A stretch of DNA of 64,000 bases from Azospirillum formosense (GTDB lineage: Bacteria > Pseudomonadota > Alphaproteobacteria > Azospirillales > Azospirillaceae). The translations under genes were made by a program, and so were the position numbers. The first letter of the stretch is position 1; the number at the start of each line of letters is the position of its first letter. This document shows positions 1 to 64,000 of the stretch, one piece after another. The notes beneath the pieces are model-generated. The model worked only from the letters and a program-made list of their open reading frames with translations. It was not told the origin of the DNA and made no database searches. Where the stretch lies: the NCBI RefSeq assembly GCF_040500525.1, contig NZ_CP159402.1, positions 868,001 through 932,000 on the forward strand. Reading direction: 5' to 3'.

Positions 1-32
1 CGGGAAAAGCACGGTAACGCCGCAGAACGGCC

Positions 33-60
33 TTGACAGATTTCCGGCTTTTTCTATAGT
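33..60 (+). promoter_or_regulatory. sigma70-type promoter of the alpha operon segment
   Basis: TTGACA at 33-38 and TATAGT at 55-60 are separated by 16 bp: a perfect -35 and a 5/6 match to the -10. It lies about 160 bp before rpsM, so transcription would begin near 67. The distal alpha operon can therefore be expressed apart from the ribosomal protein genes that normally lie upstream. Promoter function is inferred from sequence only. Confidence 0.75.
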
Positions 61-66
61 CGCACC

Positions 67-95
67 CTCCCGCGGCCCACCGGGCCTGGCGGGAG
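67..95 (+). other. hairpin at the predicted 5' end of the rpsM transcript
   Basis: CTCCCGC (67-73) pairs with GCGGGAG (89-95), and the inner GGCCC (74-78) pairs with GGGCC (82-86), giving a 12-bp stem with a 2-nt bulge and a 3-nt loop. It starts about 7 nt after the -10 box, so the transcript would begin with a stable stem. Possible roles are RNA stabilisation or feedback control; nothing here separates them. Confidence 0.5.
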
Positions 96-218
96 ACATT
101 GTGCGTCCCGTATCCGCGTTTTGCCGTCCGGCCTTCGGGTCCCGGCGTCCGGATCGGGGATCAATCGGTGTGTAGGCGGCCCATGAGGGCTGCCGTTGAG
201 ATATCGAGGAGAGCAGGC

Positions 219-587
219 GTGGCGCGTATCGCTGGCGTCAACATCCCCGCGCAGAAGCGCGTGGAGATCGCGTTGACCTACATTCATGGCATCGGCCCCT
301 TCAAGGCCAAGGAAATCTGCGCGAAGCTGGAAATCCCGGCGGAGCGTCGTGTGAACCAGCTCACGGACGACGAGATCCTCAAGATCCGCGAGACCATCGA
401 CGCCGACTACCGCGTCGAGGGCGACCTGCGCCGTTCGGTCGCCATGAACATCAAGCGTCTGATGGACATGGCCTGCTACCGCGGCCTGCGTCACCGCAAG
501 GGCCTGCCGGTCCGCGGCCAGCGCACCCACACGAACGCCCGCACCCGCAAGGGTCCGGCCAAGCCGATCGCCGGCAAGAAGAAGTAA
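219..587 (+). CDS. rpsM: 30S ribosomal protein S13
   Basis: Encodes the 122-residue S13 protein of the small ribosomal subunit head, which contacts 16S rRNA and the subunit bridges. The GTG start at 219 is chosen because translation then begins [10 protein letters not shown], the family N-terminus, and a GAGGAGAG ribosome binding site lies just upstream; an open frame reaching back to 99 lacks that support. The conserved C-terminal [14 protein letters not shown] motif and a lysine-rich tail are present. It is first in the rpsM-rpsK-rpoA-rplQ group, 15 bp from rpsK. rpsD, found between rpsK and rpoA in enterobacteria, is absent, as is usual in alphaproteobacteria. Confidence 0.97.
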
Positions 588-602
588 GAGGACGCACGGA
601 CC

Positions 603-1001
603 ATGGCCAAGCCCTCCGCCGCTTCGCAGCGCCTTCGCCGTCGCGAGCGCAAGAACATCACCGCCGGCGTCGCCCATGTGAACGCCTCCTTCAACAACAC
701 GATGATCACCATCACCGACGCGCAGGGCAACACCATCGCCTGGTCGTCGTCGGGCACGATGGGCTTCAAGGGCTCGCGCAAGTCGACCCCCTACGCCGCC
801 CAGGTCGCCGCCGAGGACGCGGGCCGCAAGGCCCAGGAGCACGGCATGAAGACCCTCGAGGTCGAGGTGAAGGGTCCGGGTTCGGGTCGTGAGTCGGCGC
901 TGCGCGCCCTGCAGTCGATCGGCTTCCAGATCACCTCGATCCGCGACGTCACGCCGATCCCGCACAACGGCGTCCGTCCGCCGAAGAAGCGTCGCGTCTA
1001 A
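603..1001 (+). CDS. rpsK: 30S ribosomal protein S11
   Basis: Encodes the 132-residue S11 protein of the 30S platform, which binds 16S rRNA near the mRNA exit site. The core blocks are visible: [21 protein letters not shown] near residue 20, [14 protein letters not shown] in the middle, and the basic C-terminus PPKKRRV. The ATG at 603 follows a GAGGACGCACGGACC purine stretch. It is cotranscribed with rpsM (15-bp gap), while 132 bp with a strong hairpin separate it from rpoA. Confidence 0.98.
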
Positions 1002-1022
1002 GAAGCATCGCTACTCCGCACA

Positions 1023-1099
1023 CCGCGGGGACCCGCCGTTCCGGGACAGGCGCCGCAGCCATCGCGGCGCCATCGGATGGGAACGGCCGGTCCCCGCGG
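1023..1099 (+). other. long hairpin element between rpsK and rpoA
   Basis: Positions 1023-1042 pair with 1080-1099 over 20 bp with one C:C mismatch (1034/1088). Inside, GGCGCCGC (1049-1056) pairs with GCGGCGCC (1064-1071) around a 7-nt loop. The whole 77-nt unit lies between the stop of rpsK and the ribosome binding site of rpoA. No T-tract follows, so it is not an ordinary terminator. An RNA-processing or differential-expression role within the operon is inferred; a mobile palindromic repeat is the alternative. Confidence 0.7.
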
Positions 1100-1133
1100 A
1101 CGTGTGTCCACCCCGATGGCATGAGGAAATACC

Positions 1134-2153
1134 GTGGCTCTTCAGAAGAACTGGCAGGAACTGATCAAGCCGAACAAGCTGGACATCCAGCCCGGTGACG
1201 ACGCCGACCGCGTGGCGACCGTCGTGGCCGAGCCGCTGGAGCGCGGCTTCGGTCTGACGCTCGGCAACGCGCTGCGCCGCGTGCTGCTCTCCTCGCTGCA
1301 GGGTGCGGCCGTCACGGCGATCCACATCGACGGCGTGCTGCACGAGTTCTCGTCGATCCCCGGCGTGCGCGAGGACGTGACCGACATCGTCCTCAACATC
1401 AAGTCGATGGGTCTGCGCATGGGCGGCGACGGCCCGAAGCGCATGCGTCTGCGCGCCGAAGGCCCCGGCGAGGTGAAGGCCGGCATGATCGAGACCGGCG
1501 CGGACATCCAGGTGATGGACCCGGACCTCGTGATCTGCACGCTGGACAACGGCGCCCGCCTGAACATGGAACTGACGGTCGAGACCGGCAAGGGCTACGT
1601 CCCGGCCAGCCAGAACCGTCCGGAAGACGCCCCGATCGGCCTGATCCCGGTCGACGCGCTGTTCTCGCCGGTGCGCAAGATCTCCTACAAGGTCGACAAC
1701 GCCCGCGTCGGGCAGGTCACCGACTATGACCGCCTGTCGATGGTCGTCGAGACCAACGGCGCCGTGAAGCCGGACGACGCGGTGGCGCTCGCCGCCCGCA
1801 TCCTCCAGGACCAGCTGCAGCTGTTCATCAACTTCGAGGAGCCGACCCACGCGGTCGCCGAGGAGAAGCACGAGGAGGTTCCGTTCAACAAGAACCTGCT
1901 CCGCAAGGTGGACGAGCTGGAACTGTCGGTCCGTTCGGCCAACTGCCTCAAGAACGACAACATCGTCTACATCGGCGATCTGGTGCAGAAGACCGAGGCG
2001 GAGATGCTCCGCACCCCGAACTTCGGCCGCAAGTCGCTGAACGAGATCAAGGAAGTGCTGGCCCAGATGGGTCTGCACCTCGGTATGGAAATCCCGAACT
2101 GGCCGCCCGAGAACATCGAAGAGCTGGCCAAGCGTCTGGAAGAGCCGTACTAA
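1134..2153 (+). CDS. rpoA: DNA-directed RNA polymerase subunit alpha
   Basis: Encodes the 339-residue alpha subunit. The N-terminal domain (to about residue 235) dimerises and seeds polymerase assembly: it carries the [19 protein letters not shown] block and the [17 protein letters not shown] block. A linker follows, then the C-terminal domain (about 255-325), which binds UP elements and activators: [12 protein letters not shown] and [14 protein letters not shown]. The GTG start at 1134 gives [16 protein letters not shown], the usual N-terminus, with AGGA upstream at about 9 nt. Length and motifs are standard. Confidence 0.98.
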
Positions 2154-2170
2154 GTCTCGCAGGTTCCATT

Positions 2171-2255
2171 GCCCCCTCCCTGACCCTCCCCCGCCTTTGG
2201 CGAGGGAGGGGACAAGCTCCCTCTCCCGCGTGAGCGGGGGGGGCGGGGAGGGGGC
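2171..2255. repeat. palindromic GC-rich intergenic repeat, copy 1
   Basis: The outer arms GCCCCCTCCC (2171-2180) and GGGAGGGGGC (2246-2255) are exact inverted repeats. Between them lie CCCTCCCCCGC, CTCCCTCTCCCGC and their complements. The same layout and nearly the same arms recur at 16959-17061, so this is a dispersed non-coding repeat of the REP/BIME kind rather than a gene-specific terminator. It sits between rpoA and rplQ, about 118 bp before the rplQ start. Confidence 0.75.
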
Positions 2256-2372
2256 AGCATGTTTCCCAGGGCCACCAACCGGCCCGCCCCGCGCCGTACC
2301 AGCTCGAACGACTGGGCGGTCGGGTTCACCACCGGCTCCCCGAGGGGGGCCACGCCATGAAGGAGGACCGTC

Positions 2373-2795
2373 ATGCGTCACGGCGTTTCCGGACGTAAGT
2401 TCAGCAAGACCACCAGCCACCGCAAGGCCATGTTCTCGAACATGGCGAACGCCCTGATCAAGCACGAGCAGATCAAGACGACCCTGCCGAAGGCCAAGGA
2501 TCTGCGCCCGATCGTCGAGCGCCTGATCACGCTCGGCAAGAAGGGTGGCCTCGCCAACCGCCGTCTCGCCTTCGCGCAGCTGCGCGACGACGCGATGGTG
2601 ACCAAGCTGTTCACCGTCCTGGCCGACCGCTACAAGGACCGCCAGGGTGGCTACAGCCGCGTCCTGAAGGCCGGCTTCCGCTACGGCGATGCCGCCGCCA
2701 TGGGCGTGATCGAGCTGGTCGACCGCGACGTCGCCGCCAAGGGCCAGGATTCGGGCCCGGTGGAGATCAAGGACGAGGTCGAGGCCGAGGGCTGA
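2373..2795 (+). CDS. rplQ: 50S ribosomal protein L17
   Basis: Encodes the 140-residue L17 protein, which lies near the exit tunnel of the 50S subunit. The family N-terminus [20 protein letters not shown] is complete, followed by the [23 protein letters not shown] block and [27 protein letters not shown]. The C-terminal 20 residues are acidic and variable, as in many alphaproteobacteria. A strong AAGGAGG site lies 7 nt before the ATG. It ends the operon; a terminator-like hairpin follows at 2876. Confidence 0.98.
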
Positions 2796-2875
2796 GCCCC
2801 CGGTTGAGCGATCGTGAAATCTTGTCGCCGCCGTTGCCCACCGGGTTTCGGACGACGATATAGGTGACCGACCGG

Positions 2876-2910
2876 CCCTCCCTTCGGGTTCATCCCCGGA
2901 GGGAGGGTTT
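2876..2910 (+). terminator. probable terminator of the alpha operon
   Basis: 2876-2888 pairs with 2895-2907 in a 13-bp stem (one G:U) with a 6-nt loop, followed by TTT. It lies 80 bp after rplQ and before the YqaA-family gene. The T-tract is short, so efficiency is uncertain. Confidence 0.55.
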
Positions 2911-2956
2911 CCGGTTTTCGGGTTCCGTCACTTCGGGAGGGCGCCGCGCGCGCGGT

Positions 2957-3535
2957 ATGCTGAAACCTCTCTACAACCGGATTCTCAAGCTCTCCGCCCG
3001 CAAGGACGCCGTCTGGTGGATGTCCGCCGTCTCCTTCGCGGAAAGCTCCTTCTTTCCTCTGCCGCCCGACATCATGCTGGTGCCGATGTGTCTGGCGGAG
3101 CCCAAGAAGCTCTGGCGCTACACCAACATCTGCGCGTTGGCCTCGCTGATCGGCGGGCTGTTCGGCTACGCGGTCGGGTTCTACCTGTTCGAGAGCGTCG
3201 GACGGCTGATCATCGACTTCTACAACGCGCAGGAGTCGTTCCAGCGCTTCCAGGACATGTTCGCCGAGTTCGGCCCCTGGTTCCTGATCCTCAAGGGCAT
3301 CACGCCCATACCCTACAAACTGCTGACGATCACCGCGGGATTCGCGCACCTCGACCTGACGGTGTTCATCCTGTGCTCGATCGTCGCCCGATTCTCGCGA
3401 TTCTACATGATCGCGATCCTGCTGCATTTCTACGGGCCGCAGGTGCGCGACATCATCGAGAAGCGGCTGATGCTGGTGACGACCGTTCTGCTGGTCATCA
3501 TCATCGGCGGATTGCTCAGCTTCAAGTTCGTGTGA
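2957..3535 (+). CDS. YqaA/DedA-type (SNARE-associated, VTT domain) membrane protein
   Basis: A 192-residue inner-membrane protein of the YqaA branch of the DedA superfamily, thought to act in lipid or ion handling at the membrane; no substrate is established for this branch. The start at 2957 gives MLKPLYNRILKLSARKDAVW, the usual beginning of the branch; the open frame extends to 2864 but that extension is unlike the family and overlaps a hairpin. Visible blocks are SFAESSFFPLPPDIMLVPM (re-entrant loop), GYAVGFYLFE, and GITPIPYKLLTITAGFAH. A hydrophobic helix near 165-190 closes the protein. It stands alone, convergent with the next gene. Confidence 0.85.
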   Translation: MLKPLYNRILKLSARKDAVWWMSAVSFAESSFFPLPPDIMLVPMCLAEPKKLWRYTNICALASLIGGLFGYAVGFYLFESVGRLIIDFYNAQESFQRFQDMFAEFGPWFLILKGITPIPYKLLTITAGFAHLDLTVFILCSIVARFSRFYMIAILLHFYGPQVRDIIEKRLMLVTTVLLVIIIGGLLSFKFV

Positions 3536-3583
3536 GCGGCGCGGGGCTTGCCCCGCGCGTCACCCGCATTCATCCGGCGACAA

Positions 3584-3847
3584 TCAGTCCGGCATCCCGC
3601 GGTCCTGGCGGTTGCGCTCCGACGGGGGCAGGGCGTTGCGCTCGCGGCGGTCGCGCATGACCATCACGCCGATGGCCAGCGCCATACCGATGCCGGCCAG
3701 CAGGGGCAGGACGACCTCGCCGGCGCTGACGGTGGGCATGGCGAGCATGCGCACGACGAGCAGCAGCAGGCCGCCGATCAGCAACGCCACGAAAACGGTG
3801 GTCGAGGTCCGGCGGCGCGGCGACGGGCCGGGATTGTTGGGACTCAT
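3584..3847 (-). CDS. small two-helix membrane protein of unknown function
   Basis: An 87-residue protein I do not recognise. A short basic proline-rich head (PGPSPRRRTST) is followed by two hydrophobic helices: FVALLIGGLLLLVVRMLA at about 17-34 and VVLPLLAGIGMALAIGVMVM at about 43-62. A charged tail rich in R, E and N follows. The ATG at 3847 is preferred over one three codons upstream because an AAGGGA ribosome binding site lies 9 nt before it and abuts the earlier ATG. It is convergent with the YqaA-family gene, and an 8-bp hairpin at 3539-3558 lies between them. Confidence 0.6.
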   Translation of the reverse strand: MSPNNPGPSPRRRTSTTVFVALLIGGLLLLVVRMLAMPTVSAGEVVLPLLAGIGMALAIGVMVMRDRRERNALPPSERNRQDRGMPD

Positions 3848-3971
3848 TTGAGGCATTCCCTTATCGCTTGCGTTCCCGGCATAGTGGGCGCCGAGCCCGC
3901 GGCATGGTCCATGCGGGGGACCATCCGCCAACGTCCGGGGTCACGCAAGAACAATGGGAGTCAAAGCCGAG

Positions 3972-4364
3972 ATGTTCCGTCCGAAACTCATTCTGGGGCC
4001 GGTGCTGGCCCTCGCTCTGGTTGCGCTCGCCGCCTGCGCGGACGCGCCGGGGCGTTCGTCCGGCGCCGCCGTGGGCGGTGCTCCGGCGGCCTCCACCACG
4101 GCGCCCACCACGGCTCCGGCAGCCTCGCGCCCGGCCCGGGGGGTGGAAGACCCGTCGCTCCGCCTCGACGGCGGCGTCGGCAGCGACGATTCCTGCCGGG
4201 CCCAGTGCGAGCGCAGCAACAACTCCTGCATGGATTCGGTGGCCGCGCGCGCGCAGAGCGGGCTCGACCGGCCGGACCGCGGCGGCATCTTCTCGCCGAC
4301 CGACAACTGCCAGCATTCGCTGCGCATGTGCTACCAGCGCTGCGGCGCGCCCACCAACCAGTGA
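3972..4364 (+). CDS. putative lipoprotein with cysteine-rich C-terminus
   Basis: A protein of about 130 residues with a lipoprotein signal: MFRPK, a hydrophobic stretch, then lipobox ALAAC with Cys at residue 22. An Ala/Thr/Pro-rich linker follows, then a conserved-looking domain with six cysteines (DSCRAQCERSNNSCMDS ... NCQHSLRMCYQRCG), which suggests three disulfides in the envelope. The start at 3972 is chosen because GGGAG lies 11 nt upstream and a typical signal peptide results; an ATG at 3954 in the same frame is possible. I cannot assign a function. The next gene, rarA, begins 28 bp after its stop. Confidence 0.7.
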   Translation: MFRPKLILGPVLALALVALAACADAPGRSSGAAVGGAPAASTTAPTTAPAASRPARGVEDPSLRLDGGVGSDDSCRAQCERSNNSCMDSVAARAQSGLDRPDRGGIFSPTDNCQHSLRMCYQRCGAPTNQ

Positions 4365-4392
4365 CCGGTCCGGTGCGATCGGTGGATCGACG

Positions 4393-5730
4393 ATGAGCAA
4401 ACGCGGCGACTCCGGAGCGACCGGCGGCCTGTTCGAGGCGGGCGCGCCCCGCCCGCTGGCCGACCGGCTGCGCCCGCGCAGCCTGGGCGAGGTCGTGGGG
4501 CAGGAGCATCTGCTGAAGCCCGACGGCCCGCTGGGCCGCATGGTCGCCGCGCGCCGGCTGGCCTCCATGATCCTGTGGGGGCCGCCCGGCTGCGGCAAGA
4601 CGACCATCGCGCGGCTGTTGGCCCTGTCCACCGACCTGCATTTCGAGCCGCTGTCGGCGGTCTTCTCCGGCGTGGCCGACCTGCGCAAGGTGTTCGACGC
4701 CGCCCGGGCGCGACGTGCGGCCGGGCAGGGCACGCTGCTGTTCATCGACGAGATCCACCGCTTCAACCGCTCCCAGCAGGACGGCTTCCTGCCCTATGTG
4801 GAGGACGGCACGGTCACGCTGGTCGGCGCCACCACCGAGAATCCGTCCTTCGAGCTGAATGCGGCGCTTCTGTCGCGCGCCCAGGTCTTCGTGCTGAACC
4901 GGCTGGACGACGCGGCGCTGGAAAAGCTGCTGTCGCGGGCCGAGGCGGAGATGGGGCGCCCCCTGCCGCTGACGCCGGACGCCCGGTCGGCGCTGAAGGC
5001 GATGGCCGACGGCGACGGGCGCTTCTGCCTCAATCTCTGCGAGGAGCTGTTCGCCCTGCCGGTGCCGGAGGACGGCGCGCGTCTCGACAACAACGCGCTC
5101 GCCACCGCCATCCAGCGCCGCGCCCCGCTCTACGACAAGGCGCAGGAGGGGCACTACAACCTCATCAGCGCGCTGCACAAGTCGCTGCGCGGGTCGGACA
5201 CCGACGCGGCGCTCTACTGGTACGCCCGCATGCTGGAGGGCGGGGAGGACCCGCGCTACATCGCCCGGCGGCTGACCCGCTTCGCGGTGGAGGACATCGG
5301 CATGGCCGATCCCAACGCGCTGGCGCAGGCCACCGCCGCCTGGGAGGCCTATGAGCGGCTGGGCAGCCCGGAGGGGGAACTCGCCATCGCCCAGCTGGTG
5401 ATCTATCTGGGGACGGCGCCGAAGTCGAACGCCGGCTACACCGCCTACAAGAGCGCGGTGCGCGCCGCCAAGGAAACCGGCAGCCTGATGCCGCCCAAGC
5501 ACATCCTGAACGCCCCGACCAAGCTGATGAAGCAGATCGGCTACGGCAAGGGCTACGAGTACGACCACGACACGGCGGACGGCTTCTCCGGCCAGAACTA
5601 CTTCCCGGAGGGCATGGCGCGGCGCGCCTTCTACCAGCCGGTCGAGCGCGGATTCGAGCGCGAGATCAAGAAGCGCCAGGACTACTGGGCGCGCCTGCGC
5701 GACCGCAAGGCCGCGGACGGGGAGGAATAG
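4393..5730 (+). CDS. rarA: replication-associated recombination protein A (RarA/MgsA, WRNIP1 family)
   Basis: A 445-residue AAA+ ATPase that works at stalled replication forks in the RarA/Mgs1/WRNIP1 family. The start at 4393 follows a family-like head, PLADRLRPRSLGEVVGQEHLL. Walker A is GPPGCGKTT (about residues 64-72) and Walker B is LFIDEIHRFN (about 116-125). Sensor 1 is GATTENPSFELN, and the C-terminal region carries KSLRGSDTDAALYWYARMLEGGEDP and YEYDHDTADGF, typical of the tetramerisation domain. Length is normal. It may be cotranscribed with the lipoprotein upstream. Confidence 0.95.
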   Translation: MSKRGDSGATGGLFEAGAPRPLADRLRPRSLGEVVGQEHLLKPDGPLGRMVAARRLASMILWGPPGCGKTTIARLLALSTDLHFEPLSAVFSGVADLRKVFDAARARRAAGQGTLLFIDEIHRFNRSQQDGFLPYVEDGTVTLVGATTENPSFELNAALLSRAQVFVLNRLDDAALEKLLSRAEAEMGRPLPLTPDARSALKAMADGDGRFCLNLCEELFALPVPEDGARLDNNALATAIQRRAPLYDKAQEGHYNLISALHKSLRGSDTDAALYWYARMLEGGEDPRYIARRLTRFAVEDIGMADPNALAQATAAWEAYERLGSPEGELAIAQLVIYLGTAPKSNAGYTAYKSAVRAAKETGSLMPPKHILNAPTKLMKQIGYGKGYEYDHDTADGFSGQNYFPEGMARRAFYQPVERGFEREIKKRQDYWARLRDRKAADGEE

Positions 5731-5737
5731 ACGCCTT

Positions 5738-6214
5738 TCACGGTTTCGGATAAGCGACCCCGAGGATCCACCGCGGGGCCTCGGGCGGGCCGGCCCGTTC
5801 GAACACGTAGGTCACGGTCGCGCTGGTGAAGGGGGCGGCCAGGGTGCAGCGTCCCTTGTCGTCCGCGGCCTCGCAGAGCAGGGCGGGGACCTGGACGCTC
5901 AGCGTCTTGCCGAACTGGGTGCCGCCAAGCTCCTCGCCGCACAGGAGTTCGCCCGGATAGCCGGTCACCGCGGTCCATGCCGCCTCCCAGGCCCGGCGGT
6001 CGGCGAACATCGGCGTGCCGACGCTCGGCCTGGCCTCGGGCGGCGGCCCCGCACCCGGAATGTGTCGCGCGAGACGGCCGCCCTCAGCCATGTTGCGTTC
6101 GGGATCGGCGGAAAGCCGGACGCTTGGGATGTCCAGGCAGGAAGCGCTCCACGCCGGGGCGGCGAACAAGAGCAAGCCGGCGATGAGCGGTCCGGCGATC
6201 GTGAGGTTGGGCAT
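5738..6214 (-). CDS. secreted protein of unknown function
   Basis: A 158-residue protein with a Sec signal peptide (MPNLTIAGPLIAGLLLFAAPAWSA) and a mature part containing four to five cysteines. I do not recognise a family. Mature blocks include a tryptophan-rich segment RAWEAAWTAVTGYPGELLCGEELGG and a C-terminal VTYVFERAGPPEAPRWILGVAY. Possible disulfides suggest a periplasmic location. The ATG at 6214 is chosen because it gives a clean signal peptide; the frame stays open far upstream but only as antisense to the next gene. It is convergent with rarA (7 bp between stops) and divergent from the gene at 6299. Confidence 0.6.
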   Translation of the reverse strand: MPNLTIAGPLIAGLLLFAAPAWSASCLDIPSVRLSADPERNMAEGGRLARHIPGAGPPPEARPSVGTPMFADRRAWEAAWTAVTGYPGELLCGEELGGTQFGKTLSVQVPALLCEAADDKGRCTLAAPFTSATVTYVFERAGPPEAPRWILGVAYPKP

Positions 6215-6298
6215 GAAAGTGCTCCGGTGCAATGATCCTGCGCTGACTGTCGGACGTTCCGTTTTCAGCATCGTGAAATTGGAGGGGGGCGATCGGGA

Positions 6299-7210
6299 AT
6301 GACGACGGGCGCCGCGGTGCCGGACTTGGGGCGCTTCATCGCCATCGACTGGTCGGGCGCGGCGGGCAAGCGCTACGCCGGCGTCGCCGTGGCCGAATGC
6401 GGCGCCGAAGGGCCGCCCCGGATCGTCGCGCCCACGCAGCGGCAATGGTCGCGCAGCGCCGTGTTCGACTGGCTGCTGGACGGGCTGGAGCGCGGGCCGG
6501 CGCTGGTCGGGATCGACTGCGCCTTCTCGCTGCCCTTCGAGGTGGCCGGCCGCTATTTCCCCGACCCCGACGCGGCGACGGCCTTCGACCTCTGGGACCG
6601 CGTGGAGGCGGTGGCCGGGACGGAGCCGGACTTCGCCGGAGGCGGCTTCGCGGTGCATCCCGACTATGGCGCCGATTTCTGGCGCGCCGGGACGCAGCCG
6701 GACTGGTACCGCGACCCGCACCGGCTGACCGAGCGGGTGTGCCGCGCCGACGGCTGCGGCAGCCCGCAGAGCCCCTACAAGCTGATCGGCGCCAAGCAGG
6801 TGGGGAAGGGCGGGCTGGCCGGAATGCGCATGCTGCGCGCGCTGAAGCGGGCGGCGCCGGACCGGGTGGCGGTCTGGCCCTTCGACGCGCCGGGGCCGGG
6901 GCGCACCGTATTCTGCGAGATCTACCCGCGCCTGTTCCTCATCCGCGCCGGCTTCGGCCTGCGCAAGATCCGCGACGGGGCTGGGGTCGATGCCGCGCTG
7001 GCCGCCCTCGGCGCGCCGCCCGCCGGCCTGTCCGGGACGCTGACCGACCACGACGCGGACGCGCTGGTCTCCGCGGCGGGGCTGCGCTGGCTGGCCGGGC
7101 GGCCGGCGGTGTGGAACCCGCCGGCCATGGACGCGCGGGCGCGGCGGCAGGAGGGCTGGATCTTCGGGGTCGGCGACGGGAATGAGGGGCTTCCTGCGCC
7201 CGGTGCGTGA
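6299..7210 (+). CDS. predicted RNase H-fold protein of unknown function (DUF429-like)
   Basis: A 303-residue protein. The N-terminal FIAIDWSGAAGKRYAGVAV, the internal VGIDCAFSLPFE and the late DHDADALVSAAGLRW segments place acidic residues where RNase H-fold predicted nucleases of the DUF429 kind have them. This is a resemblance, not a confirmed assignment. A GGAGGGGGG stretch precedes the ATG by about 10 nt. crcB starts about 70 bp after the stop. No substrate can be inferred from the neighbours. Confidence 0.55.
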   Translation: MTTGAAVPDLGRFIAIDWSGAAGKRYAGVAVAECGAEGPPRIVAPTQRQWSRSAVFDWLLDGLERGPALVGIDCAFSLPFEVAGRYFPDPDAATAFDLWDRVEAVAGTEPDFAGGGFAVHPDYGADFWRAGTQPDWYRDPHRLTERVCRADGCGSPQSPYKLIGAKQVGKGGLAGMRMLRALKRAAPDRVAVWPFDAPGPGRTVFCEIYPRLFLIRAGFGLRKIRDGAGVDAALAALGAPPAGLSGTLTDHDADALVSAAGLRWLAGRPAVWNPPAMDARARRQEGWIFGVGDGNEGLPAPGA

Positions 7211-7278
7211 CAAGCCGCCGCAATTCTGGCTCTAATCCGCGCGGGATGCCCGCCGTCCCGTCCGCTCCCGGAGGTCCC

Positions 7279-7680
7279 GTGATCGCATCACCGTCCACGC
7301 TCGCCGCGGTTGCCGTCGGTGGGGCCGTCGGCTCCATGGCGCGCTATCTGCTGATGACGGCGGTCGGCCAATGGCTGGGCACGCAGTTTCCCTACGGGAC
7401 GCTGATCGTGAACGCCGTGGGCTGCTTCACCATGGGCGCGCTGGCGGAGCTGGCCGCGCTGGTGTGGTCGCCCTCGCCGGAGCTGCGGGCGCTGCTGATG
7501 GTCGGGGTGCTGGGGGGATTCACCACCTTCTCCTCCTTCACGCTCGACGTCGGTCTGCTGGTGGAGCGGAACGCCCTGCCGGCGGCGGCGGGTTACATCC
7601 TGGCCTCGATGGTGCTGACCATCGCGGGTTTCTTTGCCGGCCTCGCGGTCGTGCGTTCTCTTGTTTCGGTGCCCGTTTGA
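7279..7680 (+). CDS. crcB: fluoride efflux channel CrcB/Fluc
   Basis: A 133-residue membrane protein of the Fluc family, which forms dual-topology dimers and exports fluoride. Four hydrophobic helices are visible; VGGAVGSMARYL, the conserved polar GTLIVNAVGCFTMG and GVLGGFTTFSSFTLD (pore phenylalanines and Na+ site) are intact. The GTG at 7279 has GGAGGT just before it and gives the usual length; an ATG at 7246 in frame would add 11 residues. The stop overlaps the start of the pseudouridine synthase gene (TGATG), so the two are cotranscribed. I see no fluoride riboswitch upstream. Confidence 0.93.
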   Translation: MIASPSTLAAVAVGGAVGSMARYLLMTAVGQWLGTQFPYGTLIVNAVGCFTMGALAELAALVWSPSPELRALLMVGVLGGFTTFSSFTLDVGLLVERNALPAAAGYILASMVLTIAGFFAGLAVVRSLVSVPV

Positions 7681-8699
7681 TGAGTGAGAACAAAACCCCC
7701 AGCGTGGAAACCCGGACCGTGACGTCCGACGAGGCCGACGTCCGCCTCGACCGCTGGTTCAAGCGCCATTTCCCCGACGTGGGCCACGGCTATCTGCAGA
7801 AGCTGCTGCGCACCGGCCAGATCCGCGTGGACGGCAAGCGGGCGGAGACCTCGACCCGGCTCGCCGCCGGCCAGTCCATCCGCATCCCACCGCTGGCCGA
7901 GTGGGCCAAGCCGGAGGGCGCCGCCCCGGCCCCCGCGCCGAAGAAGCCCGCCATGTCGGACAAGGACATCGCTGCGCTCCAGGCGATGGTCCTCTTCAAG
8001 GACGGCGACGTCATCGCGCTGAACAAGCCGGCGGGTCTGGCCGTGCAGGGCGGCACCAACACCACCAAGCATCTCGACGCCATGCTCGACGCCCTGCGCT
8101 TCGACGCGAAGGAGCGGCCCAAGCTGGTCCACCGGCTGGACAAGGACACCTCGGGCGTCCTGCTGCTGGCGCGCAACACCTTCGCGGCGTCCAAGCTGAC
8201 GGAGCAGTTCCGCGGCCGCGACGTGCGCAAGATCTACTGGGCCGCCACGGTCGGCGTGCCGAAGCCTTACCAGGGCAAGATCGACCTTGCGCTGGCCAAG
8301 GAAGGCGGGCCGCAGGGCGAGCGGGTGGCCGGCGACGAGGACGACGGCAAGCGCGCCGTCACCTACTACACCGTGCTGGAAAACCTGGGCAAGCAGGCGG
8401 CCTTCGTCGCCATGTGGCCGCGCACCGGCCGCACCCACCAGCTCCGCGTCCACATGAACGCCATCGGCACGCCGATCCTGGGCGACGGCAAGTACGCCGG
8501 GCAGGGAGCCTATCTGCCGGGGGCCGAGGTCCAGAAGAAGCTGCACCTGCACGCCCGCCGCCTGATCCTGCCGCACCCGCGCGGCGGCAACCGGATGATC
8601 GACGTGACGGCGCCGCTGCCGGACCACATGCTGACGACCTGGAAATATCTGGGCTTCAGCGCCAGCCTGAAGGGTGATCCGTTCGAGGGGGTCGAGTAA
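7680..8699 (+). CDS. RluC/RluD-family pseudouridine synthase
   Basis: A 339-residue RNA pseudouridine synthase acting on 23S rRNA in RluC/RluD relatives. An S4 RNA-binding domain occupies about residues 18-75 (VRLDRWFKRHFPDVGHGYLQKLLRTGQIRVDGK), then a Pro/Ala linker, then the catalytic domain. The catalytic Asp is in HRLDKDTSGVLLLAR, and GRTHQLRVHMNAIGTPILGD closes the active site. Start codon ATG overlaps the crcB stop. RluC is the closer match by layout, but the exact uridines modified cannot be read from sequence, so no symbol is given. Confidence 0.9.
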   Translation: MSENKTPSVETRTVTSDEADVRLDRWFKRHFPDVGHGYLQKLLRTGQIRVDGKRAETSTRLAAGQSIRIPPLAEWAKPEGAAPAPAPKKPAMSDKDIAALQAMVLFKDGDVIALNKPAGLAVQGGTNTTKHLDAMLDALRFDAKERPKLVHRLDKDTSGVLLLARNTFAASKLTEQFRGRDVRKIYWAATVGVPKPYQGKIDLALAKEGGPQGERVAGDEDDGKRAVTYYTVLENLGKQAAFVAMWPRTGRTHQLRVHMNAIGTPILGDGKYAGQGAYLPGAEVQKKLHLHARRLILPHPRGGNRMIDVTAPLPDHMLTTWKYLGFSASLKGDPFEGVE

Positions 8700-8709
8700 G
8701 GCGGGGGCC

Positions 8710-9399
8710 TCACCCCGCCTCGCGCCCCTCCAGAAACGCCGTGAGCTGCTCCGCCGCCTGCCCGACATGCTCGGTGACCAAGCGGCAGGCCGTGTCCGCG
8801 TCCCCCGTCCGGCAGGCTGCCAGCAGCGCGCGGTGCTCGTCCTGCGACCGCGGCAAGTAGCCCAGCGCCGCGAACTGGAAGCGCAGGTAGCGGTCGGCGG
8901 CCAACAGGTGCTGCTCCGCCAGCGCCAGCAGCCGCGGCCGCCCGGCCCGCGCGTAGAGCGTCATGTGGAAGCGCCGGTTCAGCTCCCCCATGCGGCCGGG
9001 ATCGGCCTCCCCATCCATCTCCACGATCAGCTCCTCCGCCTGGTCGAGGTCCGCCGCCGTCAGGCCGGGCAGCGACAGGCGCAGCGCCATCGGCTCCAGC
9101 GCCATGCGGATCGCCCCGATGTCGGCGTTGTCCGCCGCCGAAATGTCCGCGACGACGGCGCCGCGGTGCGGGTGGAACTCGGCCAGCGCCCGCGCCTCCA
9201 ACTGGCGCAGAGCCTCGCGCACCGGCATGCGGCTGACCCCGAAGGTTTCCGCCAGCTCCTCCTGCCGCAACGGCGTGCCCGGCGCGATGACTCCGCTGAG
9301 GATCGCCTCGCGCAGCGTCGCCTCCACGAACTCCGTGGTGGTGCGGTGGCGCGGCTGCGCCTGCGCCACGAGGCGCGACAGCCCGTCGTTGACCGCCAT
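8710..9399 (-). CDS. GntR-family regulator, FadR/FCD subfamily
   Basis: A 229-residue repressor-type regulator. The winged helix is at about residues 15-80 (ATLREAILSGVIAPGTPLRQEELAE then FGVSRMPVREALRQLEA). The C-terminal FCD domain follows, with the metal-binding pattern seen as D/H residues in RRFHMTLYARAGRP and EHRALLAACRTGD. These domains usually sense carboxylic acids. The ATG at 9399 is chosen; longer frames cross the operator. It is divergent from the BenE transporter gene, 83 bp apart, with a perfect palindrome between them, so control of benE and itself is likely. Confidence 0.9.
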   Translation of the reverse strand: MAVNDGLSRLVAQAQPRHRTTTEFVEATLREAILSGVIAPGTPLRQEELAETFGVSRMPVREALRQLEARALAEFHPHRGAVVADISAADNADIGAIRMALEPMALRLSLPGLTAADLDQAEELIVEMDGEADPGRMGELNRRFHMTLYARAGRPRLLALAEQHLLAADRYLRFQFAALGYLPRSQDEHRALLAACRTGDADTACRLVTEHVGQAAEQLTAFLEGREAG

Positions 9400-9422
9400 G
9401 CGTGATCTCCCCTTGCCAGGAT

Positions 9423-9434
9423 ATTGGATCCAAT
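9423..9434. promoter_or_regulatory. probable GntR operator in the gntR-benE intergenic region
   Basis: ATTGGATCCAAT is a perfect 12-bp palindrome in the 83-bp gap between the divergent regulator and transporter genes. It matches the style of FadR-type GntR operators (short palindromes with central N-GNNNNC-N geometry). Binding by the adjacent regulator is inferred from position and symmetry. Confidence 0.65.
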
Positions 9435-9482
9435 CTATCACCATACCCATCGTTCCGCACCCCTGACGGAGGGTCCAGCGCC

Positions 9483-10730
9483 ATGTCCTCTTCCGACACC
9501 GTCCCGGCGACGGACCATTCGACGGGGCTTTCCCTGCGCGCCGTGGGTGCGGGCCTGCTGGCGGCCCTGGTCGGCTACGCCAGTTCGGTGGCGGTGGTCA
9601 TCCATGGCCTGACCGCGGTGGGCGCCGGCACGGAGCAGGTGGTGTCGGGCCTCGTCCTTGTGGGATTCGCCATGGGGCTGACGGCGATGGGGCTCAGCCT
9701 GCACCGGCGCAAGCCGATCAGCATCGCCTGGACGACGCCGGGCATGGCCCTGCTCGCCGCCACCGGGGCGGTGGAGGGCGGGTTCCCCGCCGCGGTGGGC
9801 GCCTTCGTGGTGACCGGGGGGTTGATCGTCGTGGCCGGGCTGTGGGCACCGCTCGGCCGCTGGATCGCCGCGATCCCCAAGCCCCTGGCCAACGGCATGC
9901 TGGCGGGCATCCTGCTGAAGCTGTGCCTCGCTCCCTTCCTGGCGGTGTCGCAGGCACCGGGAATGGCGCTGCTGGTGCTGGCGACCTGGGCGCTGGTGGG
10001 GCGGGTGGCCCGGCTCTACGCCGTGCCCGCCGCGGTGGCGGTGGCGCTGGGGGCGATGGCGCTCGACTCGTCCGGCGGTTTGGCCGGCGGCTTGGGCGGC
10101 GGTTTGGGCGGTGGCGCGGCGCTGTCCGGCGCGCTGTGGCCGGGCGTGACCTTCGTCCAGCCGGTCTTCACCTGGGAGGCGATGGTCGGCATCGCGCTGC
10201 CGCTGTTCGTCGTCACCATGGCGTCGCAGAACATCCCCGGCCTTGCGGTTCTCGCGACCTACAACTACGCGCCGCCGACCCGTCCGATCTTCCTGGCGAC
10301 GGGGGCGGCGTCCGCCCTGACGGCGCTGGGCGGCGCGCCGACCGTCAACCTCGCGGCGATCACCGCGGCGCTCTGCGCCAGCCCGGATGCCGACCCGAAC
10401 CCGGCGCGGCGCTGGCAGGCCGCCTTCGTCAGCGGCGTCGGCTACATCCTGTTCGCCGGGCTGGCCGGGGTGACGGCGGTGATGGTCACCCGCTCCCCGC
10501 CGATCCTGATCGAGGCGGTGGCCGGGCTGGCCCTCGTGGGGGCCTTCGGCGCTGCCCTGATGGGTGCCGTGCAGGTGGAGGCGAACCGGACGGCGGCCCT
10601 GGTCACCATGCTGGTCACCGCCTCCGGCCTGTCCTTCGCCGGGGTGGGCTCGGCCTTTTGGGGGCTGCTGCTGGGCGGGGCGGTCCATCTGCTCCATTGG
10701 CGCCCTTCGGTGGCGCAGCCGGCAAAGTGA
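9483..10730 (+). CDS. benE: BenE-family benzoate/H+ symporter-like transporter
   Basis: A 415-residue inner-membrane protein with about 11-12 hydrophobic helices. The BenE family blocks are present: SIAWTTPGMALLA, MASQNIPGLAVL and TVNLAAITAALCA. In the last, the usual GGHA is GGAP, a small departure near a conserved site. A glycine-rich loop at about residues 200-213 (GGLAGGLGGGLGGG) is encoded by short tandem repeats. The true substrate may be benzoate or another carboxylate; no degradation genes lie nearby. It is divergent from an FCD-type GntR regulator, which fits substrate-induced expression. Confidence 0.82.
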   Translation: MSSSDTVPATDHSTGLSLRAVGAGLLAALVGYASSVAVVIHGLTAVGAGTEQVVSGLVLVGFAMGLTAMGLSLHRRKPISIAWTTPGMALLAATGAVEGGFPAAVGAFVVTGGLIVVAGLWAPLGRWIAAIPKPLANGMLAGILLKLCLAPFLAVSQAPGMALLVLATWALVGRVARLYAVPAAVAVALGAMALDSSGGLAGGLGGGLGGGAALSGALWPGVTFVQPVFTWEAMVGIALPLFVVTMASQNIPGLAVLATYNYAPPTRPIFLATGAASALTALGGAPTVNLAAITAALCASPDADPNPARRWQAAFVSGVGYILFAGLAGVTAVMVTRSPPILIEAVAGLALVGAFGAALMGAVQVEANRTAALVTMLVTASGLSFAGVGSAFWGLLLGGAVHLLHWRPSVAQPAK

Positions 10731-10793
10731 GTTGCGCTTTGGCAGCGCGGCCCGCATAAGTCCGGTACGACCCGCGTCCCGGAGGCGATGCCC

Positions 10794-11483
10794 GTGAGCA
10801 GCTCAGAGAATGCCCGTCCGCTGCGGCTGGCCCTGTTCGATTGCGACGGCACGCTGGTGGACAGCCAGTTCGCCATCATCGACGCCATGACCAGCGCCTG
10901 GGCCGCCCATGGCCTGGGCGAGCCGGACCCGCTGGAGGTCCGCCGCATGGTCGGGCTGCCGCTGGTGCAGGCGGTGTCGCAACTGCTGCCCAACCTGGAC
11001 ACCGACCGCCATGTGGCCGTCGCGGAAAGCTACAAGGACGCCTTCGCGGCGCTGCGCCACCGCGGCGACCTGCACGAGCCGCTGTTCCCCGGCCTGCGCG
11101 ACACGCTGGACGCGCTGGAGGCGGAAGGCGTGCTGCTTGGCGTGGCGACCGGCAAGTCGCGGCGGGGCTTGGACGCCGTGCTGGCCCATCACGGGCTGAC
11201 GGACCGCTTCGTCACGCTCCAGACCAGCGACATCGGCCCCGGCAAGCCGCACCCCGACATGGTCCACCGCGCCCTGGCCGAAACCGGGGTGGAGGCGGCG
11301 CGGACGGTTGTGATCGGCGACACCACCTACGACATTCAGATGGCCCGCAACGCGCGGGTCGCGTCGGTCGGCGTCTCCTGGGGCTATCACGCGGCGGCCG
11401 AGCTGGAGGCCGCCGGGGCCGACCGCATCGTCCATCGCGGGCGCGAGGTGGCCGGCGCCGTGCTGGACCTGTTGCATCGTTAA
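10794..11483 (+). CDS. HAD-family hydrolase, phosphoglycolate phosphatase-like
   Basis: A 229-residue HAD phosphatase with all four motifs: I, FDCDGTLVDS (nucleophile and acid Asp); II, VATGKSRRG; III, GPGKPHPDM (Lys); IV, VIGDTTYDIQMA. The alpha-helical cap lies between I and II. It resembles the Gph branch; phosphoglycolate is the likely but unproven substrate. GTG at 10794 is preferred because GGAGG at 10781-10785 sits 8 nt before it; an in-frame ATG at 10788 is only 2 nt from that site. atp12 follows 21 bp after the stop, so cotranscription is likely. Confidence 0.88.
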   Translation: MSSSENARPLRLALFDCDGTLVDSQFAIIDAMTSAWAAHGLGEPDPLEVRRMVGLPLVQAVSQLLPNLDTDRHVAVAESYKDAFAALRHRGDLHEPLFPGLRDTLDALEAEGVLLGVATGKSRRGLDAVLAHHGLTDRFVTLQTSDIGPGKPHPDMVHRALAETGVEAARTVVIGDTTYDIQMARNARVASVGVSWGYHAAAELEAAGADRIVHRGREVAGAVLDLLHR

Positions 11484-11504
11484 GAGAGATTTCGAAGGAC
11501 CCTG

Positions 11505-12203
11505 ATGAAGCGCTTCTACAAGACCGCCTCCGTCGACGAGGCCGCCGGCGGCGGCTTCGAGGTGCGCCTGGACAACCGCCCGATCCGCAGCCCGGCCAAG
11601 GCGCCGCTCGTCTTCGCGAGCTGGCCGCTGGCCCAGGCGGTCGCCGCCGAATGGGACGCGCAGCCCGAGGACATCGCCCCGGACAGCATGCCGCTCATGC
11701 AGCTCGCCAGCACGGCGGTGGACCTGATCGGCAAGGGCCGGGCCGCCATCGTGGACGGCGTGGCCGCCTACGCGGAGACGGATCTCCTCTGCTACCGCGC
11801 GGAGCATCCCAAGGCGCTGGTGGAGCGGCAGGCGCAGCGGTGGCAGCCGCTGCTCGACTGGGCGACGCTTCGCTACGACGCGCCGCTGCACGTCAACGCC
11901 GGGCTGATGCCCAAGCCGCAGCCGCCCGAGGCGCTGCGCGCCCTGCGCAACGCGGTGGAGGCCTACGACGACTGGACGCTGTCGGCGCTCCAGACCGCCA
12001 CCGGCTCCTGCGGCTCGTTGATCGTCGCGCTGGCGCTGGTCGAAGGGCGGATCGACGCCGACGAGGCGTTCGAGGTGTCGCAGCTCGACGAGACCTTCCA
12101 GATCGAAGCCTGGGGCGAGGATCCGGAGGCGACGAAGCGCCGCGCGGCCCTGCGCGTGGACATCGCCGCCTGCCGCCGCTTCGTCGATCTGCTGCGGGCC
12201 TGA
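11505..12203 (+). CDS. ATP12-family F1 ATPase assembly chaperone
   Basis: A 232-residue member of the ATP12 family, which in mitochondria chaperones the F1 alpha subunit before assembly; alphaproteobacteria keep a homologue. Visible are the N-terminal KRFYKTASVDEAAGGGFEVRLDNRPIRSPAK, the AEWDAQPEDIAPDSMPLMQLASTAVD block, and TGSCGSLIVALALVEGRIDADEAFEVSQLDE. GAAGGACCCTGATG provides the ribosome binding site. It follows the HAD phosphatase gene closely. Its bacterial role is inferred from the family. Confidence 0.9.
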   Translation: MKRFYKTASVDEAAGGGFEVRLDNRPIRSPAKAPLVFASWPLAQAVAAEWDAQPEDIAPDSMPLMQLASTAVDLIGKGRAAIVDGVAAYAETDLLCYRAEHPKALVERQAQRWQPLLDWATLRYDAPLHVNAGLMPKPQPPEALRALRNAVEAYDDWTLSALQTATGSCGSLIVALALVEGRIDADEAFEVSQLDETFQIEAWGEDPEATKRRAALRVDIAACRRFVDLLRA

Positions 12204-12304
12204 TCATCCGTCGGGTGGGGACGGAATAAAGCGCCGCGGCGGGCGTCCTGTCAGTGAGGGCCGGGCCCGATCGCCCGCCCCGTCACGACAGGGAGGTTCC
12301 GTCC

Positions 12305-12718
12305 ATGCACCGCTTCACCCGTTCCACCGCCGCCGCGGCGATCGCGCTGGCGCTCGGCCTCGCGGCGCCGTCCGTTTTCGCGCCCTCCGCCTTCGCGCAG
12401 GGCGCCATGCCCGCCAAGACCGGCCAGTCGGCCGGCGGCCCCGTGCTGACCGACAGCAAAGGCATGACGCTCTACGTCTTCGACCGCGATTCCGGCGGCA
12501 AGTCCGCCTGCAACGGGCAGTGCGCCACCAACTGGCCGCCGCTGATGGCCCCGGCGGGCGCCAAGCCGATGGGCGACTATACGGTCGTCACCCGCGACGA
12601 CGGCACCATGCAGTGGGCCTACAAGGGCAAGCCGCTCTACGGCTGGGCGAAGGACGGCAAGCCGGGCGACACCACCGGTGACGGGGTGAACAACGTCTGG
12701 CACGTCGCCCGCCCGTAA
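12305..12718 (+). CDS. secreted protein with Yx(F/W/Y)xxD repeats (COG4315 type)
   Basis: A 137-residue exported protein: an Ala-rich Sec signal peptide (about 32 residues, ending FAQG) and a mature part with two copies of the Yx[FWY]xxD motif, YVFDRD and YGWAKD. A short CNGQCATNWPP segment could form a disulfide. Proteins of this kind are common in proteobacteria and lack a settled function. GGGAGG lies 8 nt before the ATG. A strong two-way terminator follows the gene. Confidence 0.85.
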   Translation: MHRFTRSTAAAAIALALGLAAPSVFAPSAFAQGAMPAKTGQSAGGPVLTDSKGMTLYVFDRDSGGKSACNGQCATNWPPLMAPAGAKPMGDYTVVTRDDGTMQWAYKGKPLYGWAKDGKPGDTTGDGVNNVWHVARP

Positions 12719-12736
12719 GCGCGACGCCGAACAGGG

Positions 12737-12771
12737 AAAAGCCCCCGCGGCGCTGGGCCGCGGGGGCTTTT
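12737..12771. terminator. bidirectional intrinsic terminator
   Basis: A perfect 14-bp stem, 12737-12750 with 12758-12771, with a 7-nt loop. A-tract on the left and T-tract on the right are part of the stem, so it can stop transcription from both the COG4315-type gene and the convergent PRC-barrel gene. Confidence 0.92.
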
Positions 12772-12802
12772 CGTGACGATGACGTCGGCCTTTGGCCGGC
12801 TG

Positions 12803-13429
12803 TTACTGGCCGGTGCCCGACGGAGCGGCCGGCGGGGTGCCGGTGGCGCCGCCCGGGGCGGTCATGGTGCCGGAGGTGCCGGTGGAGGAGCGGCTCGCCG
12901 CGCCGTTCACCGTGTCGCCGGCCTTGTCCTTGTTGCGGTTCAGCGAGGTGGTGGTGTCGGAATATTCGAACTCCGGCATCTCCTTCACCTGGTCACGGGT
13001 CATGCCCGAGAGCTGCACGCGCTCCTGCTGGGCGTCCCAGTTGGCGTTGCCGATGTCCACGGCGATCTGCTTCTCGCCGATGCCGAGGAAGCCGCCCGAG
13101 GAGATCACGAGCTGGCGGGCCTGGCCGTTGCTGTCGAGGATCACGTCCTCGACCTCGCCGACCTTCTCGTTGTCGGACCCGTAGACGTTCTTGCCCATCA
13201 TGTTCTCGGCGCTGGCCATCTGGCCGCCGGTCAGGCCAGAGGCGCTGCCAGTCGCGGCGCTGCCGGTCGCGGCGCTGCCCGGGGCGCTGCCGCTCTTGTT
13301 CATCTCGGTCGCGGTCGCGGTCGGGGCGCCGGTGGCGGGGCTGCCGGTGGTCGGCGACGTGGTCTGCGCCATCGCCGTGCCGGTCATCAGCGCCAGGACG
13401 GACGCAGCCGCGATGATTTCCCTACGCAT
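12803..13429 (-). CDS. secreted PRC-barrel domain protein
   Basis: A 208-residue exported protein with signal peptide MRREIIAAASVLALMTGTAMA. A Thr/Ala/Ser-rich low-complexity stretch (about 23-70) contains a repeated AATGS unit. The PRC-barrel domain is at about 75-150 (GKNVYGSDNEKVGEVEDVILDSNG and FLGIGEKQIAVDIGN). The tail is again Thr/Gly/Pro-rich. Such envelope PRC-barrel proteins are frequent in rhizobia and relatives and are often stress-induced, but I see no EcfG promoter here. GGAGAGGAG precedes the ATG. Confidence 0.85.
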   Translation of the reverse strand: MRREIIAAASVLALMTGTAMAQTTSPTTGSPATGAPTATATEMNKSGSAPGSAATGSAATGSASGLTGGQMASAENMMGKNVYGSDNEKVGEVEDVILDSNGQARQLVISSGGFLGIGEKQIAVDIGNANWDAQQERVQLSGMTRDQVKEMPEFEYSDTTTSLNRNKDKAGDTVNGAASRSSTGTSGTMTAPGGATGTPPAAPSGTGQ

Positions 13430-13589
13430 AACTCACTCCTCTCCGTGTTTCGGCGTTTCTGTCGAGTGCCTTGGTTTGTCTCGGTAAGGCAGTTCAACAA
13501 CAGGGCCTCGGCGGGAATGGTCACGCGGAAAATCGAAAAAATCTTTCGGCTAGTCCGTGCAAGTTTCGGGAATAAAAGTCACGAAGAAC

Positions 13590-14495
13590 TCAAAAGCTTG
13601 CCCAGACTGGCTTTGCCGGCGTGACTGTGGCCTCTCCGGCTGTCAGGACCAATCCGTCTTGCCCCGCACGGGTGAGGTCTTCCAGCCTCAACAACGCCAG
13701 GGCGGAGGAGCCATGGCCGCTGCGGATCTCGCCGACCTCCTTGCCCTCCAGCGTCACCGGCGTGCCGGGGGCGGGCAGGGGACCGTCCAGCGTCACCGGG
13801 AACAGCTTCTTCTTGATCAGGGCGCGGTACTTGGTGCGGGCGGTCAGCTCCTGCCCCATGTAGCAGCCCTTGTCCCAGGAGATGGCGTTGAGGTCGTCCA
13901 GATCGTTCTCCAGGGGAAGCGCCTTGTCCGGCGTGAGGTCGCGGCTGCCCTCCGGAACGCCGAGCGACAGGCGCAGCCGGTCGTAATCCTCCGCGCCGCG
14001 CGGCGCGAAGCCCGCCGCCTCCAGCGCCGCAGCGGCGCCGTCGCGCGGCAGGAAGGCGCGGGCACCCAGAGCCGGCAGGCGCGGGTCGGTGAAGGCGACG
14101 CCGCCCGCGAAAGCAACCGCCGCCCCGGCGTCCTCCGGCAGGCCCAGCCGGGCGAGCGCGTCGCCGCCGAACAGGGCGACGGCCAGCAGGGAGCCGGCCC
14201 GGTCCTCCAGGGTGATCCTGGAGCGCAGCTTGTACATCTTCAGGCGGCGCAGGAATTCCTCCCGCCGCTCCGTCTCGGGATCGAGCAGCAGGGCGCCGTC
14301 CGACTCGGCGATGCGGAAGTCGTGCAGGAACTTGCCCTGGGGGGTCAGGAACAGGGCGTAGACGGCGCGGTCCGGTGCGACGCGGCGCACGTCGTTGGAC
14401 ACCAAGCCTTGCAGGAAGGCCGCCCGGTCCTCGCCCGCGACCGCGATCACGCCCCGGTCTTCCAGGATCGCGTAGCCCGCCCGTTCCGCCGTCAT
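13590..14495 (-). CDS. ygfZ: YgfZ/GcvT-domain tetrahydrofolate-dependent Fe-S cluster protein
   Basis: A 301-residue folate-binding protein of the YgfZ family, which helps maintain some Fe-S enzymes. The signature K-G-C-Y-x-G-Q-E is intact (WDKGCYMGQELTAR, about residue 205). The N-terminal block GEDRAAFLQGLVSNDV and the C-terminal KKLFPVTLDGPLPAPGTPV are typical. The start at 14495 gives MTAERAGYAILEDRGVIAV; a proline-rich upstream extension in frame is unlike the family. It stands alone, with rnk 157 bp upstream on the same strand. Confidence 0.9.
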   Translation of the reverse strand: MTAERAGYAILEDRGVIAVAGEDRAAFLQGLVSNDVRRVAPDRAVYALFLTPQGKFLHDFRIAESDGALLLDPETERREEFLRRLKMYKLRSRITLEDRAGSLLAVALFGGDALARLGLPEDAGAAVAFAGGVAFTDPRLPALGARAFLPRDGAAAALEAAGFAPRGAEDYDRLRLSLGVPEGSRDLTPDKALPLENDLDDLNAISWDKGCYMGQELTARTKYRALIKKKLFPVTLDGPLPAPGTPVTLEGKEVGEIRSGHGSSALALLRLEDLTRAGQDGLVLTAGEATVTPAKPVWASF

Positions 14496-14652
14496 GCCCT
14501 TGCTCCGAATGTCCCGTTCAAGTCCCCGATAGTTGGGCGAAGGGGGCAGGGGAGGCAAGGGTGGCGAGGGCCGGGCTCTTGCATGGCGCGTCCGCCTTTT
14601 CCGCGGACGCGCCACGGTGCAAGCCGTGGTCGATGGACCTTCCGTTGGGCCG

Positions 14653-15060
14653 TCAGGCGACCGGAGGTTCGATCCGCAGGACCTGCACCGACTTGGTGCG
14701 GCCGTCGAGCGTGCCGTAGGTGATCAACTGCCCTTCGGACAGGCCGAGCAGGGCGGCGCCCACCGGGGTCAGGATCGAGATGCCGTCCTGGCGCCGGGCC
14801 GCTTCGTCCGGTGTGATGAGTGTGGCGGTGTGCCGCGTGCCCCGGTCGTCCGCGAAGGTGACCCGGCTGCCGAGCCGGACGAAGGGCGTACCGGCGCCAT
14901 CGGAGGAATCCGCGACATCGGCGCGGTCGACCTCGCGCTGGAGGAAGTCGATGACGCCGGCGGGCTGGCTGAGGTGAGCGAGAAGGACGTCGAGGCGCCC
15001 AAGGTCATGGGGGGTGATTCGGATCGGCGGCGGATCGCCGAGCATCGACTTGCGGTTCAT
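14653..15060 (-). CDS. rnk: GreA/GreB-domain protein, Rnk-like (nucleoside diphosphate kinase regulator)
   Basis: A 135-residue protein: short N-terminal helical region (PIRITPHDLGRLDVLLAHL) and a GreA/GreB C-terminal domain (FVRLGSRVTFADDRG to ISILTPVGAALLGLSEGQ). Rnk relatives bind RNA polymerase but lack the coiled coil needed for transcript cleavage, which fits the short N-terminus here. GGAG lies 9 nt before the ATG. An upstream hairpin at 15079-15105 would lie in its leader. The symbol follows the family; regulation of Ndk is not proven. Confidence 0.82.
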   Translation of the reverse strand: MNRKSMLGDPPPIRITPHDLGRLDVLLAHLSQPAGVIDFLQREVDRADVADSSDGAGTPFVRLGSRVTFADDRGTRHTATLITPDEAARRQDGISILTPVGAALLGLSEGQLITYGTLDGRTKSVQVLRIEPPVA

Positions 15061-15390
15061 TCCAAAAGCTCCATAAGCAAAGGCCGCCGGAAATGGCGGC
15101 CCTTTCTATAGCTGAGGACGACGGCGGCCTCTTGTCAACCGTGCGGCGGCGTGGCATCTGTCCGTGTGCGAAGCAACTGCTGATTTGTTGGGTCATCTGC
15201 CGCTTTGTTGGGCTGCCCGGACGCCTGGAACGGGGCAGCGGAACGGGGCGAATGACCGCAGGCTGGGCAACCGCTTCCCCTGTTGACGGCGAACAGCCTT
15301 GACGGGCAAGACTCTCCGAAAGTGGCATGGCTTTGGCAATGCCCTGCCGACTTCACCCCTACCCGGTCCGTCTCCTTGGATTCCCCATCC
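15061..15390. other. 330-bp divergent intergenic region between rnk and the BMP-type importer
   Basis: No gene is supported here. It holds a hairpin (15079-15105), which would be in the rnk leader, and two direct copies of TTTGTTGGG at 15184-15192 and 15204-15212, 20 bp apart, on the same face of the helix. They may be operator half-sites for the importer operon. TTGACG occurs twice near 15282-15302 without a clear -10 partner, so no promoter is called. Confidence 0.4.
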
Positions 15391-16938
<1,548 letters not shown>

Positions 16939-16958
16939 GGATGTGATGACGCTTGCGA

Positions 16959-17061
16959 GCCCCCTCCCTAACCCTCCCCCGCTGGCGCGGGAGAGGGGAT
17001 TTCACCGCCACGGCACCTGCTCCCTCTCCCGCCAACGGCGGGGGAGGGTTGGGGAGGGGGC
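16959..17061. repeat. palindromic GC-rich intergenic repeat, copy 2
   Basis: A 24-nt arm at 16959-16982 is inverted at 17038-17061 with one mismatch, and inner arms pair further, forming a 103-nt cruciform-like unit. It matches the layout of 2171-2255. It lies inside the importer operon, and its right arm (GGGGAGGGGG, 17051-17060) is the only ribosome-binding-site-like sequence before the permease ATG at 17068. Confidence 0.8.
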
Positions 17062-17067
17062 CGGGGC

Positions 17068-18159
17068 ATGACCCTCCTCCGTCTCGAACCCCGCGGCGAG
17101 GCGTCGCGCGCGATGGTCTACGCCACGCCGCTGCTGGCGGTCGCGCTCACGCTCGCCAGCGGCTTCCTGCTGTTCTGGGCCATGGGCTTCGACCCGGTGA
17201 AGGCGCTGCACGCCTTCTTCATCGCGCCGCTGATGTCGGTGCGCGGCCTTGGTGAACTGGCGGTCAAGGCGACCCCGCTGGTGCTTTGCGCCATCGGTCT
17301 CGCCATCGGCTTCCGCGCCAACGTCTGGAACATCGGGGCCGAGGGGCAGCTCACGCTCGGCGCCATCACCGGCGGCGGTCTGGCGCTCGCCTTCTACGGC
17401 GAGGGCGGCTGGTGGCTGCTGCCGCTGATGATCGTCGCGGGCATGGCCGGCGGCGCGCTGTGGGCGGCGATCCCCGCCTTCCTGCGCGTGCGCTTCAACG
17501 CCAGCGAGATCCTGACCAGCCTGATGCTGAACTACGTGGCGCTGCATCTGCTGAACTACCTGATGCACGGCCCCTACCGCGATCCGGACGGCTTCGCCTT
17601 CCCGGAATCTCGCCTGTTCGAGGCCGACGCGGTGCTGCCGCTGCTGGTCGCCGGGACGCGCGTCCATCTGGGGTCGCTGTTCGCCCTGCTGGCGGTGGCG
17701 GCGGGCTGGTTCCTGATGGCGCGCACCTTCATCGGCTTCCAGATCAAGGTCATCGGCCTGACCCCGACGGCGGCGGGCTATGCCGGCTTCAACCAGAAGA
17801 AGATCATCTGGCTGACGCTGCTGCTGTCCGGCGCGCTGGCCGGTCTGGCCGGACTGGGAGAGGTCGCCGGACCGATCGGCCAGATGAACCCGACCATTTC
17901 CCCCGGCTACGGCTACACCGCCATCATCGTCGCCTTCCTGGGGCGGCTGCACCCGGTGGGCATCCTGTTGGCCGGTTTCCTGATGGCGCTGTCCTTCATC
18001 GGCGGCGAGGCGGCGCAGATCGCGCTCGGCCTGCCCAAGGCCATCACCGGCGTGTTCCAGGGCATGCTGCTGTTCTTCCTGCTGGCGACCGACGTGCTGA
18101 TCCGATACCGCGTGCGCTTCGGCGCGAAGCGAGCCGTTGTGGGGAGGGCCGCGGCATGA
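17068..18159 (+). CDS. BMP-type ABC importer, permease 1
   Basis: A 363-residue inner-membrane permease with about ten hydrophobic helices. It carries the family blocks GFRANVWNIGAEGQLTLGAI and FNASEILTSLMLNYVALHLL; KVIGLTPTAAGYAGFNQKK is the likely ATPase contact loop. It resembles the NupP/YufP group. The ATG at 17068 follows the GGGGAGGGGG arm of a repeat element by 7 nt. It overlaps the next permease by 4 nt (ATGA), which implies coupled translation. Confidence 0.93.
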   Translation: MTLLRLEPRGEASRAMVYATPLLAVALTLASGFLLFWAMGFDPVKALHAFFIAPLMSVRGLGELAVKATPLVLCAIGLAIGFRANVWNIGAEGQLTLGAITGGGLALAFYGEGGWWLLPLMIVAGMAGGALWAAIPAFLRVRFNASEILTSLMLNYVALHLLNYLMHGPYRDPDGFAFPESRLFEADAVLPLLVAGTRVHLGSLFALLAVAAGWFLMARTFIGFQIKVIGLTPTAAGYAGFNQKKIIWLTLLLSGALAGLAGLGEVAGPIGQMNPTISPGYGYTAIIVAFLGRLHPVGILLAGFLMALSFIGGEAAQIALGLPKAITGVFQGMLLFFLLATDVLIRYRVRFGAKRAVVGRAAA

Positions 18160-19088
18160 GCGCGGAACTGGCCCTGGTCGGCCCGATCCTGGCGGCCATG
18201 CTGGCCGCCGCCACGCCGCTGCTCTTCGCCGCGCTGGGCGAGCTGGTGGTGGAGAAGTCCGGCGTCCTGAATCTGGGCGTCGAGGGCATGATGCTGGTCG
18301 GCGCCGTCTGCGGCTTCGCCGTAGCGGTGCAAACCGGCAGTTCCACCGCCGGGTTCGTCGCGGGGGCCGCGGCGGGGGCGGGGATGGCGGCGCTGTTCGG
18401 CGTGCTGACCCTGCTTCTGCTCGCCAACCAGGTCGCGACCGGCCTCGCGCTGACGCTGTTCGGCGTCGGCCTGTCGGCGCTGATCGGGCAGGGCTTCGTC
18501 GGCATTCCCATCGCCGACGTGCCGGAACTCTACATCCCCGGCCTGACCGACCTGCCGGTGATCGGCAAGGCGCTGTTCGGGCAGGACGCGCTGGTCTATC
18601 TGGCGCTGGCGGCGGTGCCGGCGGTTCACTGGTTCCTCTACGCCACGCGCAAGGGGCTGATCCTGCGCGCGGTCGGCGAGAACCACGCGGCGGCCCACGC
18701 GCTCGGCTACAAGGTCATCCGCATCCGCTTCCTCGCCGTTCTGTTCGGCGGCGCGATGAGCGGCATGGGCGGGGCCTTCCTGTCGCTCGACTACACGCCG
18801 ATGTGGGCGGAGGGCATCTCCTCCGGGCGCGGCTGGATCGCCCTGGCGCTGGTGGTCTTCGCCACCTGGAAGCCGGGCCGCGTTCTGCTCGGCGCCTGGC
18901 TGTTCGGCGGGGTGACCATCGCGCAGCTCCACGTCCAGGGGCTGGGAATCGACATTCCGTCACAACTCTTGTCGATGCTGCCTTATCTGGCTACCGTCAT
19001 CGTCCTGGTGGTGATTTCACGCGATGTCGCCCGAATCCGGCTGAACGCGCCGGCCAGCCTCGGGAAGGTCTTCCATCCCGATGCCTGA
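18156..19088 (+). CDS. BMP-type ABC importer, permease 2
   Basis: A 310-residue inner-membrane permease, partner of the preceding gene. Family blocks are TPLLFAALGELVVEKSGVLNLGVEGMM, ANQVATGLALTLFGVGLSALIG and LRAVGENHAAAHALGYKV, the last being the likely coupling loop. About eight to nine hydrophobic helices are visible. The ATG at 18156 overlaps the previous stop. The substrate-binding protein begins 79 bp later, enough room for a translational start of its own. Confidence 0.93.
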   Translation: MSAELALVGPILAAMLAAATPLLFAALGELVVEKSGVLNLGVEGMMLVGAVCGFAVAVQTGSSTAGFVAGAAAGAGMAALFGVLTLLLLANQVATGLALTLFGVGLSALIGQGFVGIPIADVPELYIPGLTDLPVIGKALFGQDALVYLALAAVPAVHWFLYATRKGLILRAVGENHAAAHALGYKVIRIRFLAVLFGGAMSGMGGAFLSLDYTPMWAEGISSGRGWIALALVVFATWKPGRVLLGAWLFGGVTIAQLHVQGLGIDIPSQLLSMLPYLATVIVLVVISRDVARIRLNAPASLGKVFHPDA

Positions 19089-19167
19089 TGGGCCGATGCC
19101 TGACGGGCTCCGGGATGTTTGCAAGTCTTACGTTCGTGCTCAATCAATTGGATCAGGGAGCAAACAC

Positions 19168-20259
19168 GTGAACAGAAGGACCATGGGCAAGGCCCTGATG
19201 GGTCTGGCCACCGGCGCCGCCATGCTGGCGCTGGGCGTCGGCGCGGCCGATGCGCAGGAGAAGATGAAGGTCGGCTTCGTCTATGTCGGTCCGATCAGCG
19301 ACCACGGCTACAGCTACCAGCACGACCAGGGCCGTCTGGCCGTTGAGAAGGAGCTGGGCGACAAGGTCACCACCACCTTCGTCGAGAACGTGCCCGAGGG
19401 CGCCGACGCCGAGCGCGTGATCGAGCAGCTGGCCTCCTCCGGCCACAAGCTGATCTTCACGACCTCCTTCGGCTTCATGAACCCGACGCTGAAGGTCGCG
19501 CAGCGCCACCCCGACGTGAAGTTCGAGCACGCCACCGGTTACAAGCGCTCGGCCAACGTCGCCACCTACTCCGCGCGCTTCTACGAGGCCCGCACGGTCA
19601 TCGGCCAGATCGCCGGCCAGATGACCAAGTCGAACATCATCGGCTACATCGGCTCCTTCCCGATCCCCGAGGTGATCAGCGGCATCAACGCCTTCACCAT
19701 CGCCATGCGCGAGGTGAACCCGAAGGCCGAGGTGCGCGTCGTCTGGGTGAACAGCTGGTACGATCCCGGCAAGGAAGCCGAGGCGGCCAAGGCCCTGATC
19801 GACCAGGGCGCCGACGTGATCTCCCTGCACACCGACAGCCCGGCGGCCATCCAGGTCGCGCAGGAGCGCGGCCTGTGGGTGTTCGGCCAGTCCTCCGACA
19901 TGACCCGCTTCGGCCCGAAGGCGCACCTGACCGCCATCGTGGACGACTGGCGCGAGTATTACGTGAACCGCGTCAAGGCGGCGCTGGACGGCACCTGGAA
20001 GTCGCAGGACACCTGGGGCGGCTTCAAGGACCACATGCTGTTCCTGGCCCCTTACAACCCGGCGCTCCCGGCGGACGTCGTCGCGGCGGCCGAGAAGACC
20101 CGCACCGACATCATGGAAGGCAAGCGCCACTCCTTCCAGGGCCCGGTGAAGGATCAGTCCGGCAAGGTCGTGATCGCCGAGGGCAAGCAGGCCACCGACG
20201 AGCAGATCCTGAAGATGGACTGGTACGTCGAGGGCGTGCAGGGCAAGGTTCCGAAGTAA
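19168..20259 (+). CDS. BMP-family substrate-binding protein of the ABC importer
   Basis: A 363-residue periplasmic binding protein of the basic membrane protein (BMP/PnrA) family, which binds purine nucleosides in characterised members. The signal peptide ends near ADAQEKMKVGFVYVG. Core blocks are GPISDHGYSYQHDQGRLAVEKEL, IFTTSFGFMNPTLKVAQRHPDVKFEHATGY and YIGSFPIPEVISGINAF. The GTG at 19168 is chosen because AGGGAG lies 7 nt upstream. In this operon the binding protein comes last; a strong terminator follows. Confidence 0.93.
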   Translation: MNRRTMGKALMGLATGAAMLALGVGAADAQEKMKVGFVYVGPISDHGYSYQHDQGRLAVEKELGDKVTTTFVENVPEGADAERVIEQLASSGHKLIFTTSFGFMNPTLKVAQRHPDVKFEHATGYKRSANVATYSARFYEARTVIGQIAGQMTKSNIIGYIGSFPIPEVISGINAFTIAMREVNPKAEVRVVWVNSWYDPGKEAEAAKALIDQGADVISLHTDSPAAIQVAQERGLWVFGQSSDMTRFGPKAHLTAIVDDWREYYVNRVKAALDGTWKSQDTWGGFKDHMLFLAPYNPALPADVVAAAEKTRTDIMEGKRHSFQGPVKDQSGKVVIAEGKQATDEQILKMDWYVEGVQGKVPK

Positions 20260-20281
20260 GCCGGAACCGGTCGCCGAAAGG

Positions 20282-20310
20282 AAAAAGGGAGGCTTCGGCC
20301 TCCCTTTTTT
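20282..20310 (+). terminator. intrinsic terminator of the importer operon
   Basis: A 12-bp perfect stem (20282-20293 with 20298-20309) closed by a TTCG tetraloop and ending in a run of six T. The A-tract on the left side lets it also serve the convergent gene at 20337-20747. Confidence 0.93.
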
Positions 20311-20336
20311 GTTGCCCGCTTTCGCTGGGCCGCTGC

Positions 20337-20747
20337 TCAGCCCGGCTGGCGGCCCAGCGCGGCCCAGCCGGCGGGGGCGAGGCGCATCACCTCCGGCCCG
20401 CTGCCGGCGGGGTTGGGCTCCATCGTCACCAGCTCCCGGTTCTCGAACCAGACCCAGCGGGGGACCTCCGCCGCGGTCGGGACCCAGCCCCCGGCCATCT
20501 TTTCCAGCACCGCCAGATCGGTAGCGGCGATGGGAAATTTCGGCTTCGCCGGGGCGCGGCCGGGAGCGGCGGGGGCGGGCGGGCTCGGCGGAGGGGCATC
20601 CTGCCCGGCGCGGGCGTGGATCCAGGCCGTCTGGAAGGCGGTCAGCGCCGCGTTCAGCTCGCCGCGCAGCGGTTCGGACGGGCAACGCAGATAGCGGTCC
20701 AGCAGGGCGTGCAACGCCTGGGGGGAAGGGGGCGGGGTCTCGGGCAT
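20337..20747 (-). CDS. hypothetical protein with Pro/Ala-rich linker
   Basis: A 136-residue protein I do not recognise. A helical head (about 1-50: LHALLDRYLRCPSEPLRGELNAALTAFQTAW) is followed by a Pro/Ala linker (about 51-73), then a small domain with AVLEKMAGGWVPTAAEVPRWVWFENRELVTMEPN and a C-terminal VMRLAPAGWAALGRQ. No signal peptide or membrane helix is visible. The start at 20747 is the first ATG giving the helical head. It is convergent with the BMP importer operon and shares its terminator. Confidence 0.55.
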   Translation of the reverse strand: MPETPPPSPQALHALLDRYLRCPSEPLRGELNAALTAFQTAWIHARAGQDAPPPSPPAPAAPGRAPAKPKFPIAATDLAVLEKMAGGWVPTAAEVPRWVWFENRELVTMEPNPAGSGPEVMRLAPAGWAALGRQPG

Positions 20748-20829
20748 GGGGCGGTTCCGTGGTCGGCGTGGTCCGGCACCGCAGCCATAAACGCAAGGGG
20801 CAGGAGAAGACAAGGGGCAGGAAAAGAAA

Positions 20830-21028
20830 GGCTCCGCCGCTTCAGGGAGCGCGGCGGAGCCTGTCGAGGAGGCACAATCCCCTGTGCTGCCTGACTCCAA
20901 ACACGCCCGCCAGCCCACCGGTTCCACCTTCCCTTCCGGGGTGACCCGCAAGGCTGCGGTCCGAAAGCCGGGACGATGCGTTGACAGCCGCAGGACAGGC
21001 TTTCGCGTCGGAAAGGGAAACGCATCGT
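20830..21028 (+). other. structured leader candidate before the membrane protein gene at 21027
   Basis: This stretch is full of inverted repeats: 20830-20840 with 20851-20861 (11 bp), CTGCGG 20954-20959 with CCGCAG 20988-20993, CGAAAGCC 20962-20969 with GGCTTTCG 20998-21005, and ACGATGCGTT 20973-20982 with AACGCATCGT 21019-21028. The last pair covers the GTG start, and it interlocks with the previous pair, so the two stems would be alternative or form a pseudoknot. The first stem, read on the minus strand, is followed by a T-rich tail and may be a minus-strand terminator. No known riboswitch core was recognised. Confidence 0.45.
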
Positions 21029-21506
21029 GGGGAACGGATTCCGGAAGGCCTCGCGGGTCATGTATTTTCTGGCGACCGGCGTGTTGATGCTGTTCGCCCT
21101 GGTGTTCATCGGCGTGGCCGCCTATGCGGTGTTTCACAGCCTTCTGCTCCTCGACATCGAGGCGACGACGCACGGGTTGCTGGACGGCGTCGGCATGATC
21201 GTGCTGGCCATCGCCGTCTTCGAGATCGCCAAGTATCTCTACGAGGAGGAGCTGGAGCACGACCGCGAGCTGCGCCATGCGGACGAGGCGCGGCGCACCC
21301 TGACCAAGTTCCTGACCACCATCATCATCGCCGCCAGCCTGGAAGGGCTTGTGCTGGTGTTCGAGGCGCGGACCTCGGACATGAGCGACATGGTGTATCC
21401 GGCCATCCTTCTGATGGTCATCGTCTTCATGGTGCTCGGGCTCGGGCTCTACCAGCTGATCAGCCGACGGGCGGAGACCATCGACCCGAAGGAGGGGGAT
21501 TCCTGA
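21027..21506 (+). CDS. four-helix inner-membrane protein of unknown function
   Basis: A 159-residue protein with four hydrophobic helices at about 12-34, 48-68, 92-112 and 120-142. Between helices 2 and 3 lies a charged loop, YEEELEHDRELRHADEARRTL. I do not recognise the family. GTG at 21027 follows GAAAGGGA by about 8 nt, and this start lies within an inverted repeat that could control translation. A second gene starts 68 bp after the stop; cotranscription is possible. Confidence 0.65.
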   Translation: MGNGFRKASRVMYFLATGVLMLFALVFIGVAAYAVFHSLLLLDIEATTHGLLDGVGMIVLAIAVFEIAKYLYEEELEHDRELRHADEARRTLTKFLTTIIIAASLEGLVLVFEARTSDMSDMVYPAILLMVIVFMVLGLGLYQLISRRAETIDPKEGDS

Positions 21507-21574
21507 CCGCCCCCCGCGTTCCAACATTGCTGGAAGGAGTTGTTGATCCCTCCCAGCCAGAGCGGAGCGCCCCC

Positions 21575-22174
21575 ATGTTCGACCCCGCCCAGATCGGCCG
21601 CATTTCCCCGGTGGAGCAGGCCGACGCCCTGCGCACCCTGATCGCCGTCTTCGCCACCGCGGTGGTGCGGCCCGGCGAAACGGCGCCGCGCAACGCCGTC
21701 AGCGCCGAGATCGTCGACATCCTCGACGAGGTGCCGGCGGAGCGGGTGGAGGCGGTGGCCCAGCTCTTCACCATGATGGCGCTGCGCCTGCGGCGGAAGG
21801 GGCGGCCGCGCCGCACCGCCTTCCGCCTGACCCTGGAGACGGCGCTGCTCGCCCGCTCCTATGTCGGGGAGCCGGCGCCGCGCAACGAGACCAGCTACCT
21901 GTCGTCCGACCGGCCGGGCCTGGGAACGATCGACCACGCCTGCAACGCGATGCTGGAGCGCATGGCCGGCGTGCCGGACGAGGAGCAGCGGGCGTGGCTG
22001 ACCGCACAGGTGATCGCCACCGGACTGATCGACGCGGACCGCCGCCACCGGCTGGGCGGTCCCGACCGCGACCTCGGTGACATGGCGGTGGCGGAGTTCC
22101 TGCTGCGCACGGCGGCCCAATATCTCGCCGCCACCGCCGTCCGCAACCCGCCCGGGGAGGGCGGCAAGGGCTGA
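21575..22174 (+). CDS. hypothetical cytoplasmic protein
   Basis: A 199-residue, mostly helical protein I do not recognise. It has no signal peptide or membrane helix. Recognisable segments are ISPVEQADALRTLIAVFAT, EIVDILDEVPAERVEAVAQLFTMMALRLRRKG and LGTIDHACNAMLERMAGVPDEEQRAW. Codon use matches its neighbours, which argues for a real gene. The ATG at 21575 is the start that leaves the helical N-terminus intact. The gene is convergent with the Nudix-like gene, 16 bp apart. Confidence 0.6.
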   Translation: MFDPAQIGRISPVEQADALRTLIAVFATAVVRPGETAPRNAVSAEIVDILDEVPAERVEAVAQLFTMMALRLRRKGRPRRTAFRLTLETALLARSYVGEPAPRNETSYLSSDRPGLGTIDHACNAMLERMAGVPDEEQRAWLTAQVIATGLIDADRRHRLGGPDRDLGDMAVAEFLLRTAAQYLAATAVRNPPGEGGKG

Positions 22175-22190
22175 GGCCGTCGCGGCGGGC

Positions 22191-22742
22191 TCACCGCAGG
22201 GCGATGATCGCGGCCATGGTCGCGTAGCGCTCGATCGACTGCGAGGAGGGCGAGCGCATCGCCTGCCGGGTGATGGCGAGCTGGTTCTCGCGCGAGACCG
22301 GCTGGCGCACCCCGAGATGCGCGACCACCTTGGCGAGCGGCACGACGTGGGCCGAGGACAGTTCCCAATTCACGATGGCGCCGCCCGCCGGGCGTCCGGG
22401 CGTGACGGCGGAGGGCGCAACCCGCAGGGTGATCGCGGAGGCCAGCGACTCAAGCCCGGTCACCGGGACGAAATACAGCGTGAAGCTCCGCGAGGTCGGG
22501 CGCCAGGGCTCCGCCGTCCGGCAATCGGGAAAGGCGAGTCCGGTCTGTTCGTGGAACAGGCGCTGAAGCGCCGTGAGCGGGCTGGTGACGCTCTCGTAGC
22601 CGCCGCCGGGCACCGCCCACTGGCCGGCCGCGTCGACGACCCTTGGCTCCGCCGGGCCGCGGCCCCACCAAGCGCTGACCTCGCGCCGCCGGACGATCAG
22701 GACCTTCGTCCCCTCCAGAAACGCCACATGGACATGGCGCAT
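22191..22742 (-). CDS. Nudix-fold protein with degenerate Nudix box
   Basis: A 183-residue protein that opens like a Nudix hydrolase (VAFLEGTKVLIVRRREVSAWWG, then GQWAVPGGGYESVTSP). The Nudix box G-x5-E-x7-R-E-U-x-E-E-x-G-U is only partly kept: the Arg, one Glu and the final G-L fit, but the other catalytic and metal-binding glutamates are replaced (T, L and Q). It is therefore likely non-hydrolytic or changed in chemistry; it could bind a nucleotide or act as a regulator. No partner gene is evident. Confidence 0.6.
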   Translation of the reverse strand: MRHVHVAFLEGTKVLIVRRREVSAWWGRGPAEPRVVDAAGQWAVPGGGYESVTSPLTALQRLFHEQTGLAFPDCRTAEPWRPTSRSFTLYFVPVTGLESLASAITLRVAPSAVTPGRPAGGAIVNWELSSAHVVPLAKVVAHLGVRQPVSRENQLAITRQAMRSPSSQSIERYATMAAIIALR

Positions 22743-22809
22743 CGCCGTTTCCCCGCATCCCGTTGGCTCCGATGCCGGAGACGGGCGGGAGAGGCACGGC
22801 GTGAACGGT

Positions 22810-23694
22810 CTAGGGAGAGGGGACCACGCGGTTGCGCCCTTCGGCCTTCGCCCGGTACAGCGCGGCGTCGGCCACGCGGAGCGCGTCGTCGAGGCCGCCG
22901 GGGGCGTCCGGCGCGACGGGCGCGACGCCGAAGCTGGCGGTCATGCGGAACGGATCGCCATCCGGCCCCATCTCCTGCGCGGCGACGCGCCGGCGCAACC
23001 GCTCCGCCACGACCGACGCATCCGCCAGGCCGGTGTTGGGGAGCAGAACCACGAATTCCTCCCCGCCGTAGCGCCCGATCAGGTCGCCGGGGCGCAGGGC
23101 ATCGCCCAGCGTCCGGACGAAGCGCTGCAACGCCTCGTCGCCCGCCGCGTGGCCGCGGCTGTCGTTGATGCGCTTGAAATGGTCGATGTCGGCGATCAGC
23201 AGGGACAGCGGCAGCCGCGTCCGCCGCGCCCGCCGGATCTCCTCGCCCGCACGGTCCAGAAGGGCCCGCCGGTTGGCGACGCCGGTCAGCGGGTCGGTCT
23301 GCGCCTGCTCGACCAGCAGCCGGTGCATTTCGGTGATGCGGCCGCCCGCCTTCAGCCGCGCCTTCAGGTGGGCGCAGTTGACCGGCTTGTGGATGAAGTC
23401 GTCCGCCCCGGCGTCCAGCGCCTTCATCTCGTAGAAGGGTTCGTCATGGGACGTCATCAGGATCAGGTAGCTGTAGGCGGTGCGCGGATCGGCCTTCAGG
23501 AGCCAGCACACCTCCAGCCCCGACAGCCGGGGCATCTCCCAATCGATGATGGCGATGTCGAAGGGTTCGGCCTGGGCGAGTTCCAGCGCCTCCTGGCCAT
23601 CCCTGGCCAGGATCACGTCATGTCCGTAGGACGCCACCTGCTCCGAGAGCATGGTGCGCATCAGGACCGTATCGTCGGCGATGAGCACGCGCAT
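22810..23694 (-). CDS. PleD-like response regulator with GGDEF diguanylate cyclase domain
   Basis: A 294-residue protein joining a receiver domain (about 1-120) to a GGDEF domain (about 135-290). The receiver has the acid pair at D7-D8, phosphoacceptor D51 in IIDWEMP and the KP pair in FIHKPVN. The GGDEF domain has DPLTGVANRR and the active-site GGEEF, with an RPGD inhibitory site five residues before it, so it should make c-di-GMP and be feedback-inhibited. The start at 23694 gives MRVLIADD; an ATG six codons upstream is possible. No histidine kinase lies next to it. Confidence 0.92.
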   Translation of the reverse strand: MRVLIADDTVLMRTMLSEQVASYGHDVILARDGQEALELAQAEPFDIAIIDWEMPRLSGLEVCWLLKADPRTAYSYLILMTSHDEPFYEMKALDAGADDFIHKPVNCAHLKARLKAGGRITEMHRLLVEQAQTDPLTGVANRRALLDRAGEEIRRARRTRLPLSLLIADIDHFKRINDSRGHAAGDEALQRFVRTLGDALRPGDLIGRYGGEEFVVLLPNTGLADASVVAERLRRRVAAQEMGPDGDPFRMTASFGVAPVAPDAPGGLDDALRVADAALYRAKAEGRNRVVPSP

Positions 23695-23899
23695 GGCGGG
23701 AAACTGCCCCATCCCTTCGTCTGCGGTCAATGAGCAGCGGAGGTTCGCGGCGTCATTTGTGAGCGTCCGTCCCTGCCGTCCTATCGCCTTCTCGGTAACG
23801 TTGCGCCTAAGGTCGTGGTCGCCCCGCCGCGGTCCTTGCGGCATAGTACGGGCCGAACCGGGCGCCCATCTCCGGGCGCGCAACGCGAGAGGGGACAGC

Positions 23900-24793
23900 A
23901 TGGCCCGCTATACGGGCGTCTATGGATTTCCGGAATCGGCGGACGGCGCGCGGCGTCTGGCCGAGGCCCTGAACGTTCCCTGCCACATCGCCGAACTGCA
24001 CCGCTTTCCGGATGGCGAGAGCCTCGTCCGCCTTCCCGAATCCGTGGAGCGGGCGGTGGTCTACCGCTCGCTCGACCGTCCGAACGACAAGCTGGTGGAA
24101 TTGACGCTGGCCGCCTCCGTCCTGCGCCGTCAGGGCGCGGCGGAGCTGTGCCTCGTCGCCCCCTACATGGCCTACATGCGCCAGGACGCGGTGTTCCGTC
24201 CCGGCGAGCCGGTGAGCCAGGCCGTCGTGGGAGACTGGCTGGGCCGGATCTTCGACCGCTTCGTCTGCGTGGAGCCGCATCTGCACCGCACCCACACGCT
24301 GGACGAGGTGTTCGTCGGGCGCCCCTCCGTCTGCCTCAGCGGTGCCGGAGCCATCGCCGAGCGGCTGCGCTGCGATGGCGTCGCCCCCGACACCGTGATC
24401 GTCGGCCCGGACGAGGAGGCCGCCCCGCTGGTCGAGGCGGTGGCCGGTCCGCTCGGCCTCACCGCGCTGGTCGGGCGGAAGGAGCGGCGCGGCGACCGCG
24501 ACGTGACGGTGACCCTGCCCGCCGACGCGCCGCTGGCCGGGCGGCCGGTGGTGATCGTCGACGACGTCATCAGCTCCGGCGAGACCATCTTCTCCTGCGC
24601 GCGGGCCGCGCGGGCCGCGGGCGCGGCCTCGGTCCGCGTGTTCGGCGTGCACGCCCTGTTCGACGCGGCGGTGGCCGCCCGGTTCCAAGCCGAAGGGCTG
24701 GGGGCGCCGTTGTCCTGCGACGGGGTTCCGCACCCCAGCAACGCCCTGCCGCTCGCCCGGCTGATCGCCGACGCGCTGGCGGCCCCCTGTTGA
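23900..24793 (+). CDS. ribose-phosphate pyrophosphokinase-like protein
   Basis: A 297-residue member of the PRPP synthetase superfamily. Blocks seen: LHRFPDGESLVRLPESVE, APYMAYMRQDAVFRPGEPVS, the RNDR-like KERRGDRDVTVTL flexible-loop region, and the PRPP loop VVIVDDVISSGETI. It is shorter than bacterial Prs (about 310-320) and lacks the usual regulatory head, so it looks like a non-housekeeping branch. The real biosynthetic prs is probably elsewhere. The gene for a beta-CASP RNA nuclease starts 77 bp later on the same strand. Confidence 0.8.
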   Translation: MARYTGVYGFPESADGARRLAEALNVPCHIAELHRFPDGESLVRLPESVERAVVYRSLDRPNDKLVELTLAASVLRRQGAAELCLVAPYMAYMRQDAVFRPGEPVSQAVVGDWLGRIFDRFVCVEPHLHRTHTLDEVFVGRPSVCLSGAGAIAERLRCDGVAPDTVIVGPDEEAAPLVEAVAGPLGLTALVGRKERRGDRDVTVTLPADAPLAGRPVVIVDDVISSGETIFSCARAARAAGAASVRVFGVHALFDAAVAARFQAEGLGAPLSCDGVPHPSNALPLARLIADALAAPC

Positions 24794-24808
24794 CGGCCCC
24801 CTGTTGAC
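24781..24808. repeat. tandem 14-bp duplication over the end of the PRPP-synthase-like gene
   Basis: GGCCCCCTGTTGAC occurs at 24781-24794 and directly again at 24795-24808. The first copy holds the stop codon (24791-24793). It looks like a slippage duplication and leaves the protein unchanged. Confidence 0.85.
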
Positions 24809-24870
24809 GGGCCGGTAACCCTTCCTCAGGCACAATGGAGGGACAGGGCACAACCAGGCGGGGTTTCGCC

Positions 24871-26466
24871 ATGACACTGTCCCTCACCTTCCACGGCGCC
24901 GTCGGCACGGTCACCGGCTCCTGCTTCCGCATCCAGACCGGCGACGGCGACCTGCTGATCGACTGCGGCCTGTTCCAGGGCACCAAGACGGTCAAGGAGC
25001 TGAACTACCGGCCGTTTCCCTTCAAGCCCTCGGCCGTGAAGGCGGTGCTGCTCACCCACGCGCACATCGACCATTCCGGCCTGCTGCCGAAGCTGGTCCG
25101 CCAGGGCTTCAAGGGGCGGGTGCACACGACCGCCGGCACCGCCGACCTGCTGGCCTACATGCTGCCCGACAGCGGCTACATCCAGGAGACGGAGGTGGAG
25201 CGGCTGAACCGCCGCAACCGCCAGCGCGGGCGCCCGGCGGTGGAGCCGATCTACACCCAGGCCGACGCCCAGGCGGCCATCCGCCGCCTGCACGCGGTCG
25301 ATTACGGGGAGTGGGTGAAGGTGCTGCCCGGCATCCGCGCCCGCTTCTGGCAGGCCGGGCACATCCTCGGCTCGGCGTCGGTGGAGCTGGAGGTGACGCG
25401 CGGCGGGGCGACGGAAACGATCCTGTTCTCCGGTGACCTCGGGCCGGGCGGCAAGTCCTTCCACGCCGACGCGGAGGGGCCGCCGCGCCCCGACTGGATG
25501 GTGCTGGAGACCACCTACGGCAACCGCGAGCGGGTCGAGGTCGGCGAGGCCGAGCGGCAGGCCCTGCTGCGCGACGAGGTGAGGGCGGCGCTCGCCGCGG
25601 GCGGCCCGCTGCTGATCCCCGCCTTCGCGGTGGAGCGCACGCAGGAGCTTCTCTACGACCTGCACCGGCTGTTCGACCGCGGCGCGATCCCGCTCGTCGA
25701 CGTCTTTCTCGACTCGCCTCTGGCCGACGCGGTCACCGGGGTGTTCCGCCGCCATCTGGCCGATCTCGGCACCGGGGGCGATCCCTTCGCCCGGCCCAAC
25801 CTGCACCGCGTGCGCTCCGCTGCGGAAAGCCAGACGCTCAACGCGATCAAGGGCGGCGCCATCATCATGGCGGCCAGCGGCATGTGCGACGCCGGGCGCA
25901 TCCGCCACCATCTGAAAAGCCATTTGTGGCGCCTGGAGGCCACCGTCCTGCTGGTCGGCTATCAGGCGCCGGGCACGCTGGGCCACTTGCTCCAGCAGGG
26001 AGCAGCGAACGTCCGCATCCATGGCGAGGAGATCGCGGTGCGCGCCCGCATCCGCTCGCTGGACGTCTATTCCGGCCACGCCGACCGCAGCAGCCTGTTG
26101 GCCTGGGTGGCGGCCCGGCAGGGGGTGAAGCGCGGCCTGTTCCTGGTGCACGGCGAGGAGGAGGCCCGCGCCGGCCTGCGCGACGCGCTGGTCCGCCGCG
26201 GCTGGGACCCGGCGCTGATCCGCCTGCCCGAGCTGGACGAGGCGGCCGACCTGACCGCCGCCGCCCCGGTGCGGACGCCGGACGGTCCGCCGCGGCTGGA
26301 GCCCGAAGCCGTGACCGCCGGGCGGGACTGGCACAATCGCTACGCCGCCTTCCTGCTCGATCTGCACCGGGCGCTGGAGGCGGCACCCGACGACGCGGCG
26401 CGCGAGGCGCTGCTCCGCGGGATGGGCGACCGCCTGCCGCAGCCGGATGGGCGGTCCGCGCCGTGA
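24871..26466 (+). CDS. beta-CASP metallo-beta-lactamase RNA nuclease (Cft2/CPSF73-type)
   Basis: A 531-residue metallohydrolase of the RNA-processing beta-CASP group. Zinc motifs are LLTHAHIDHSG (HxHxDH), GHILGSASVELE and the Asp in FSGDLGPGG. The beta-CASP cap has LETTYGNRER, SGMCDAGRIRHHL and YSGHADRSSLL. A C-terminal extension of about 90 residues is variable. The ATG at 24871 gives a start before the MTLSLTFHGAVGTVTGSCF family head; a start at 24835 would add 12 residues. It follows the PRPP-synthase-like gene, and a link between RNA degradation and phosphoribosyl salvage is inferred. Confidence 0.87.
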   Translation: MTLSLTFHGAVGTVTGSCFRIQTGDGDLLIDCGLFQGTKTVKELNYRPFPFKPSAVKAVLLTHAHIDHSGLLPKLVRQGFKGRVHTTAGTADLLAYMLPDSGYIQETEVERLNRRNRQRGRPAVEPIYTQADAQAAIRRLHAVDYGEWVKVLPGIRARFWQAGHILGSASVELEVTRGGATETILFSGDLGPGGKSFHADAEGPPRPDWMVLETTYGNRERVEVGEAERQALLRDEVRAALAAGGPLLIPAFAVERTQELLYDLHRLFDRGAIPLVDVFLDSPLADAVTGVFRRHLADLGTGGDPFARPNLHRVRSAAESQTLNAIKGGAIIMAASGMCDAGRIRHHLKSHLWRLEATVLLVGYQAPGTLGHLLQQGAANVRIHGEEIAVRARIRSLDVYSGHADRSSLLAWVAARQGVKRGLFLVHGEEEARAGLRDALVRRGWDPALIRLPELDEAADLTAAAPVRTPDGPPRLEPEAVTAGRDWHNRYAAFLLDLHRALEAAPDDAAREALLRGMGDRLPQPDGRSAP

Positions 26467-26538
26467 ACGCCCTGCCCTCGGCGGGGGGCCGCGTGCTATA
26501 GATCCGTGACAGCCGCGAAACAAAAGGATGACGGGGCG

Positions 26539-27045
26539 ATGGGGAAGGTGGCGAACATCGTGGTCCAGATGGCGCGCAAGCTGACCGACGACAACGCCCG
26601 GCTGGGTCGTGTCCGCAACGCCGGCAAGCCCAAGACCTTTCCCCATTTCCGCGAAATCCGGAACGCTTACCTGGACATCCAGGGGCTGGTCTTCTCCATC
26701 CAGGAACGCCTGCCCGAGACGGGGAACGACCTGCCGCCCAACTTTCCGCAATGGGTGATCCGGCAGAAGCTGACGGCCATCGCCCATTTCACCGACATCA
26801 GTTACGCCTTCGTCAGCGACCCGCCGCTGGCGCTGACCAGCTCGCTCGGCGCCTTCGACGTGCTCCAGGCGGAGCAGAAGGCTTTTTCGGAGACGCTGAA
26901 CGCCTTCGACATGATGCTGATGGAAGCCGGCATCGACGACAAGACCGCCGACGAGCTGGACGCCACGCGCACCAAGATCGAGCAGATTCTGGGCATGATC
27001 GAGACCCTCCTGCAGAACAGCCCCAAGGTCTTGCAGGAGTTTTGA
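26539..27045 (+). CDS. hypothetical helical protein
   Basis: A 168-residue soluble, helix-rich protein I do not recognise. Notable segments are VANIVVQMARKLTDDNARLG, FREIRNAYLDIQGLVFSIQERLPETG and FDMMLMEAGIDDKTADELDATRTKIEQILGMIETLLQNS. The ATG at 26539 has AAAAGGA 10 nt upstream; a GTG at 26506 in the same frame lacks one. CTATAG at 26495-26500 resembles a -10 box. It lies 143 bp before the c-di-GMP gene and may belong with it. Confidence 0.6.
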   Translation: MGKVANIVVQMARKLTDDNARLGRVRNAGKPKTFPHFREIRNAYLDIQGLVFSIQERLPETGNDLPPNFPQWVIRQKLTAIAHFTDISYAFVSDPPLALTSSLGAFDVLQAEQKAFSETLNAFDMMLMEAGIDDKTADELDATRTKIEQILGMIETLLQNSPKVLQEF

Positions 27046-27188
27046 GCGCCGCCGCACGCGGCGGGCGATTTCGCGCTTATTTATACGCTTCTCGCACGGG
27101 CCCATTCTGGTTAAGGTCTACCGAAGCGCGTTGTCCCGACGGTCGGAATCCGGGTGGGCGGTGTCACAGGCAGCTTCGGTACGGCCCC

Positions 27189-30002
27189 ATGCAGAGGTCT
27201 TCCAGCCCCGATCCGAACGACCTTGCGCCGGGCAAGTCCGCCACCGATTCCATGGCCGCTTCCACCGCCGATGCGGTGGCCATCCCCAGGCATCTTCCCC
27301 TTCTGGTTCTGTTGGCCGCGCTTCTGCTGACCGCGCTGGTGTGGCAGGACACCCGCCAGCGCGTCGCCGCGGAGGCCGAAGGCCGGTTCGCCCTGCGGGT
27401 GGAGGAACTGCACCGCCGCTTCGAGAACCAGATCCAGGCCTACGCGCAGGTGACGCGCTCCGCCGCCGCCCTGTTCACCGCCTACCCGGAGGTGAAGCGC
27501 GCGGAGTGGAACCGCTTCGTCGACGGGCTGCATCTGGCCGAGCGCTTTCCGGCGATCACCGCCGTCGCCTTCGCGCGGGTCGTCGATCAGTGGACCGGCT
27601 CGGAGCTGGTGACGGAGGCCCGGATGGACGGGCTGCGCGGTTTCCGGATCTGGCCGGACATGGCCGGTCCGCTGCGGCTCGTCACGCTGTACGCGGCCCC
27701 GGTCAACGAACGCACCCTGCGCACGCTCGGCTACGATCTGCTGGCTGAGCCGGTGCGGCGCGCCGCCGCCGAGCAGGCGCGGGACAGCGGCGAACCGGTG
27801 ATCGTCCACACCGTCGGCCTGAAACCCGACGAGGGGGAGCCGTCACCGCCGGCCGTCATCGTCTTCCAGGCCGTCTACCGCGACGGGCAGAGCCCGGCCA
27901 CGCAGGAACAGCGGCGGGCGGCCTTCGCCGGTCTTGTGATGACTCCGATCCAGGTCGCCCCGCTGGCCGAATCCGTGTTCGGCCGGATGGGCGACATAGC
28001 GACGGCGGTGTTCGACGGGCGGGGAGAGTTTCCGCTCTACCGCAGTCGCCCGGACTCGACGGACCGGCCGCTGCTGAGCGTGCGCCGCGATCTCGGCCTG
28101 CTCAACCGCGTCTGGACGGTCCAGTACGAGAGCCGGTCGAGTTTCGAGGAGGGGCTGGACGGCTGGAAGCCGGTGCTGGTCCTGGCGACCGGGCTTTCGC
28201 TCAGCCTGCTGCTGTCGGCCCTGCTGTGGGCGCTGGCGGCGACGCGTCACCGGGCGCTGATGATCGCCGGGCGCATCACCGCCTCGCTGCGCCGGCGCGA
28301 GACGGAGCTGGACCTGCTGTTCAACCAGGCGCCGTTGGGCATCGCCCTGATCGGGCCGGACGCCAGGATCACCGACTGCAACCCCGCCTTCGCCCGAACG
28401 GTCGGGGTGGCGCGCGACGCGCTGGTCGGAGCGGACATGAGGCTGCGCGCGCCGGACCCGGCGGTGACCGCCGCCATCGACTCCGCGATCGCCGGGGAGA
28501 GCTTGCGGCTGGAGGTCGACCGCCTGCTGATGGCCGGTGGACGGCACAGCCACTTTTCCCTCCACCTCCAGCCGGTGTCCACCCCCGGCGAGCCGCCCTT
28601 CGTCATGGCCTTCGTCGAGGATGTCGGCGACAAGCGGCGGGCCGAGCAGCACGTCCACTATCTGGCCCATTACGACCCGTTGACCGGCCTGCCCAACCGC
28701 GTCCTTCTGTTCGACCGCATCGCCCAGGCGGCCCGCGAGGCGCGACGCGACGGCGCGAGGGTCGCCGTTCTGTTCATCGACCTGGACCGCTTCAAGATCA
28801 TCAACGACAGCCTGGGCCATTCCTTCGGCGACGAGGTGCTGCGGTCGGTGGCGCGGCGGCTCCACGGGGCGATGCGGCCGTCCGACACGGTGGGCCGGCT
28901 GGGCGGCGACGAGTTCCTCATCGTCGTCCCGAACATCCCGGCGCCGGACGTGGCCGCCGCGGTGGCGGAGAAGGTGATGGCCCAGCTCGCCGCCCCCTTC
29001 GCCATCGGCGGGAGGAATTTCGTGGTGTCGCCCAGCATCGGCATCAGCCTGTTTCCCGACGACGCGGAGGACGCGGAAGGGCTGATCCGCTGCGCCGACA
29101 TCGCCATGTACAACGCCAAGGACGCCGGGCGGAACGCCTACCGCTTCGTGACGCGCGAGATGGGCGTGCGGTCCCGCGAACGCCTTGATCTGGAGGCGGC
29201 GCTCCGTCGTGCCCTGCAGAACCGCGAGCTGTTCCTGGTCTACCAGCCGCAGCTGCGCATTTCCGACGACCTCGTGGTCGGGGTTGAGGCACTGCTGCGC
29301 TGGCGCCATCCCGATGCCGGCCTCGTCATGCCGAACCGCTTCCTGCCGGTGGCCGAGGAAACCGGCCTGATCCAAGCCATCGGCGACTGGGTGCTGGACG
29401 AGGTGTGCGCCCAGGTCCGTCGCTGGCACGACCAGATCGGCCTGGCCGTGCCGGTCGCCGTGAACGTCTCCGCCCAGCAGTTCCGCGACGGTCAGCTTCC
29501 CGCGAAGGTGGCCGCCGCGCTGGACCGCAACGGCCTCCAGGGTTGGGAGCTGGAGATCGAGGTGACCGAGGGCACCCTGATCGACGACATCCCGTCGGCC
29601 ATCGCGACGCTGCGCGCGCTGAAGCAGCGCGGCTGCCTGATCGCGCTGGACGATTTCGGCACCGGCTACTCGTCGCTCAGCTACCTGCACCGTTTCCCGA
29701 TCGACAAGCTGAAGATCGACCGTTCCTTCATCCATGACCTGGAGCAGGATGGAACCGGCGATTCCATCCCGCGCGCCATCGTCGGTCTGGGCCGCAGCCT
29801 GGGCCTGTCGGTGGTCGCCGAGGGGGTGGAGACGGAGGCGCAGCTCCAGCTTCTGCGCAGCCTGAAATGCGAGAGTTTCCAAGGCTATCTGTTCAGCCGC
29901 CCGGTCCTGGCGGAGGAGCTTGAGCCGATCCTTGCGCTGCGCGGCTCCCGCGGCCGCCATCACGCTCCGGTGGCGGAACCGGCGGCGCGGGAGCCGGTTT
30001 AG
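27189..30002 (+). CDS. membrane CHASE-PAS-GGDEF-EAL c-di-GMP protein
   Basis: A 937-residue sensor enzyme for c-di-GMP. A first membrane helix at about 33-52 and a second at about 327-347 enclose a periplasmic CHASE domain (RSAAALFTAYPEVKRAEWNRFV is its hallmark). Then come a PAS domain (about 375-490), GGDEF (motif GGDEF at about 572-576, with RPSD inhibitory site five residues before) and EAL (EALLRW near 700, DDFGTGYSSLSYLHRFPID near 820). All key residues for synthesis and hydrolysis are present, so it may be bifunctional. The start at 27189 is the ATG before the first helix. It is convergent with the SDR gene (6 bp). Confidence 0.92.
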   Translation: MQRSSSPDPNDLAPGKSATDSMAASTADAVAIPRHLPLLVLLAALLLTALVWQDTRQRVAAEAEGRFALRVEELHRRFENQIQAYAQVTRSAAALFTAYPEVKRAEWNRFVDGLHLAERFPAITAVAFARVVDQWTGSELVTEARMDGLRGFRIWPDMAGPLRLVTLYAAPVNERTLRTLGYDLLAEPVRRAAAEQARDSGEPVIVHTVGLKPDEGEPSPPAVIVFQAVYRDGQSPATQEQRRAAFAGLVMTPIQVAPLAESVFGRMGDIATAVFDGRGEFPLYRSRPDSTDRPLLSVRRDLGLLNRVWTVQYESRSSFEEGLDGWKPVLVLATGLSLSLLLSALLWALAATRHRALMIAGRITASLRRRETELDLLFNQAPLGIALIGPDARITDCNPAFARTVGVARDALVGADMRLRAPDPAVTAAIDSAIAGESLRLEVDRLLMAGGRHSHFSLHLQPVSTPGEPPFVMAFVEDVGDKRRAEQHVHYLAHYDPLTGLPNRVLLFDRIAQAAREARRDGARVAVLFIDLDRFKIINDSLGHSFGDEVLRSVARRLHGAMRPSDTVGRLGGDEFLIVVPNIPAPDVAAAVAEKVMAQLAAPFAIGGRNFVVSPSIGISLFPDDAEDAEGLIRCADIAMYNAKDAGRNAYRFVTREMGVRSRERLDLEAALRRALQNRELFLVYQPQLRISDDLVVGVEALLRWRHPDAGLVMPNRFLPVAEETGLIQAIGDWVLDEVCAQVRRWHDQIGLAVPVAVNVSAQQFRDGQLPAKVAAALDRNGLQGWELEIEVTEGTLIDDIPSAIATLRALKQRGCLIALDDFGTGYSSLSYLHRFPIDKLKIDRSFIHDLEQDGTGDSIPRAIVGLGRSLGLSVVAEGVETEAQLQLLRSLKCESFQGYLFSRPVLAEELEPILALRGSRGRHHAPVAEPAAREPV

Positions 30003-30008
30003 CGGCGG

Positions 30009-31166
30009 TCAGCGGGGAAAGGTCACCATGCCTTCCTCCGCGGCCTGCCAAGCCGGCTTGGCGTTGTGGCCGATGGTGAGCCCTTCCTCGTTCATCCGGT
30101 CGCGATGCCGCCGCATCGACCGGCGGTGCCGGCTCAATCCGGACGCTGCGTCGTCATCGTCCCGCCCCCCGCCGCGCGTCACCGCCATGCCGGCGAGCAC
30201 GCCGAGGCCGGCGACCACCGCCGCGGTGATCCAGGGGTGCATCCGCGCCTCGGTGTAGAGGCTGGTTTCGCGCACGAAGCGGTGGCGGCCGGCGCGCTCC
30301 CGCCCGTCGTCGCCGTGGCTGTGCAGGGCGTCGTTCCGCGGGCGGAGCGGCCCGCCGGAGCGAATGACGCGCGGCAGGGTCCGTTCCATGATCCGGTCGG
30401 TGAGCCGCGGCGCGAAGGTCTCCGCCAGCGCGAACAGCTTGGCGCCGCCGCCGACATAGAGGTCGCGCATCGGGCGGCGGGCGCAATGCAGGATGGCCTT
30501 CGCCACGACCTCCGGCGCGTAGACCGGAGGCGGGTTGTTCGGCTCCACCTCCATCAGGTTCAGGGCGTGGTCCTCGTACAGGCTGTCGACGGCCGCCGGC
30601 TTGATCAGGCTGACCGAAATCGGCGCGCCGTCGGCCTCCAGCTCCATGCGCAGCGCGTCGGTGAAGCCCTTCACGGCGTGCTTGGAGGCGACATAGGCGC
30701 CCTGGAGCGGGATGGCGCGGTCGGACAGCACGCTGCCGATGTTGATCAGCGCCCCGCCGCTTTGCCGCAGGTGGGGAATGGCGGCCAGGGAGCCGTTGAC
30801 CACCCCCCAGTAATTCGTCTCGAACAGGCGGCGGTGGTCCTCCGGGGCGGTGTCCAGAAGCGTGCCGATGATCGCCACGCCGGCGTTGTTCACCCAGCTG
30901 TCGATCCGGCCATAGCTGCGGACCGCCGCGTCGGCGACCCGCCGCAGCGCGTCGGGGTCGGCCACGTCGGCGACGCAATGGATGGCATCGCCGCCTTCGG
31001 CGCGGATCGCCTCCGCCGCCTGGGCGAGCGCGTCGCGGTCGCGGGCGGCCAGGACGACCTTCGCGCCCTGGCGGGCGGCCATGCGGGCGGTGACCAGCCC
31101 GATGCCGCTCGACGCGCCGGTGATGACGATCACCTGCTCGTCAATGGGTTTGAGCCGCGGTTGCAT
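30009..31166 (-). CDS. SDR-family oxidoreductase with C-terminal membrane helix
   Basis: A 385-residue short-chain dehydrogenase/reductase. The NAD(P)-binding TGASSGIG is at about residues 16-23, NNAG near 95, and the catalytic YVASK (YxxxK) near 165 with an upstream Ser. After the Rossmann domain (about 1-270) lies a long tail with a hydrophobic helix, WITAAVVAGLGVLAGMAV, and a charged end. The tail suggests membrane attachment. No substrate can be assigned. It is divergent from egtB, about 180 bp apart. Confidence 0.88.
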   Translation of the reverse strand: MQPRLKPIDEQVIVITGASSGIGLVTARMAARQGAKVVLAARDRDALAQAAEAIRAEGGDAIHCVADVADPDALRRVADAAVRSYGRIDSWVNNAGVAIIGTLLDTAPEDHRRLFETNYWGVVNGSLAAIPHLRQSGGALINIGSVLSDRAIPLQGAYVASKHAVKGFTDALRMELEADGAPISVSLIKPAAVDSLYEDHALNLMEVEPNNPPPVYAPEVVAKAILHCARRPMRDLYVGGGAKLFALAETFAPRLTDRIMERTLPRVIRSGGPLRPRNDALHSHGDDGRERAGRHRFVRETSLYTEARMHPWITAAVVAGLGVLAGMAVTRGGGRDDDDAASGLSRHRRSMRRHRDRMNEEGLTIGHNAKPAWQAAEEGMVTFPR

Positions 31167-31345
31167 GGGTGCCGTTCCTCCATCGTTCGATCGTCGGAAT
31201 CCGTGCGTCATCCGCTGTGAACAGGCGGTCCGGCGGAGCGTTGCCGCCGGGCGGTGCGTCCGGGCCACTCCGAAAGGAGGGTTGGCGGCACAGCGAAGCG
31301 GCACAGCTTTACCGGAACCTGTCAGGCGGGGAGGACACAGCGCCC

Positions 31346-32602
31346 ATGCTCAAAACAGCCGCCAAAGCCGGCGGACTTGCCGACCGTTTCCGTCGGGTGC
31401 GCGCCACCTCGGCGGAGCTGGCCGGCGGGTTGTCGCCGGAGGATCAGGTGGTGCAGTCCATGCCGGACGCCAGTCCGGTCAAATGGCATCTGGCCCACAC
31501 GACGTGGTTCTTCGAGACCTTTCTGCTGATCCCGAACCTGCCGGGCTACCGGCCCTTCGATCCGGCCTTCGGCTATCTCTTCAACTCCTATTACGAGGCC
31601 GTCGGCGCCCGCCACCCGCGGCCCCGGCGCGGTCTGGTGACGCGGCCCGGCGTGGCCGAGGTGGCGGCCTACCGTGACCATGTGGACGCCGCCATGCTGG
31701 CCCTGCTGGAGCGCGGCGACGCCGAGCGGCTGGCCCCGCTGGTGACGCTCGGCCTTTCCCATGAGGAGCAGCATCAGGAGCTGATCCTGATGGACCTGCT
31801 GCACCTGTTCTCCTGCAACCCGACCGCGCCGGCCTACCGGCCCTATCGCCCGGCCTTGCGCGGCCCGGCCCATGAGGGGCGCTGGATCGCCGTGGACGGC
31901 GGGATCGTCGCGGTGGGCCATGCGGGGGAGGGCTTCGCCTTCGACAACGAGGGGCCGCGGCACGAGGTGCTGCTGCGCCCCTTCCGGCTGTTCTCCCGCG
32001 CGGTGACCAACGGGGAGTGGCGGGCCTTCATTGAGGACGGCGGCTACCGCAACCCAGCGCTCTGGCTGTCCGACGGCTGGGCCACGGTCAACGCGGAGGG
32101 CTGGGAGTCGCCGGCCTACTGGCGGCGCGGCGAGGATGGCGCTTGGCGGGAGTTCACCCTGCTGGGCGAACATCCGCTGGACGATGACGCCCCGGTCTGC
32201 CACGTCGGCTTCTACGAGGCGGACGCCTTCGCCCGCTGGGCCGGCAAGCGCCTGCCGACCGAGGCCGAGTGGGAAACCGCCGCCGCCGCGCTGCCCCCCG
32301 CCGGCAACACGCTGGGCAGCGGGCTGCTGCGCCCGGCGGCGGCCTCGGCGGGCGACGGCCTCGTCCAGATGTTCGGCGATGTCTGGGAGTGGACGTCCAG
32401 CGCCTACAGCGCCTACCCGGGCTTCCACCCCGCCGCCGGGGCGGTCGGCGAATACAACGGCAAGTTCATGGCCAACCAGTATGTGCTGCGCGGCGGATGC
32501 TGCGCCACGCCCGACGGCCATGTCCGCGCCACCTACCGGAACTTCTTCTATCCGCACCAACGCTGGATGTTCAGCGGCGTGCGCCTCGCGGAGGACGCTT
32601 GA
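31346..32602 (+). CDS. egtB: ergothioneine biosynthesis protein EgtB (sulfoxide synthase)
   Basis: A 418-residue non-haem iron enzyme joining hercynine to a thiol with oxygen, forming the C-S bond of ergothioneine. The N-terminal DinB-like domain has the iron motif HEEQHQE (HxxxHxE, about residue 137) plus a further His in KWHLAHTTWF. The C-terminal FGE-sulfatase domain shows CHVGFYEADAFARWAGKRLPTEAEWE and LRGGCCATP. The start at 31346 gives the family head. The stop overlaps the egtD start (TGATG), so the two are translationally coupled. No egtA or egtC lies here, so either they are elsewhere or cysteine is used directly. Confidence 0.93.
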   Translation: MLKTAAKAGGLADRFRRVRATSAELAGGLSPEDQVVQSMPDASPVKWHLAHTTWFFETFLLIPNLPGYRPFDPAFGYLFNSYYEAVGARHPRPRRGLVTRPGVAEVAAYRDHVDAAMLALLERGDAERLAPLVTLGLSHEEQHQELILMDLLHLFSCNPTAPAYRPYRPALRGPAHEGRWIAVDGGIVAVGHAGEGFAFDNEGPRHEVLLRPFRLFSRAVTNGEWRAFIEDGGYRNPALWLSDGWATVNAEGWESPAYWRRGEDGAWREFTLLGEHPLDDDAPVCHVGFYEADAFARWAGKRLPTEAEWETAAAALPPAGNTLGSGLLRPAAASAGDGLVQMFGDVWEWTSSAYSAYPGFHPAAGAVGEYNGKFMANQYVLRGGCCATPDGHVRATYRNFFYPHQRWMFSGVRLAEDA

Positions 32603-33588
32603 TGACCGCAATTTCCGCCGCCCGCGCCCATCCGGCGCAGGGACCGGCGCAGGGCCTGACGCCGGACGACGTGTTCCTGTCCGACGTCCTGGAGGGCTTG
32701 TCCCGCCCGGACAAGAGCCTGCCCTGCAAGTACTTCTACGACGCCGAGGGCTCGGCCCTGTTCGACGAGATCTGCACGCTCGACGAATATTACCCGACGC
32801 GGACCGAGACCGTGCTGCTGCACGCCCGTGCGGACGAGATCGCCGCTCTCGCCGGGCGCGGCGCCACCCTGGTGGAGCTGGGCAGCGGGTCGAGCGTCAA
32901 GGTGCGCATCCTGCTCGACGCGCTGGACGCGCCGGCCATGTATGTGCCGGTGGACATCAGCCGCGACCACCTGATCGCCGCCGCCGCGCGGCTGGCCGGC
33001 GACTATCCGGCGGTGACGGTGGTGCCGGTGGCGGCCGACTATGTGCGGGGCTTCGCTCTGCCGCGGGGCGTGGCGCCGGAGCGGACGATGGCCTTCTTCC
33101 CCGGCAGCACCATCGGCAATTTCCGACCCGCCGAGGCGATGGCGTTCCTGGACAATCTCGGGCGGCGCCTCGGTGCCGGGGCGCGGCTGCTGATCGGGGT
33201 GGACCTGCGCAAGGACCCGGCGGTGCTGGAGGCCGCCTATGACGACGCGCGCGGGGTGACGGCCGCCTTCAACATGAATCTGCTGGCCCGCATCAACCGC
33301 GAGCTGGACGGCACCTTCGACCTGAAGCGCTTCGCCCACGTGGCCCGCTACGACACCGGGCGCGGGAGGATCGAGATGCATCTGCGCAGCCTGGACGACC
33401 AGACCGTCCGCATCGCCGGCCATCCCATCCGCTTCGCCCGCGGCGAGACGATCCACACCGAGAACTCCTACAAATACTCCGTACCCGGTTTCCGCCGCCT
33501 CGCCGCCCGCGCCGGCTGGCGCACGGAGCAAAGCTGGACCGACGAGCGGAGCCTGTTCAGCCTGCACTGGATGGTTCGGCATGGCTGA
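32602..33588 (+). CDS. egtD: L-histidine N-alpha-methyltransferase EgtD
   Basis: A 328-residue SAM-dependent enzyme that trimethylates histidine to hercynine, the first step of ergothioneine synthesis. Family blocks are SLPCKYFYDAEGSALFDEICTLDEYY, the SAM site VELGSGSSVKVRILLDAL, FFPGSTIGNF, LLIGVDLRKDPAVLEAAYDD and the late HTENSYKY. Ribosome binding site GGAGG lies in the end of egtB. Length matches EgtD. Confidence 0.95.
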   Translation: MTAISAARAHPAQGPAQGLTPDDVFLSDVLEGLSRPDKSLPCKYFYDAEGSALFDEICTLDEYYPTRTETVLLHARADEIAALAGRGATLVELGSGSSVKVRILLDALDAPAMYVPVDISRDHLIAAAARLAGDYPAVTVVPVAADYVRGFALPRGVAPERTMAFFPGSTIGNFRPAEAMAFLDNLGRRLGAGARLLIGVDLRKDPAVLEAAYDDARGVTAAFNMNLLARINRELDGTFDLKRFAHVARYDTGRGRIEMHLRSLDDQTVRIAGHPIRFARGETIHTENSYKYSVPGFRRLAARAGWRTEQSWTDERSLFSLHWMVRHG

Positions 33589-33603
33589 CCCCCTTTGGCA
33601 TCG

Positions 33604-33628
33604 GGAACACCGTATCCGGGCCAGGGTT
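33604..33628 (+). promoter_or_regulatory. candidate EcfG (general stress) promoter of the hemerythrin gene
   Basis: GGAAC at 33604-33608 and GGTT at 33625-33628 are 16 bp apart, fitting the alphaproteobacterial EcfG pattern GGAAC-N16/17-(C/G)GTT. The downstream ATG is at 33667. The first position of the -10 is G rather than C, which weakens it. Confidence 0.5.
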
Positions 33629-33666
33629 GAGTCCGGTCGAGACTCCGCAACAACGGGACAGGACCC

Positions 33667-34125
33667 ATGACCAGCATCTTCGACCGGATCAAGCAGGACC
33701 ACGACACCATCCGCCGCCTGCTCGACGCGGCCGAGAAAGCGGACGGCGACGGGCGCGCCGCCTACGAGGACCTGCAGCGCGAGCTGTGGGCCCACGGGAA
33801 GATCGAGGAGGCCGTCTTCTACCAGTCGCTGTCCAAGGCGAAGAACACCAAGCAGGAAACCACCGAGGGCCTGAACGAGCACCACATCATCAACGGCTTC
33901 CTCGACGAGCTGAACGCCATGCCCGCCGACAGCACCGCCTGGAAGGCCAAGCTCCAGGTGCTGGGCGAGGTCACGCGCCACCACCTCGACGAGGAGGAGG
34001 AAGAGCTGTTCGAGGAGGCCAAGAAGGCGCTCGACGACAAGCGCGCCGAGGAGCTGGGCAGCATCTACGGCGAGCGCAAGAAGCAGATGCTGGCCGCCCT
34101 GGCCCCGCTGCCCAAGAGCGCGTAG
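33667..34125 (+). CDS. hemerythrin HHE-domain protein
   Basis: A 152-residue four-helix HHE cation-binding protein. The expected His/Glu positions appear in KQDHDTIRRLLD, AHGKIEEAVFY, NEHHIINGFLDEL and TRHHLDEEEEELFEEAKK. Such proteins may bind a di-iron centre that senses or buffers oxygen, NO or iron; no specific role is established for this one. A candidate stress promoter lies 39 bp upstream. It stands alone between egtD and folP. Confidence 0.87.
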   Translation: MTSIFDRIKQDHDTIRRLLDAAEKADGDGRAAYEDLQRELWAHGKIEEAVFYQSLSKAKNTKQETTEGLNEHHIINGFLDELNAMPADSTAWKAKLQVLGEVTRHHLDEEEEELFEEAKKALDDKRAEELGSIYGERKKQMLAALAPLPKSA

Positions 34126-34244
34126 CAGGCGCCTAACGTCAGACGCGACGGGGTTCCGGTGAAACGGAGGGCCGCAGTCTCTTGCGCCGGGGCTTCCCGC
34201 CGTGACAGGCTGCGGTCTTCCGTTTCTCTGCACGAACCCTCGCC

Positions 34245-35390
34245 ATGCCCCCGATCGCCAAACCCGCCCCGAAATCCGCCGCCGGCTCGCTCGCCTCCTT
34301 CGCACCCTGGGCGGGGGAGGGCGGCGTCCGCGTCTATCTGAGACCGGTCGGGCTGCTGCCCATCGCCGCCTGGAGCGCCGGGGCGGCGGTGCCGCTGGCC
34401 GGGGGACGCTTCTCCTTCACCACCGCCGAACTCATCGTCCGGCAGGGGGCTCGGATCGAGCGGGCCTTCGCGCCGCTGACCGAGATCATGGCTTGGGGGT
34501 GGGAGCGCGGGACCGCCGTGGCGCAGAGCCTCGACAAGCGGCTGGGCGCTCTGACCCGCGGGCGGGCGCCGTTCGGTGGGCTGGACCTCGGGCGTCCCCG
34601 CATCATGGCCATTGTCAACGTGACGCCGGACAGCTTTTCCGACGGCGGCGACTTCTTCGACGCCGGGACCGCCATCGCCCACGGCGAGGCGATGCTGGAG
34701 GCCGGCGCCGACCTGCTGGACGTCGGCGGCGAATCCACCCGTCCCGGTTCCGCCCCCGTCTCGCCCGAGGAGGAGGAGGCCCGCGTCCTGCCGGTGGTCC
34801 GCCATTTCGCTGCCAGGGGCGCGGTGGTGTCGGTGGACACGCGGCACGCGCGGGTGATGGGCGCGGCGCTCGACGCCGGGGCGGCGCTGATCAACGACGT
34901 GGCCGGGCTGCGCGACCCCGGCGCGCTACCGCTGGTGGCGGAGAAGGCGGCCCCCGTGGTCGTCATGCACATGCGGGGCGAACCCGGCACCATGCAGCAG
35001 AATCCGACCTACGAGGACGCGGCGCTCGACGTCTTCGACTGGCTGGAGGAGCGGGTGGAGGCCTGCCTCGCCGCCGGGGTGGCGCTGGAGCGCATCGCCG
35101 TCGATCCCGGCATCGGCTTCGGCAAGACGGTGGAGCACAATCTCGACATCCTGCGCCACACCGCCCTTTACCACGGGCTGGGCTGCGCCGTGCTGATCGG
35201 CCTGTCGCGCAAGGCCCTGATCGGGAAGCTGTCGCGGAGCGAGCCGCCCAAGGAGCGATTGCCCGGTTCGCTGGCCGCCGGTCTGGAAACGCTGAACCAG
35301 GGCGCGCACCTCCTGCGTGTTCATGACGTGCCCCAAACGGTCCAGGCGCGCGCCGTCTGGGAGGGGCTGCATCCCGCACGGGTGCCGTGA
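34245..35390 (+). CDS. folP: dihydropteroate synthase
   Basis: A 381-residue enzyme that condenses p-aminobenzoate with the pterin diphosphate for folate. The catalytic TIM barrel begins at about residue 115 with IMAIVNVTPDSFSDGG and LDVGGESTRPGSAPVS; NDVAGL, VVVMHMRGEPGTM and DPGIGFGKTVEHN follow. About 110 residues precede the barrel: a Pro-rich head and then GGVRVYLRPVGLLPIAAW, unlike short bacterial FolP (about 280). glmM follows about 130 bp later. The ftsH gene that commonly precedes folP is not here. Confidence 0.92.
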   Translation: MPPIAKPAPKSAAGSLASFAPWAGEGGVRVYLRPVGLLPIAAWSAGAAVPLAGGRFSFTTAELIVRQGARIERAFAPLTEIMAWGWERGTAVAQSLDKRLGALTRGRAPFGGLDLGRPRIMAIVNVTPDSFSDGGDFFDAGTAIAHGEAMLEAGADLLDVGGESTRPGSAPVSPEEEEARVLPVVRHFAARGAVVSVDTRHARVMGAALDAGAALINDVAGLRDPGALPLVAEKAAPVVVMHMRGEPGTMQQNPTYEDAALDVFDWLEERVEACLAAGVALERIAVDPGIGFGKTVEHNLDILRHTALYHGLGCAVLIGLSRKALIGKLSRSEPPKERLPGSLAAGLETLNQGAHLLRVHDVPQTVQARAVWEGLHPARVP

Positions 35391-35519
35391 CCGCATGACG
35401 CGTGTAACCCTTTGGCGTCTGCGCGGAAGGGTTCTTGACCCTGCCCCCCAGGGCAAGCGATGACATTTTCACACATCCGCGATTGCGGTACAGTGACTGG
35501 GCCATTCCCGAGGGTTTTC

Positions 35520-36887
35520 ATGACGCGACACCTGTTCGGCACCGACGGCATCCGCGGCACCGCCAACATCGATCCGATGACGGCGGAAACCGCCCTGCGC
35601 GTCGCGATGGCGTCCGCTTTGCAGTTCCGCCGGGGCGACCACCGGCACCGCGTGGTGATCGGCAAGGACACCCGTCTGTCCGGCTATCTGCTGGAGCCGG
35701 CGCTGACCGCGGGCTTCATCTCCATGGGCATGGACGTGGTGCTGCTCGGCCCGCTGCCGACGCCCGCCGTCGCCATGCTGACGCGCTCGCTTCGCGCCGA
35801 CCTCGGCGTGATGATCTCCGCCTCCCACAACCCGTACCAGGACAACGGCATCAAGCTGTTCGGGCCGGACGGCTACAAGCTGTCGGACGCGGTGGAGATC
35901 GCCATCGAGACGCGCATGGGCCAGCCCTTCGCGCCGGACCTCGCCGGCTCCGCCGATCTCGGCCGCGCCTCCCGCCTGGAGGACTCGACGGGCCGCTACA
36001 TCGAGTATGTGAAGAACACCTTCCCGCGCGGCCTGCGGCTGGACGGGTTGAGGATCGTCGTGGATTGCGCCAACGGCGCCGCCTACCGCGTCGCCCCGAA
36101 GGTGCTGTACGAGCTGGGGGCCGACGTGATCCCGGTCGGCGTCAACCCGGACGGCCTGAACATCAACAAGGAGTGCGGCGCCACCGCCACCCGGACCCTG
36201 CAGGAGCAGGTGGTTGCCCATGGCGCCCATCTGGGCATCGCGCTGGACGGCGACGCCGACCGCCTGATCATGGTCGACGAGGCCGGGCGCGTCGTCGACG
36301 GCGACCAGGTGATGGCTCTGATCGCCTCCTCCTGGGCGCAGGCGCAGACGCTGAAGGGCGGCGGCGTGGTCGCCACGGTCATGTCCAACCTGGGCATGGA
36401 GCGGCATCTCCAGGGGCTGGGCATCGCGCTGGTCCGAACGCCGGTCGGCGACCGCTATGTGGTGGAACATATGCGCGAGCACGGCTACAACGTCGGTGGG
36501 GAGCAGTCGGGGCACGTCGTGCTGTCCGACTATTCCACGACCGGCGACGGGCTGATCGCCGCACTCCAGGTCCTGGCGGTGCTGATCCAGTCCGGCGGCC
36601 GGGCGGCCAGCGAGGTCTGCCAGGTCTTCGCCCCGGTGCCGCAGAAGCTGACCAACGTCCGCTTCGCCGCCGGTTCGAAGCCGCTGGAGATCGCCTCCGT
36701 CCAGGCGGCGATCCGCGACGGCGAGGCGCGGCTGAACGGGTCGGGACGCATCCTGATCCGCAAGTCGGGGACCGAGCCGGTGATCCGCGTCATGGCGGAA
36801 GGCGACGACGAAGGGCTGGTGAACGCGGTGGTGGCCGACATTGCCGGCGCCATCACGGACGCCGCCCGGCTGGAGACCGCCTCCTAA
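35520..36887 (+). CDS. glmM: phosphoglucosamine mutase
   Basis: A 455-residue enzyme that interconverts glucosamine 6- and 1-phosphate for peptidoglycan and LPS precursors. The phosphoserine loop is [19 protein letters not shown]; the metal loop is [11 protein letters not shown]; sugar-binding GGEQSGHVV and phosphate-binding [12 protein letters not shown] are intact. The start at 35520 gives [13 protein letters not shown], the family head, with GAGGG upstream; a start at 35460 in frame would add 20 residues. thiD starts 41 bp after the stop. Confidence 0.96.
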
Positions 36888-36928
36888 GGCCCACCCTCCA
36901 ACCAGACGACCAGACGGAAGCAATCCCG

Positions 36929-37744
36929 ATGCAGGCCCACCCGATCAACGGCCGTGTTCTCATCGTCGCCGGGTCCGATTCCGGCGGCGGTGCCGGCATC
37001 CAGGCGGACATCAAGGCGGTCAGCGCGCTGAACGCCTTCGCCATGACGGCCATCGCGGCGCTGACCGCGCAGAACACGACGGGGGTCTATGGTGTGCTGC
37101 CCGTGGATCCGGCCTTCGTCGCCCTGCAGATGAAGGTGGTGCTGGAGGATCTCGGGGCCGACAGCATCAAGATCGGCATGCTCGCCAACGCCGCCGTCAT
37201 CGAGGCGGTGGCCGGCGAGTACGAGGAGCGGGCGATCAACGTTCCGCTGGTCGTCGATCCGGTGATGGTCTCAAAAAGCGGCCATTTCCTGCTGGAGCCG
37301 GACGCGGTGCAGACCCTGCGCAAGCGCCTGCTGCCCCATGCGGAGTTGGTCACCCCCAACCTGCCGGAGGCGGAGGCGCTGACCGACATCCCGGTGCGCA
37401 ACCTGGACGACATGCGCCGCGCCGCCGAGATGATCCGCACCTTCGGGCCGAAGTCCGTCCTGCTGAAGGGCGGCCATCTGGAGGACGAGCGGCTGTGCGA
37501 CCTGCTGCTCACCGAGGACGGCGAGGAGGTGTTCGAGGGGCGGCGCATCCACACCCCGCACACCCACGGCACCGGCTGCACCCTGGCCTCGGCCATCGCC
37601 GCCGGCATCGCCCAGGGGCTGGGCGTGCGCGATTCGGTGGCCCGCGCCCGCGCCTATGTGGATGAGGCCATCCGCTCCGCTCCCGGTTTCGGGCACGGCC
37701 ATGGCCCGCTGAACCATCTGCACACGGTCCGGCCGTTCCCGTAA
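36929..37744 (+). CDS. thiD: hydroxymethylpyrimidine/phosphomethylpyrimidine kinase
   Basis: A 271-residue ribokinase-like kinase for thiamine synthesis, phosphorylating HMP and HMP-P. The head is RVLIVAGSDSGGGAGIQADIK, and the middle is VVDPVMVSKSGHFLL. KGGH lies near 180, and the anion hole/catalytic Asp is in THGTGCTLASAIAA-type region (here HTHGTGCTLAS). Length and order are normal. It follows glmM closely and may share its transcript. I see no TPP riboswitch in the 41-bp gap. Confidence 0.95.
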   Translation: MQAHPINGRVLIVAGSDSGGGAGIQADIKAVSALNAFAMTAIAALTAQNTTGVYGVLPVDPAFVALQMKVVLEDLGADSIKIGMLANAAVIEAVAGEYEERAINVPLVVDPVMVSKSGHFLLEPDAVQTLRKRLLPHAELVTPNLPEAEALTDIPVRNLDDMRRAAEMIRTFGPKSVLLKGGHLEDERLCDLLLTEDGEEVFEGRRIHTPHTHGTGCTLASAIAAGIAQGLGVRDSVARARAYVDEAIRSAPGFGHGHGPLNHLHTVRPFP

Positions 37745-37771
37745 GGGCGCGGCCGCTCCGCCTTTATCTCA

Positions 37772-39166
37772 TCATACGATCGACAGCATCGCGGTCTGCG
37801 GGTTGTCCAGCAGGTCGGCCAGCGTGCGCAGGCCGCGCGCCAGCTCGTCCCGGCTGTGCGGGTGGCAGAGGCCCAGCCGCACGGCGTGGGGGGCGCTGGC
37901 CCGGCCCACGGCGAACACGTCGCCGCCCGTCACCTTCACGCCGCGGCGCAGCGCCTCGGCGATGAAGTCGTCGCGCCGCCAGGGCTCGGGCAGGACCAGC
38001 CAGAGATGCTGCGCCGAAGCGTGCCCGCAGACGGCGCTGGCGGGCAGGATGGAGCGGGCGATCTGCTGGCGGGCCATGGCTTCCCCGCGCTGGGCCTCGG
38101 CGATGCGGTCGGCGCTGCCGTCTGTGATCCAGCGCGTCGCGACCTCCGGCGGCAGGGGCGGGGAGGAGTATTGCAGGGCGCGGATGACCGCCTCCACCCG
38201 CGGCACCAGGGCCGGCGGAGCGACCACATAGCCGACGCGCAGCCCGGCCGACACGCTCTTGGACAGGCTGTTCACATAGACCGTGACGTCCGGGGCGATG
38301 GCCTGGATGGGCTTCGCGTCGTGGACCAGGAAGCCGAAGACGTCGTCTTCGACCAGCACCACCCCGTAGCGGCGGGCGATGGCCGCGATCTCCACCCGCC
38401 GGGCCTGCGGCATGACGGAGGCGGTGGGGTTGTGCAGGGTCGGCACCAGATACAGCGCCTTGGGCGCCAGGCGGCGGCAGGCGCTGTCGAAACTGTCCGG
38501 CACCACGCCATGCTCGTCGATGGCAATGCCTTCCAGGTGGTAGCCCTCGATCGCGCTCAGCGTCTTCATGCCGTAGTTGGTCAGCCGCTCCGTCAGCACC
38601 ACGTCGCCGGGGCGGGCCACCGCGGCCAGCGCCACCGCCATGGCGTTCTGCGCGCCGGTGGTCAGCAGGACCGTATCGGGGGAGGCCGCCGCCCGGTGCT
38701 GCCGCGTCAGCCATTGCGCTCCGGCCGCGCGGTGGGCGGGCAGGCCGGCGTGCGGCGCGTACTCCAGCAGCGACCCCAGGTTCGGCGAGGCGCCGATGGC
38801 GGCAAGGGTGGCGCCCATCATCGGCACCGACATCGGATGCTCCGGCGTCACGACGGTCATGTTGATGACGGACGGTTCCGGCCGCGGCGTCCAGGTGAAG
38901 GGGTCGGACGGGGGCATGTGGCGCTGCCCCTGCACAAAAGTGCCGCGCCCGACCTCGCCGCCGATGAGCCCGCGCTTCTCCGCTTCCGTGTAGGCGCGGG
39001 TGATCGTCCCGACGGTGACGCCGAGGCGGTAGGCGAGGTCGCGGTGGGTGGGAAGCCGGGTGCCGGGAGCGAGCCGTCCGTTGGCGATGTCGTCGGACAG
39101 GGCGTCGGCGATGGCGCGGTAACGGGGGCCTTGCCGGCCCTCCAGATCGGGAACCCAATTTGTCAT
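37772..39166 (-). CDS. MocR-family regulator (GntR wing helix plus aminotransferase-like domain)
   Basis: A 464-residue regulator: GntR winged helix at about 15-75 (YRAIADALSDDIANGRLAPG and RDLAYRLGVTVGTITRAY) and a class-I aminotransferase-like domain. The PLP lysine is in YVNSLSKSVSAGLRVGYVV, so the cofactor site seems intact. MocR proteins usually sense an amino compound through PLP. ATG at 39166 is chosen, giving MTNWVPDL; no ribosome binding site lies before it, while a TTG twelve codons upstream would put the shared operator inside the gene. The start lies 4 bp from the shared motif at 39170. Confidence 0.9.
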   Translation of the reverse strand: MTNWVPDLEGRQGPRYRAIADALSDDIANGRLAPGTRLPTHRDLAYRLGVTVGTITRAYTEAEKRGLIGGEVGRGTFVQGQRHMPPSDPFTWTPRPEPSVINMTVVTPEHPMSVPMMGATLAAIGASPNLGSLLEYAPHAGLPAHRAAGAQWLTRQHRAAASPDTVLLTTGAQNAMAVALAAVARPGDVVLTERLTNYGMKTLSAIEGYHLEGIAIDEHGVVPDSFDSACRRLAPKALYLVPTLHNPTASVMPQARRVEIAAIARRYGVVLVEDDVFGFLVHDAKPIQAIAPDVTVYVNSLSKSVSAGLRVGYVVAPPALVPRVEAVIRALQYSSPPLPPEVATRWITDGSADRIAEAQRGEAMARQQIARSILPASAVCGHASAQHLWLVLPEPWRRDDFIAEALRRGVKVTGGDVFAVGRASAPHAVRLGLCHPHSRDELARGLRTLADLLDNPQTAMLSIV

Positions 39167-39169
39167 AGG

Positions 39170-39226
39170 GACAATGATGACATTGTGCCGATCCTCCGGC
39201 AAGTGTCACCGCATTGTCGCGATTGT
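39170..39226. promoter_or_regulatory. bipartite operator candidate A, before the MocR gene
   Basis: GACAATGATGACATTG (39170-39185) is followed 42 bp later, start to start, by CATTGTCGCGATTGT (39212-39226). ACAATG (39171-39176) and CATTGT (39181-39186) form an exact inverted repeat with a 4-bp spacer. The same two blocks occur in the same order, 44 bp apart, at 41361-41419. The repeated half-site is ATTGT/ACAAT. It lies right before the regulator's start and suggests self-control. Confidence 0.6.
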
Positions 39227-39252
39227 GTGTGTCCGGCTGCGCCGCGCGCGCG

Positions 39253-39278
39253 GGAACCCGGACGGCCAAGCGGGCGTT
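39253..39278 (+). promoter_or_regulatory. EcfG-type (general stress) promoter of the DUF2892 gene
   Basis: GGAAC at 39253-39257 and CGTT at 39275-39278 are 17 bp apart, an exact match to the alphaproteobacterial general stress response consensus. The DUF2892 start is 69 bp downstream. Dependence on EcfG is inferred. Confidence 0.65.
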
Positions 39279-39346
39279 GCAGTCAGGACCGCCCGGCGCT
39301 GCTTCGGCATCCCTTTCGCGCCGGGCACAGCCGGGAGAATTCAGGC

Positions 39347-39673
39347 ATGAGCGCCGAAAACGCCATCCGACACACCTATGACCGCTTCTTTGGAGGCGCG
39401 CAGAATCTCGGGCCGCTGGAACGCGCCGTGTCCACCGGCCTCGGCCTCGTCATGGCGGCGGGCGGCGTGCGCCGCGGCGCCGACGTGCGGGGCGCCATCA
39501 TGGGGCTGGCCGGCGCCGCCCTGGTGGCCCGCGGCATGAGCGGGCACTGCCCGCTGAAGGCCATGGTGGCCGACGAGGACCACGATCGCCTCTCCGGCCC
39601 GCGCTCCGAGCGCTACAGCCCGGGCGAGGGGCCGCTGGAGCGCACGCCGGCCCGCACCGGCTCCTATTCCTGA
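39347..39673 (+). CDS. DUF2892-type small membrane protein
   Basis: A 108-residue protein with a hydrophobic core (LGLVMAAGGVRRGADVRGAIMGLAGAALVARGM) and the GHCPL motif typical of DUF2892/inner membrane protein YgaP-like tails. The extended C-terminus (about 75-108) is charged and serine-rich. Role unknown; relatives often occur in stress-related loci. The start at 39347 has GGGAG about 10 nt upstream. An exact EcfG promoter match precedes it. Confidence 0.75.
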   Translation: MSAENAIRHTYDRFFGGAQNLGPLERAVSTGLGLVMAAGGVRRGADVRGAIMGLAGAALVARGMSGHCPLKAMVADEDHDRLSGPRSERYSPGEGPLERTPARTGSYS

Positions 39674-39700
39674 CGGAACGGGACGGTCACGGAGTGACGG

Positions 39701-40039
39701 TCACGAGGATGAGGAAGCGGCGCGGCGCCGCCGCTTCCATTCCTTCCAACGCCGCTCGCCGCGCACCAGCGCGCGGTTGATCGGCGGGCGAAGAAACGGA
39801 ACGTCGTAGGCGAGCAGCACGAGGCCGAGAGGCAGCATCCAGATGCCCAGCACGGGCAGGAAGCTGAGCAGCCCGCCGACAATCAGCAGCAGCCCGGCGG
39901 GGACGCGCACCCAGGTCGCCCGCGGCTCGCGGAGCCAGGCCAGCACCCGCGCCATGGAGTCGGGAAGCTTCTCCTGGATGCGATCCACCCGCCGCTCGAG
40001 GCGTCTGTGGTGCTGGTCGCTCAACGCGGCACTCTCCAT
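39701..40039 (-). CDS. small membrane protein, function unknown
   Basis: A 112-residue protein. A helical basic head (HHRRLERRVDRIQEKLPDSMARVLAWLREP) leads to two closely spaced hydrophobic segments (GLLLIVGGLLSFLPVLGIWMLPLGLVLLAYDVPFL) and a very basic tail (RRWKEWKRRRRAASSSS). I recognise no family name with confidence; the two-helix core resembles tryptophan-rich sensory or PGPGW-type small proteins. It is convergent with the DUF2892 gene (27 bp). Confidence 0.6.
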   Translation of the reverse strand: MESAALSDQHHRRLERRVDRIQEKLPDSMARVLAWLREPRATWVRVPAGLLLIVGGLLSFLPVLGIWMLPLGLVLLAYDVPFLRPPINRALVRGERRWKEWKRRRRAASSSS

Positions 40040-40465
40040 CTTGTCGATCCGGCCCTGATGGTTGTCGTTCGGCTGCGGCGGCGCCCCGGATCACCGGACC
40101 GGCCGCTCCCAAGCCGCCATATGGGAACCGCCAGGCGTGTTCCAAGCTCCCGTCCGTGTGGAACCCGCGAGGCGGCGGGTCTCTTGAAAGGCGTCGGCCA
40201 CACGGCCAACTATTAGGGCAATCAGGGTCCGGGCCCCTCTGGCAGCCGAGTCGCCGGTCACGAGGTCGGGGGCTGCGATGTCGGATCCCTTCATCTGCTT
40301 TTGCGCCGACGGGCGTGACCGCATCTGGAGGGTCTTTCGACGGACAGCGCAGCCGTGCCTTCCCGCCGCCGCTTGTCCGCGGCCGATCCGCCGCCCGCTT
40401 TGCCGCCGGGGGACTCCGCCGGTCTAAGGCCCGCCGCTAGAGGCTTGAACGAGGGAGTTTTCGCA
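40040..40465. other. 426-bp intergenic region before the Bax inhibitor-1-like gene
   Basis: No gene or RNA is supported. On the plus strand TTGAAA (40184-40189) could be a -35 box, but only weak -10 partners (AACTAT at 40208-40213) follow. The GAGGGAG ribosome binding site of the next gene lies at 40451-40457. The rest shows only general GC-rich inverted repeats. Confidence 0.3.
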
Positions 40466-41191
40466 ATGTTCGACCAGTATCCCAACCAGAGTCGTTGGGG
40501 CGCGGGCGCCGCGGGCGTGGACCGTGCGGCGTTCGACGAGGGCCTGCGCAAGCACATGCTGCGGGTCTACAACTTCATGATGCTCGGCCTTGGCGTGACG
40601 GGGCTGGTGGCGCTGTTCGTGGCGAGCACGCCGGCGCTGTATGTGCCGATCTTCACGACCCCGCTGAAGTGGGTGGTGATGCTGGCGCCGCTGGCCTTCA
40701 TCATGGTGCTGTCCTTCCGCTTCCACGCGATGTCGGCCAGTGCGCTGCAGGGTCTGTTCTGGGCCTTCTGCGCGGTGATGGGCGTGTCGATGGCGTCGAT
40801 CTTCCTGGTCTTCACCGGGGCCAGCGTGGCGCGGGTGTTCTTCATCACCGCGGCGATGTTCGCGGCGATGAGCCTGTGGGGCTACACCACCAAGGCCGAC
40901 CTGTCGAAGATGGGCTCGTTCCTGATGATGGGCCTGATCGGCATCGTCATCGCCAGCCTGGTCAACATCTTCGTCGGCTCCAGCGCGCTGCAGTTCGCCA
41001 TCTCGGTCATCGGCGTGGTCATCTTCACCGGCCTGACCGCCTACGACACCCAGCGCATCAAGGAGGAGTACGCCGAGGGCTACGGACACGAGACCAACAC
41101 CAAGCTCGCCGTCATGGGCGCCCTCTCCCTCTACCTCAACTTCATCAACCTCTTCCAGATGCTCCTCCAGCTCATGGGCAACCGCGAGTAA
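40466..41191 (+). CDS. Bax inhibitor-1/YccA family membrane protein
   Basis: A 241-residue inner-membrane protein with seven hydrophobic helices, of the BI-1/YccA/TMBIM family. In E. coli YccA modulates the FtsH protease, and other members leak Ca2+. The family blocks are FMMLGLGVTGLVALFVAS, TAAMFAAMSLWGYTTKADLSKMGSFLMMGLIGI and FTGLTAYDTQRIKEEYAEGYG, followed by LAVMGALSLYLNFINLFQMLLQLMGNRE. The start at 40466 has GAGGGAG 8 nt before it. A strong terminator follows. Confidence 0.95.
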   Translation: MFDQYPNQSRWGAGAAGVDRAAFDEGLRKHMLRVYNFMMLGLGVTGLVALFVASTPALYVPIFTTPLKWVVMLAPLAFIMVLSFRFHAMSASALQGLFWAFCAVMGVSMASIFLVFTGASVARVFFITAAMFAAMSLWGYTTKADLSKMGSFLMMGLIGIVIASLVNIFVGSSALQFAISVIGVVIFTGLTAYDTQRIKEEYAEGYGHETNTKLAVMGALSLYLNFINLFQMLLQLMGNRE

Positions 41192-41227
41192 CGGGACCGC
41201 ATCGGGCGCATCACAAGCGCTTTGCCG

Positions 41228-41257
41228 GGCCGGCCGCGTTCCGCGGCCGGCCTTTTT
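41228..41257 (+). terminator. intrinsic terminator after the BI-1 gene
   Basis: An 11-bp perfect GC stem (41228-41238 with 41242-41252), loop TTC, then TTTTT. It cleanly separates the BI-1 gene from the DUF1127 gene cluster. Confidence 0.93.
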
Positions 41258-41360
41258 CATGCCCGGAGGGTGAGGTCGCCTTGGATCGGGATCGTCCAAA
41301 CGGATGTGTCACCGGTGGGTGTGGCTGCCGGGATACATCCGACATCGGAAATGTAATGGT

Positions 41361-41419
41361 GACAATAATGACATTGACCGGGACGATTGCGCGGACATAA
41401 TCGCCATTGTCTCGATTGT
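41361..41419. promoter_or_regulatory. bipartite operator candidate B, before DUF1127-GNAT-PhzF
   Basis: GACAATAATGACATTG (41361-41376) differs from copy A by one base in 16, and CATTGTCTCGATTGT (41405-41419) by one in 15. Their start-to-start distance is 44 bp, against 42 in copy A. It lies 35-93 bp upstream of the DUF1127 ATG, in the promoter region. Binding by the MocR-type regulator 2.2 kb away is inferred from the shared motif. Confidence 0.6.
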
Positions 41420-41453
41420 TCGGGGCTGAATGTTTTGACGAAGGAGGCATGTC

Positions 41454-41702
41454 ATGCGCACCACAGAAGCGACCCGGTCGTCCGGATCGTCCTCGTTCAC
41501 GACCGTCTTCAAGGTCATCGCGCGCGCCCTTTCCGTCGGCATCCGCCCCGTCTGGCTCGTGATGGAGGCCGGCCTGAACGGCTATGAGCGGTGGCGGCAG
41601 CGGCAGGCGCTGATGCGGCTGGACGACCATCTGCTGAAGGACATCGGCGTGTCCCGCGCCGACGTGGACAGCGAAGTCAACAAGCCCTTCTGGCGGAGCT
41701 GA
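41454..41702 (+). CDS. DUF1127-domain small protein
   Basis: An 82-residue protein with a C-terminal DUF1127 domain: YERWRQRQALMRLDDHLLKDIGVSRADVDSEV. Short arginine-rich DUF1127 proteins in alphaproteobacteria affect RNA turnover and phosphate or carbon metabolism in some species. The longer head here (about 35 residues) has a hydrophobic patch. AAGGAGG precedes the ATG. The GNAT gene begins 4 bp after the stop, so they are one unit. Confidence 0.87.
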   Translation: MRTTEATRSSGSSSFTTVFKVIARALSVGIRPVWLVMEAGLNGYERWRQRQALMRLDDHLLKDIGVSRADVDSEVNKPFWRS

Positions 41703-41706
41703 GCGG

Positions 41707-42123
41707 ATGAGCGCCGATGCGATCCTCTACGCCGTCGAGCCCGACCTGACCGCCGACGCCTTCATCGACGTGCTGCACCGCTCCGGGCTGGCCGAGCGCC
41801 GCCCCGTAGCGGACCGCCCGCGCGTGGAGGCGATGCTGCGCAACGCCGGCCTGATCGTGACCGCCCGAAACGTGGACGGCGATCTGGTCGGCGTCGCGCG
41901 GTCCGTCACCGATTTCGCCTTCTGCTGCTACCTGTCGGACCTCGCCGTCGACCGCGCCTGTCAGGGGCGCGGCATCGGCAAGGAGCTGATGCGCCGCACC
42001 CGCGCCGCGGTGGGGGAGGGCGTGACCTGCCTTCTCCTGTCGGCGCCCAAGGCGGTCAGCTTCTACGAGGCGGCGGGGATGGAGCGGCACGCCCAGGCGT
42101 TCCTGTTCACCGAGAAACCCTAA
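41707..42123 (+). CDS. GNAT-family N-acetyltransferase
   Basis: A 138-residue acetyl-CoA-dependent transferase. The acetyl-CoA loop is DRACQGRGIGKELMRRT (R/Q-x-x-G-x-G/A), preceded by the beta-4 strand CCYLSDLAVD and followed by LLLSAPKAVSFYEAAGM. The acceptor amine is unknown. It lies 4 bp after DUF1127 and 9 bp before phzF; the trio probably shares the promoter with operator B. Confidence 0.9.
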   Translation: MSADAILYAVEPDLTADAFIDVLHRSGLAERRPVADRPRVEAMLRNAGLIVTARNVDGDLVGVARSVTDFAFCCYLSDLAVDRACQGRGIGKELMRRTRAAVGEGVTCLLLSAPKAVSFYEAAGMERHAQAFLFTEKP

Positions 42124-42132
42124 GGAGGCACC

Positions 42133-42927
42133 GTGCGCCTTCCCCTGTATCAGGTCGATGCCTTCGCGGACGCGGTGTTCGCGGGCAACCCGGCGGCGGT
42201 CGTGCCGCTTGAGGACTGGCTTCCCGACGCGACGCTCCAGGCCATCGCGGCGGAAAACAACCTGGCGGAAACCGCCTTCTTCGTCCGCCGCGGCGACGGT
42301 TACGAGATCCGCTGGTTCACCCCCACGGTCGAGGTGGATCTGTGCGGCCACGCCACGCTGGCCTCGGCCTTCGTCATCGCGACGATGCTGGAGTGGGGCT
42401 GCCCGCGCATCGATTTCGCCACCCGGGAAGCCGGAACCCTCAGCGTCACCCGCAACGGTGACTTCTACACGCTGGATTTCCCGAGCCGCCCGCCGGAACC
42501 GTTGGCGGAGCCGCCGGCCGGCCTGCTCGACGCGCTGGGCGGACCGCCGCCGACGGCGGTGCTGAAGGCGCGCGACCTCCTGGTCGTCTACGAGGACGAG
42601 GCGACCGTGCGCGCCCTGGCGCCCGACATGAGCGCCCTGGCCCGGCTGGAGGATTTCTACGCCGTCATCGTGACGGCGCCGGGCAGCGGCGGCGTTGACG
42701 TCGTTTCCCGCTTCTTCGCGCCGGCCCAGGGGATTCCCGAAGACCCGGTGACCGGCTCCGCCCATTGCACGCTGACCCCTTATTGGGCGCGGCGGCTGGG
42801 CAAGGAGCGGCTGAAGGCCCGGCAGGTCTCGGCCCGTGGTGGCGCGCTGTCCTGCGAACTGGCGGGCGACCGCGTGAAGATCGCCGGGAAAGCGGTTCTC
42901 TATATGGATGGCGCCATCTACATTTAG
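42133..42927 (+). CDS. PhzF-family isomerase/epimerase-like protein
   Basis: A 264-residue protein with the two-fold PhzF/diaminopimelate epimerase-like fold. The catalytic Glu lies in ENNLAETAFFV; VDLCGHATLASAFV and GIPEDPVTGSAHCTL are the other signature blocks. These enzymes act on amino-acid-like or aromatic acids; the substrate here is unknown. AAGGAGG lies 7 nt before the start. With an acetyltransferase and a PLP-type regulator nearby, an amino-acid-related substrate is plausible. Confidence 0.9.
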   Translation: MRLPLYQVDAFADAVFAGNPAAVVPLEDWLPDATLQAIAAENNLAETAFFVRRGDGYEIRWFTPTVEVDLCGHATLASAFVIATMLEWGCPRIDFATREAGTLSVTRNGDFYTLDFPSRPPEPLAEPPAGLLDALGGPPPTAVLKARDLLVVYEDEATVRALAPDMSALARLEDFYAVIVTAPGSGGVDVVSRFFAPAQGIPEDPVTGSAHCTLTPYWARRLGKERLKARQVSARGGALSCELAGDRVKIAGKAVLYMDGAIYI

Positions 42928-42969
42928 CACCGTCCACACGAGGACCAATGGAACGGGAGGGCAGCGGGC

Positions 42970-43425
42970 ATGGCGGGGCGATATTTCGAGGATTTCCGCG
43001 CTGGTGACGTGATCGACACCGAAGGGGCGACGGTCACCGACAGCCAGATCATGGATTTCGCCCAGCGCTTCGACCCGCAGCCCTTCCACATGGACGCGGT
43101 GGCCGCCGCGGAGGGGCCGTTCGGCGGGCTGATCGCCAGCGGTTTCCACACCCTGTCCCTGACCTTCCGCCTGTTCCGCGACACCGGGGCCATCACCGGC
43201 ACCAGCCTGGGCGGCTCTGGCGGCGACGAACTGCGCTGGCTGCGCCCGGTGCGGCCCGGCGACACGCTGCGCGTCCGGGTGGAGGTGCTGGAGGCCATCC
43301 CGCACCGCCGCGGCGACCGCGGCACGGTGCGGCTGGCCTACACCACGCTGAACCAGCATGGCGAGGCGGTGATGACCATCACCCTGAACCACATCGTGGC
43401 GACCCGCAGCGTTCCCGCGGAATAG
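42970..43425 (+). CDS. MaoC-like hot-dog dehydratase
   Basis: A 151-residue R-specific enoyl-CoA hydratase-like protein. The hot-dog fold core is GRYFEDFRAGDVIDTEGATVTDSQIMDFAQRFDPQPFHMD, with the catalytic D-x4-H (DPQPFH), then LIASGFHTLSLTFRLF. The substrate acyl group cannot be inferred. It starts 42 bp after phzF and may belong to the same transcript. Confidence 0.9.
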   Translation: MAGRYFEDFRAGDVIDTEGATVTDSQIMDFAQRFDPQPFHMDAVAAAEGPFGGLIASGFHTLSLTFRLFRDTGAITGTSLGGSGGDELRWLRPVRPGDTLRVRVEVLEAIPHRRGDRGTVRLAYTTLNQHGEAVMTITLNHIVATRSVPAE

Positions 43426-43498
43426 CGCCGCCGACAGGCCCGCGGAAGAGGAAGGAACCGAATAGGAAAGACAAGCGCGGCCTGTCCCGTCGCGCGTC

Positions 43499-43527
43499 TT
43501 GATCCGCAGGCCCGGCCCCTGTATAGC
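43499..43527 (+). promoter_or_regulatory. sigma70-type promoter of the Hsp70-like gene
   Basis: TTGATC (43499-43504) and TATAGC (43522-43527) are 17 bp apart. The transcript would start near 43535, about 23 bp before the ATG at 43558. Confidence 0.6.
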
Positions 43528-43557
43528 CTCGCCCCTTCCATCACGGCGGGGGTTCCC

Positions 43558-44838
43558 ATGACGGCTTGCGGCCTCGATTTCGGCACGTCCAACACGACGC
43601 TCGGCGTGCGGACGGCGTCCGCGGGTGCCGGCACGGGGGAGGGCGGTTACGGCCTGCTTCCCCTGGACGGCCCGCGGACGACCCTGCCCAGCGCCGTCTT
43701 CTTCGATTTCGAAGCCGACGCGGTGACGGTCGGGCAGGCGGCCGTCGACGCCTATGCGTCGGGTGTCGAGGGGCGCCTGATGCGCTCCATCAAGTCGATG
43801 CTGGGCACGGACCTGATCGACGCCGACACCGCGCTGCGCAAGGGCCGCATCACCTTCCGGGCGGTCATCGCCACCTTTCTGGCCGCGGTCAAGGAGCGCG
43901 CGGAGACCGCGCTCGGCGGCGAGTTGACCGACGTGGTGCTGGGCCGCCCGGTTCATTTCGTCGACGGCGACCCGGCCGGTGACGCCGCGGCGGAAGAGGC
44001 TTTGGGCGAGATCGCCCGCTCCGTCGGCTTCCGTGGCATCTCCTTTCAGTACGAGCCCATCGCCGCCGCGCTCGACTACGAGCAGCAGGTGGAGCGGGAG
44101 GAGTTGGCCCTGATCGCCGACATCGGCGGCGGCACGTCGGACTTTTCCATCGTCCGCATCGGGCCGGAGCGGCGCGGGCGGGCCGACCGCGGCGCCGACA
44201 TCCTGGCCAACGACGGCATCCGGGTCGGCGGGACCGACTTCGACCGCGACCTGTCGCTGGCGACGGCCATGCCGCTGCTGGGCCATGGCAGCGCCATGAA
44301 GCGCCCCGGTCTGCTGGCGCCTAAGCATCTGTTCTTCGATCTGGCGACTTGGTCGAAGATCAACTTCCTCTACACCGCCAAGGCGATGGCCGATCTGGAG
44401 CGCCTGAAGCGCGATTCCGCGACTCCGGACCGCATCGAGCGGCTGATCGGCGTGGTCGAGCACCGGCTGGGCCACGCCTTGGCCATGGCGGTGGAGCGCA
44501 CCAAGATCGCCCTGTCCGACGGCCCGGAGGCCGGCTTGCTCTTGGATTGGGGCGGCGGCGGCATGACGCGCCCGGTGTCGGTGGACGAGCTGAACCAAGC
44601 GACGGCGATCTTGGCGGGCCGCATCGGCGGGCGGGTGCGGGCCTGTCTGGCTGAGGCCGGCACGCTGCCGGCGGAGATCGACGCGGTGTTCCTGACTGGC
44701 GGCTCTACGCTGCTGCCGCAGGTGCGGGCGGCCATCCTGGCCGAACTTCCCGGCGCCCGCGTGGTGGAGGGCAACATCTTCGGCTCGGTCGGCACCGGCC
44801 TGACCATCGAGGCGGCGCGGCGCTTCGGCACCGCCTGA
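43558..44838 (+). CDS. Hsp70-family ATPase, YegD-like
   Basis: A 426-residue protein equivalent to the actin-like ATPase domain of DnaK. Phosphate 1 is CGLDFGTSNTTLGV; phosphate 2 is LIADIGGGTSDFSIV; adenosine is VFLTGGSTLLPQVRAAI. There is no substrate-binding domain or lid, as in YegD. Its partner is unknown. A sigma70-like promoter lies 31 bp upstream. The gene is convergent with glnA, and a two-way terminator lies between them. Confidence 0.9.
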   Translation: MTACGLDFGTSNTTLGVRTASAGAGTGEGGYGLLPLDGPRTTLPSAVFFDFEADAVTVGQAAVDAYASGVEGRLMRSIKSMLGTDLIDADTALRKGRITFRAVIATFLAAVKERAETALGGELTDVVLGRPVHFVDGDPAGDAAAEEALGEIARSVGFRGISFQYEPIAAALDYEQQVEREELALIADIGGGTSDFSIVRIGPERRGRADRGADILANDGIRVGGTDFDRDLSLATAMPLLGHGSAMKRPGLLAPKHLFFDLATWSKINFLYTAKAMADLERLKRDSATPDRIERLIGVVEHRLGHALAMAVERTKIALSDGPEAGLLLDWGGGGMTRPVSVDELNQATAILAGRIGGRVRACLAEAGTLPAEIDAVFLTGGSTLLPQVRAAILAELPGARVVEGNIFGSVGTGLTIEAARRFGTA

Positions 44839-44860
44839 AACGTCCCTCAAGTCCCGGACA

Positions 44861-44900
44861 CGAAAAAGCCCACCGACGTTGCCGCCGGAGGGCTTTTTCG
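44861..44900. terminator. bidirectional terminator between the Hsp70-like gene and glnA
   Basis: CGAAAAAGCCC (44861-44871) pairs with GGGCTTTTTCG (44890-44900) around an 18-nt loop that can pair further. A- and T-tracts lie on the proper sides for both strands. Confidence 0.88.
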
Positions 44901-44992
44901 TGCTCTGTTCCATGGTTCGGCGCTCCGGTGGTGCCCGCCGCGCCGCGAGGGCAAGGCGGACACCGGAAACCGGCGGACCGAGGCCCGAAGGA

Positions 44993-46402
44993 TCAGACCG
45001 AGTAGTACATCTTGTACTCGATCGGGTGCGGCATGGTCTCGAAGGCCAGCAGCTCCTCGGTGCGCAGCTCGATGTAGGACTCGATCATGTCCTTGGTGAA
45101 CACGTCGCCCTTCTGCAGGAAGGCGCTGTCGGCCTTCAGGCTGTCCAGGGCCTCGCGCAGCGAGCCGCAAACCGTCGGAACCTTGGCCAGCTCTTCGGCC
45201 GGCAGGTCGTACAGGTTCTTGTCCATCGCGTCGCCCGGATGGATCTTGTTCTGGATGCCGTCCAGGCCGGCCATCAGCAGGGCGGCGAAGGCCAGGTACG
45301 GGTTGGCCGACGGGTCCGGGAAGCGGACCTCGACGCGCTTGCCCTTCGGCGAGGCGACGTACGGGATGCGGCAGGAGGCCGAACGGTTGCGGGCCGAGTA
45401 GGCCAGCAGAACCGGAGCCTCGTAGCCCGGGACCAGACGCTTGTAGGAGTTGGTCGTCGGGTTGGTGAAGGCGTTCAGCGCCTTGGCGTGCTTGATGATG
45501 CCGCCGATGTAGTACAGGGCCAGCTCCGACAGGTCGGCGTACTGGTTGCCGGCGAACAGCGGCTGGCCTTCCTTCCAGATCGACTGGTGCATGTGCATGC
45601 CCGAGCCGTTGTCGCCGAAGACGGGCTTCGGCATGAAGGTCGCGGTCTTGCCGTAGGCGTGGGCGACGTTGTGCACGACGTACTTGTAGTACTGCATGTT
45701 GTCGCCGGTGCGGACCAGCGTGTCGAACTTGATGCCCAGCTCATGCTGCGAGGCGGCCACCTCGTGGTGGTGCTTCTCGACCGGCACGCCCATCTCGGCG
45801 AGCACGCTCAGCATCTCGGCGCGCAGGTCCGAGCCGCTGTCGATCGGAGCGACCGGGAAGTAGCCGCCCTTGACGCCCGGGCGGTGGCCCAGGTTGCCGT
45901 CCTCATAGTCCTTGTCCGAGGTGTACGGGCCTTCCTCCGAGTCGAACTCGTAGGACACCTTGTTCATCTCGACCTTGAACTTCACGTCGTCGAAGACGAA
46001 GAACTCGGCTTCCGGGCCGAAGTAGGCGGTGTCGCCGATGCCGGCCGACGCCATGTACTTCTCGGCGGCCTTCGCGATGCCGCGCGGGCAGCGGGCGTAG
46101 GGCTGGCCGGTCGACGGCTCGTACACGTCGCAGAGGATGTTCAGCGTCGGCTGGGCCGAGAACGGGTCCATGACGGCGGTGGTCGGGTCGAGCTGGAGGA
46201 TCATGTCCGACTCGTTGATCGCCTTCCAGCCGGCGATCGAGGAGCCGTCGAACATGATGCCGTCCTCGAACACGTCCTCGTCGATGGTCGAGACGTGCTG
46301 GGCGGTGTGGTGCAGCTTGCCGCGCGGGTCGGTGAAGCGGAGGTCCACGTACTTGACGTCGTGTTCCTTGATCAGGTCGAAGACCTTGCTGATGTCGGAC
46401 AT
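44993..46402 (-). CDS. glnA: glutamine synthetase type I
   Basis: A 469-residue dodecameric GSI that makes glutamine from glutamate, ammonia and ATP. Blocks: [80 protein letters not shown] and NRSASCRIP. The adenylylation tyrosine is in NLYDLPAEE, so GlnE control is likely. glnB lies 272 bp upstream on the same strand, as in Azospirillum brasilense, where glnBA and glnA-only transcripts are known. In the gap I see only a weak TTGTGT-17-CATAAC promoter candidate. Confidence 0.98.
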
Positions 46403-46674
46403 ATCTCTTTTTCCACGCTTAAGAGGTTTGGGTCCCGCTGCGTCAAACCGACCAAGGGGCGGGTGACGGCGCTCGCGGCGGACGTTATGTCATGCCTTTC
46501 CCAAGCACACAACGTGACAGCACAAAAAGTCGCGCCGGGAGGGGCGTCCGCGCACGGATCGTTCCGCTTGCGGTTGCGACGGTCCGTGCCGGCCGGCACT
46601 GCGTCGGCCGGCTCTGCGTCGGTTGTGGGCGGGGCTGGTTCATGTTGGCCGGTGGTCGGGTTCTCGGGACGCGA

Positions 46675-47454
<780 letters not shown>

Positions 47455-47521
47455 TCACGCCGGCGTTGCATCGGCCGAAGGGGTGACGGGGCTTTTGCGG
47501 ACGGATTTTCCGTTCCCCGGT

Positions 47522-47598
47522 GGCGGTGGTAGCTCAGTTGGTAGAGCTCTCGGTTGTGGTCCGAGCGGTCGTGGGTTCGAGTCCCATCCATCGCCCCA
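47522..47598 (+). tRNA. tRNA-His (GTG), copy 2
   Basis: Identical over all 77 nt to the copy 183 bp upstream, with G-1, C73 and encoded CCA; anticodon GTG at 47556-47558. The CCCCGGT just before the gene is shared too, indicating a recent tandem duplication or gene conversion. Confidence 0.97.
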
Positions 47599-47727
47599 TT
47601 CTCCCTTTCCAATTCCCGTGCCAGACCGGCCGGTCCTTCCATTCGTCTTGTGCCCGGCTATGCTGCGGCCGTCGCGGTGCTTATTGTGCCGGGTGACGGT
47701 GATGCGGGGTTGCGGCGGGTGGAGGCG

Positions 47728-49194
47728 ATGGACGAACTGCTTTCCGTGGCGGAGATGTTCCGCGCCGACGCGCTGACCATGGCGGGCGGCGTGCCGGGGC
47801 CCGTGCTGATGGAAGCGGCGGGCGCCGCGGTGGTGCGTGCGGTCTGCGAGCGCTGGGCGCCGCACCCGACCGTCGTCCTGTGCGGGCCGGGCAACAACGG
47901 CGGCGACGGATTCGTCATCGCGCGTCTTCTTCTCGAAGCGGGCTGGCCGGTGCGTCTGGCCCTGCTGGGATCGCGCTCCGCCCTGCGCGGCGACGCGGCG
48001 GTGGCCGCCGGACGCTGGACCGGCCCGGTGGAGGCCGCCGACCCCTGGCTGCTGGACGGCAATCCCCTGGTCATCGACGCGCTGTTCGGGGCCGGACTCG
48101 CCCGCCCGCTCGACGGCATGGCGAAGGAGGTCGTCGAGGCGATGGCGGGCCGCACCGTCGTCGCCGTGGACGTGCCGAGCGGCCTGCACGGCGACAGCGG
48201 CCAGGTGATGGGGGTGGCCCCGCAGGCGGCGCTGACCGTCACCTTCTTCCGCCGCAAGCCCGGCCATCTGCTGCTGCCGGGCCGCGTCCTCTGCGGCGAA
48301 CTGGTGGTCGCCGACATCGGCATTCCCGACACCGTGCTCGACGCCATCGCGCCGCGAACCCTGGTGAACGGTCCCGACCTGTGGCGGCAGCGCTACCCCT
48401 GGCCGCGGTTCGACGCGCACAAATACGCGCGGGGGCATGCTGTGGTGCTCGGCGGGGCGCGGATGACCGGCGCGGCGCGGCTGTCGGCGCGGGGCGCGCT
48501 GCGCGCCGGGGCGGGGCTGGTCACGGTGGCCTGTCCGCCCGACTCGGTGCCGGTCTACGCCGCCGGCTCGCCCAGCCTGATCGTGACCGACGTCGCGGAC
48601 GGCGCGGCCTTCGCGGTCCTGCTGGCCGACCCGCGCAAGAACGCGGTGCTGCTGGGGCCGGGCGCCGGGGTCGGGGAGGGCACGCGGGGCCACGTCCTCG
48701 CCGCCCTGGGCGCGGGCAAGGCCTGCGTTCTGGACGCCGACGCGCTGACCAGCTTCGCCGAGTCGCCCGCCGACCTGCTCGACCGGCTGGGCGGCCGCTG
48801 CCTGCTGACCCCGCACGAGGGCGAGTTCGCCCGGGTCTTTCCGGACATCGCGGCGCAGGAGGGCGGCAAGCTGACGCGCGCCCGCGCCGCGGCGGCGCGT
48901 TGCGGCGCGGTCGTTCTTCTGAAGGGTGCCGACACGGTGGTCGCGGCGCCGGACGGGCGGGCCGTCGTCAACGCCAACGCCCCGGCCGATCTGGCGACCG
49001 CCGGGTCGGGGGACGTGCTGGCGGGAATCGCGCTCGGGCTGATCGCCCAGGGGATGGACGCCTTCGACGCCGCCTGCGCCGCGGTCTGGCTGCATGGCGA
49101 GGCGGCTGGCGCCTTCGGGCCGGGGCTGATCGCCGAGGATCTGCCGGACGCGCTGCCGGGGGTGCTGAGGCGGCTCAAGGCGGGCGGGCGCTGA
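47728..49194 (+). CDS. nnr: bifunctional NAD(P)HX epimerase and ADP/ATP-dependent dehydratase
   Basis: A 488-residue repair enzyme. The N-terminal YjeF_N epimerase domain (about 1-210) has VVLCGPGNNGGDGFVIARLL and VVAVDVPSGLHGDSG. The C-terminal ribokinase-like dehydratase domain (about 220-488) has HAVVLGG, LLTPHEGEFARVFPD and the anion hole TAGSGDVLAGIALGL. Together they restore hydrated NAD(P)H. The ATG at 47728 gives the usual head MDELLSVAEM; the open frame runs back into the tRNA-His gene and that extension is spurious. Confidence 0.93.
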   Translation: MDELLSVAEMFRADALTMAGGVPGPVLMEAAGAAVVRAVCERWAPHPTVVLCGPGNNGGDGFVIARLLLEAGWPVRLALLGSRSALRGDAAVAAGRWTGPVEAADPWLLDGNPLVIDALFGAGLARPLDGMAKEVVEAMAGRTVVAVDVPSGLHGDSGQVMGVAPQAALTVTFFRRKPGHLLLPGRVLCGELVVADIGIPDTVLDAIAPRTLVNGPDLWRQRYPWPRFDAHKYARGHAVVLGGARMTGAARLSARGALRAGAGLVTVACPPDSVPVYAAGSPSLIVTDVADGAAFAVLLADPRKNAVLLGPGAGVGEGTRGHVLAALGAGKACVLDADALTSFAESPADLLDRLGGRCLLTPHEGEFARVFPDIAAQEGGKLTRARAAAARCGAVVLLKGADTVVAAPDGRAVVNANAPADLATAGSGDVLAGIALGLIAQGMDAFDAACAAVWLHGEAAGAFGPGLIAEDLPDALPGVLRRLKAGGR

Positions 49195-49299
49195 CCCGGC
49201 GTCCCCGGGGCATACATACGCCTGGGCAGGGGGCTTACTCTTAAGGCCGGGCTCAAGCTATGGCTTGCCGAGCGCGCGCCCGCACGCCAGACTCTGGGT

Positions 49300-50865
49300 A
49301 TGAGCGAGACGCCCAACACCAAACACGCCGAGACCAAGCCCACCGAGCCCGTCCCCGGCCAGTCCGCCGCTATCGGGGCGGGAACGCCGCCGGGCTTGCT
49401 CGACCGCACCCTGGACACGCTGCGCGCGGGCTGGCGCGAGATCGCCGCCTCCGCCCGCGGGGCGGTCGGCGCCGCGCCGCGCGCCAATCTGCCCAAGGAG
49501 GACGCCGAGCGGCTGAAGGAGCAGATCGAAGCCTGCCTGGAGGGTCGCGGCGGCGAGGTGTCGGCGCGGGCGCGGGCGGCGCAGCTCGGCCGCACCTATC
49601 TGGCGCTGGACGGGCAGGGGCGGCGCAACTTCCTGATGATGCTGGCGCGCGATTTCGACGTGGACCGCGCCGCCGTCGATCAGGCGATGGCCACCTTCCA
49701 GACGGCGGGCGACCCGGTGTCGCGCGGCCATGCCGAGCGTGCCCTGCGCCGCGCGCTGGAGCCGCCGCGGCTGCGCCTGCTCACCCAGTTCAACGGCCTG
49801 CCGGAAGGGGTGAAGTTCCTGGTCGACCTGCGCGCCGAGCTGATGGAAATGGCGCGCGGCGAGCCGCTGCTCCAAGCGCTGGAGGACGATCTCAAGAGCC
49901 TGCTGCGCAACTGGTTCGACGTCGGCTTCCTGGAGATGCGCCGCATCACCTGGGACAGCCCGGCCTCGCTCTTGGAGAAGCTCATCAAGTACGAGGCGGT
50001 GCACGAGATCAGCGGCTGGCGGGACCTGAAGGACCGCCTCGATTCCGACCGCCGCTGCTTCGCCTTCTTCCACCCGCGCATGCCGAACGAGCCGCTGATC
50101 TTCGTCGAGGTCGCGCTGGTCCAGAGCATGTCGGACAATGTCCAGGCGCTGCTCGATCCCTCCGCCCCGGTCTGCGACCCGAAGAGCGCCGACAGCGCCA
50201 TCTTCTATTCCATTTCCAACGCCCAGGTCGGCCTGGCGGGAATCAGCTTCGGCAACTTCCTGATCAAGCGGGTGGTGGACGGGCTGGCCGGCGAGTTCCC
50301 CAACATCAAATGCTTCGCCACCCTGTCGCCGATTCCCGGCTTTCGCCGCTGGCTGGACCGGGAATTGGCCGTGCGCGGTGATTCGCTGCTCACCCCGCCC
50401 GAGGCAGAACGCATCGCGGAGGTCATGGCCGTCCGTCCGGGCGCCGGCGAATCGGACATGGACGCCGAGGCGGACGAGCGTCCGGTGCTGGCTGGCGCCC
50501 TGGCTCTGCCCGACTGGCACAGCGACGAGGAGCTGCAGAAGCAGTTGCGCGGCCCGCTGATGCGGCTGTGCGCGCATTACCTGACGACGGCGCGCGCGTC
50601 GGACCGCCGCGGCGAACGGCCGGGCGCCGCCCCGGCGCGGGCGCTCGACCCGGTCGCGCACTTCCACCTCAGCAACGGCGCCCGCATGGAACGGCTGAAC
50701 TGGCTGGGCGACCGGTCGCCCAAGGGGGTGCGGCAGTCCTGCGGCATGATGATCAACTACCGCTACAAGCTGGGCGAAATCGACGCCAACCACGAGGCTT
50801 ACCGGGGGGAGGGCAAGGTCAACGCCTCGTCCGCGATCCGGTCGTTGGGCAAGGGGGGCGCGTGA
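49300..50865 (+). CDS. malonyl-CoA decarboxylase
   Basis: A 521-residue enzyme converting malonyl-CoA to acetyl-CoA and CO2. The N-terminal helical domain (about 60-190) is followed by the GNAT-like catalytic domain: FFHPRMPNEPLIFVEVALVQ, YSISNAQVGLAGISFGNFLIK, CFATLSPIPGFRRWL and the catalytic HFHLSNGARMERLNW. No malonyl-CoA synthetase or transporter lies nearby. Start at 49300 has only a weak ribosome binding site; the N-terminal 35 residues are Thr/Pro-rich and may be optional. Confidence 0.93.
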   Translation: MSETPNTKHAETKPTEPVPGQSAAIGAGTPPGLLDRTLDTLRAGWREIAASARGAVGAAPRANLPKEDAERLKEQIEACLEGRGGEVSARARAAQLGRTYLALDGQGRRNFLMMLARDFDVDRAAVDQAMATFQTAGDPVSRGHAERALRRALEPPRLRLLTQFNGLPEGVKFLVDLRAELMEMARGEPLLQALEDDLKSLLRNWFDVGFLEMRRITWDSPASLLEKLIKYEAVHEISGWRDLKDRLDSDRRCFAFFHPRMPNEPLIFVEVALVQSMSDNVQALLDPSAPVCDPKSADSAIFYSISNAQVGLAGISFGNFLIKRVVDGLAGEFPNIKCFATLSPIPGFRRWLDRELAVRGDSLLTPPEAERIAEVMAVRPGAGESDMDAEADERPVLAGALALPDWHSDEELQKQLRGPLMRLCAHYLTTARASDRRGERPGAAPARALDPVAHFHLSNGARMERLNWLGDRSPKGVRQSCGMMINYRYKLGEIDANHEAYRGEGKVNASSAIRSLGKGGA

Positions 50866-51026
50866 GCCGGTCCGCCCTTCCGCGCGGTCCCTCCCGGGGC
50901 ACCCTCCAATGGCGTGCGGAACGGCGCCCATTTTGCCTGTTTGCGGCGCGAACCCTGTGCTATAGAGCGGACTTCGCCGGCAGTCCGTCGGGTGTTCCGC
51001 ACCCGTCGCGGGCTGTCTATGCCATT

Positions 51027-51111
51027 GCGGGCGTGGCGGAACTGGTAGACGCGCCGGATTTAGGTTCCGGTGACTTCGGTCGTGGGGGTTCGAGTCCCTT
51101 CGCCCGCACCA
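51027..51111 (+). tRNA. tRNA-Leu (TAG)
   Basis: An 85-nt tRNA with a long variable arm. Acceptor 51027-51033 pairs with 51101-51107, A73, encoded CCA 51109-51111. Anticodon TAG at 51061-51063. A -10-like TATAGA lies at 50961-50966 without a convincing -35. Confidence 0.96.
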
Positions 51112-51202
51112 TGGCAACAGCTTGGACCGCATGGGAACACACGGTCTCGGGCCGCCCGGACGGGCGCCGCCGGGCCGGACAACGAGATAGGCTTTCGTTC
51201 CG

Positions 51203-52537
51203 ATGAACATCACCGAGACCAGCGCCGACGGCCTGAAGCGCGAGTACAAGGTCGTCATTTCCGCCCAGGATATCGAACAGAAGGTGCAGGGCCGGCTCGA
51301 AGAGCTGCGCCGGACGGTGCAGCTCCCCGGCTTCCGTCCGGGCAAGGTGCCGGTTGCCGTGATCAAGCAGCGCTACGGCGGCAGCGTGCTGGCCGAGGCT
51401 CTGGAGGATGCGATCGCCGACAGCTCGCGCCAGGCGCTGAACGAGCGCGGCCTGCGCATCGCCATGCAGCCGAAGATCAACGTCGAGAAGTACGAGGACG
51501 GCGGCGACCTGTCCTACACCATGGGCGTCGAGCTTCTGCCGGACGTCGAGCCGGGCGATCTCAGCGGCCTGGAGCTTGAGAAGCCGGTCGCCACGGTCGA
51601 GGACTCGGCCGTCGACGAGGCGCTGACCCGTCTGGCCTCCGCCCATTCGGTGCAGGCCCCGGTCACCGAGGACCGTGCGGCCGAGAAGGGCGACATCGCC
51701 GTGATCGACTTCGCCGGTTCGGTCGACGGCGAGGCCCTGCCGGGCATGGACGGCAAGGACTACCCGCTGGAGCTGGGCGCCAACCAGTTCGTTCCGGGCT
51801 TCGAGGACCAGCTGATCGGCGCCAAGGCCGGCGAGCACCGCACGGTGAAGGTCACCTTCCCGGCGGACTACCCGCACGACCGTCTGAAGGGCGCGGACAC
51901 CGTGTTCGAGGTGGACGTCAAGGAGCTCCGCAAGAACGTTCCGGCCGAGGTCAACGACGACCTCGCCAAGGAGTTCGGCATGGAGAGCCTGGAGAAGCTG
52001 CGCGAGGCCGTCGGCGACCGCATCAAGAGCGAGTACGCCAACGTGTCGCGCCTGCGCGTCAAGCGCCAGCTCCTCGACAAGCTGGCCGAGGCCCACTCCT
52101 TCGAGGTCCCGCCGGGCATGGTGGACGTCGAGTTCGAGGGCATCTGGCAGCGCCTTCAGCAGGAGCTGAAGAACGGCACGGCCGGCGAGGACGCCGGCAA
52201 GCCGGAAGAGGAGCTGAAGGCCGAGTACCGCGGCATCGCCGAGCGCCGCGTGCGCCTGGGCCTGCTGCTGTCGGAGATCGGCCGCCGCAACGACATCCAG
52301 GTGACCCAGGACGAGATCAACCGCGCCCTGATCGCGGAAGCCCGCCGCTTCCCCGGCCAGGAGCGTCAGGTGTTCGAGTTCTTCAAGCAGAACCGGGAAG
52401 CGCTGGAAAACCTCCGCGCCCCGATCTTCGAGGACAAGGTCGTCGACTACATCCTGGACCAGGCCAAGGTCAGCGAGAAGCCGGTGTCCGCCGAAGAGCT
52501 TATGAAGGACCCCGACGAGGAGGCCGAGGCGGCCTGA
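51203..52537 (+). CDS. tig: trigger factor (ribosome-associated chaperone and peptidyl-prolyl isomerase)
   Basis: A 444-residue chaperone that binds nascent chains at the ribosome exit. The ribosome-binding domain (about 1-115) has the signature LPGFRPGKVPVAVIKQRYG. The FKBP-type isomerase domain lies at about 160-245 (KGDIAVIDFAGSVDGE and FVPGFEDQLIGAKAGE), and the helical C-domain follows. It starts the tig-clpP-clpX-lon block. A hairpin with short T-tract follows the stop. Confidence 0.97.
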   Translation: MNITETSADGLKREYKVVISAQDIEQKVQGRLEELRRTVQLPGFRPGKVPVAVIKQRYGGSVLAEALEDAIADSSRQALNERGLRIAMQPKINVEKYEDGGDLSYTMGVELLPDVEPGDLSGLELEKPVATVEDSAVDEALTRLASAHSVQAPVTEDRAAEKGDIAVIDFAGSVDGEALPGMDGKDYPLELGANQFVPGFEDQLIGAKAGEHRTVKVTFPADYPHDRLKGADTVFEVDVKELRKNVPAEVNDDLAKEFGMESLEKLREAVGDRIKSEYANVSRLRVKRQLLDKLAEAHSFEVPPGMVDVEFEGIWQRLQQELKNGTAGEDAGKPEEELKAEYRGIAERRVRLGLLLSEIGRRNDIQVTQDEINRALIAEARRFPGQERQVFEFFKQNREALENLRAPIFEDKVVDYILDQAKVSEKPVSAEELMKDPDEEAEAA

Positions 52538-52552
52538 TCGTCAGAAAGGTTG

Positions 52553-52578
52553 AGGGGCGGCCTACCGGTCGCCCCTTT
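52553..52578 (+). terminator. terminator or attenuator between tig and clpP
   Basis: A 10-bp stem (52553-52562 with 52567-52576, one G:U), loop TACC, then TTT. It may only partly stop transcription into clpP. Confidence 0.65.
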
Positions 52579-52639
52579 CCATTCCTATATGTAGACTGCT
52601 CAGACGACTAACCGAGCTGCGGGAGCAGGGAAGACCACC

Positions 52640-53275
52640 ATGTACGACTTCGAACCGAAGATGAATGCTCTGGTCCCGATGGTCATCGAGCAGACCAACC
52701 GGGGCGAACGAGCGTACGATATTTACTCGCGCCTGCTGAAGGAACGGATCATCTTCTTGATCGGTGGCGTGAACGACGCCGTCGCCAGCCTGATCTGCTC
52801 GCAGCTGCTGTTCCTGGAATCGGAAAACCCGAGCAAGGACATCGCGCTCTACATCAATTCGCCGGGCGGCTACGTCTCGGCCGGCCTCGCCATCTACGAC
52901 ACCATGCAGTACATCCGTCCGCAGGTGTCGACGGTGTGCATGGGACAGGCGGCCTCGATGGGATCGCTCCTGCTCGCCGCCGGCGCGCCGGGCAAGCGCT
53001 TCTCGCTGCCCAACAGCCGGATCATGATCCACCAGCCATCGGGCGGCGCCCAGGGCCAGGCCTCGGACATCGAGATCCAGGCCCAGGAAATCCTGAAGCT
53101 GCGCTCGCGCCTCAACGACATCTACGTCAAGCACACCGGCCAGTCGCTCGACACCATCGAGGCGGCCATGGAGCGCGACAAGTTCATGTCGCCGGAAGAG
53201 GCGAAGGCGTTCGGCCTGATCGACGAGGTCGTGGAAAAGCGCCCCGGCTCGGTCGGCGACGGCAGCGCCGCCTGA
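52640..53275 (+). CDS. clpP: ATP-dependent Clp protease proteolytic subunit
   Basis: A 211-residue serine protease that forms the 14-mer chamber. The catalytic Ser is in [15 protein letters not shown], His in [10 protein letters not shown], and Asp about 50 residues later. A short propeptide precedes [26 protein letters not shown]. The start at 52640 gives a normal length. clpX follows after 216 bp. Confidence 0.97.
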
Positions 53276-53304
53276 GGGCACGCGCGAACTAATGATTGAT
53301 TGCG

Positions 53305-53337
53305 CCGGTTCCCTGTTGTTGAATGACGGGGAACCGG
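53305..53337 (+). other. hairpin between clpP and clpX
   Basis: CCGGTTCCC (53305-53313) pairs with GGGAACCGG (53329-53337) around a 15-nt loop, with no T-tract. TTGACA at 53446-53451 lies later in the gap but lacks a -10 at the right distance. The hairpin may be a processing site or weak terminator. Confidence 0.45.
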
Positions 53338-53491
53338 TCCGATGGATCGGGTTCGAAGGATGAGTGAGCGGATGCGTTAACCTTGTCGCGGGCCTTCCCC
53401 GTGACAACCTTTGAAAGGACCGGCGTCGGGGGACGCCGAAGGCGGTTGACAGGTTATACGGATCAGTCCCCCGCGAGATGACGGAGTACCG

Positions 53492-54760
53492 ATGAGCAAG
53501 TCCAGCAGCGGCGATTCGAAGAACACGCTCTACTGCTCCTTTTGCGGCAAGAGCCAGCACGAGGTCCGCAAGCTGATTGCCGGTCCGACGGTGTTCATCT
53601 GCGATGAATGCGTCGAGCTGTGCATGGACATCATTCGCGAGGAGAACAAGACGACCCTCGTGAAGTCCCGCGACGGCGTGCCGACCCCGCGCGACATCCA
53701 TGCGGTACTGGACGATTACGTGATCGGCCAGCATCACGCGAAACGGGTCCTTTCTGTTGCGGTGCACAATCACTACAAGCGGTTGGCGCACGGCACGAAG
53801 CACAACGACGTCGAACTGGCGAAGTCCAACATCCTGCTGGTCGGCCCCACCGGCTGCGGCAAGACGCTGCTCGCCCAGACGCTCGCCCGGATCATCGACG
53901 TTCCCTTCACGATGGCCGACGCCACGACCCTGACCGAAGCGGGCTATGTGGGCGAGGACGTCGAGAACATCATTCTCAAGCTGCTCCAGGCCGCCGACTA
54001 CAACGTCGAGCGGGCGCAGCGCGGCATCGTCTACATCGACGAGGTCGACAAGATCAGCCGCAAGTCCGACAACCCGTCGATCACCCGCGACGTGTCGGGC
54101 GAGGGCGTGCAGCAGGCCCTGCTGAAGATCATGGAAGGCACCGTCGCCTCCGTGCCTCCGCAGGGCGGCCGCAAGCACCCGCAGCAGGAGTTCCTGCAGG
54201 TCGACACCAGCAACATCCTGTTCATCTGCGGCGGCGCCTTCGCCGGGCTGGACAAGATCATCGCGCAGCGCGGCAAGGGCACCTCGATCGGCTTCGGCGC
54301 CGACGTGCGCGGCCCGGACGAGCGCTCGACCGGCGACATCCTGCGCGAGGTCGAGCCCGAGGATCTGCTGAAGTTCGGCCTGATCCCGGAGTTCATCGGC
54401 CGTCTGCCGGTGGTCGCCACCCTGGCCGACCTCGACGAGTCGGCTCTGGTGGAGATCCTCACCAAGCCGAAGAACGCCCTGGTCAAGCAGTACCAGCGCC
54501 TGTTCGAGATGGAGGATGTCCGTCTGGAGTTCTCCGACGACGCCCTGCGCAACATCGCCCACAAGGCGATCCAGCGGAAGACCGGCGCGCGCGGCCTGCG
54601 GTCGATCATGGAGTCGATCCTGCTCGACCCGATGTTCGACCTGCCCGGCCTGTCCGGGGTGGAGAGCATCCTGGTCAACAAGGAGGTGGTCGAGGGGCGG
54701 GCCAAGCCGCTTTACGTCCACGCCGAGCGCCGCGGGGAACAGCAGGCGCCGGGCGCCTGA
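53492..54760 (+). CDS. clpX: ATP-dependent Clp protease ATP-binding subunit ClpX
   Basis: A 422-residue AAA+ unfoldase that feeds ClpP. The N-terminal zinc domain has [18 protein letters not shown] and ICDECVELC. Walker A is [12 protein letters not shown], Walker [10 protein letters not shown]; pore loop GYVGEDVEN and the IGF-type ClpP loop (SIGFGADV) are present. Order and length are standard. Confidence 0.98.
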
Positions 54761-54792
54761 GTTTGTCACGGCCGATCAGCATCGGATACCGG

Positions 54793-54820
54793 GAAGGGCG
54801 CCTTTGGGCGCCCTTCGTCG
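54793..54820 (+). terminator. intrinsic terminator after clpX
   Basis: A 10-bp stem (54793-54802 with 54807-54816) with loop TTTG, followed by GTCGTTTTC. It separates clpX from lon, which lies 297 bp further. Confidence 0.75.
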
Positions 54821-55057
54821 TTTTCGGCGTTTGCCGGCATCGTTGGGCGGATCAAGGGCGTGCAAGGCCGCGGAATCGGAGCGAACCCGCATGCCGCACC
54901 GCCATACGGAATTGGGGTGCTGGCCCTTGAAGGGGGGCTATGGCTGTGCCACGTTAGAAAAAGTGCCGGTTTCCGATCCCTGTGCTCATCCCCCGAGGCG
55001 GGGTTCCTCCCAGGCCCATCCCGGGCTGACGGCGTCCCAATGAAAGAGGCCCAATCA

Positions 55058-57472
55058 ATGTTCGAAATCCCTCGTGGTGCCCTCTATCCGGTCCTGCCGC
55101 TCCGCGACATCGTGGTTTTCCCCCACATGATCGTGCCTCTTTTCGTCGGCCGCGAGAAATCCGTGCGCGCCCTGGAAGACGTGATGAAGGACGACAAGCA
55201 GATCCTTCTCGTCACCCAGAAGAACGCGGCGCAGGACGATCCGACGCCGGCCGATATCTACAGCGTCGGCACCGTTGGGACCGTGTTGCAGCTGCTGAAG
55301 CTGCCCGACGGAACGGTGAAGGTGCTCGTGGAGGGCGGCCAGCGCGCGTCCATCACCAAGTTCGCCGAAAACGAGGATTTCTTCCAGGCCCACGCCGATC
55401 TCGTCGAGGAGAAGGTTGGGGAGAGCCAGGAGCTTGAGGCGCTGGGGCGCGCGGTCGTCTCGCAATTCGAGCAGTACATCAAGCTGAACAAGAAGATCCC
55501 GCCGGAGGTTCTGGTCTCGATCAACCAGATCGAGGAGGCGGGCAAGCTGGCGGACACCGTCGCCTCGCACCTCGCGCTGAAGATTCCGGAAAAGCAGCAG
55601 CTTCTGGAATGCGCCACGGTGTCGGAGCGGCTGGAGCGGGTCTACGCCTTCATGGAAGGCGAGATCGGCGTTCTGCAGGTGGAGAAGCGCATCCGCAACC
55701 GCGTGAAGCGGCAGATGGAGAAGACCCAGCGCGAGTACTACCTCAACGAACAGCTCAAGGCGATCCAGAAGGAACTCGGCGAGACCGAGGATGGCCGCGA
55801 CGAGTCGGCCGAGCTGGAAGAAAAGATCAACAAGACCCGCTTCTCCAAGGAAGCCCGCGACAAGGCACTGGCCGAGCTGAAGAAGCTGCGCTCGATGAGC
55901 CCGATGTCGGCCGAGGCGACGGTGGTGCGCAACTACCTGGACTGGATGCTGTCCATTCCGTGGAAGAAGCGCACCAAGGTGAAGAAGGACCTGAAGCTCG
56001 CGCAGAAGATCCTCGACGCCGACCATTACGGCCTGGAAAAGGTCAAGGAACGCATCCTCGAGTATCTCGCGGTCCAGAACCGCATGAACAAGGTGAAGGG
56101 GCCGATCCTCTGCCTCGTCGGGCCGCCCGGCGTCGGCAAGACCTCGCTCGGCAAGTCGATCGCCAAGTCCACCGGCCGCAACTTCGTGCGCATGTCGCTC
56201 GGCGGCGTGCGGGACGAGGCCGAGGTCCGCGGCCATCGCCGCACCTACATCGGCTCGATGCCCGGCAAGGTCATCCAGGGCATGAAGAAGGCGAAGTCGT
56301 CCAACCCGCTGTTCCTGCTGGACGAGATCGACAAGCTCGGCGCCGACTGGCGCGGCGACCCGTCGTCGGCCCTGCTCGAGGTCCTCGATCCCGAGCAGAA
56401 CGGCACCTTCAACGACCATTACCTGGAGGTCGACTACGACCTGTCGGACGTGATGTTTGTCTGCACGGCCAACACGATGCGCATGCCGCAGCCGTTGCTG
56501 GACCGCATGGAAATCATCCGAGTCGCCGGCTACACCGAGGATGAGAAGGTCGAGATCTCCAAGCGCCACCTGATCGAGAAGCAGGTTGAAGCCAATGGCC
56601 TGAAGAAGGGCGAATTCGCCATCTCCGACGACGCGCTGCGCGACCTGATCCGCTATTACACGCGGGAGGCCGGCGTCCGCAGCCTGGAGCGCGAGATCGC
56701 CAATCTCTGCCGCAAGGCCGTAAAGGAGATCCTGATGAAGGGCTCCGCCGGCGCGAAGGTCTCGGTCACCCGCCGGAACCTCGACAAGTACGCCGGCGTC
56801 CGCCGCTTCCATTTCGGCGAGGCGGAACTGGAGGATCTGGTGGGCGTCACCACCGGCCTGGCCTGGACCGAAGTCGGCGGCGAGCTGCTGTCCATCGAGG
56901 CGGTCAGCCTGCCCGGCAAGGGCCGGGTGACCACCACCGGCAAGCTCGGCGACGTCATGAAGGAGTCGGTGCAGGCCGCGGAAAGCTACGTCAAGTCGCG
57001 TGCCACCGCCTTCGGCATCAAGCCGACGCTCTTCGAGAAACGGGACATCCACGTCCACGTGCCCGAAGGCGCCACGCCGAAGGACGGCCCGTCGGCCGGC
57101 GTGGCGATGATCACCTCGATCGTGTCGGTCCTCACCGGCATCGCGGTCCGCAAGGATGTGGCGATGACCGGCGAGATCACCCTGCGCGGCCGGGTGTTGC
57201 CGATCGGCGGCCTGAAGGAGAAGCTGCTGGCCGCCCTGCGCGGTGGCCTCAAGCATGTTCTGATCCCGAAGGACAACGAGAAGGATCTCGCCGACATTCC
57301 GGACAACGTGAAGCGCGGCCTGGAGATCATCCCGGTCAGCACGGTGGACGACGTCCTGAAGCACGCCCTGGTCCGTGAACTCGAGCCCATCGAGTGGAAG
57401 GAGCCGGAGGCGGTCGAGCCCGCGGTCGCCAAGCCGCAGCCCGACGGCGGCGGCGAGGTGCTGCGTCACTGA
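55058..57472 (+). CDS. lon: ATP-dependent protease La (Lon)
   Basis: An 804-residue AAA+ serine protease. The N-terminal substrate domain begins [20 protein letters not shown]. Walker A is [13 protein letters not shown] and Walker [12 protein letters not shown]. The catalytic Ser is in [11 protein letters not shown] and the Lys lies about 43 residues later (GLKEKLLAA). The ATG at 55058 is chosen because AAGAGG is 8 nt before it; an ATG at 55040 would add six residues. It is stress-linked and precedes hup. Confidence 0.97.
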
Positions 57473-57485
57473 TCCCGTCCGGCGT

Positions 57486-57554
57486 TTAAAGCGCCGTTAA
57501 AGCGCCACCACGCCTCGCATCGCCCGCCCGTCTGCAATTGACGGGCGGGCGATG
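57486..57554 (+). other. tandem repeat and 15-bp hairpin after lon
   Basis: TTAAAGCGCCG is repeated in tandem at 57486-57496 and 57497-57506. Then 57518-57532 pairs perfectly with 57540-57554 (15 bp, loop TGCAATT). A weak T-tract follows. The hairpin probably ends lon transcripts, before the hup promoter. Confidence 0.7.
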
Positions 57555-57636
57555 TCGCGTTTATCGTTTGAAAGCGCGAAGTCATTGGGCGGCTTTGCTT
57601 CCATTTTCTTTGCCGAATTGGGGAGGGGGGAAGTAA

Positions 57637-57909
57637 GTGAACAAGAACGATCTGGTGGCGCACGTCGCCGATGCTGTGGGTCTGTCCAAATCCGATGCAA
57701 CCAAGGCGGTCGATGCTGTTTTCGATGGCATCGCCGACTCGCTGAAGAACGGCGAGGAGGTGCGCCTGGTCGGGTTCGGCACCTTCGCGGTGGCCGAGCG
57801 CGCCGCCAGCGAGGGCCGCAACCCGCGCACCGGCGAGAAGATCGCGATCCCCGCGTCGAAACAGCCCAAGTTCAAGCCGGGCAAGACGCTGAAGGACGGG
57901 CTCAACTGA
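57637..57909 (+). CDS. hup: DNA-binding protein HU
   Basis: A 90-residue nucleoid protein. MNKNDLVAHVADAVGLSKSDATKAVDAVFDGI and VRLVGFGTFAVAERAASEGRNPRTGEKI are the HU signature, and the arm residues KPGKTLKDGLN close it. The GTG at 57637 follows GGGAGGGGGG. It lies between lon and tRNA-Val, as in many alphaproteobacteria. Confidence 0.97.
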   Translation: MNKNDLVAHVADAVGLSKSDATKAVDAVFDGIADSLKNGEEVRLVGFGTFAVAERAASEGRNPRTGEKIAIPASKQPKFKPGKTLKDGLN

Positions 57910-57949
57910 TGACGTCTTGAACGGCCGGGGCAATCCGGGCATAGTGCGC

Positions 57950-57982
57950 GCCGGTCAGCACCCGCTGGCCGGCTTTGCTTTT
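57950..57982 (+). terminator. intrinsic terminator after hup
   Basis: A 10-bp stem (57950-57959 with 57964-57973, one G:U), loop ACCC, followed by TTTGCTTTTG. Confidence 0.8.
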
Positions 57983-58015
57983 GTCTGACCGGAAGTTTGG
58001 GCATTGGCGCGGCGC

Positions 58016-58090
58016 GGGCGATTAGCTCAGCGGTAGAGCATCTCGTTTACACCGAGAGGGTCGGGGGTTCGAAACCCTCATCGCCCACCA
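58016..58090 (+). tRNA. tRNA-Val (TAC)
   Basis: A 75-nt tRNA. Acceptor 58016-58022 pairs with 58080-58086; A73; encoded CCA at 58088-58090. Anticodon TAC at 58048-58050 within loop TTTACAC. Confidence 0.97.
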
Positions 58091-58131
58091 TCGCGCCCGG
58101 TCCCCCTGAACCGTTCCTTTCAAATTCGTGA

Positions 58132-58161
58132 TTGACAGGCCGTGCATCGGGCGGCTAGAAA
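58132..58161 (+). promoter_or_regulatory. promoter candidate for tRNA-Asp
   Basis: TTGACA (58132-58137) and TAGAAA (58156-58161) are 18 bp apart, between the two tRNA genes. The leader would be about 85 nt. Confidence 0.5.
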
Positions 58162-58253
58162 CCGCCCATCGGCGACGGGCTGCTGCCCTGGACGCTGCGC
58201 CGCGATCCAATGACACGGACGCCTGTTTCGCGCAGTTCCTTTCGCCGCGTTGC

Positions 58254-58330
<77 letters not shown>

Positions 58331-58676
58331 TCCTCCCATGTTCCCCTCTCTCCTTTTCGCAATGAAAACGAAGCGTTCGCGGCTTTACCGACGGGCCGGC
58401 GATCCCTATATCCGATACACGCGACCCCCATATCCGATAAGCCGGATAGAGAACAGGGTCATTTAAAAAGTTTGGTAATACCAAGGACATCCGCTCATTT
58501 CCGCAGAGTGGATTCGTTGGCTGAAAGCGATTCAAAGCGCTTTCCTTGATCACGCTCTCGTCATATATTCCGCCCCGTCTGATGGGCTAATCCAAGGCAT
58601 TCCAGCCACGACACCGCGCGTCGGCCGATTACGGGCCGTACCGGCGATCGTGGCGTGGGCTTATGGGAGGACCGCG
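58331..58676. other. 346-bp AT-richer region before the nuo operon
   Basis: ATATCCGATA occurs at 58408-58417 and 58430-58439, exactly 22 bp apart; the second copy overlaps an inverted repeat, TATCCG (58431-58436) and CGGATA (58443-58448). This looks like an operator array. AT-rich stretches follow (ATTTAAAAAG near 58460, TATATT 58564-58569), but no -35/-10 pair has good spacing. No gene is supported. It probably holds the nuo promoter. Confidence 0.55.
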
Positions 58677-59045
58677 GTGACCAACCCGCTGATCATTGAG
58701 TACCTTCCGATCCTGGTGTTCCTGTTGATCGGTATCGCGCTGGCCGTGGTGATGGTTGGCGCGTCTTACGTCATCAGCCCGAAGAATCCGGATTCGGAGA
58801 AGCTCTCCCCCTACGAGTGCGGCTTCGAGCCGTTCGAGGATGCCCGCACGAAGTTCGACGTGCGGTTTTACCTGGTCTCCATCCTGTTCATCATCTTCGA
58901 CCTCGAGGTCGCCTTCCTGTTCCCGTGGGCCGTGGCGCTCGGGGACATCGGGCTTTTCGGCTTCTGGTCGATGATCGTGTTCCTTGGGATCCTGACCATC
59001 GGCTTCATTTATGAGTGGAAGAAAGGAGCTCTGGAATGGGAGTAG
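58677..59045 (+). CDS. nuoA: NADH-quinone oxidoreductase subunit A
   Basis: A 122-residue membrane subunit of Complex I with three hydrophobic helices. The conserved loop is [40 protein letters not shown]. The GTG at 58677 has GGGAGG 6 nt before it and gives [10 protein letters not shown]; a start at 58650 would add nine unlike residues. It begins the nuoA-G run and overlaps nuoB by 10 nt. Confidence 0.96.
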
Positions 59046-59578
59046 AGGCTGCCAAGCTGGCGCCGATTCCGCCCGGACCGGAACAGGACGCCTATCTCCG
59101 CGCGGTCACCGAGGAGATCCAGGAAAAGGGCTTCATCACGGCGAAGTACGAGGATGTGCTCGCCTGGGCCCGCACCGGTTCCCTGTGGCCGATGACCTTC
59201 GGTCTGGCCTGCTGCGCGGTGGAGATGATCCACGCCTACATGAGCCGGTACGACCTGGACCGTTTCGGCGTGATCCCGCGCCCCAGCCCGCGCCAGTCCG
59301 ACTGTATGATCGTGGCCGGCACGCTGACCAACAAGATGGCCCCCGCGCTGCGCAAGGTCTATGACCAGATGCCGGAACCGCGCTGGGTGATCTCGATGGG
59401 CTCCTGCGCCAACGGCGGCGGCTACTATCACTATTCCTACTCGGTGGTGCGCGGCTGCGACCGGATCGTTCCGGTCGATATCTATGTGCCGGGCTGTCCT
59501 CCGACCGCGGAAGCGCTGGTCTACGGCATTCTGCAACTCCAGAAGAAGATCCGGCGCGGCAACCGCATCGCTCGCTGA
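59036..59578 (+). CDS. nuoB: NADH-quinone oxidoreductase subunit B (cluster N2)
   Basis: A 180-residue subunit that carries the terminal 4Fe-4S cluster N2. Cysteines are in [27 protein letters not shown] and [12 protein letters not shown]. The ATG at 59036 has AAGGAG 8 nt upstream, inside nuoA. nuoC follows by 24 bp. Confidence 0.97.
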
Positions 59579-59602
59579 ATAAGAAAAAGGCAGGTCCTGG
59601 CC

Positions 59603-60232
59603 ATGTCCGAACAGGCGTTGAAGGAACTTGGGGACCATATCGCCGCGACGCTCGGCGATGACGTCCTGAAGGTCGAGCTGAGGCTTGGCGAGCTGATGGT
59701 GACCGTTCGTCGGCCCTCGCTCATCAAGTCGCTCACCTTCCTGCGCGACGATCCGACCTGCTCGTTCGAGCAGCTGCTGGACGTCACCGCTGTGGATTGG
59801 CCGGAGCGGGAGGAACGCTTCGAGGTCGTCTACATCCTTTTGAGCTACAAGCACAATCGGCGCCTCCGCCTGAAGGTGACGACCGACGAGGACACCCCGG
59901 TGGCCTCCGCCGTGCCGGTGTACAGCGCGGCCGGCTGGTTCGAGCGTGAAGCCTGGGACATGTTCGGGATCTTCTTCGCCGACCACCCGGACCTGCGCCG
60001 CATCCTGACCGATTACGGTTTCGAAGGTCACCCGTTGCGCAAAGACTTCCCGATGACGGGCTATGTCGAGTGCCGCTACGACGAGGACCAGAAGCGAGTC
60101 GTCTACGAACCCGTCCGCCTGACGCAGGATTTCCGCAGCTTCGACTTCCTGTCGCCCTGGGAAGGCATGACGAACGTGATGCTGCCCGGCGACGAGAAGG
60201 CCCAGGCCCCTGACACCGGGAGCAAGCCGTGA
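59603..60232 (+). CDS. nuoC: NADH-quinone oxidoreductase subunit C (30 kDa)
   Basis: A 209-residue hydrophilic subunit. Family blocks: [75 protein letters not shown]. It is separate from nuoD, unlike the fused form of E. coli. Its stop overlaps the nuoD GTG start. Confidence 0.97.
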
Positions 60233-61449
60233 CCACCGCCACGTCCGCACACCCCTCCGCCGGCCAGGCCGGCGGCAAGACCCAGATCAAGCCCTACACC
60301 ATGAACTTCGGGCCGCAGCACCCTGCGGCCCACGGCGTGTTGCGTCTGGTGATGGAGCTGAACGGCGAGGTCGTCGAGCGCTGCGACCCGCACATCGGCC
60401 TGCTGCACCGCGGAACCGAGAAGCTGATCGAGTACAAGACCTACCTGCAGGCCGTTCCGTACTTCGACCGCCTGGACTACGTCAGCCCGATGTGCATGGA
60501 GCACGCTTATGTGCTCGGCATCGAGAACCTGCTGCAGATCAAGGCGCCGCTGCGCGCCCAGTACATCCGCGTCCTCTTCTCCGAGATCACGCGCATCCTG
60601 AACCACATCCTGTCGATCACCACCGGCGCGCTCGACGTCGGCGCGATCACGCCGGCGCTGTGGGGCTTCGAGGAACGCGAGATCCTCATGGAGTTCTACG
60701 AGCGTGTGTGCGGCGCGCGCCTGCATGCGAACTATTTCCGTCCCGGCGGCGTCGCCTGGGACCTGCCGGCCGGCCTGACCGACGACATCTGGGAGTTCAC
60801 GGAGCGCTTCCCGAAGTTTGTTGACGACATTGACAATCTGCTGACGAACAATCGCATTTTCAAGCAGCGGACCGTCGACATCGGCGTCGTCACCAAGGAA
60901 GAGGCGTTCAACTGGGGCTTCACCGGCCCGATGCTGCGCGGTTCGGGCGTCGCCTGGGACCTGCGCAAGTCGCAGCCCTACGAAGTCTACGACCGCATGG
61001 AGTTCGACGTCCCGGTCGGCCTGACCGGCGACTGCTGGGCGCGCTACCTCGTCCGCATGGAGGAGATGCGCCAGTCCAACCGCATGATCCGCCAATGCCT
61101 GAAGGAGCTTCCCGAGGGTCCGGTGCGCGTGGAGGACCGCAAGGTCGCGCCGCCGCCGCGCGGCGAGATGAAGCGGTCGATGGAAGCGCTGATCCATCAC
61201 TTCAAGCTCTTCACCGAGGGCTTCCACGTCCCGGCGGGCGAAACCTACACCGCCATCGAGGCGCCGAAGGGCGAATTCGGCGTGTATCTGGTGTCGGACG
61301 GCACGAACAAGCCGTACCGCTGCAAGATCCGCGCGCCGGGCTTCGCCCACCTGCAGGGCCTCGACTTCATGTCGAAGGGCTACATGCTGGCCGACGCGGT
61401 GGCCAACATCGCGTCCATGGACATCGTGTTCGGAGAAATTGACCGATGA
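60229..61449 (+). CDS. nuoD: NADH-quinone oxidoreductase subunit D (49 kDa)
   Basis: A 406-residue subunit forming part of the quinone site with NuoB. The sequence contains [62 protein letters not shown] and [21 protein letters not shown]. The GTG start at 60229 overlaps nuoC (GTGA). It is 4 nt into nuoE at the end (ATGA). Confidence 0.97.
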
Positions 61450-62063
61450 GCGCCCCGGCTCACGACCCGGCCAAGGAGCCGGCCTCCTTCGCCTTCACTC
61501 CGGAAAATCTGGAGCGTGCGAAGGCCATCATCGCGAATTACCCGGCGGGCAAGCAGGCCAGCGCCTGCATGCCGCTGCTCGATCTGGCCCAGCGCCAGAG
61601 CGACGGCTGGCTGCCGCGCGTCGCCATGGACGCCGTGGCCGACCTGCTCGGCATGCCGCGCATCCGCGTGTACGAGGTCGCGACCTTCTACACGATGTAC
61701 AACAAGACCCCGGTCGGCAAGCACGTCATCCAGGTCTGCACGACCACGCCGTGCTGGCTGCGCGGCTCCGACGACGTCGTGCACACCTGCGAGCGCAAGC
61801 TGGGCATCGGCGTCGGCGAGACCACGGCCGACGGCCAGTTCACGCTGCGCGAGGTCGAGTGCTCGGGCGCCTGCGTCAACGCGCCGGTGGTCCAGATCGG
61901 CGACGACTATTACGAAGACGTCAGCCCGGAACACATGGAAAAGATCATCGACGCCCTCAAAAGCGGCGAGATCCCCAAGCACGGCTCGCAGATCGGCCGG
62001 CAGTCCTCCGAACCGGTGGGCGGCCCGACGACTCTGAAGGCCTTCACCACCACGGCCGATTGA
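61446..62063 (+). CDS. nuoE: NADH-quinone oxidoreductase subunit E (24 kDa, 2Fe-2S)
   Basis: A 205-residue subunit with one 2Fe-2S cluster; cysteines are in [20 protein letters not shown] and [23 protein letters not shown]. The C-terminal 40 residues are a variable tail (ending [11 protein letters not shown]). The start overlaps nuoD. Confidence 0.96.
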
Positions 62064-62073
62064 GGGGGATGCG

Positions 62074-63366
62074 ATGCTTCGCGACGAGGACCGCATTTTC
62101 ACCAACCTGTACGGCTACCAGAGCTTCGGCCTGGACGCCGCCCGGAAGCGTGGTGACTGGGACAACACCAAGGCCCTGATCGCCCAGGGCAAGGAATGGA
62201 TCATCGAGCAGGTCAAGGAATCCGGCCTGCGCGGGCGCGGCGGCGCCGGCTTCTCGACGGGCATGAAGTGGTCCTTCATGCCGAAGAACGTCACGGACAA
62301 GCCGGTCTACCTCGTCATCAACGCCGACGAGGGCGAGCCGGGCACCTGCAAGGACCGCGACATCCTGCGCCACGATCCGCACAAGCTGATCGAGGGCTGC
62401 CTGCTCGCCGGTTTCGCCATCGGCGCCTCGGCCTGCTACATCTACATCCGCGGCGAGTTCTACAACGAGGGCTCCAACGTCCAGCGCGCCATCGACGAGG
62501 CGTACGAGGCGGGGCTGATCGGCAAGAACGCCTGCGGCACCGGCTACGATTACGACATCTACATCCACCGCGGCGCGGGTGCGTATATCTGCGGCGAGGA
62601 GACGGCGCTCATCGAGTCCATCGAGGGCAAGAAGGGCCAGCCGCGCAACAAGCCGCCGTTCCCCGCCCAGGCCGGTCTCTATTCCTGCCCGACCACGGTG
62701 AACAACGTCGAATCCATCGCGGTGGTTCCGACCATCCTGCGCCGTGGCGCCGCGTGGTTCGCCGGCCTCGGCCGGCCGAAGAACACCGGCACCAAGCTCT
62801 TCTGCATCTCCGGGCACGTCAACAAGCCGTGCAACGTGGAAGAGGAGATGGGCATCCCGCTGAAGGAGCTGATCGAGAAGCACGCCGGCGGCGTGCGCGG
62901 CGGGTGGGACAACCTGCTGGCGATCATCCCCGGCGGCTCGTCGGTGCCGCTGCTGCCGAAGTCGATCTGCGACACGGTCCTGATGGACTTCGACAGCCTG
63001 CGCGACGTGCGCTCGGGCCTGGGCACCGCGGCGGTGATCGTGATGGACAAGTCCACCGACGTGGTGAAGGCCATCGCCCGCCTGTCCCAGTTCTACGCCC
63101 ATGAGAGCTGCGGCCAGTGCACGCCGTGCCGCGAAGGCACCGGCTGGATGAACCGCATCATGCAGCGCATGGTGACCGGCAACGCGCGCGTCGAGGAAAT
63201 CGACATGCTGCTGGAGGTCACCAAGCAGATCGAGGGGCACACCATCTGCGCGCTCGGCGATGCCGCGGCCTGGCCGATCCAGGGCCTGTTCCGGCATTTC
63301 CGGCCGGAGGTCGAGCGCCGCATCCTCGACTACCGCAACGCCGCCAAGTCCTTGGCGGCCGAGTAA
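62074..63366 (+). CDS. nuoF: NADH-quinone oxidoreductase subunit F (51 kDa, FMN and NADH site)
   Basis: A 430-residue subunit where NADH is oxidised. The NADH/FMN site is in [16 protein letters not shown] and [15 protein letters not shown]; the 4Fe-4S cluster N3 is held by [16 protein letters not shown] and a late Cys in [19 protein letters not shown] precedes the ATG. It lies 10 bp from nuoE. Confidence 0.97.
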
Positions 63367-63381
63367 GGAGCCCGGTTTCCA

Positions 63382-64000
63382 ATGCCGAAACTCACCATCG
63401 ACGGGATCGAGATCGAAGTCGAGCCGGGCACCTCGATCCTGCAGGCCTGCGAACAGCTGGGCATCGAGATCCCGCGCTTCTGCTACCATGAACGGCTGAG
63501 CGTGCCGGCGAACTGCCGCATGTGCCTCGTGGAGATGGAACGCGCGCCGAAGCCGGTGGCGGCCTGCGCCATGCCCTGCGGCGACGGGATGGTCGTCAAG
63601 ACCAACACCGACCTCGTGCACAAGGCCCGCAAGGGCGTCATGGAATTCCTGCTGATCAACCACCCGCTGGACTGTCCGATCTGCGACCAGGGCGGCGAGT
63701 GCGATCTCCAGGACCAGGCGATGGCCTACGGCTTCGACCGTGGCCGCTACGGCGAGAACAAGCGCGCCGTCCAGGACAAGTACATGGGGCCGCTGATCCG
63801 GACCGAGATGACGCGCTGCATCCACTGCACGCGCTGCATCCGCTTCGTGAACGAGATCGCCGGCGTTCCCGATCTCGGCGCGGTCAACCGCGGCGAGCAC
63901 ATGGAGATCACCACCTTCGTCGAGAAGGCCATCGGGTCGGAGCTGTCGGGCAACCTCGCCGACGTCTGTCCGGTGGGCGCTCTGCTGTCCAAGCCCTACG
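63382..64000 (+). CDS. nuoG: NADH-quinone oxidoreductase subunit G (75 kDa), partial
   Basis: The first 206 residues only; the gene runs off the window. The N-terminal 2Fe-2S ferredoxin-like domain has [21 protein letters not shown], then the His/Cys-ligated cluster N5 ([19 protein letters not shown]), and the start of N4 ([15 protein letters not shown]). AAGGAG precedes the ATG at 63382. Confidence 0.97.

Follow-up and report, generated by a model that had tools for sequence, protein, structure and literature searches.

Self-control is known for GabR of Bacillus subtilis, whose boxes differ from those at the mocR gene described here. The two regulators have an identical two-domain architecture (match to 4n0b at 6.2e-13), but no GABA gene stands among the annotated neighbours of mocR in the window, by which we mean the whole 64,000-nucleotide stretch of Azospirillum formosense DNA that was analysed. 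The cluster compared here encodes a DUF1127 protein (a family that we take to be the same as COG5457), a GNAT acetyltransferase, a PhzF-family isomerase and a MaoC-like dehydratase. In 2016 Suvorova and Rodionov (PMC5320631) predicted MocR regulons that combine multi-box operators with genes of the COG5457, PhzF and GNAT families; the available part of that study describes operators of two to four boxes, direct and inverted, a frequent occurrence of COG5457 (there called YjjS-related) in MocR regulons, and PdxQ regulons whose members include COG384 PhzF-related proteins, RimI-family GNATs and DMT transporters. Multi-box operators and COG5457, PhzF-related and GNAT genes are, on this partial basis, common to the window's cluster and to PdxQ and other MocR regulons, although the cluster has no pdx gene, whereas B6 genes (pdxO, pdxH) controlled through one common site are a trait of PdxQ-type regulons. 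The exact set of mocR with duf1127-gnat-phzF-maoC does not appear in the portion of text at hand (PMC5320631), and in the open-access literature searched no paper was found that names PhzF together with DUF1127, or DUF1127 together with Azospirillum. A first-pass annotation of this DNA had called the pathway unstudied, which overlooks that its type of regulon had been predicted already (PMC5320631, as far as available); the regulator-operator pair belongs to a known kind of MocR regulon. A further relative is EnuR, a repressor with predicted operators over the sigma-70 core promoter, the EnuR/EutR consensus being ATTGTnnnnnnACAAT (PMC8739950, in its accessible part). The ATTGT half-site of EnuR, EutR and EhuR recurs in the boxes of the window and EhuR is the closest NCBIfam model for its MocR protein, whereas the spacing differs, with ATTGT-N7-ACAAT in loci of other Alphaproteobacteria such as L077 and L111 against N6 in that consensus.

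The window holds a promoter/operator of about 66 bp in two copies of identical orientation (39161-39226 and 41352-41419), one at mocR and one at duf1127 (Table 1). Two blocks had been reported in each copy, with one mismatch per block pair and start-to-start distances of 42 (mocR copy) and 44 (duf1127 copy), and recomputation returned the same positions, mismatches and distances. The likeness nevertheless begins 9 bases earlier than reported, at 39161 and 41352, and the copy described as abutting the mocR start, while it does adjoin the gene, includes the start codon in its extended form.

Table 1. Coordinates of the two-copy site and of the genes and signals around it, numbered from the first base of the window
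Feature	Position	Strand	Remarks
mocR	37772-39166	-	464 aa; GntR-type DNA-binding domain fused to aminotransferase-like PLP domain
Left core TGTCATAGGGACAAT, mocR copy	39161-39175		Overlaps mocR start codon (39164-39166)
Block 1 (GACAATrATGACATTG), mocR copy	39170-39185		Motif match
Likely mocR -35, TTGCCG	39197-39202	-	By eye; CAAG stretch conserved in mocR alignment
Block 2 (CATTGTCkCGATTGT), mocR copy	39212-39226		Two ATTGT boxes 9 bp apart
Terminator-like hairpin	41227-41253	+	12 pairs (11 G-C), 3' of Bax1-I gene
Near-palindrome ACATCCGACATCGGAAATGT	41335-41354		Just upstream of left core; not an ATTGT box
Left core TGTAATGGTGACAAT, duf1127 copy	41352-41366		Pattern in 37/37 genus genomes
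Block 1, duf1127 copy	41361-41376		Motif match
duf1127 promoter, TTGACC-16-CATAAT	41374-41401	+	-35 at 41374-41379, -10 at 41396-41401
Block 2, duf1127 copy	41405-41419		Over expected transcription start, inferred from -10
duf1127	41454-41702	+	82 aa; Pfam DUF1127 2.6e-11
GNAT acetyltransferase	41707-42123	+	Pfam Acetyltransf_10 3.2e-11
PhzF-family isomerase	42133-42927	+	Pfam PhzC-PhzF 7.1e-53
MaoC-like dehydratase	42970-43425	+	Probable last operon gene; Pfam MaoC 4.3e-21

Aligned with each other the two copies score 20, whereas the 63,934 placements tried across the window on both strands at step 2 nowhere exceed 1 outside these copies. Block 1 has no third match in the 64-kb window at up to 3 mismatches, and block 2 has two extra matches at 3 mismatches, one of them overlapping the copy at 41405. 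Throughout the 6,104,586-base genome, mismatch-free matches to both blocks occur at these two places only; widespread unrelated copies, which the first-pass annotation had itself named as a result that would tell against its idea, did not turn up in this genome. Weaker matches number 47 for block 1 (2-3 mismatches) and 4 for block 2 (2 mismatches), and the left core has three additional matches at 2 mismatches. A partner block with fewer than 4 mismatches within 100 bases was absent at all weak matches checked (8 of the 47 for block 1, all 4 for block 2), and these 12 of 51 yielded no additional regulon member. The likeness of the two copies is real and far from chance. Accidental similarity, or pure core-promoter resemblance without shared control, could appeal to the partial identity of block 1 at duf1127 with the -35 and to the fact that TGTCAT at mocR is coding, but it was rejected on the alignment scores and on the genome-wide uniqueness of the perfect blocks, and with the conservation described below (37 genomes, of which 19 have the genes unlinked) it deserves almost no credence. 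The same two points do limit how conservation is read: regulator binding need not account for all the conservation of block 1 at 41361, part of which is taken up by the likely -35, and as TGTCAT is also the coding start of mocR (Met-Thr), its conservation is not independent evidence.

The mocR product has both domains expected of a MocR regulator (Pfam GntR 3e-15, Aminotran_1_2 1.7e-23), and Lys303, which we take to be the putative PLP lysine, is invariant among 11 aligned proteins; repeated direct and inverted boxes, a further MocR trait, can be recognized near its own gene. Its best NCBIfam model, EhuR (NF052286), gives 477.4 bits against a cut-off of 480, which leaves the protein just outside EnuR/EhuR. 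That near miss, together with the ATTGT half-site (PMC8739950, accessible part), might suggest a regulator of the EhuR/EnuR type in charge of ectoine breakdown by the cluster, but this is highly improbable, no ectoine enzyme being found among the eight annotated window proteins. An ectoine regulon was rejected on the EutB model, the sole ectoine model searched genome-wide, which reached at best 243.7 against a cut-off of 413.35. The genome holds 15 matches to the regulator, itself included, among them a MocR paralogue on contig C4 (L224, 264400-267300; 40%) with ATTGTatggATTGTCAAT upstream.

Relative to transcription, the order of the elements at mocR is reversed, with the left core over the likely -10 and start codon and block 2 upstream of the -35. 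The by-eye reading takes CATCAT at 39174-39179 as the -10, which would make the mRNA leaderless or nearly so, and a promoter scan gives another pair, GTGACA-16-CACAAT at 39209-39182. In the stretch 39164-39202 the start codon lies inside the operator, and translation of mocR may begin on a leaderless mRNA.

Terminator-like sites in the region number two, against a mean of 1.1 in shuffles, and the hairpin listed in Table 1 would set the Bax1-I gene apart from the duf1127 operon. The duf1127 promoter has 10 of 12 consensus bases (two promoter-like sites found, versus 0.2 in shuffles), and the four genes that follow are separated by 4, 9 and 42 bases. The isomerase is placed in the PhzF family by the PhzC-PhzF model and by Glu46, presumably the catalytic Glu, which is invariant among 12 aligned proteins; the closest solved structures are 1s7j and 4dun. 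At this promoter the left core lies directly upstream of the -35, a place typical of an activator, while at mocR, by contrast, it covers the likely -10 and start codon. The regulator might, in a GabR-like manner, activate duf1127 and repress itself only. We regard this as possible but doubtful, because block 2 lies over the expected duf1127 transcription start and EnuR, the closest family model, is a repressor with predicted core-promoter operators (PMC8739950, accessible part).

Conservation was followed through 37 genomes of the genus, the window's own and 36 others, which are related, so that the counts below are not independent trials. A mocR match at 67% identity or more is found in all 37, and so is the duf1127-phzF cluster (interrupted by contig ends in G036); in two named Azospirillum loci (L118 and L121), phzF is at 92 and 95% to that of the window and mocR at 98%. 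The cluster lies near mocR in 15 genomes, is separated from it by an assembly break in three and is found elsewhere in 19, either on a different contig or, in G007 and G010, at a distance above 1 Mb within one contig. These 19 retain the promoter, and the link would there work in trans. Left core (37/37), TTGACC (35/37), the -35/-10 pattern (36/37) and ATTGTCTCGAT (31/37, or 35 when relaxed) recur at the duf1127 promoters. Upstream of mocR, ATTGTC is present in 35 genomes and ACAA beside the start in 31, with no ACAA box at the annotated start in G010; the left core at mocR counts 37/37, a figure inflated by the coding TGTCAT part. A matrix built from the duf1127 promoters alone recovers block 2 at mocR in 33 of the 37 genomes (p<0.05, uncorrected; borderline in G003 at 0.050) and misses it in G028, G022, G023 and G025; most unlinked genomes show a degenerate second box in the mocR copy of block 2. 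The postulated link that joins this MocR to its own promoter and to the duf1127-phzF cluster is thus strengthened by co-occurrence in 37/37 and by promoter elements kept at both genes. It persists in the 19 genomes where the genes are parted, and in ten outgroup loci the genes stand back to back. The make-up of the cluster needs qualification: mocR and duf1127-phzF are constant, but gnat was detected in 34 of the 37 clusters (not in G010, G022 and G028) and maoC near 20 of them, with 17 in which it was undetected, the window counting among those with both. The sequences themselves establish the two sites and how well these are conserved, as well as the recurrent pairing of the genes.

Beside the two copies, the duf1127 promoter carries the near-palindrome ACATCCGACATCGGAAATGT, the sole match in its own genome at up to 3 mismatches, and one found at the duf1127 promoter with at most 2 mismatches in 36 of the 37 genus genomes (not found in G010). 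Nine second sites, mostly weaker, occur in the genus genomes. Among the eight inspected, six precede what by eye is one common frame, a major-facilitator transporter where tested (L209), and two an alpha/beta hydrolase-like frame, as tested in L213; outside the genus there are two further places at 2 mismatches. A second regulator, besides MocR, may act on the duf1127 operon through this element.

In other Alphaproteobacteria, mocR and a gene of the cluster stand back to back at ten loci (G043 supplying two): the partner is duf1127 in eight (L077, L078, L111, L113, L130, L133, L153 and L186) and phzF in two (L112 and L171), at distances of 58-198 bases by estimated starts. The exact 15-mer TGTCATGGTGACAAT stands at the likely mocR start in six of the ten and with one mismatch in L113 and L153, while in L130 and L078 the best match lies elsewhere; it is followed, exact or with one mismatch, by ATTGAC at duf1127 -35 spacing in 5/8 outgroup loci. 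Among the 80 named PhzF loci listed, at least 13 are matched by one or more of the queries for mocR, duf1127, gnat and maoC. In a maximum-likelihood tree of the regulators (first residue set to M, stops as X), the 13 genus orthologues included form one clade (100/100) with L130 as sister (99/98), and the closest regulator from outside the genus in this tree thus belongs to a locus among the ten with back-to-back genes. Nine genus paralogues form a separate clade, the remaining ones being unplaced by the tree. The phzF-adjacent outgroup regulators are not one clade (5 changes needed, with paralogues L221 and L229 falling among them), and this scatter means that orthology beyond L130 is not firm. 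In L130, the palindrome ATTGTCATGATGACAAT lies directly before phzF (5964-5978).

These data bear on whether both sites might belong to another regulator, for example a MocR paralogue, with mocR as merely one of its targets. The 15 matches to the regulator in the genome speak for this, cross-binding is possible for the L224 paralogue, whose upstream ATTGTatggATTGTC repeat has ATTGT boxes 9 bp apart as in block 2, and an extra palindrome is conserved at duf1127. However, the sites follow this mocR orthologue through the 37 genomes and are present in outgroups with an adjacent MocR, and the nearest genus paralogues (nine of those in the tree) fall into a separate clade, all of which makes a foreign regulator improbable.

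How two copies arose is suggested by their form, as they look like a duplicated two-way promoter. In three genus genomes (L056, L062 and L074) both lie within one intergenic region of 252-466 bases. The 15-mer TGTCATGGTGACAAT is present in 4 of the 37 genus duf1127 promoters and TGTAATGGTGACAAT in 30, which would fit a relict of an earlier mocR start codon, although TGTCATGGTGACAAT is near-palindromic and selection on the site could also explain its presence. We infer a tandem duplication of the two-way promoter, followed by gene insertion, as in this window, or by relocation.

Hints at function come from the neighbours of phzF. A gene for a PLP enzyme lies between gnat and phzF in 18 of the 37 genomes, namely G003 and 17 of the 19 unlinked ones (one of these loci being cut by a contig end). 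It resembles threo-3-hydroxyaspartate ammonia-lyase (L102:3493-4515, 16 other unlinked loci and L073:5733-6698), and in the four of the 18 loci scored against the threo-3-hydroxy-L-aspartate ammonia-lyase model it exceeds the cut-off of 452 (L102 513.9, L107 507.8, L098 515.9, L105 500.2). This gene is absent from the window's cluster, and no close copy exists anywhere in the genome to which the window belongs (best match 44%). The phzF region of G037 holds an EamA transporter, a GNAT and a tartrate dehydrogenase (548.7, cut-off 470.4). Neighbouring enzymes would thus point to four-carbon hydroxy or beta-hydroxy-amino acids, and the ammonia-lyase-like gene in 18 of the 37 clusters is a hint at the inducer.

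The best joint explanation, to which we assign a probability of roughly 0.8, is that both copies are operators of this MocR, derived from a duplicated two-way promoter, with repression lifted by an amino compound; probably this is a real but ordinary self-controlling switch. The MocR would control its own gene via one copy and duf1127-gnat-phzF-maoC via the other. In the ancestor, mocR and duf1127/phzF would have stood back to back around one two-way promoter, whose tandem duplication would have given each gene a copy and made the genes separable later. A MocR dimer would occupy the ATTGT-type boxes of the left core and of block 2 and so hold the two promoters low. At duf1127 the left core lies next to the -35 and block 2 at the expected transcription start; at mocR the left core spans the -10 and the start codon, and block 2 is situated upstream of the -35. 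The cluster would be switched on by an amino compound that forms a Schiff base with bound PLP and alters binding; threo-3-hydroxyaspartate, or another beta-hydroxy amino acid like it, is a plausible candidate. That this MocR binds, that the promoter was duplicated, that repression is the default state and which compound induces are thus deductions from the arrangement of sites and genes. A fuller picture is offered tentatively: a tandem-duplicated two-way promoter with reciprocal relics (the former mocR start codon as TGTmATGG at duf1127, and a former -35 as ATTGtnCC in the mocR operator), a regulator that was freed and moved to other parts of the genome with the trans link kept, and an inducible regulon for breakdown or detoxification of threo-3-hydroxyaspartate-like compounds in which PhzF would be an isomerase.

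For an uncharacterised MocR regulator, the analysis yields a target set, predicted binding sites and a guess at the inducer, all of them testable, and it provides a lead to the function of DUF1127 and of PhzF proteins outside phenazine clusters. The course from a shared site through a doubled site to parted genes would exemplify how a local regulator turns into a trans regulator.
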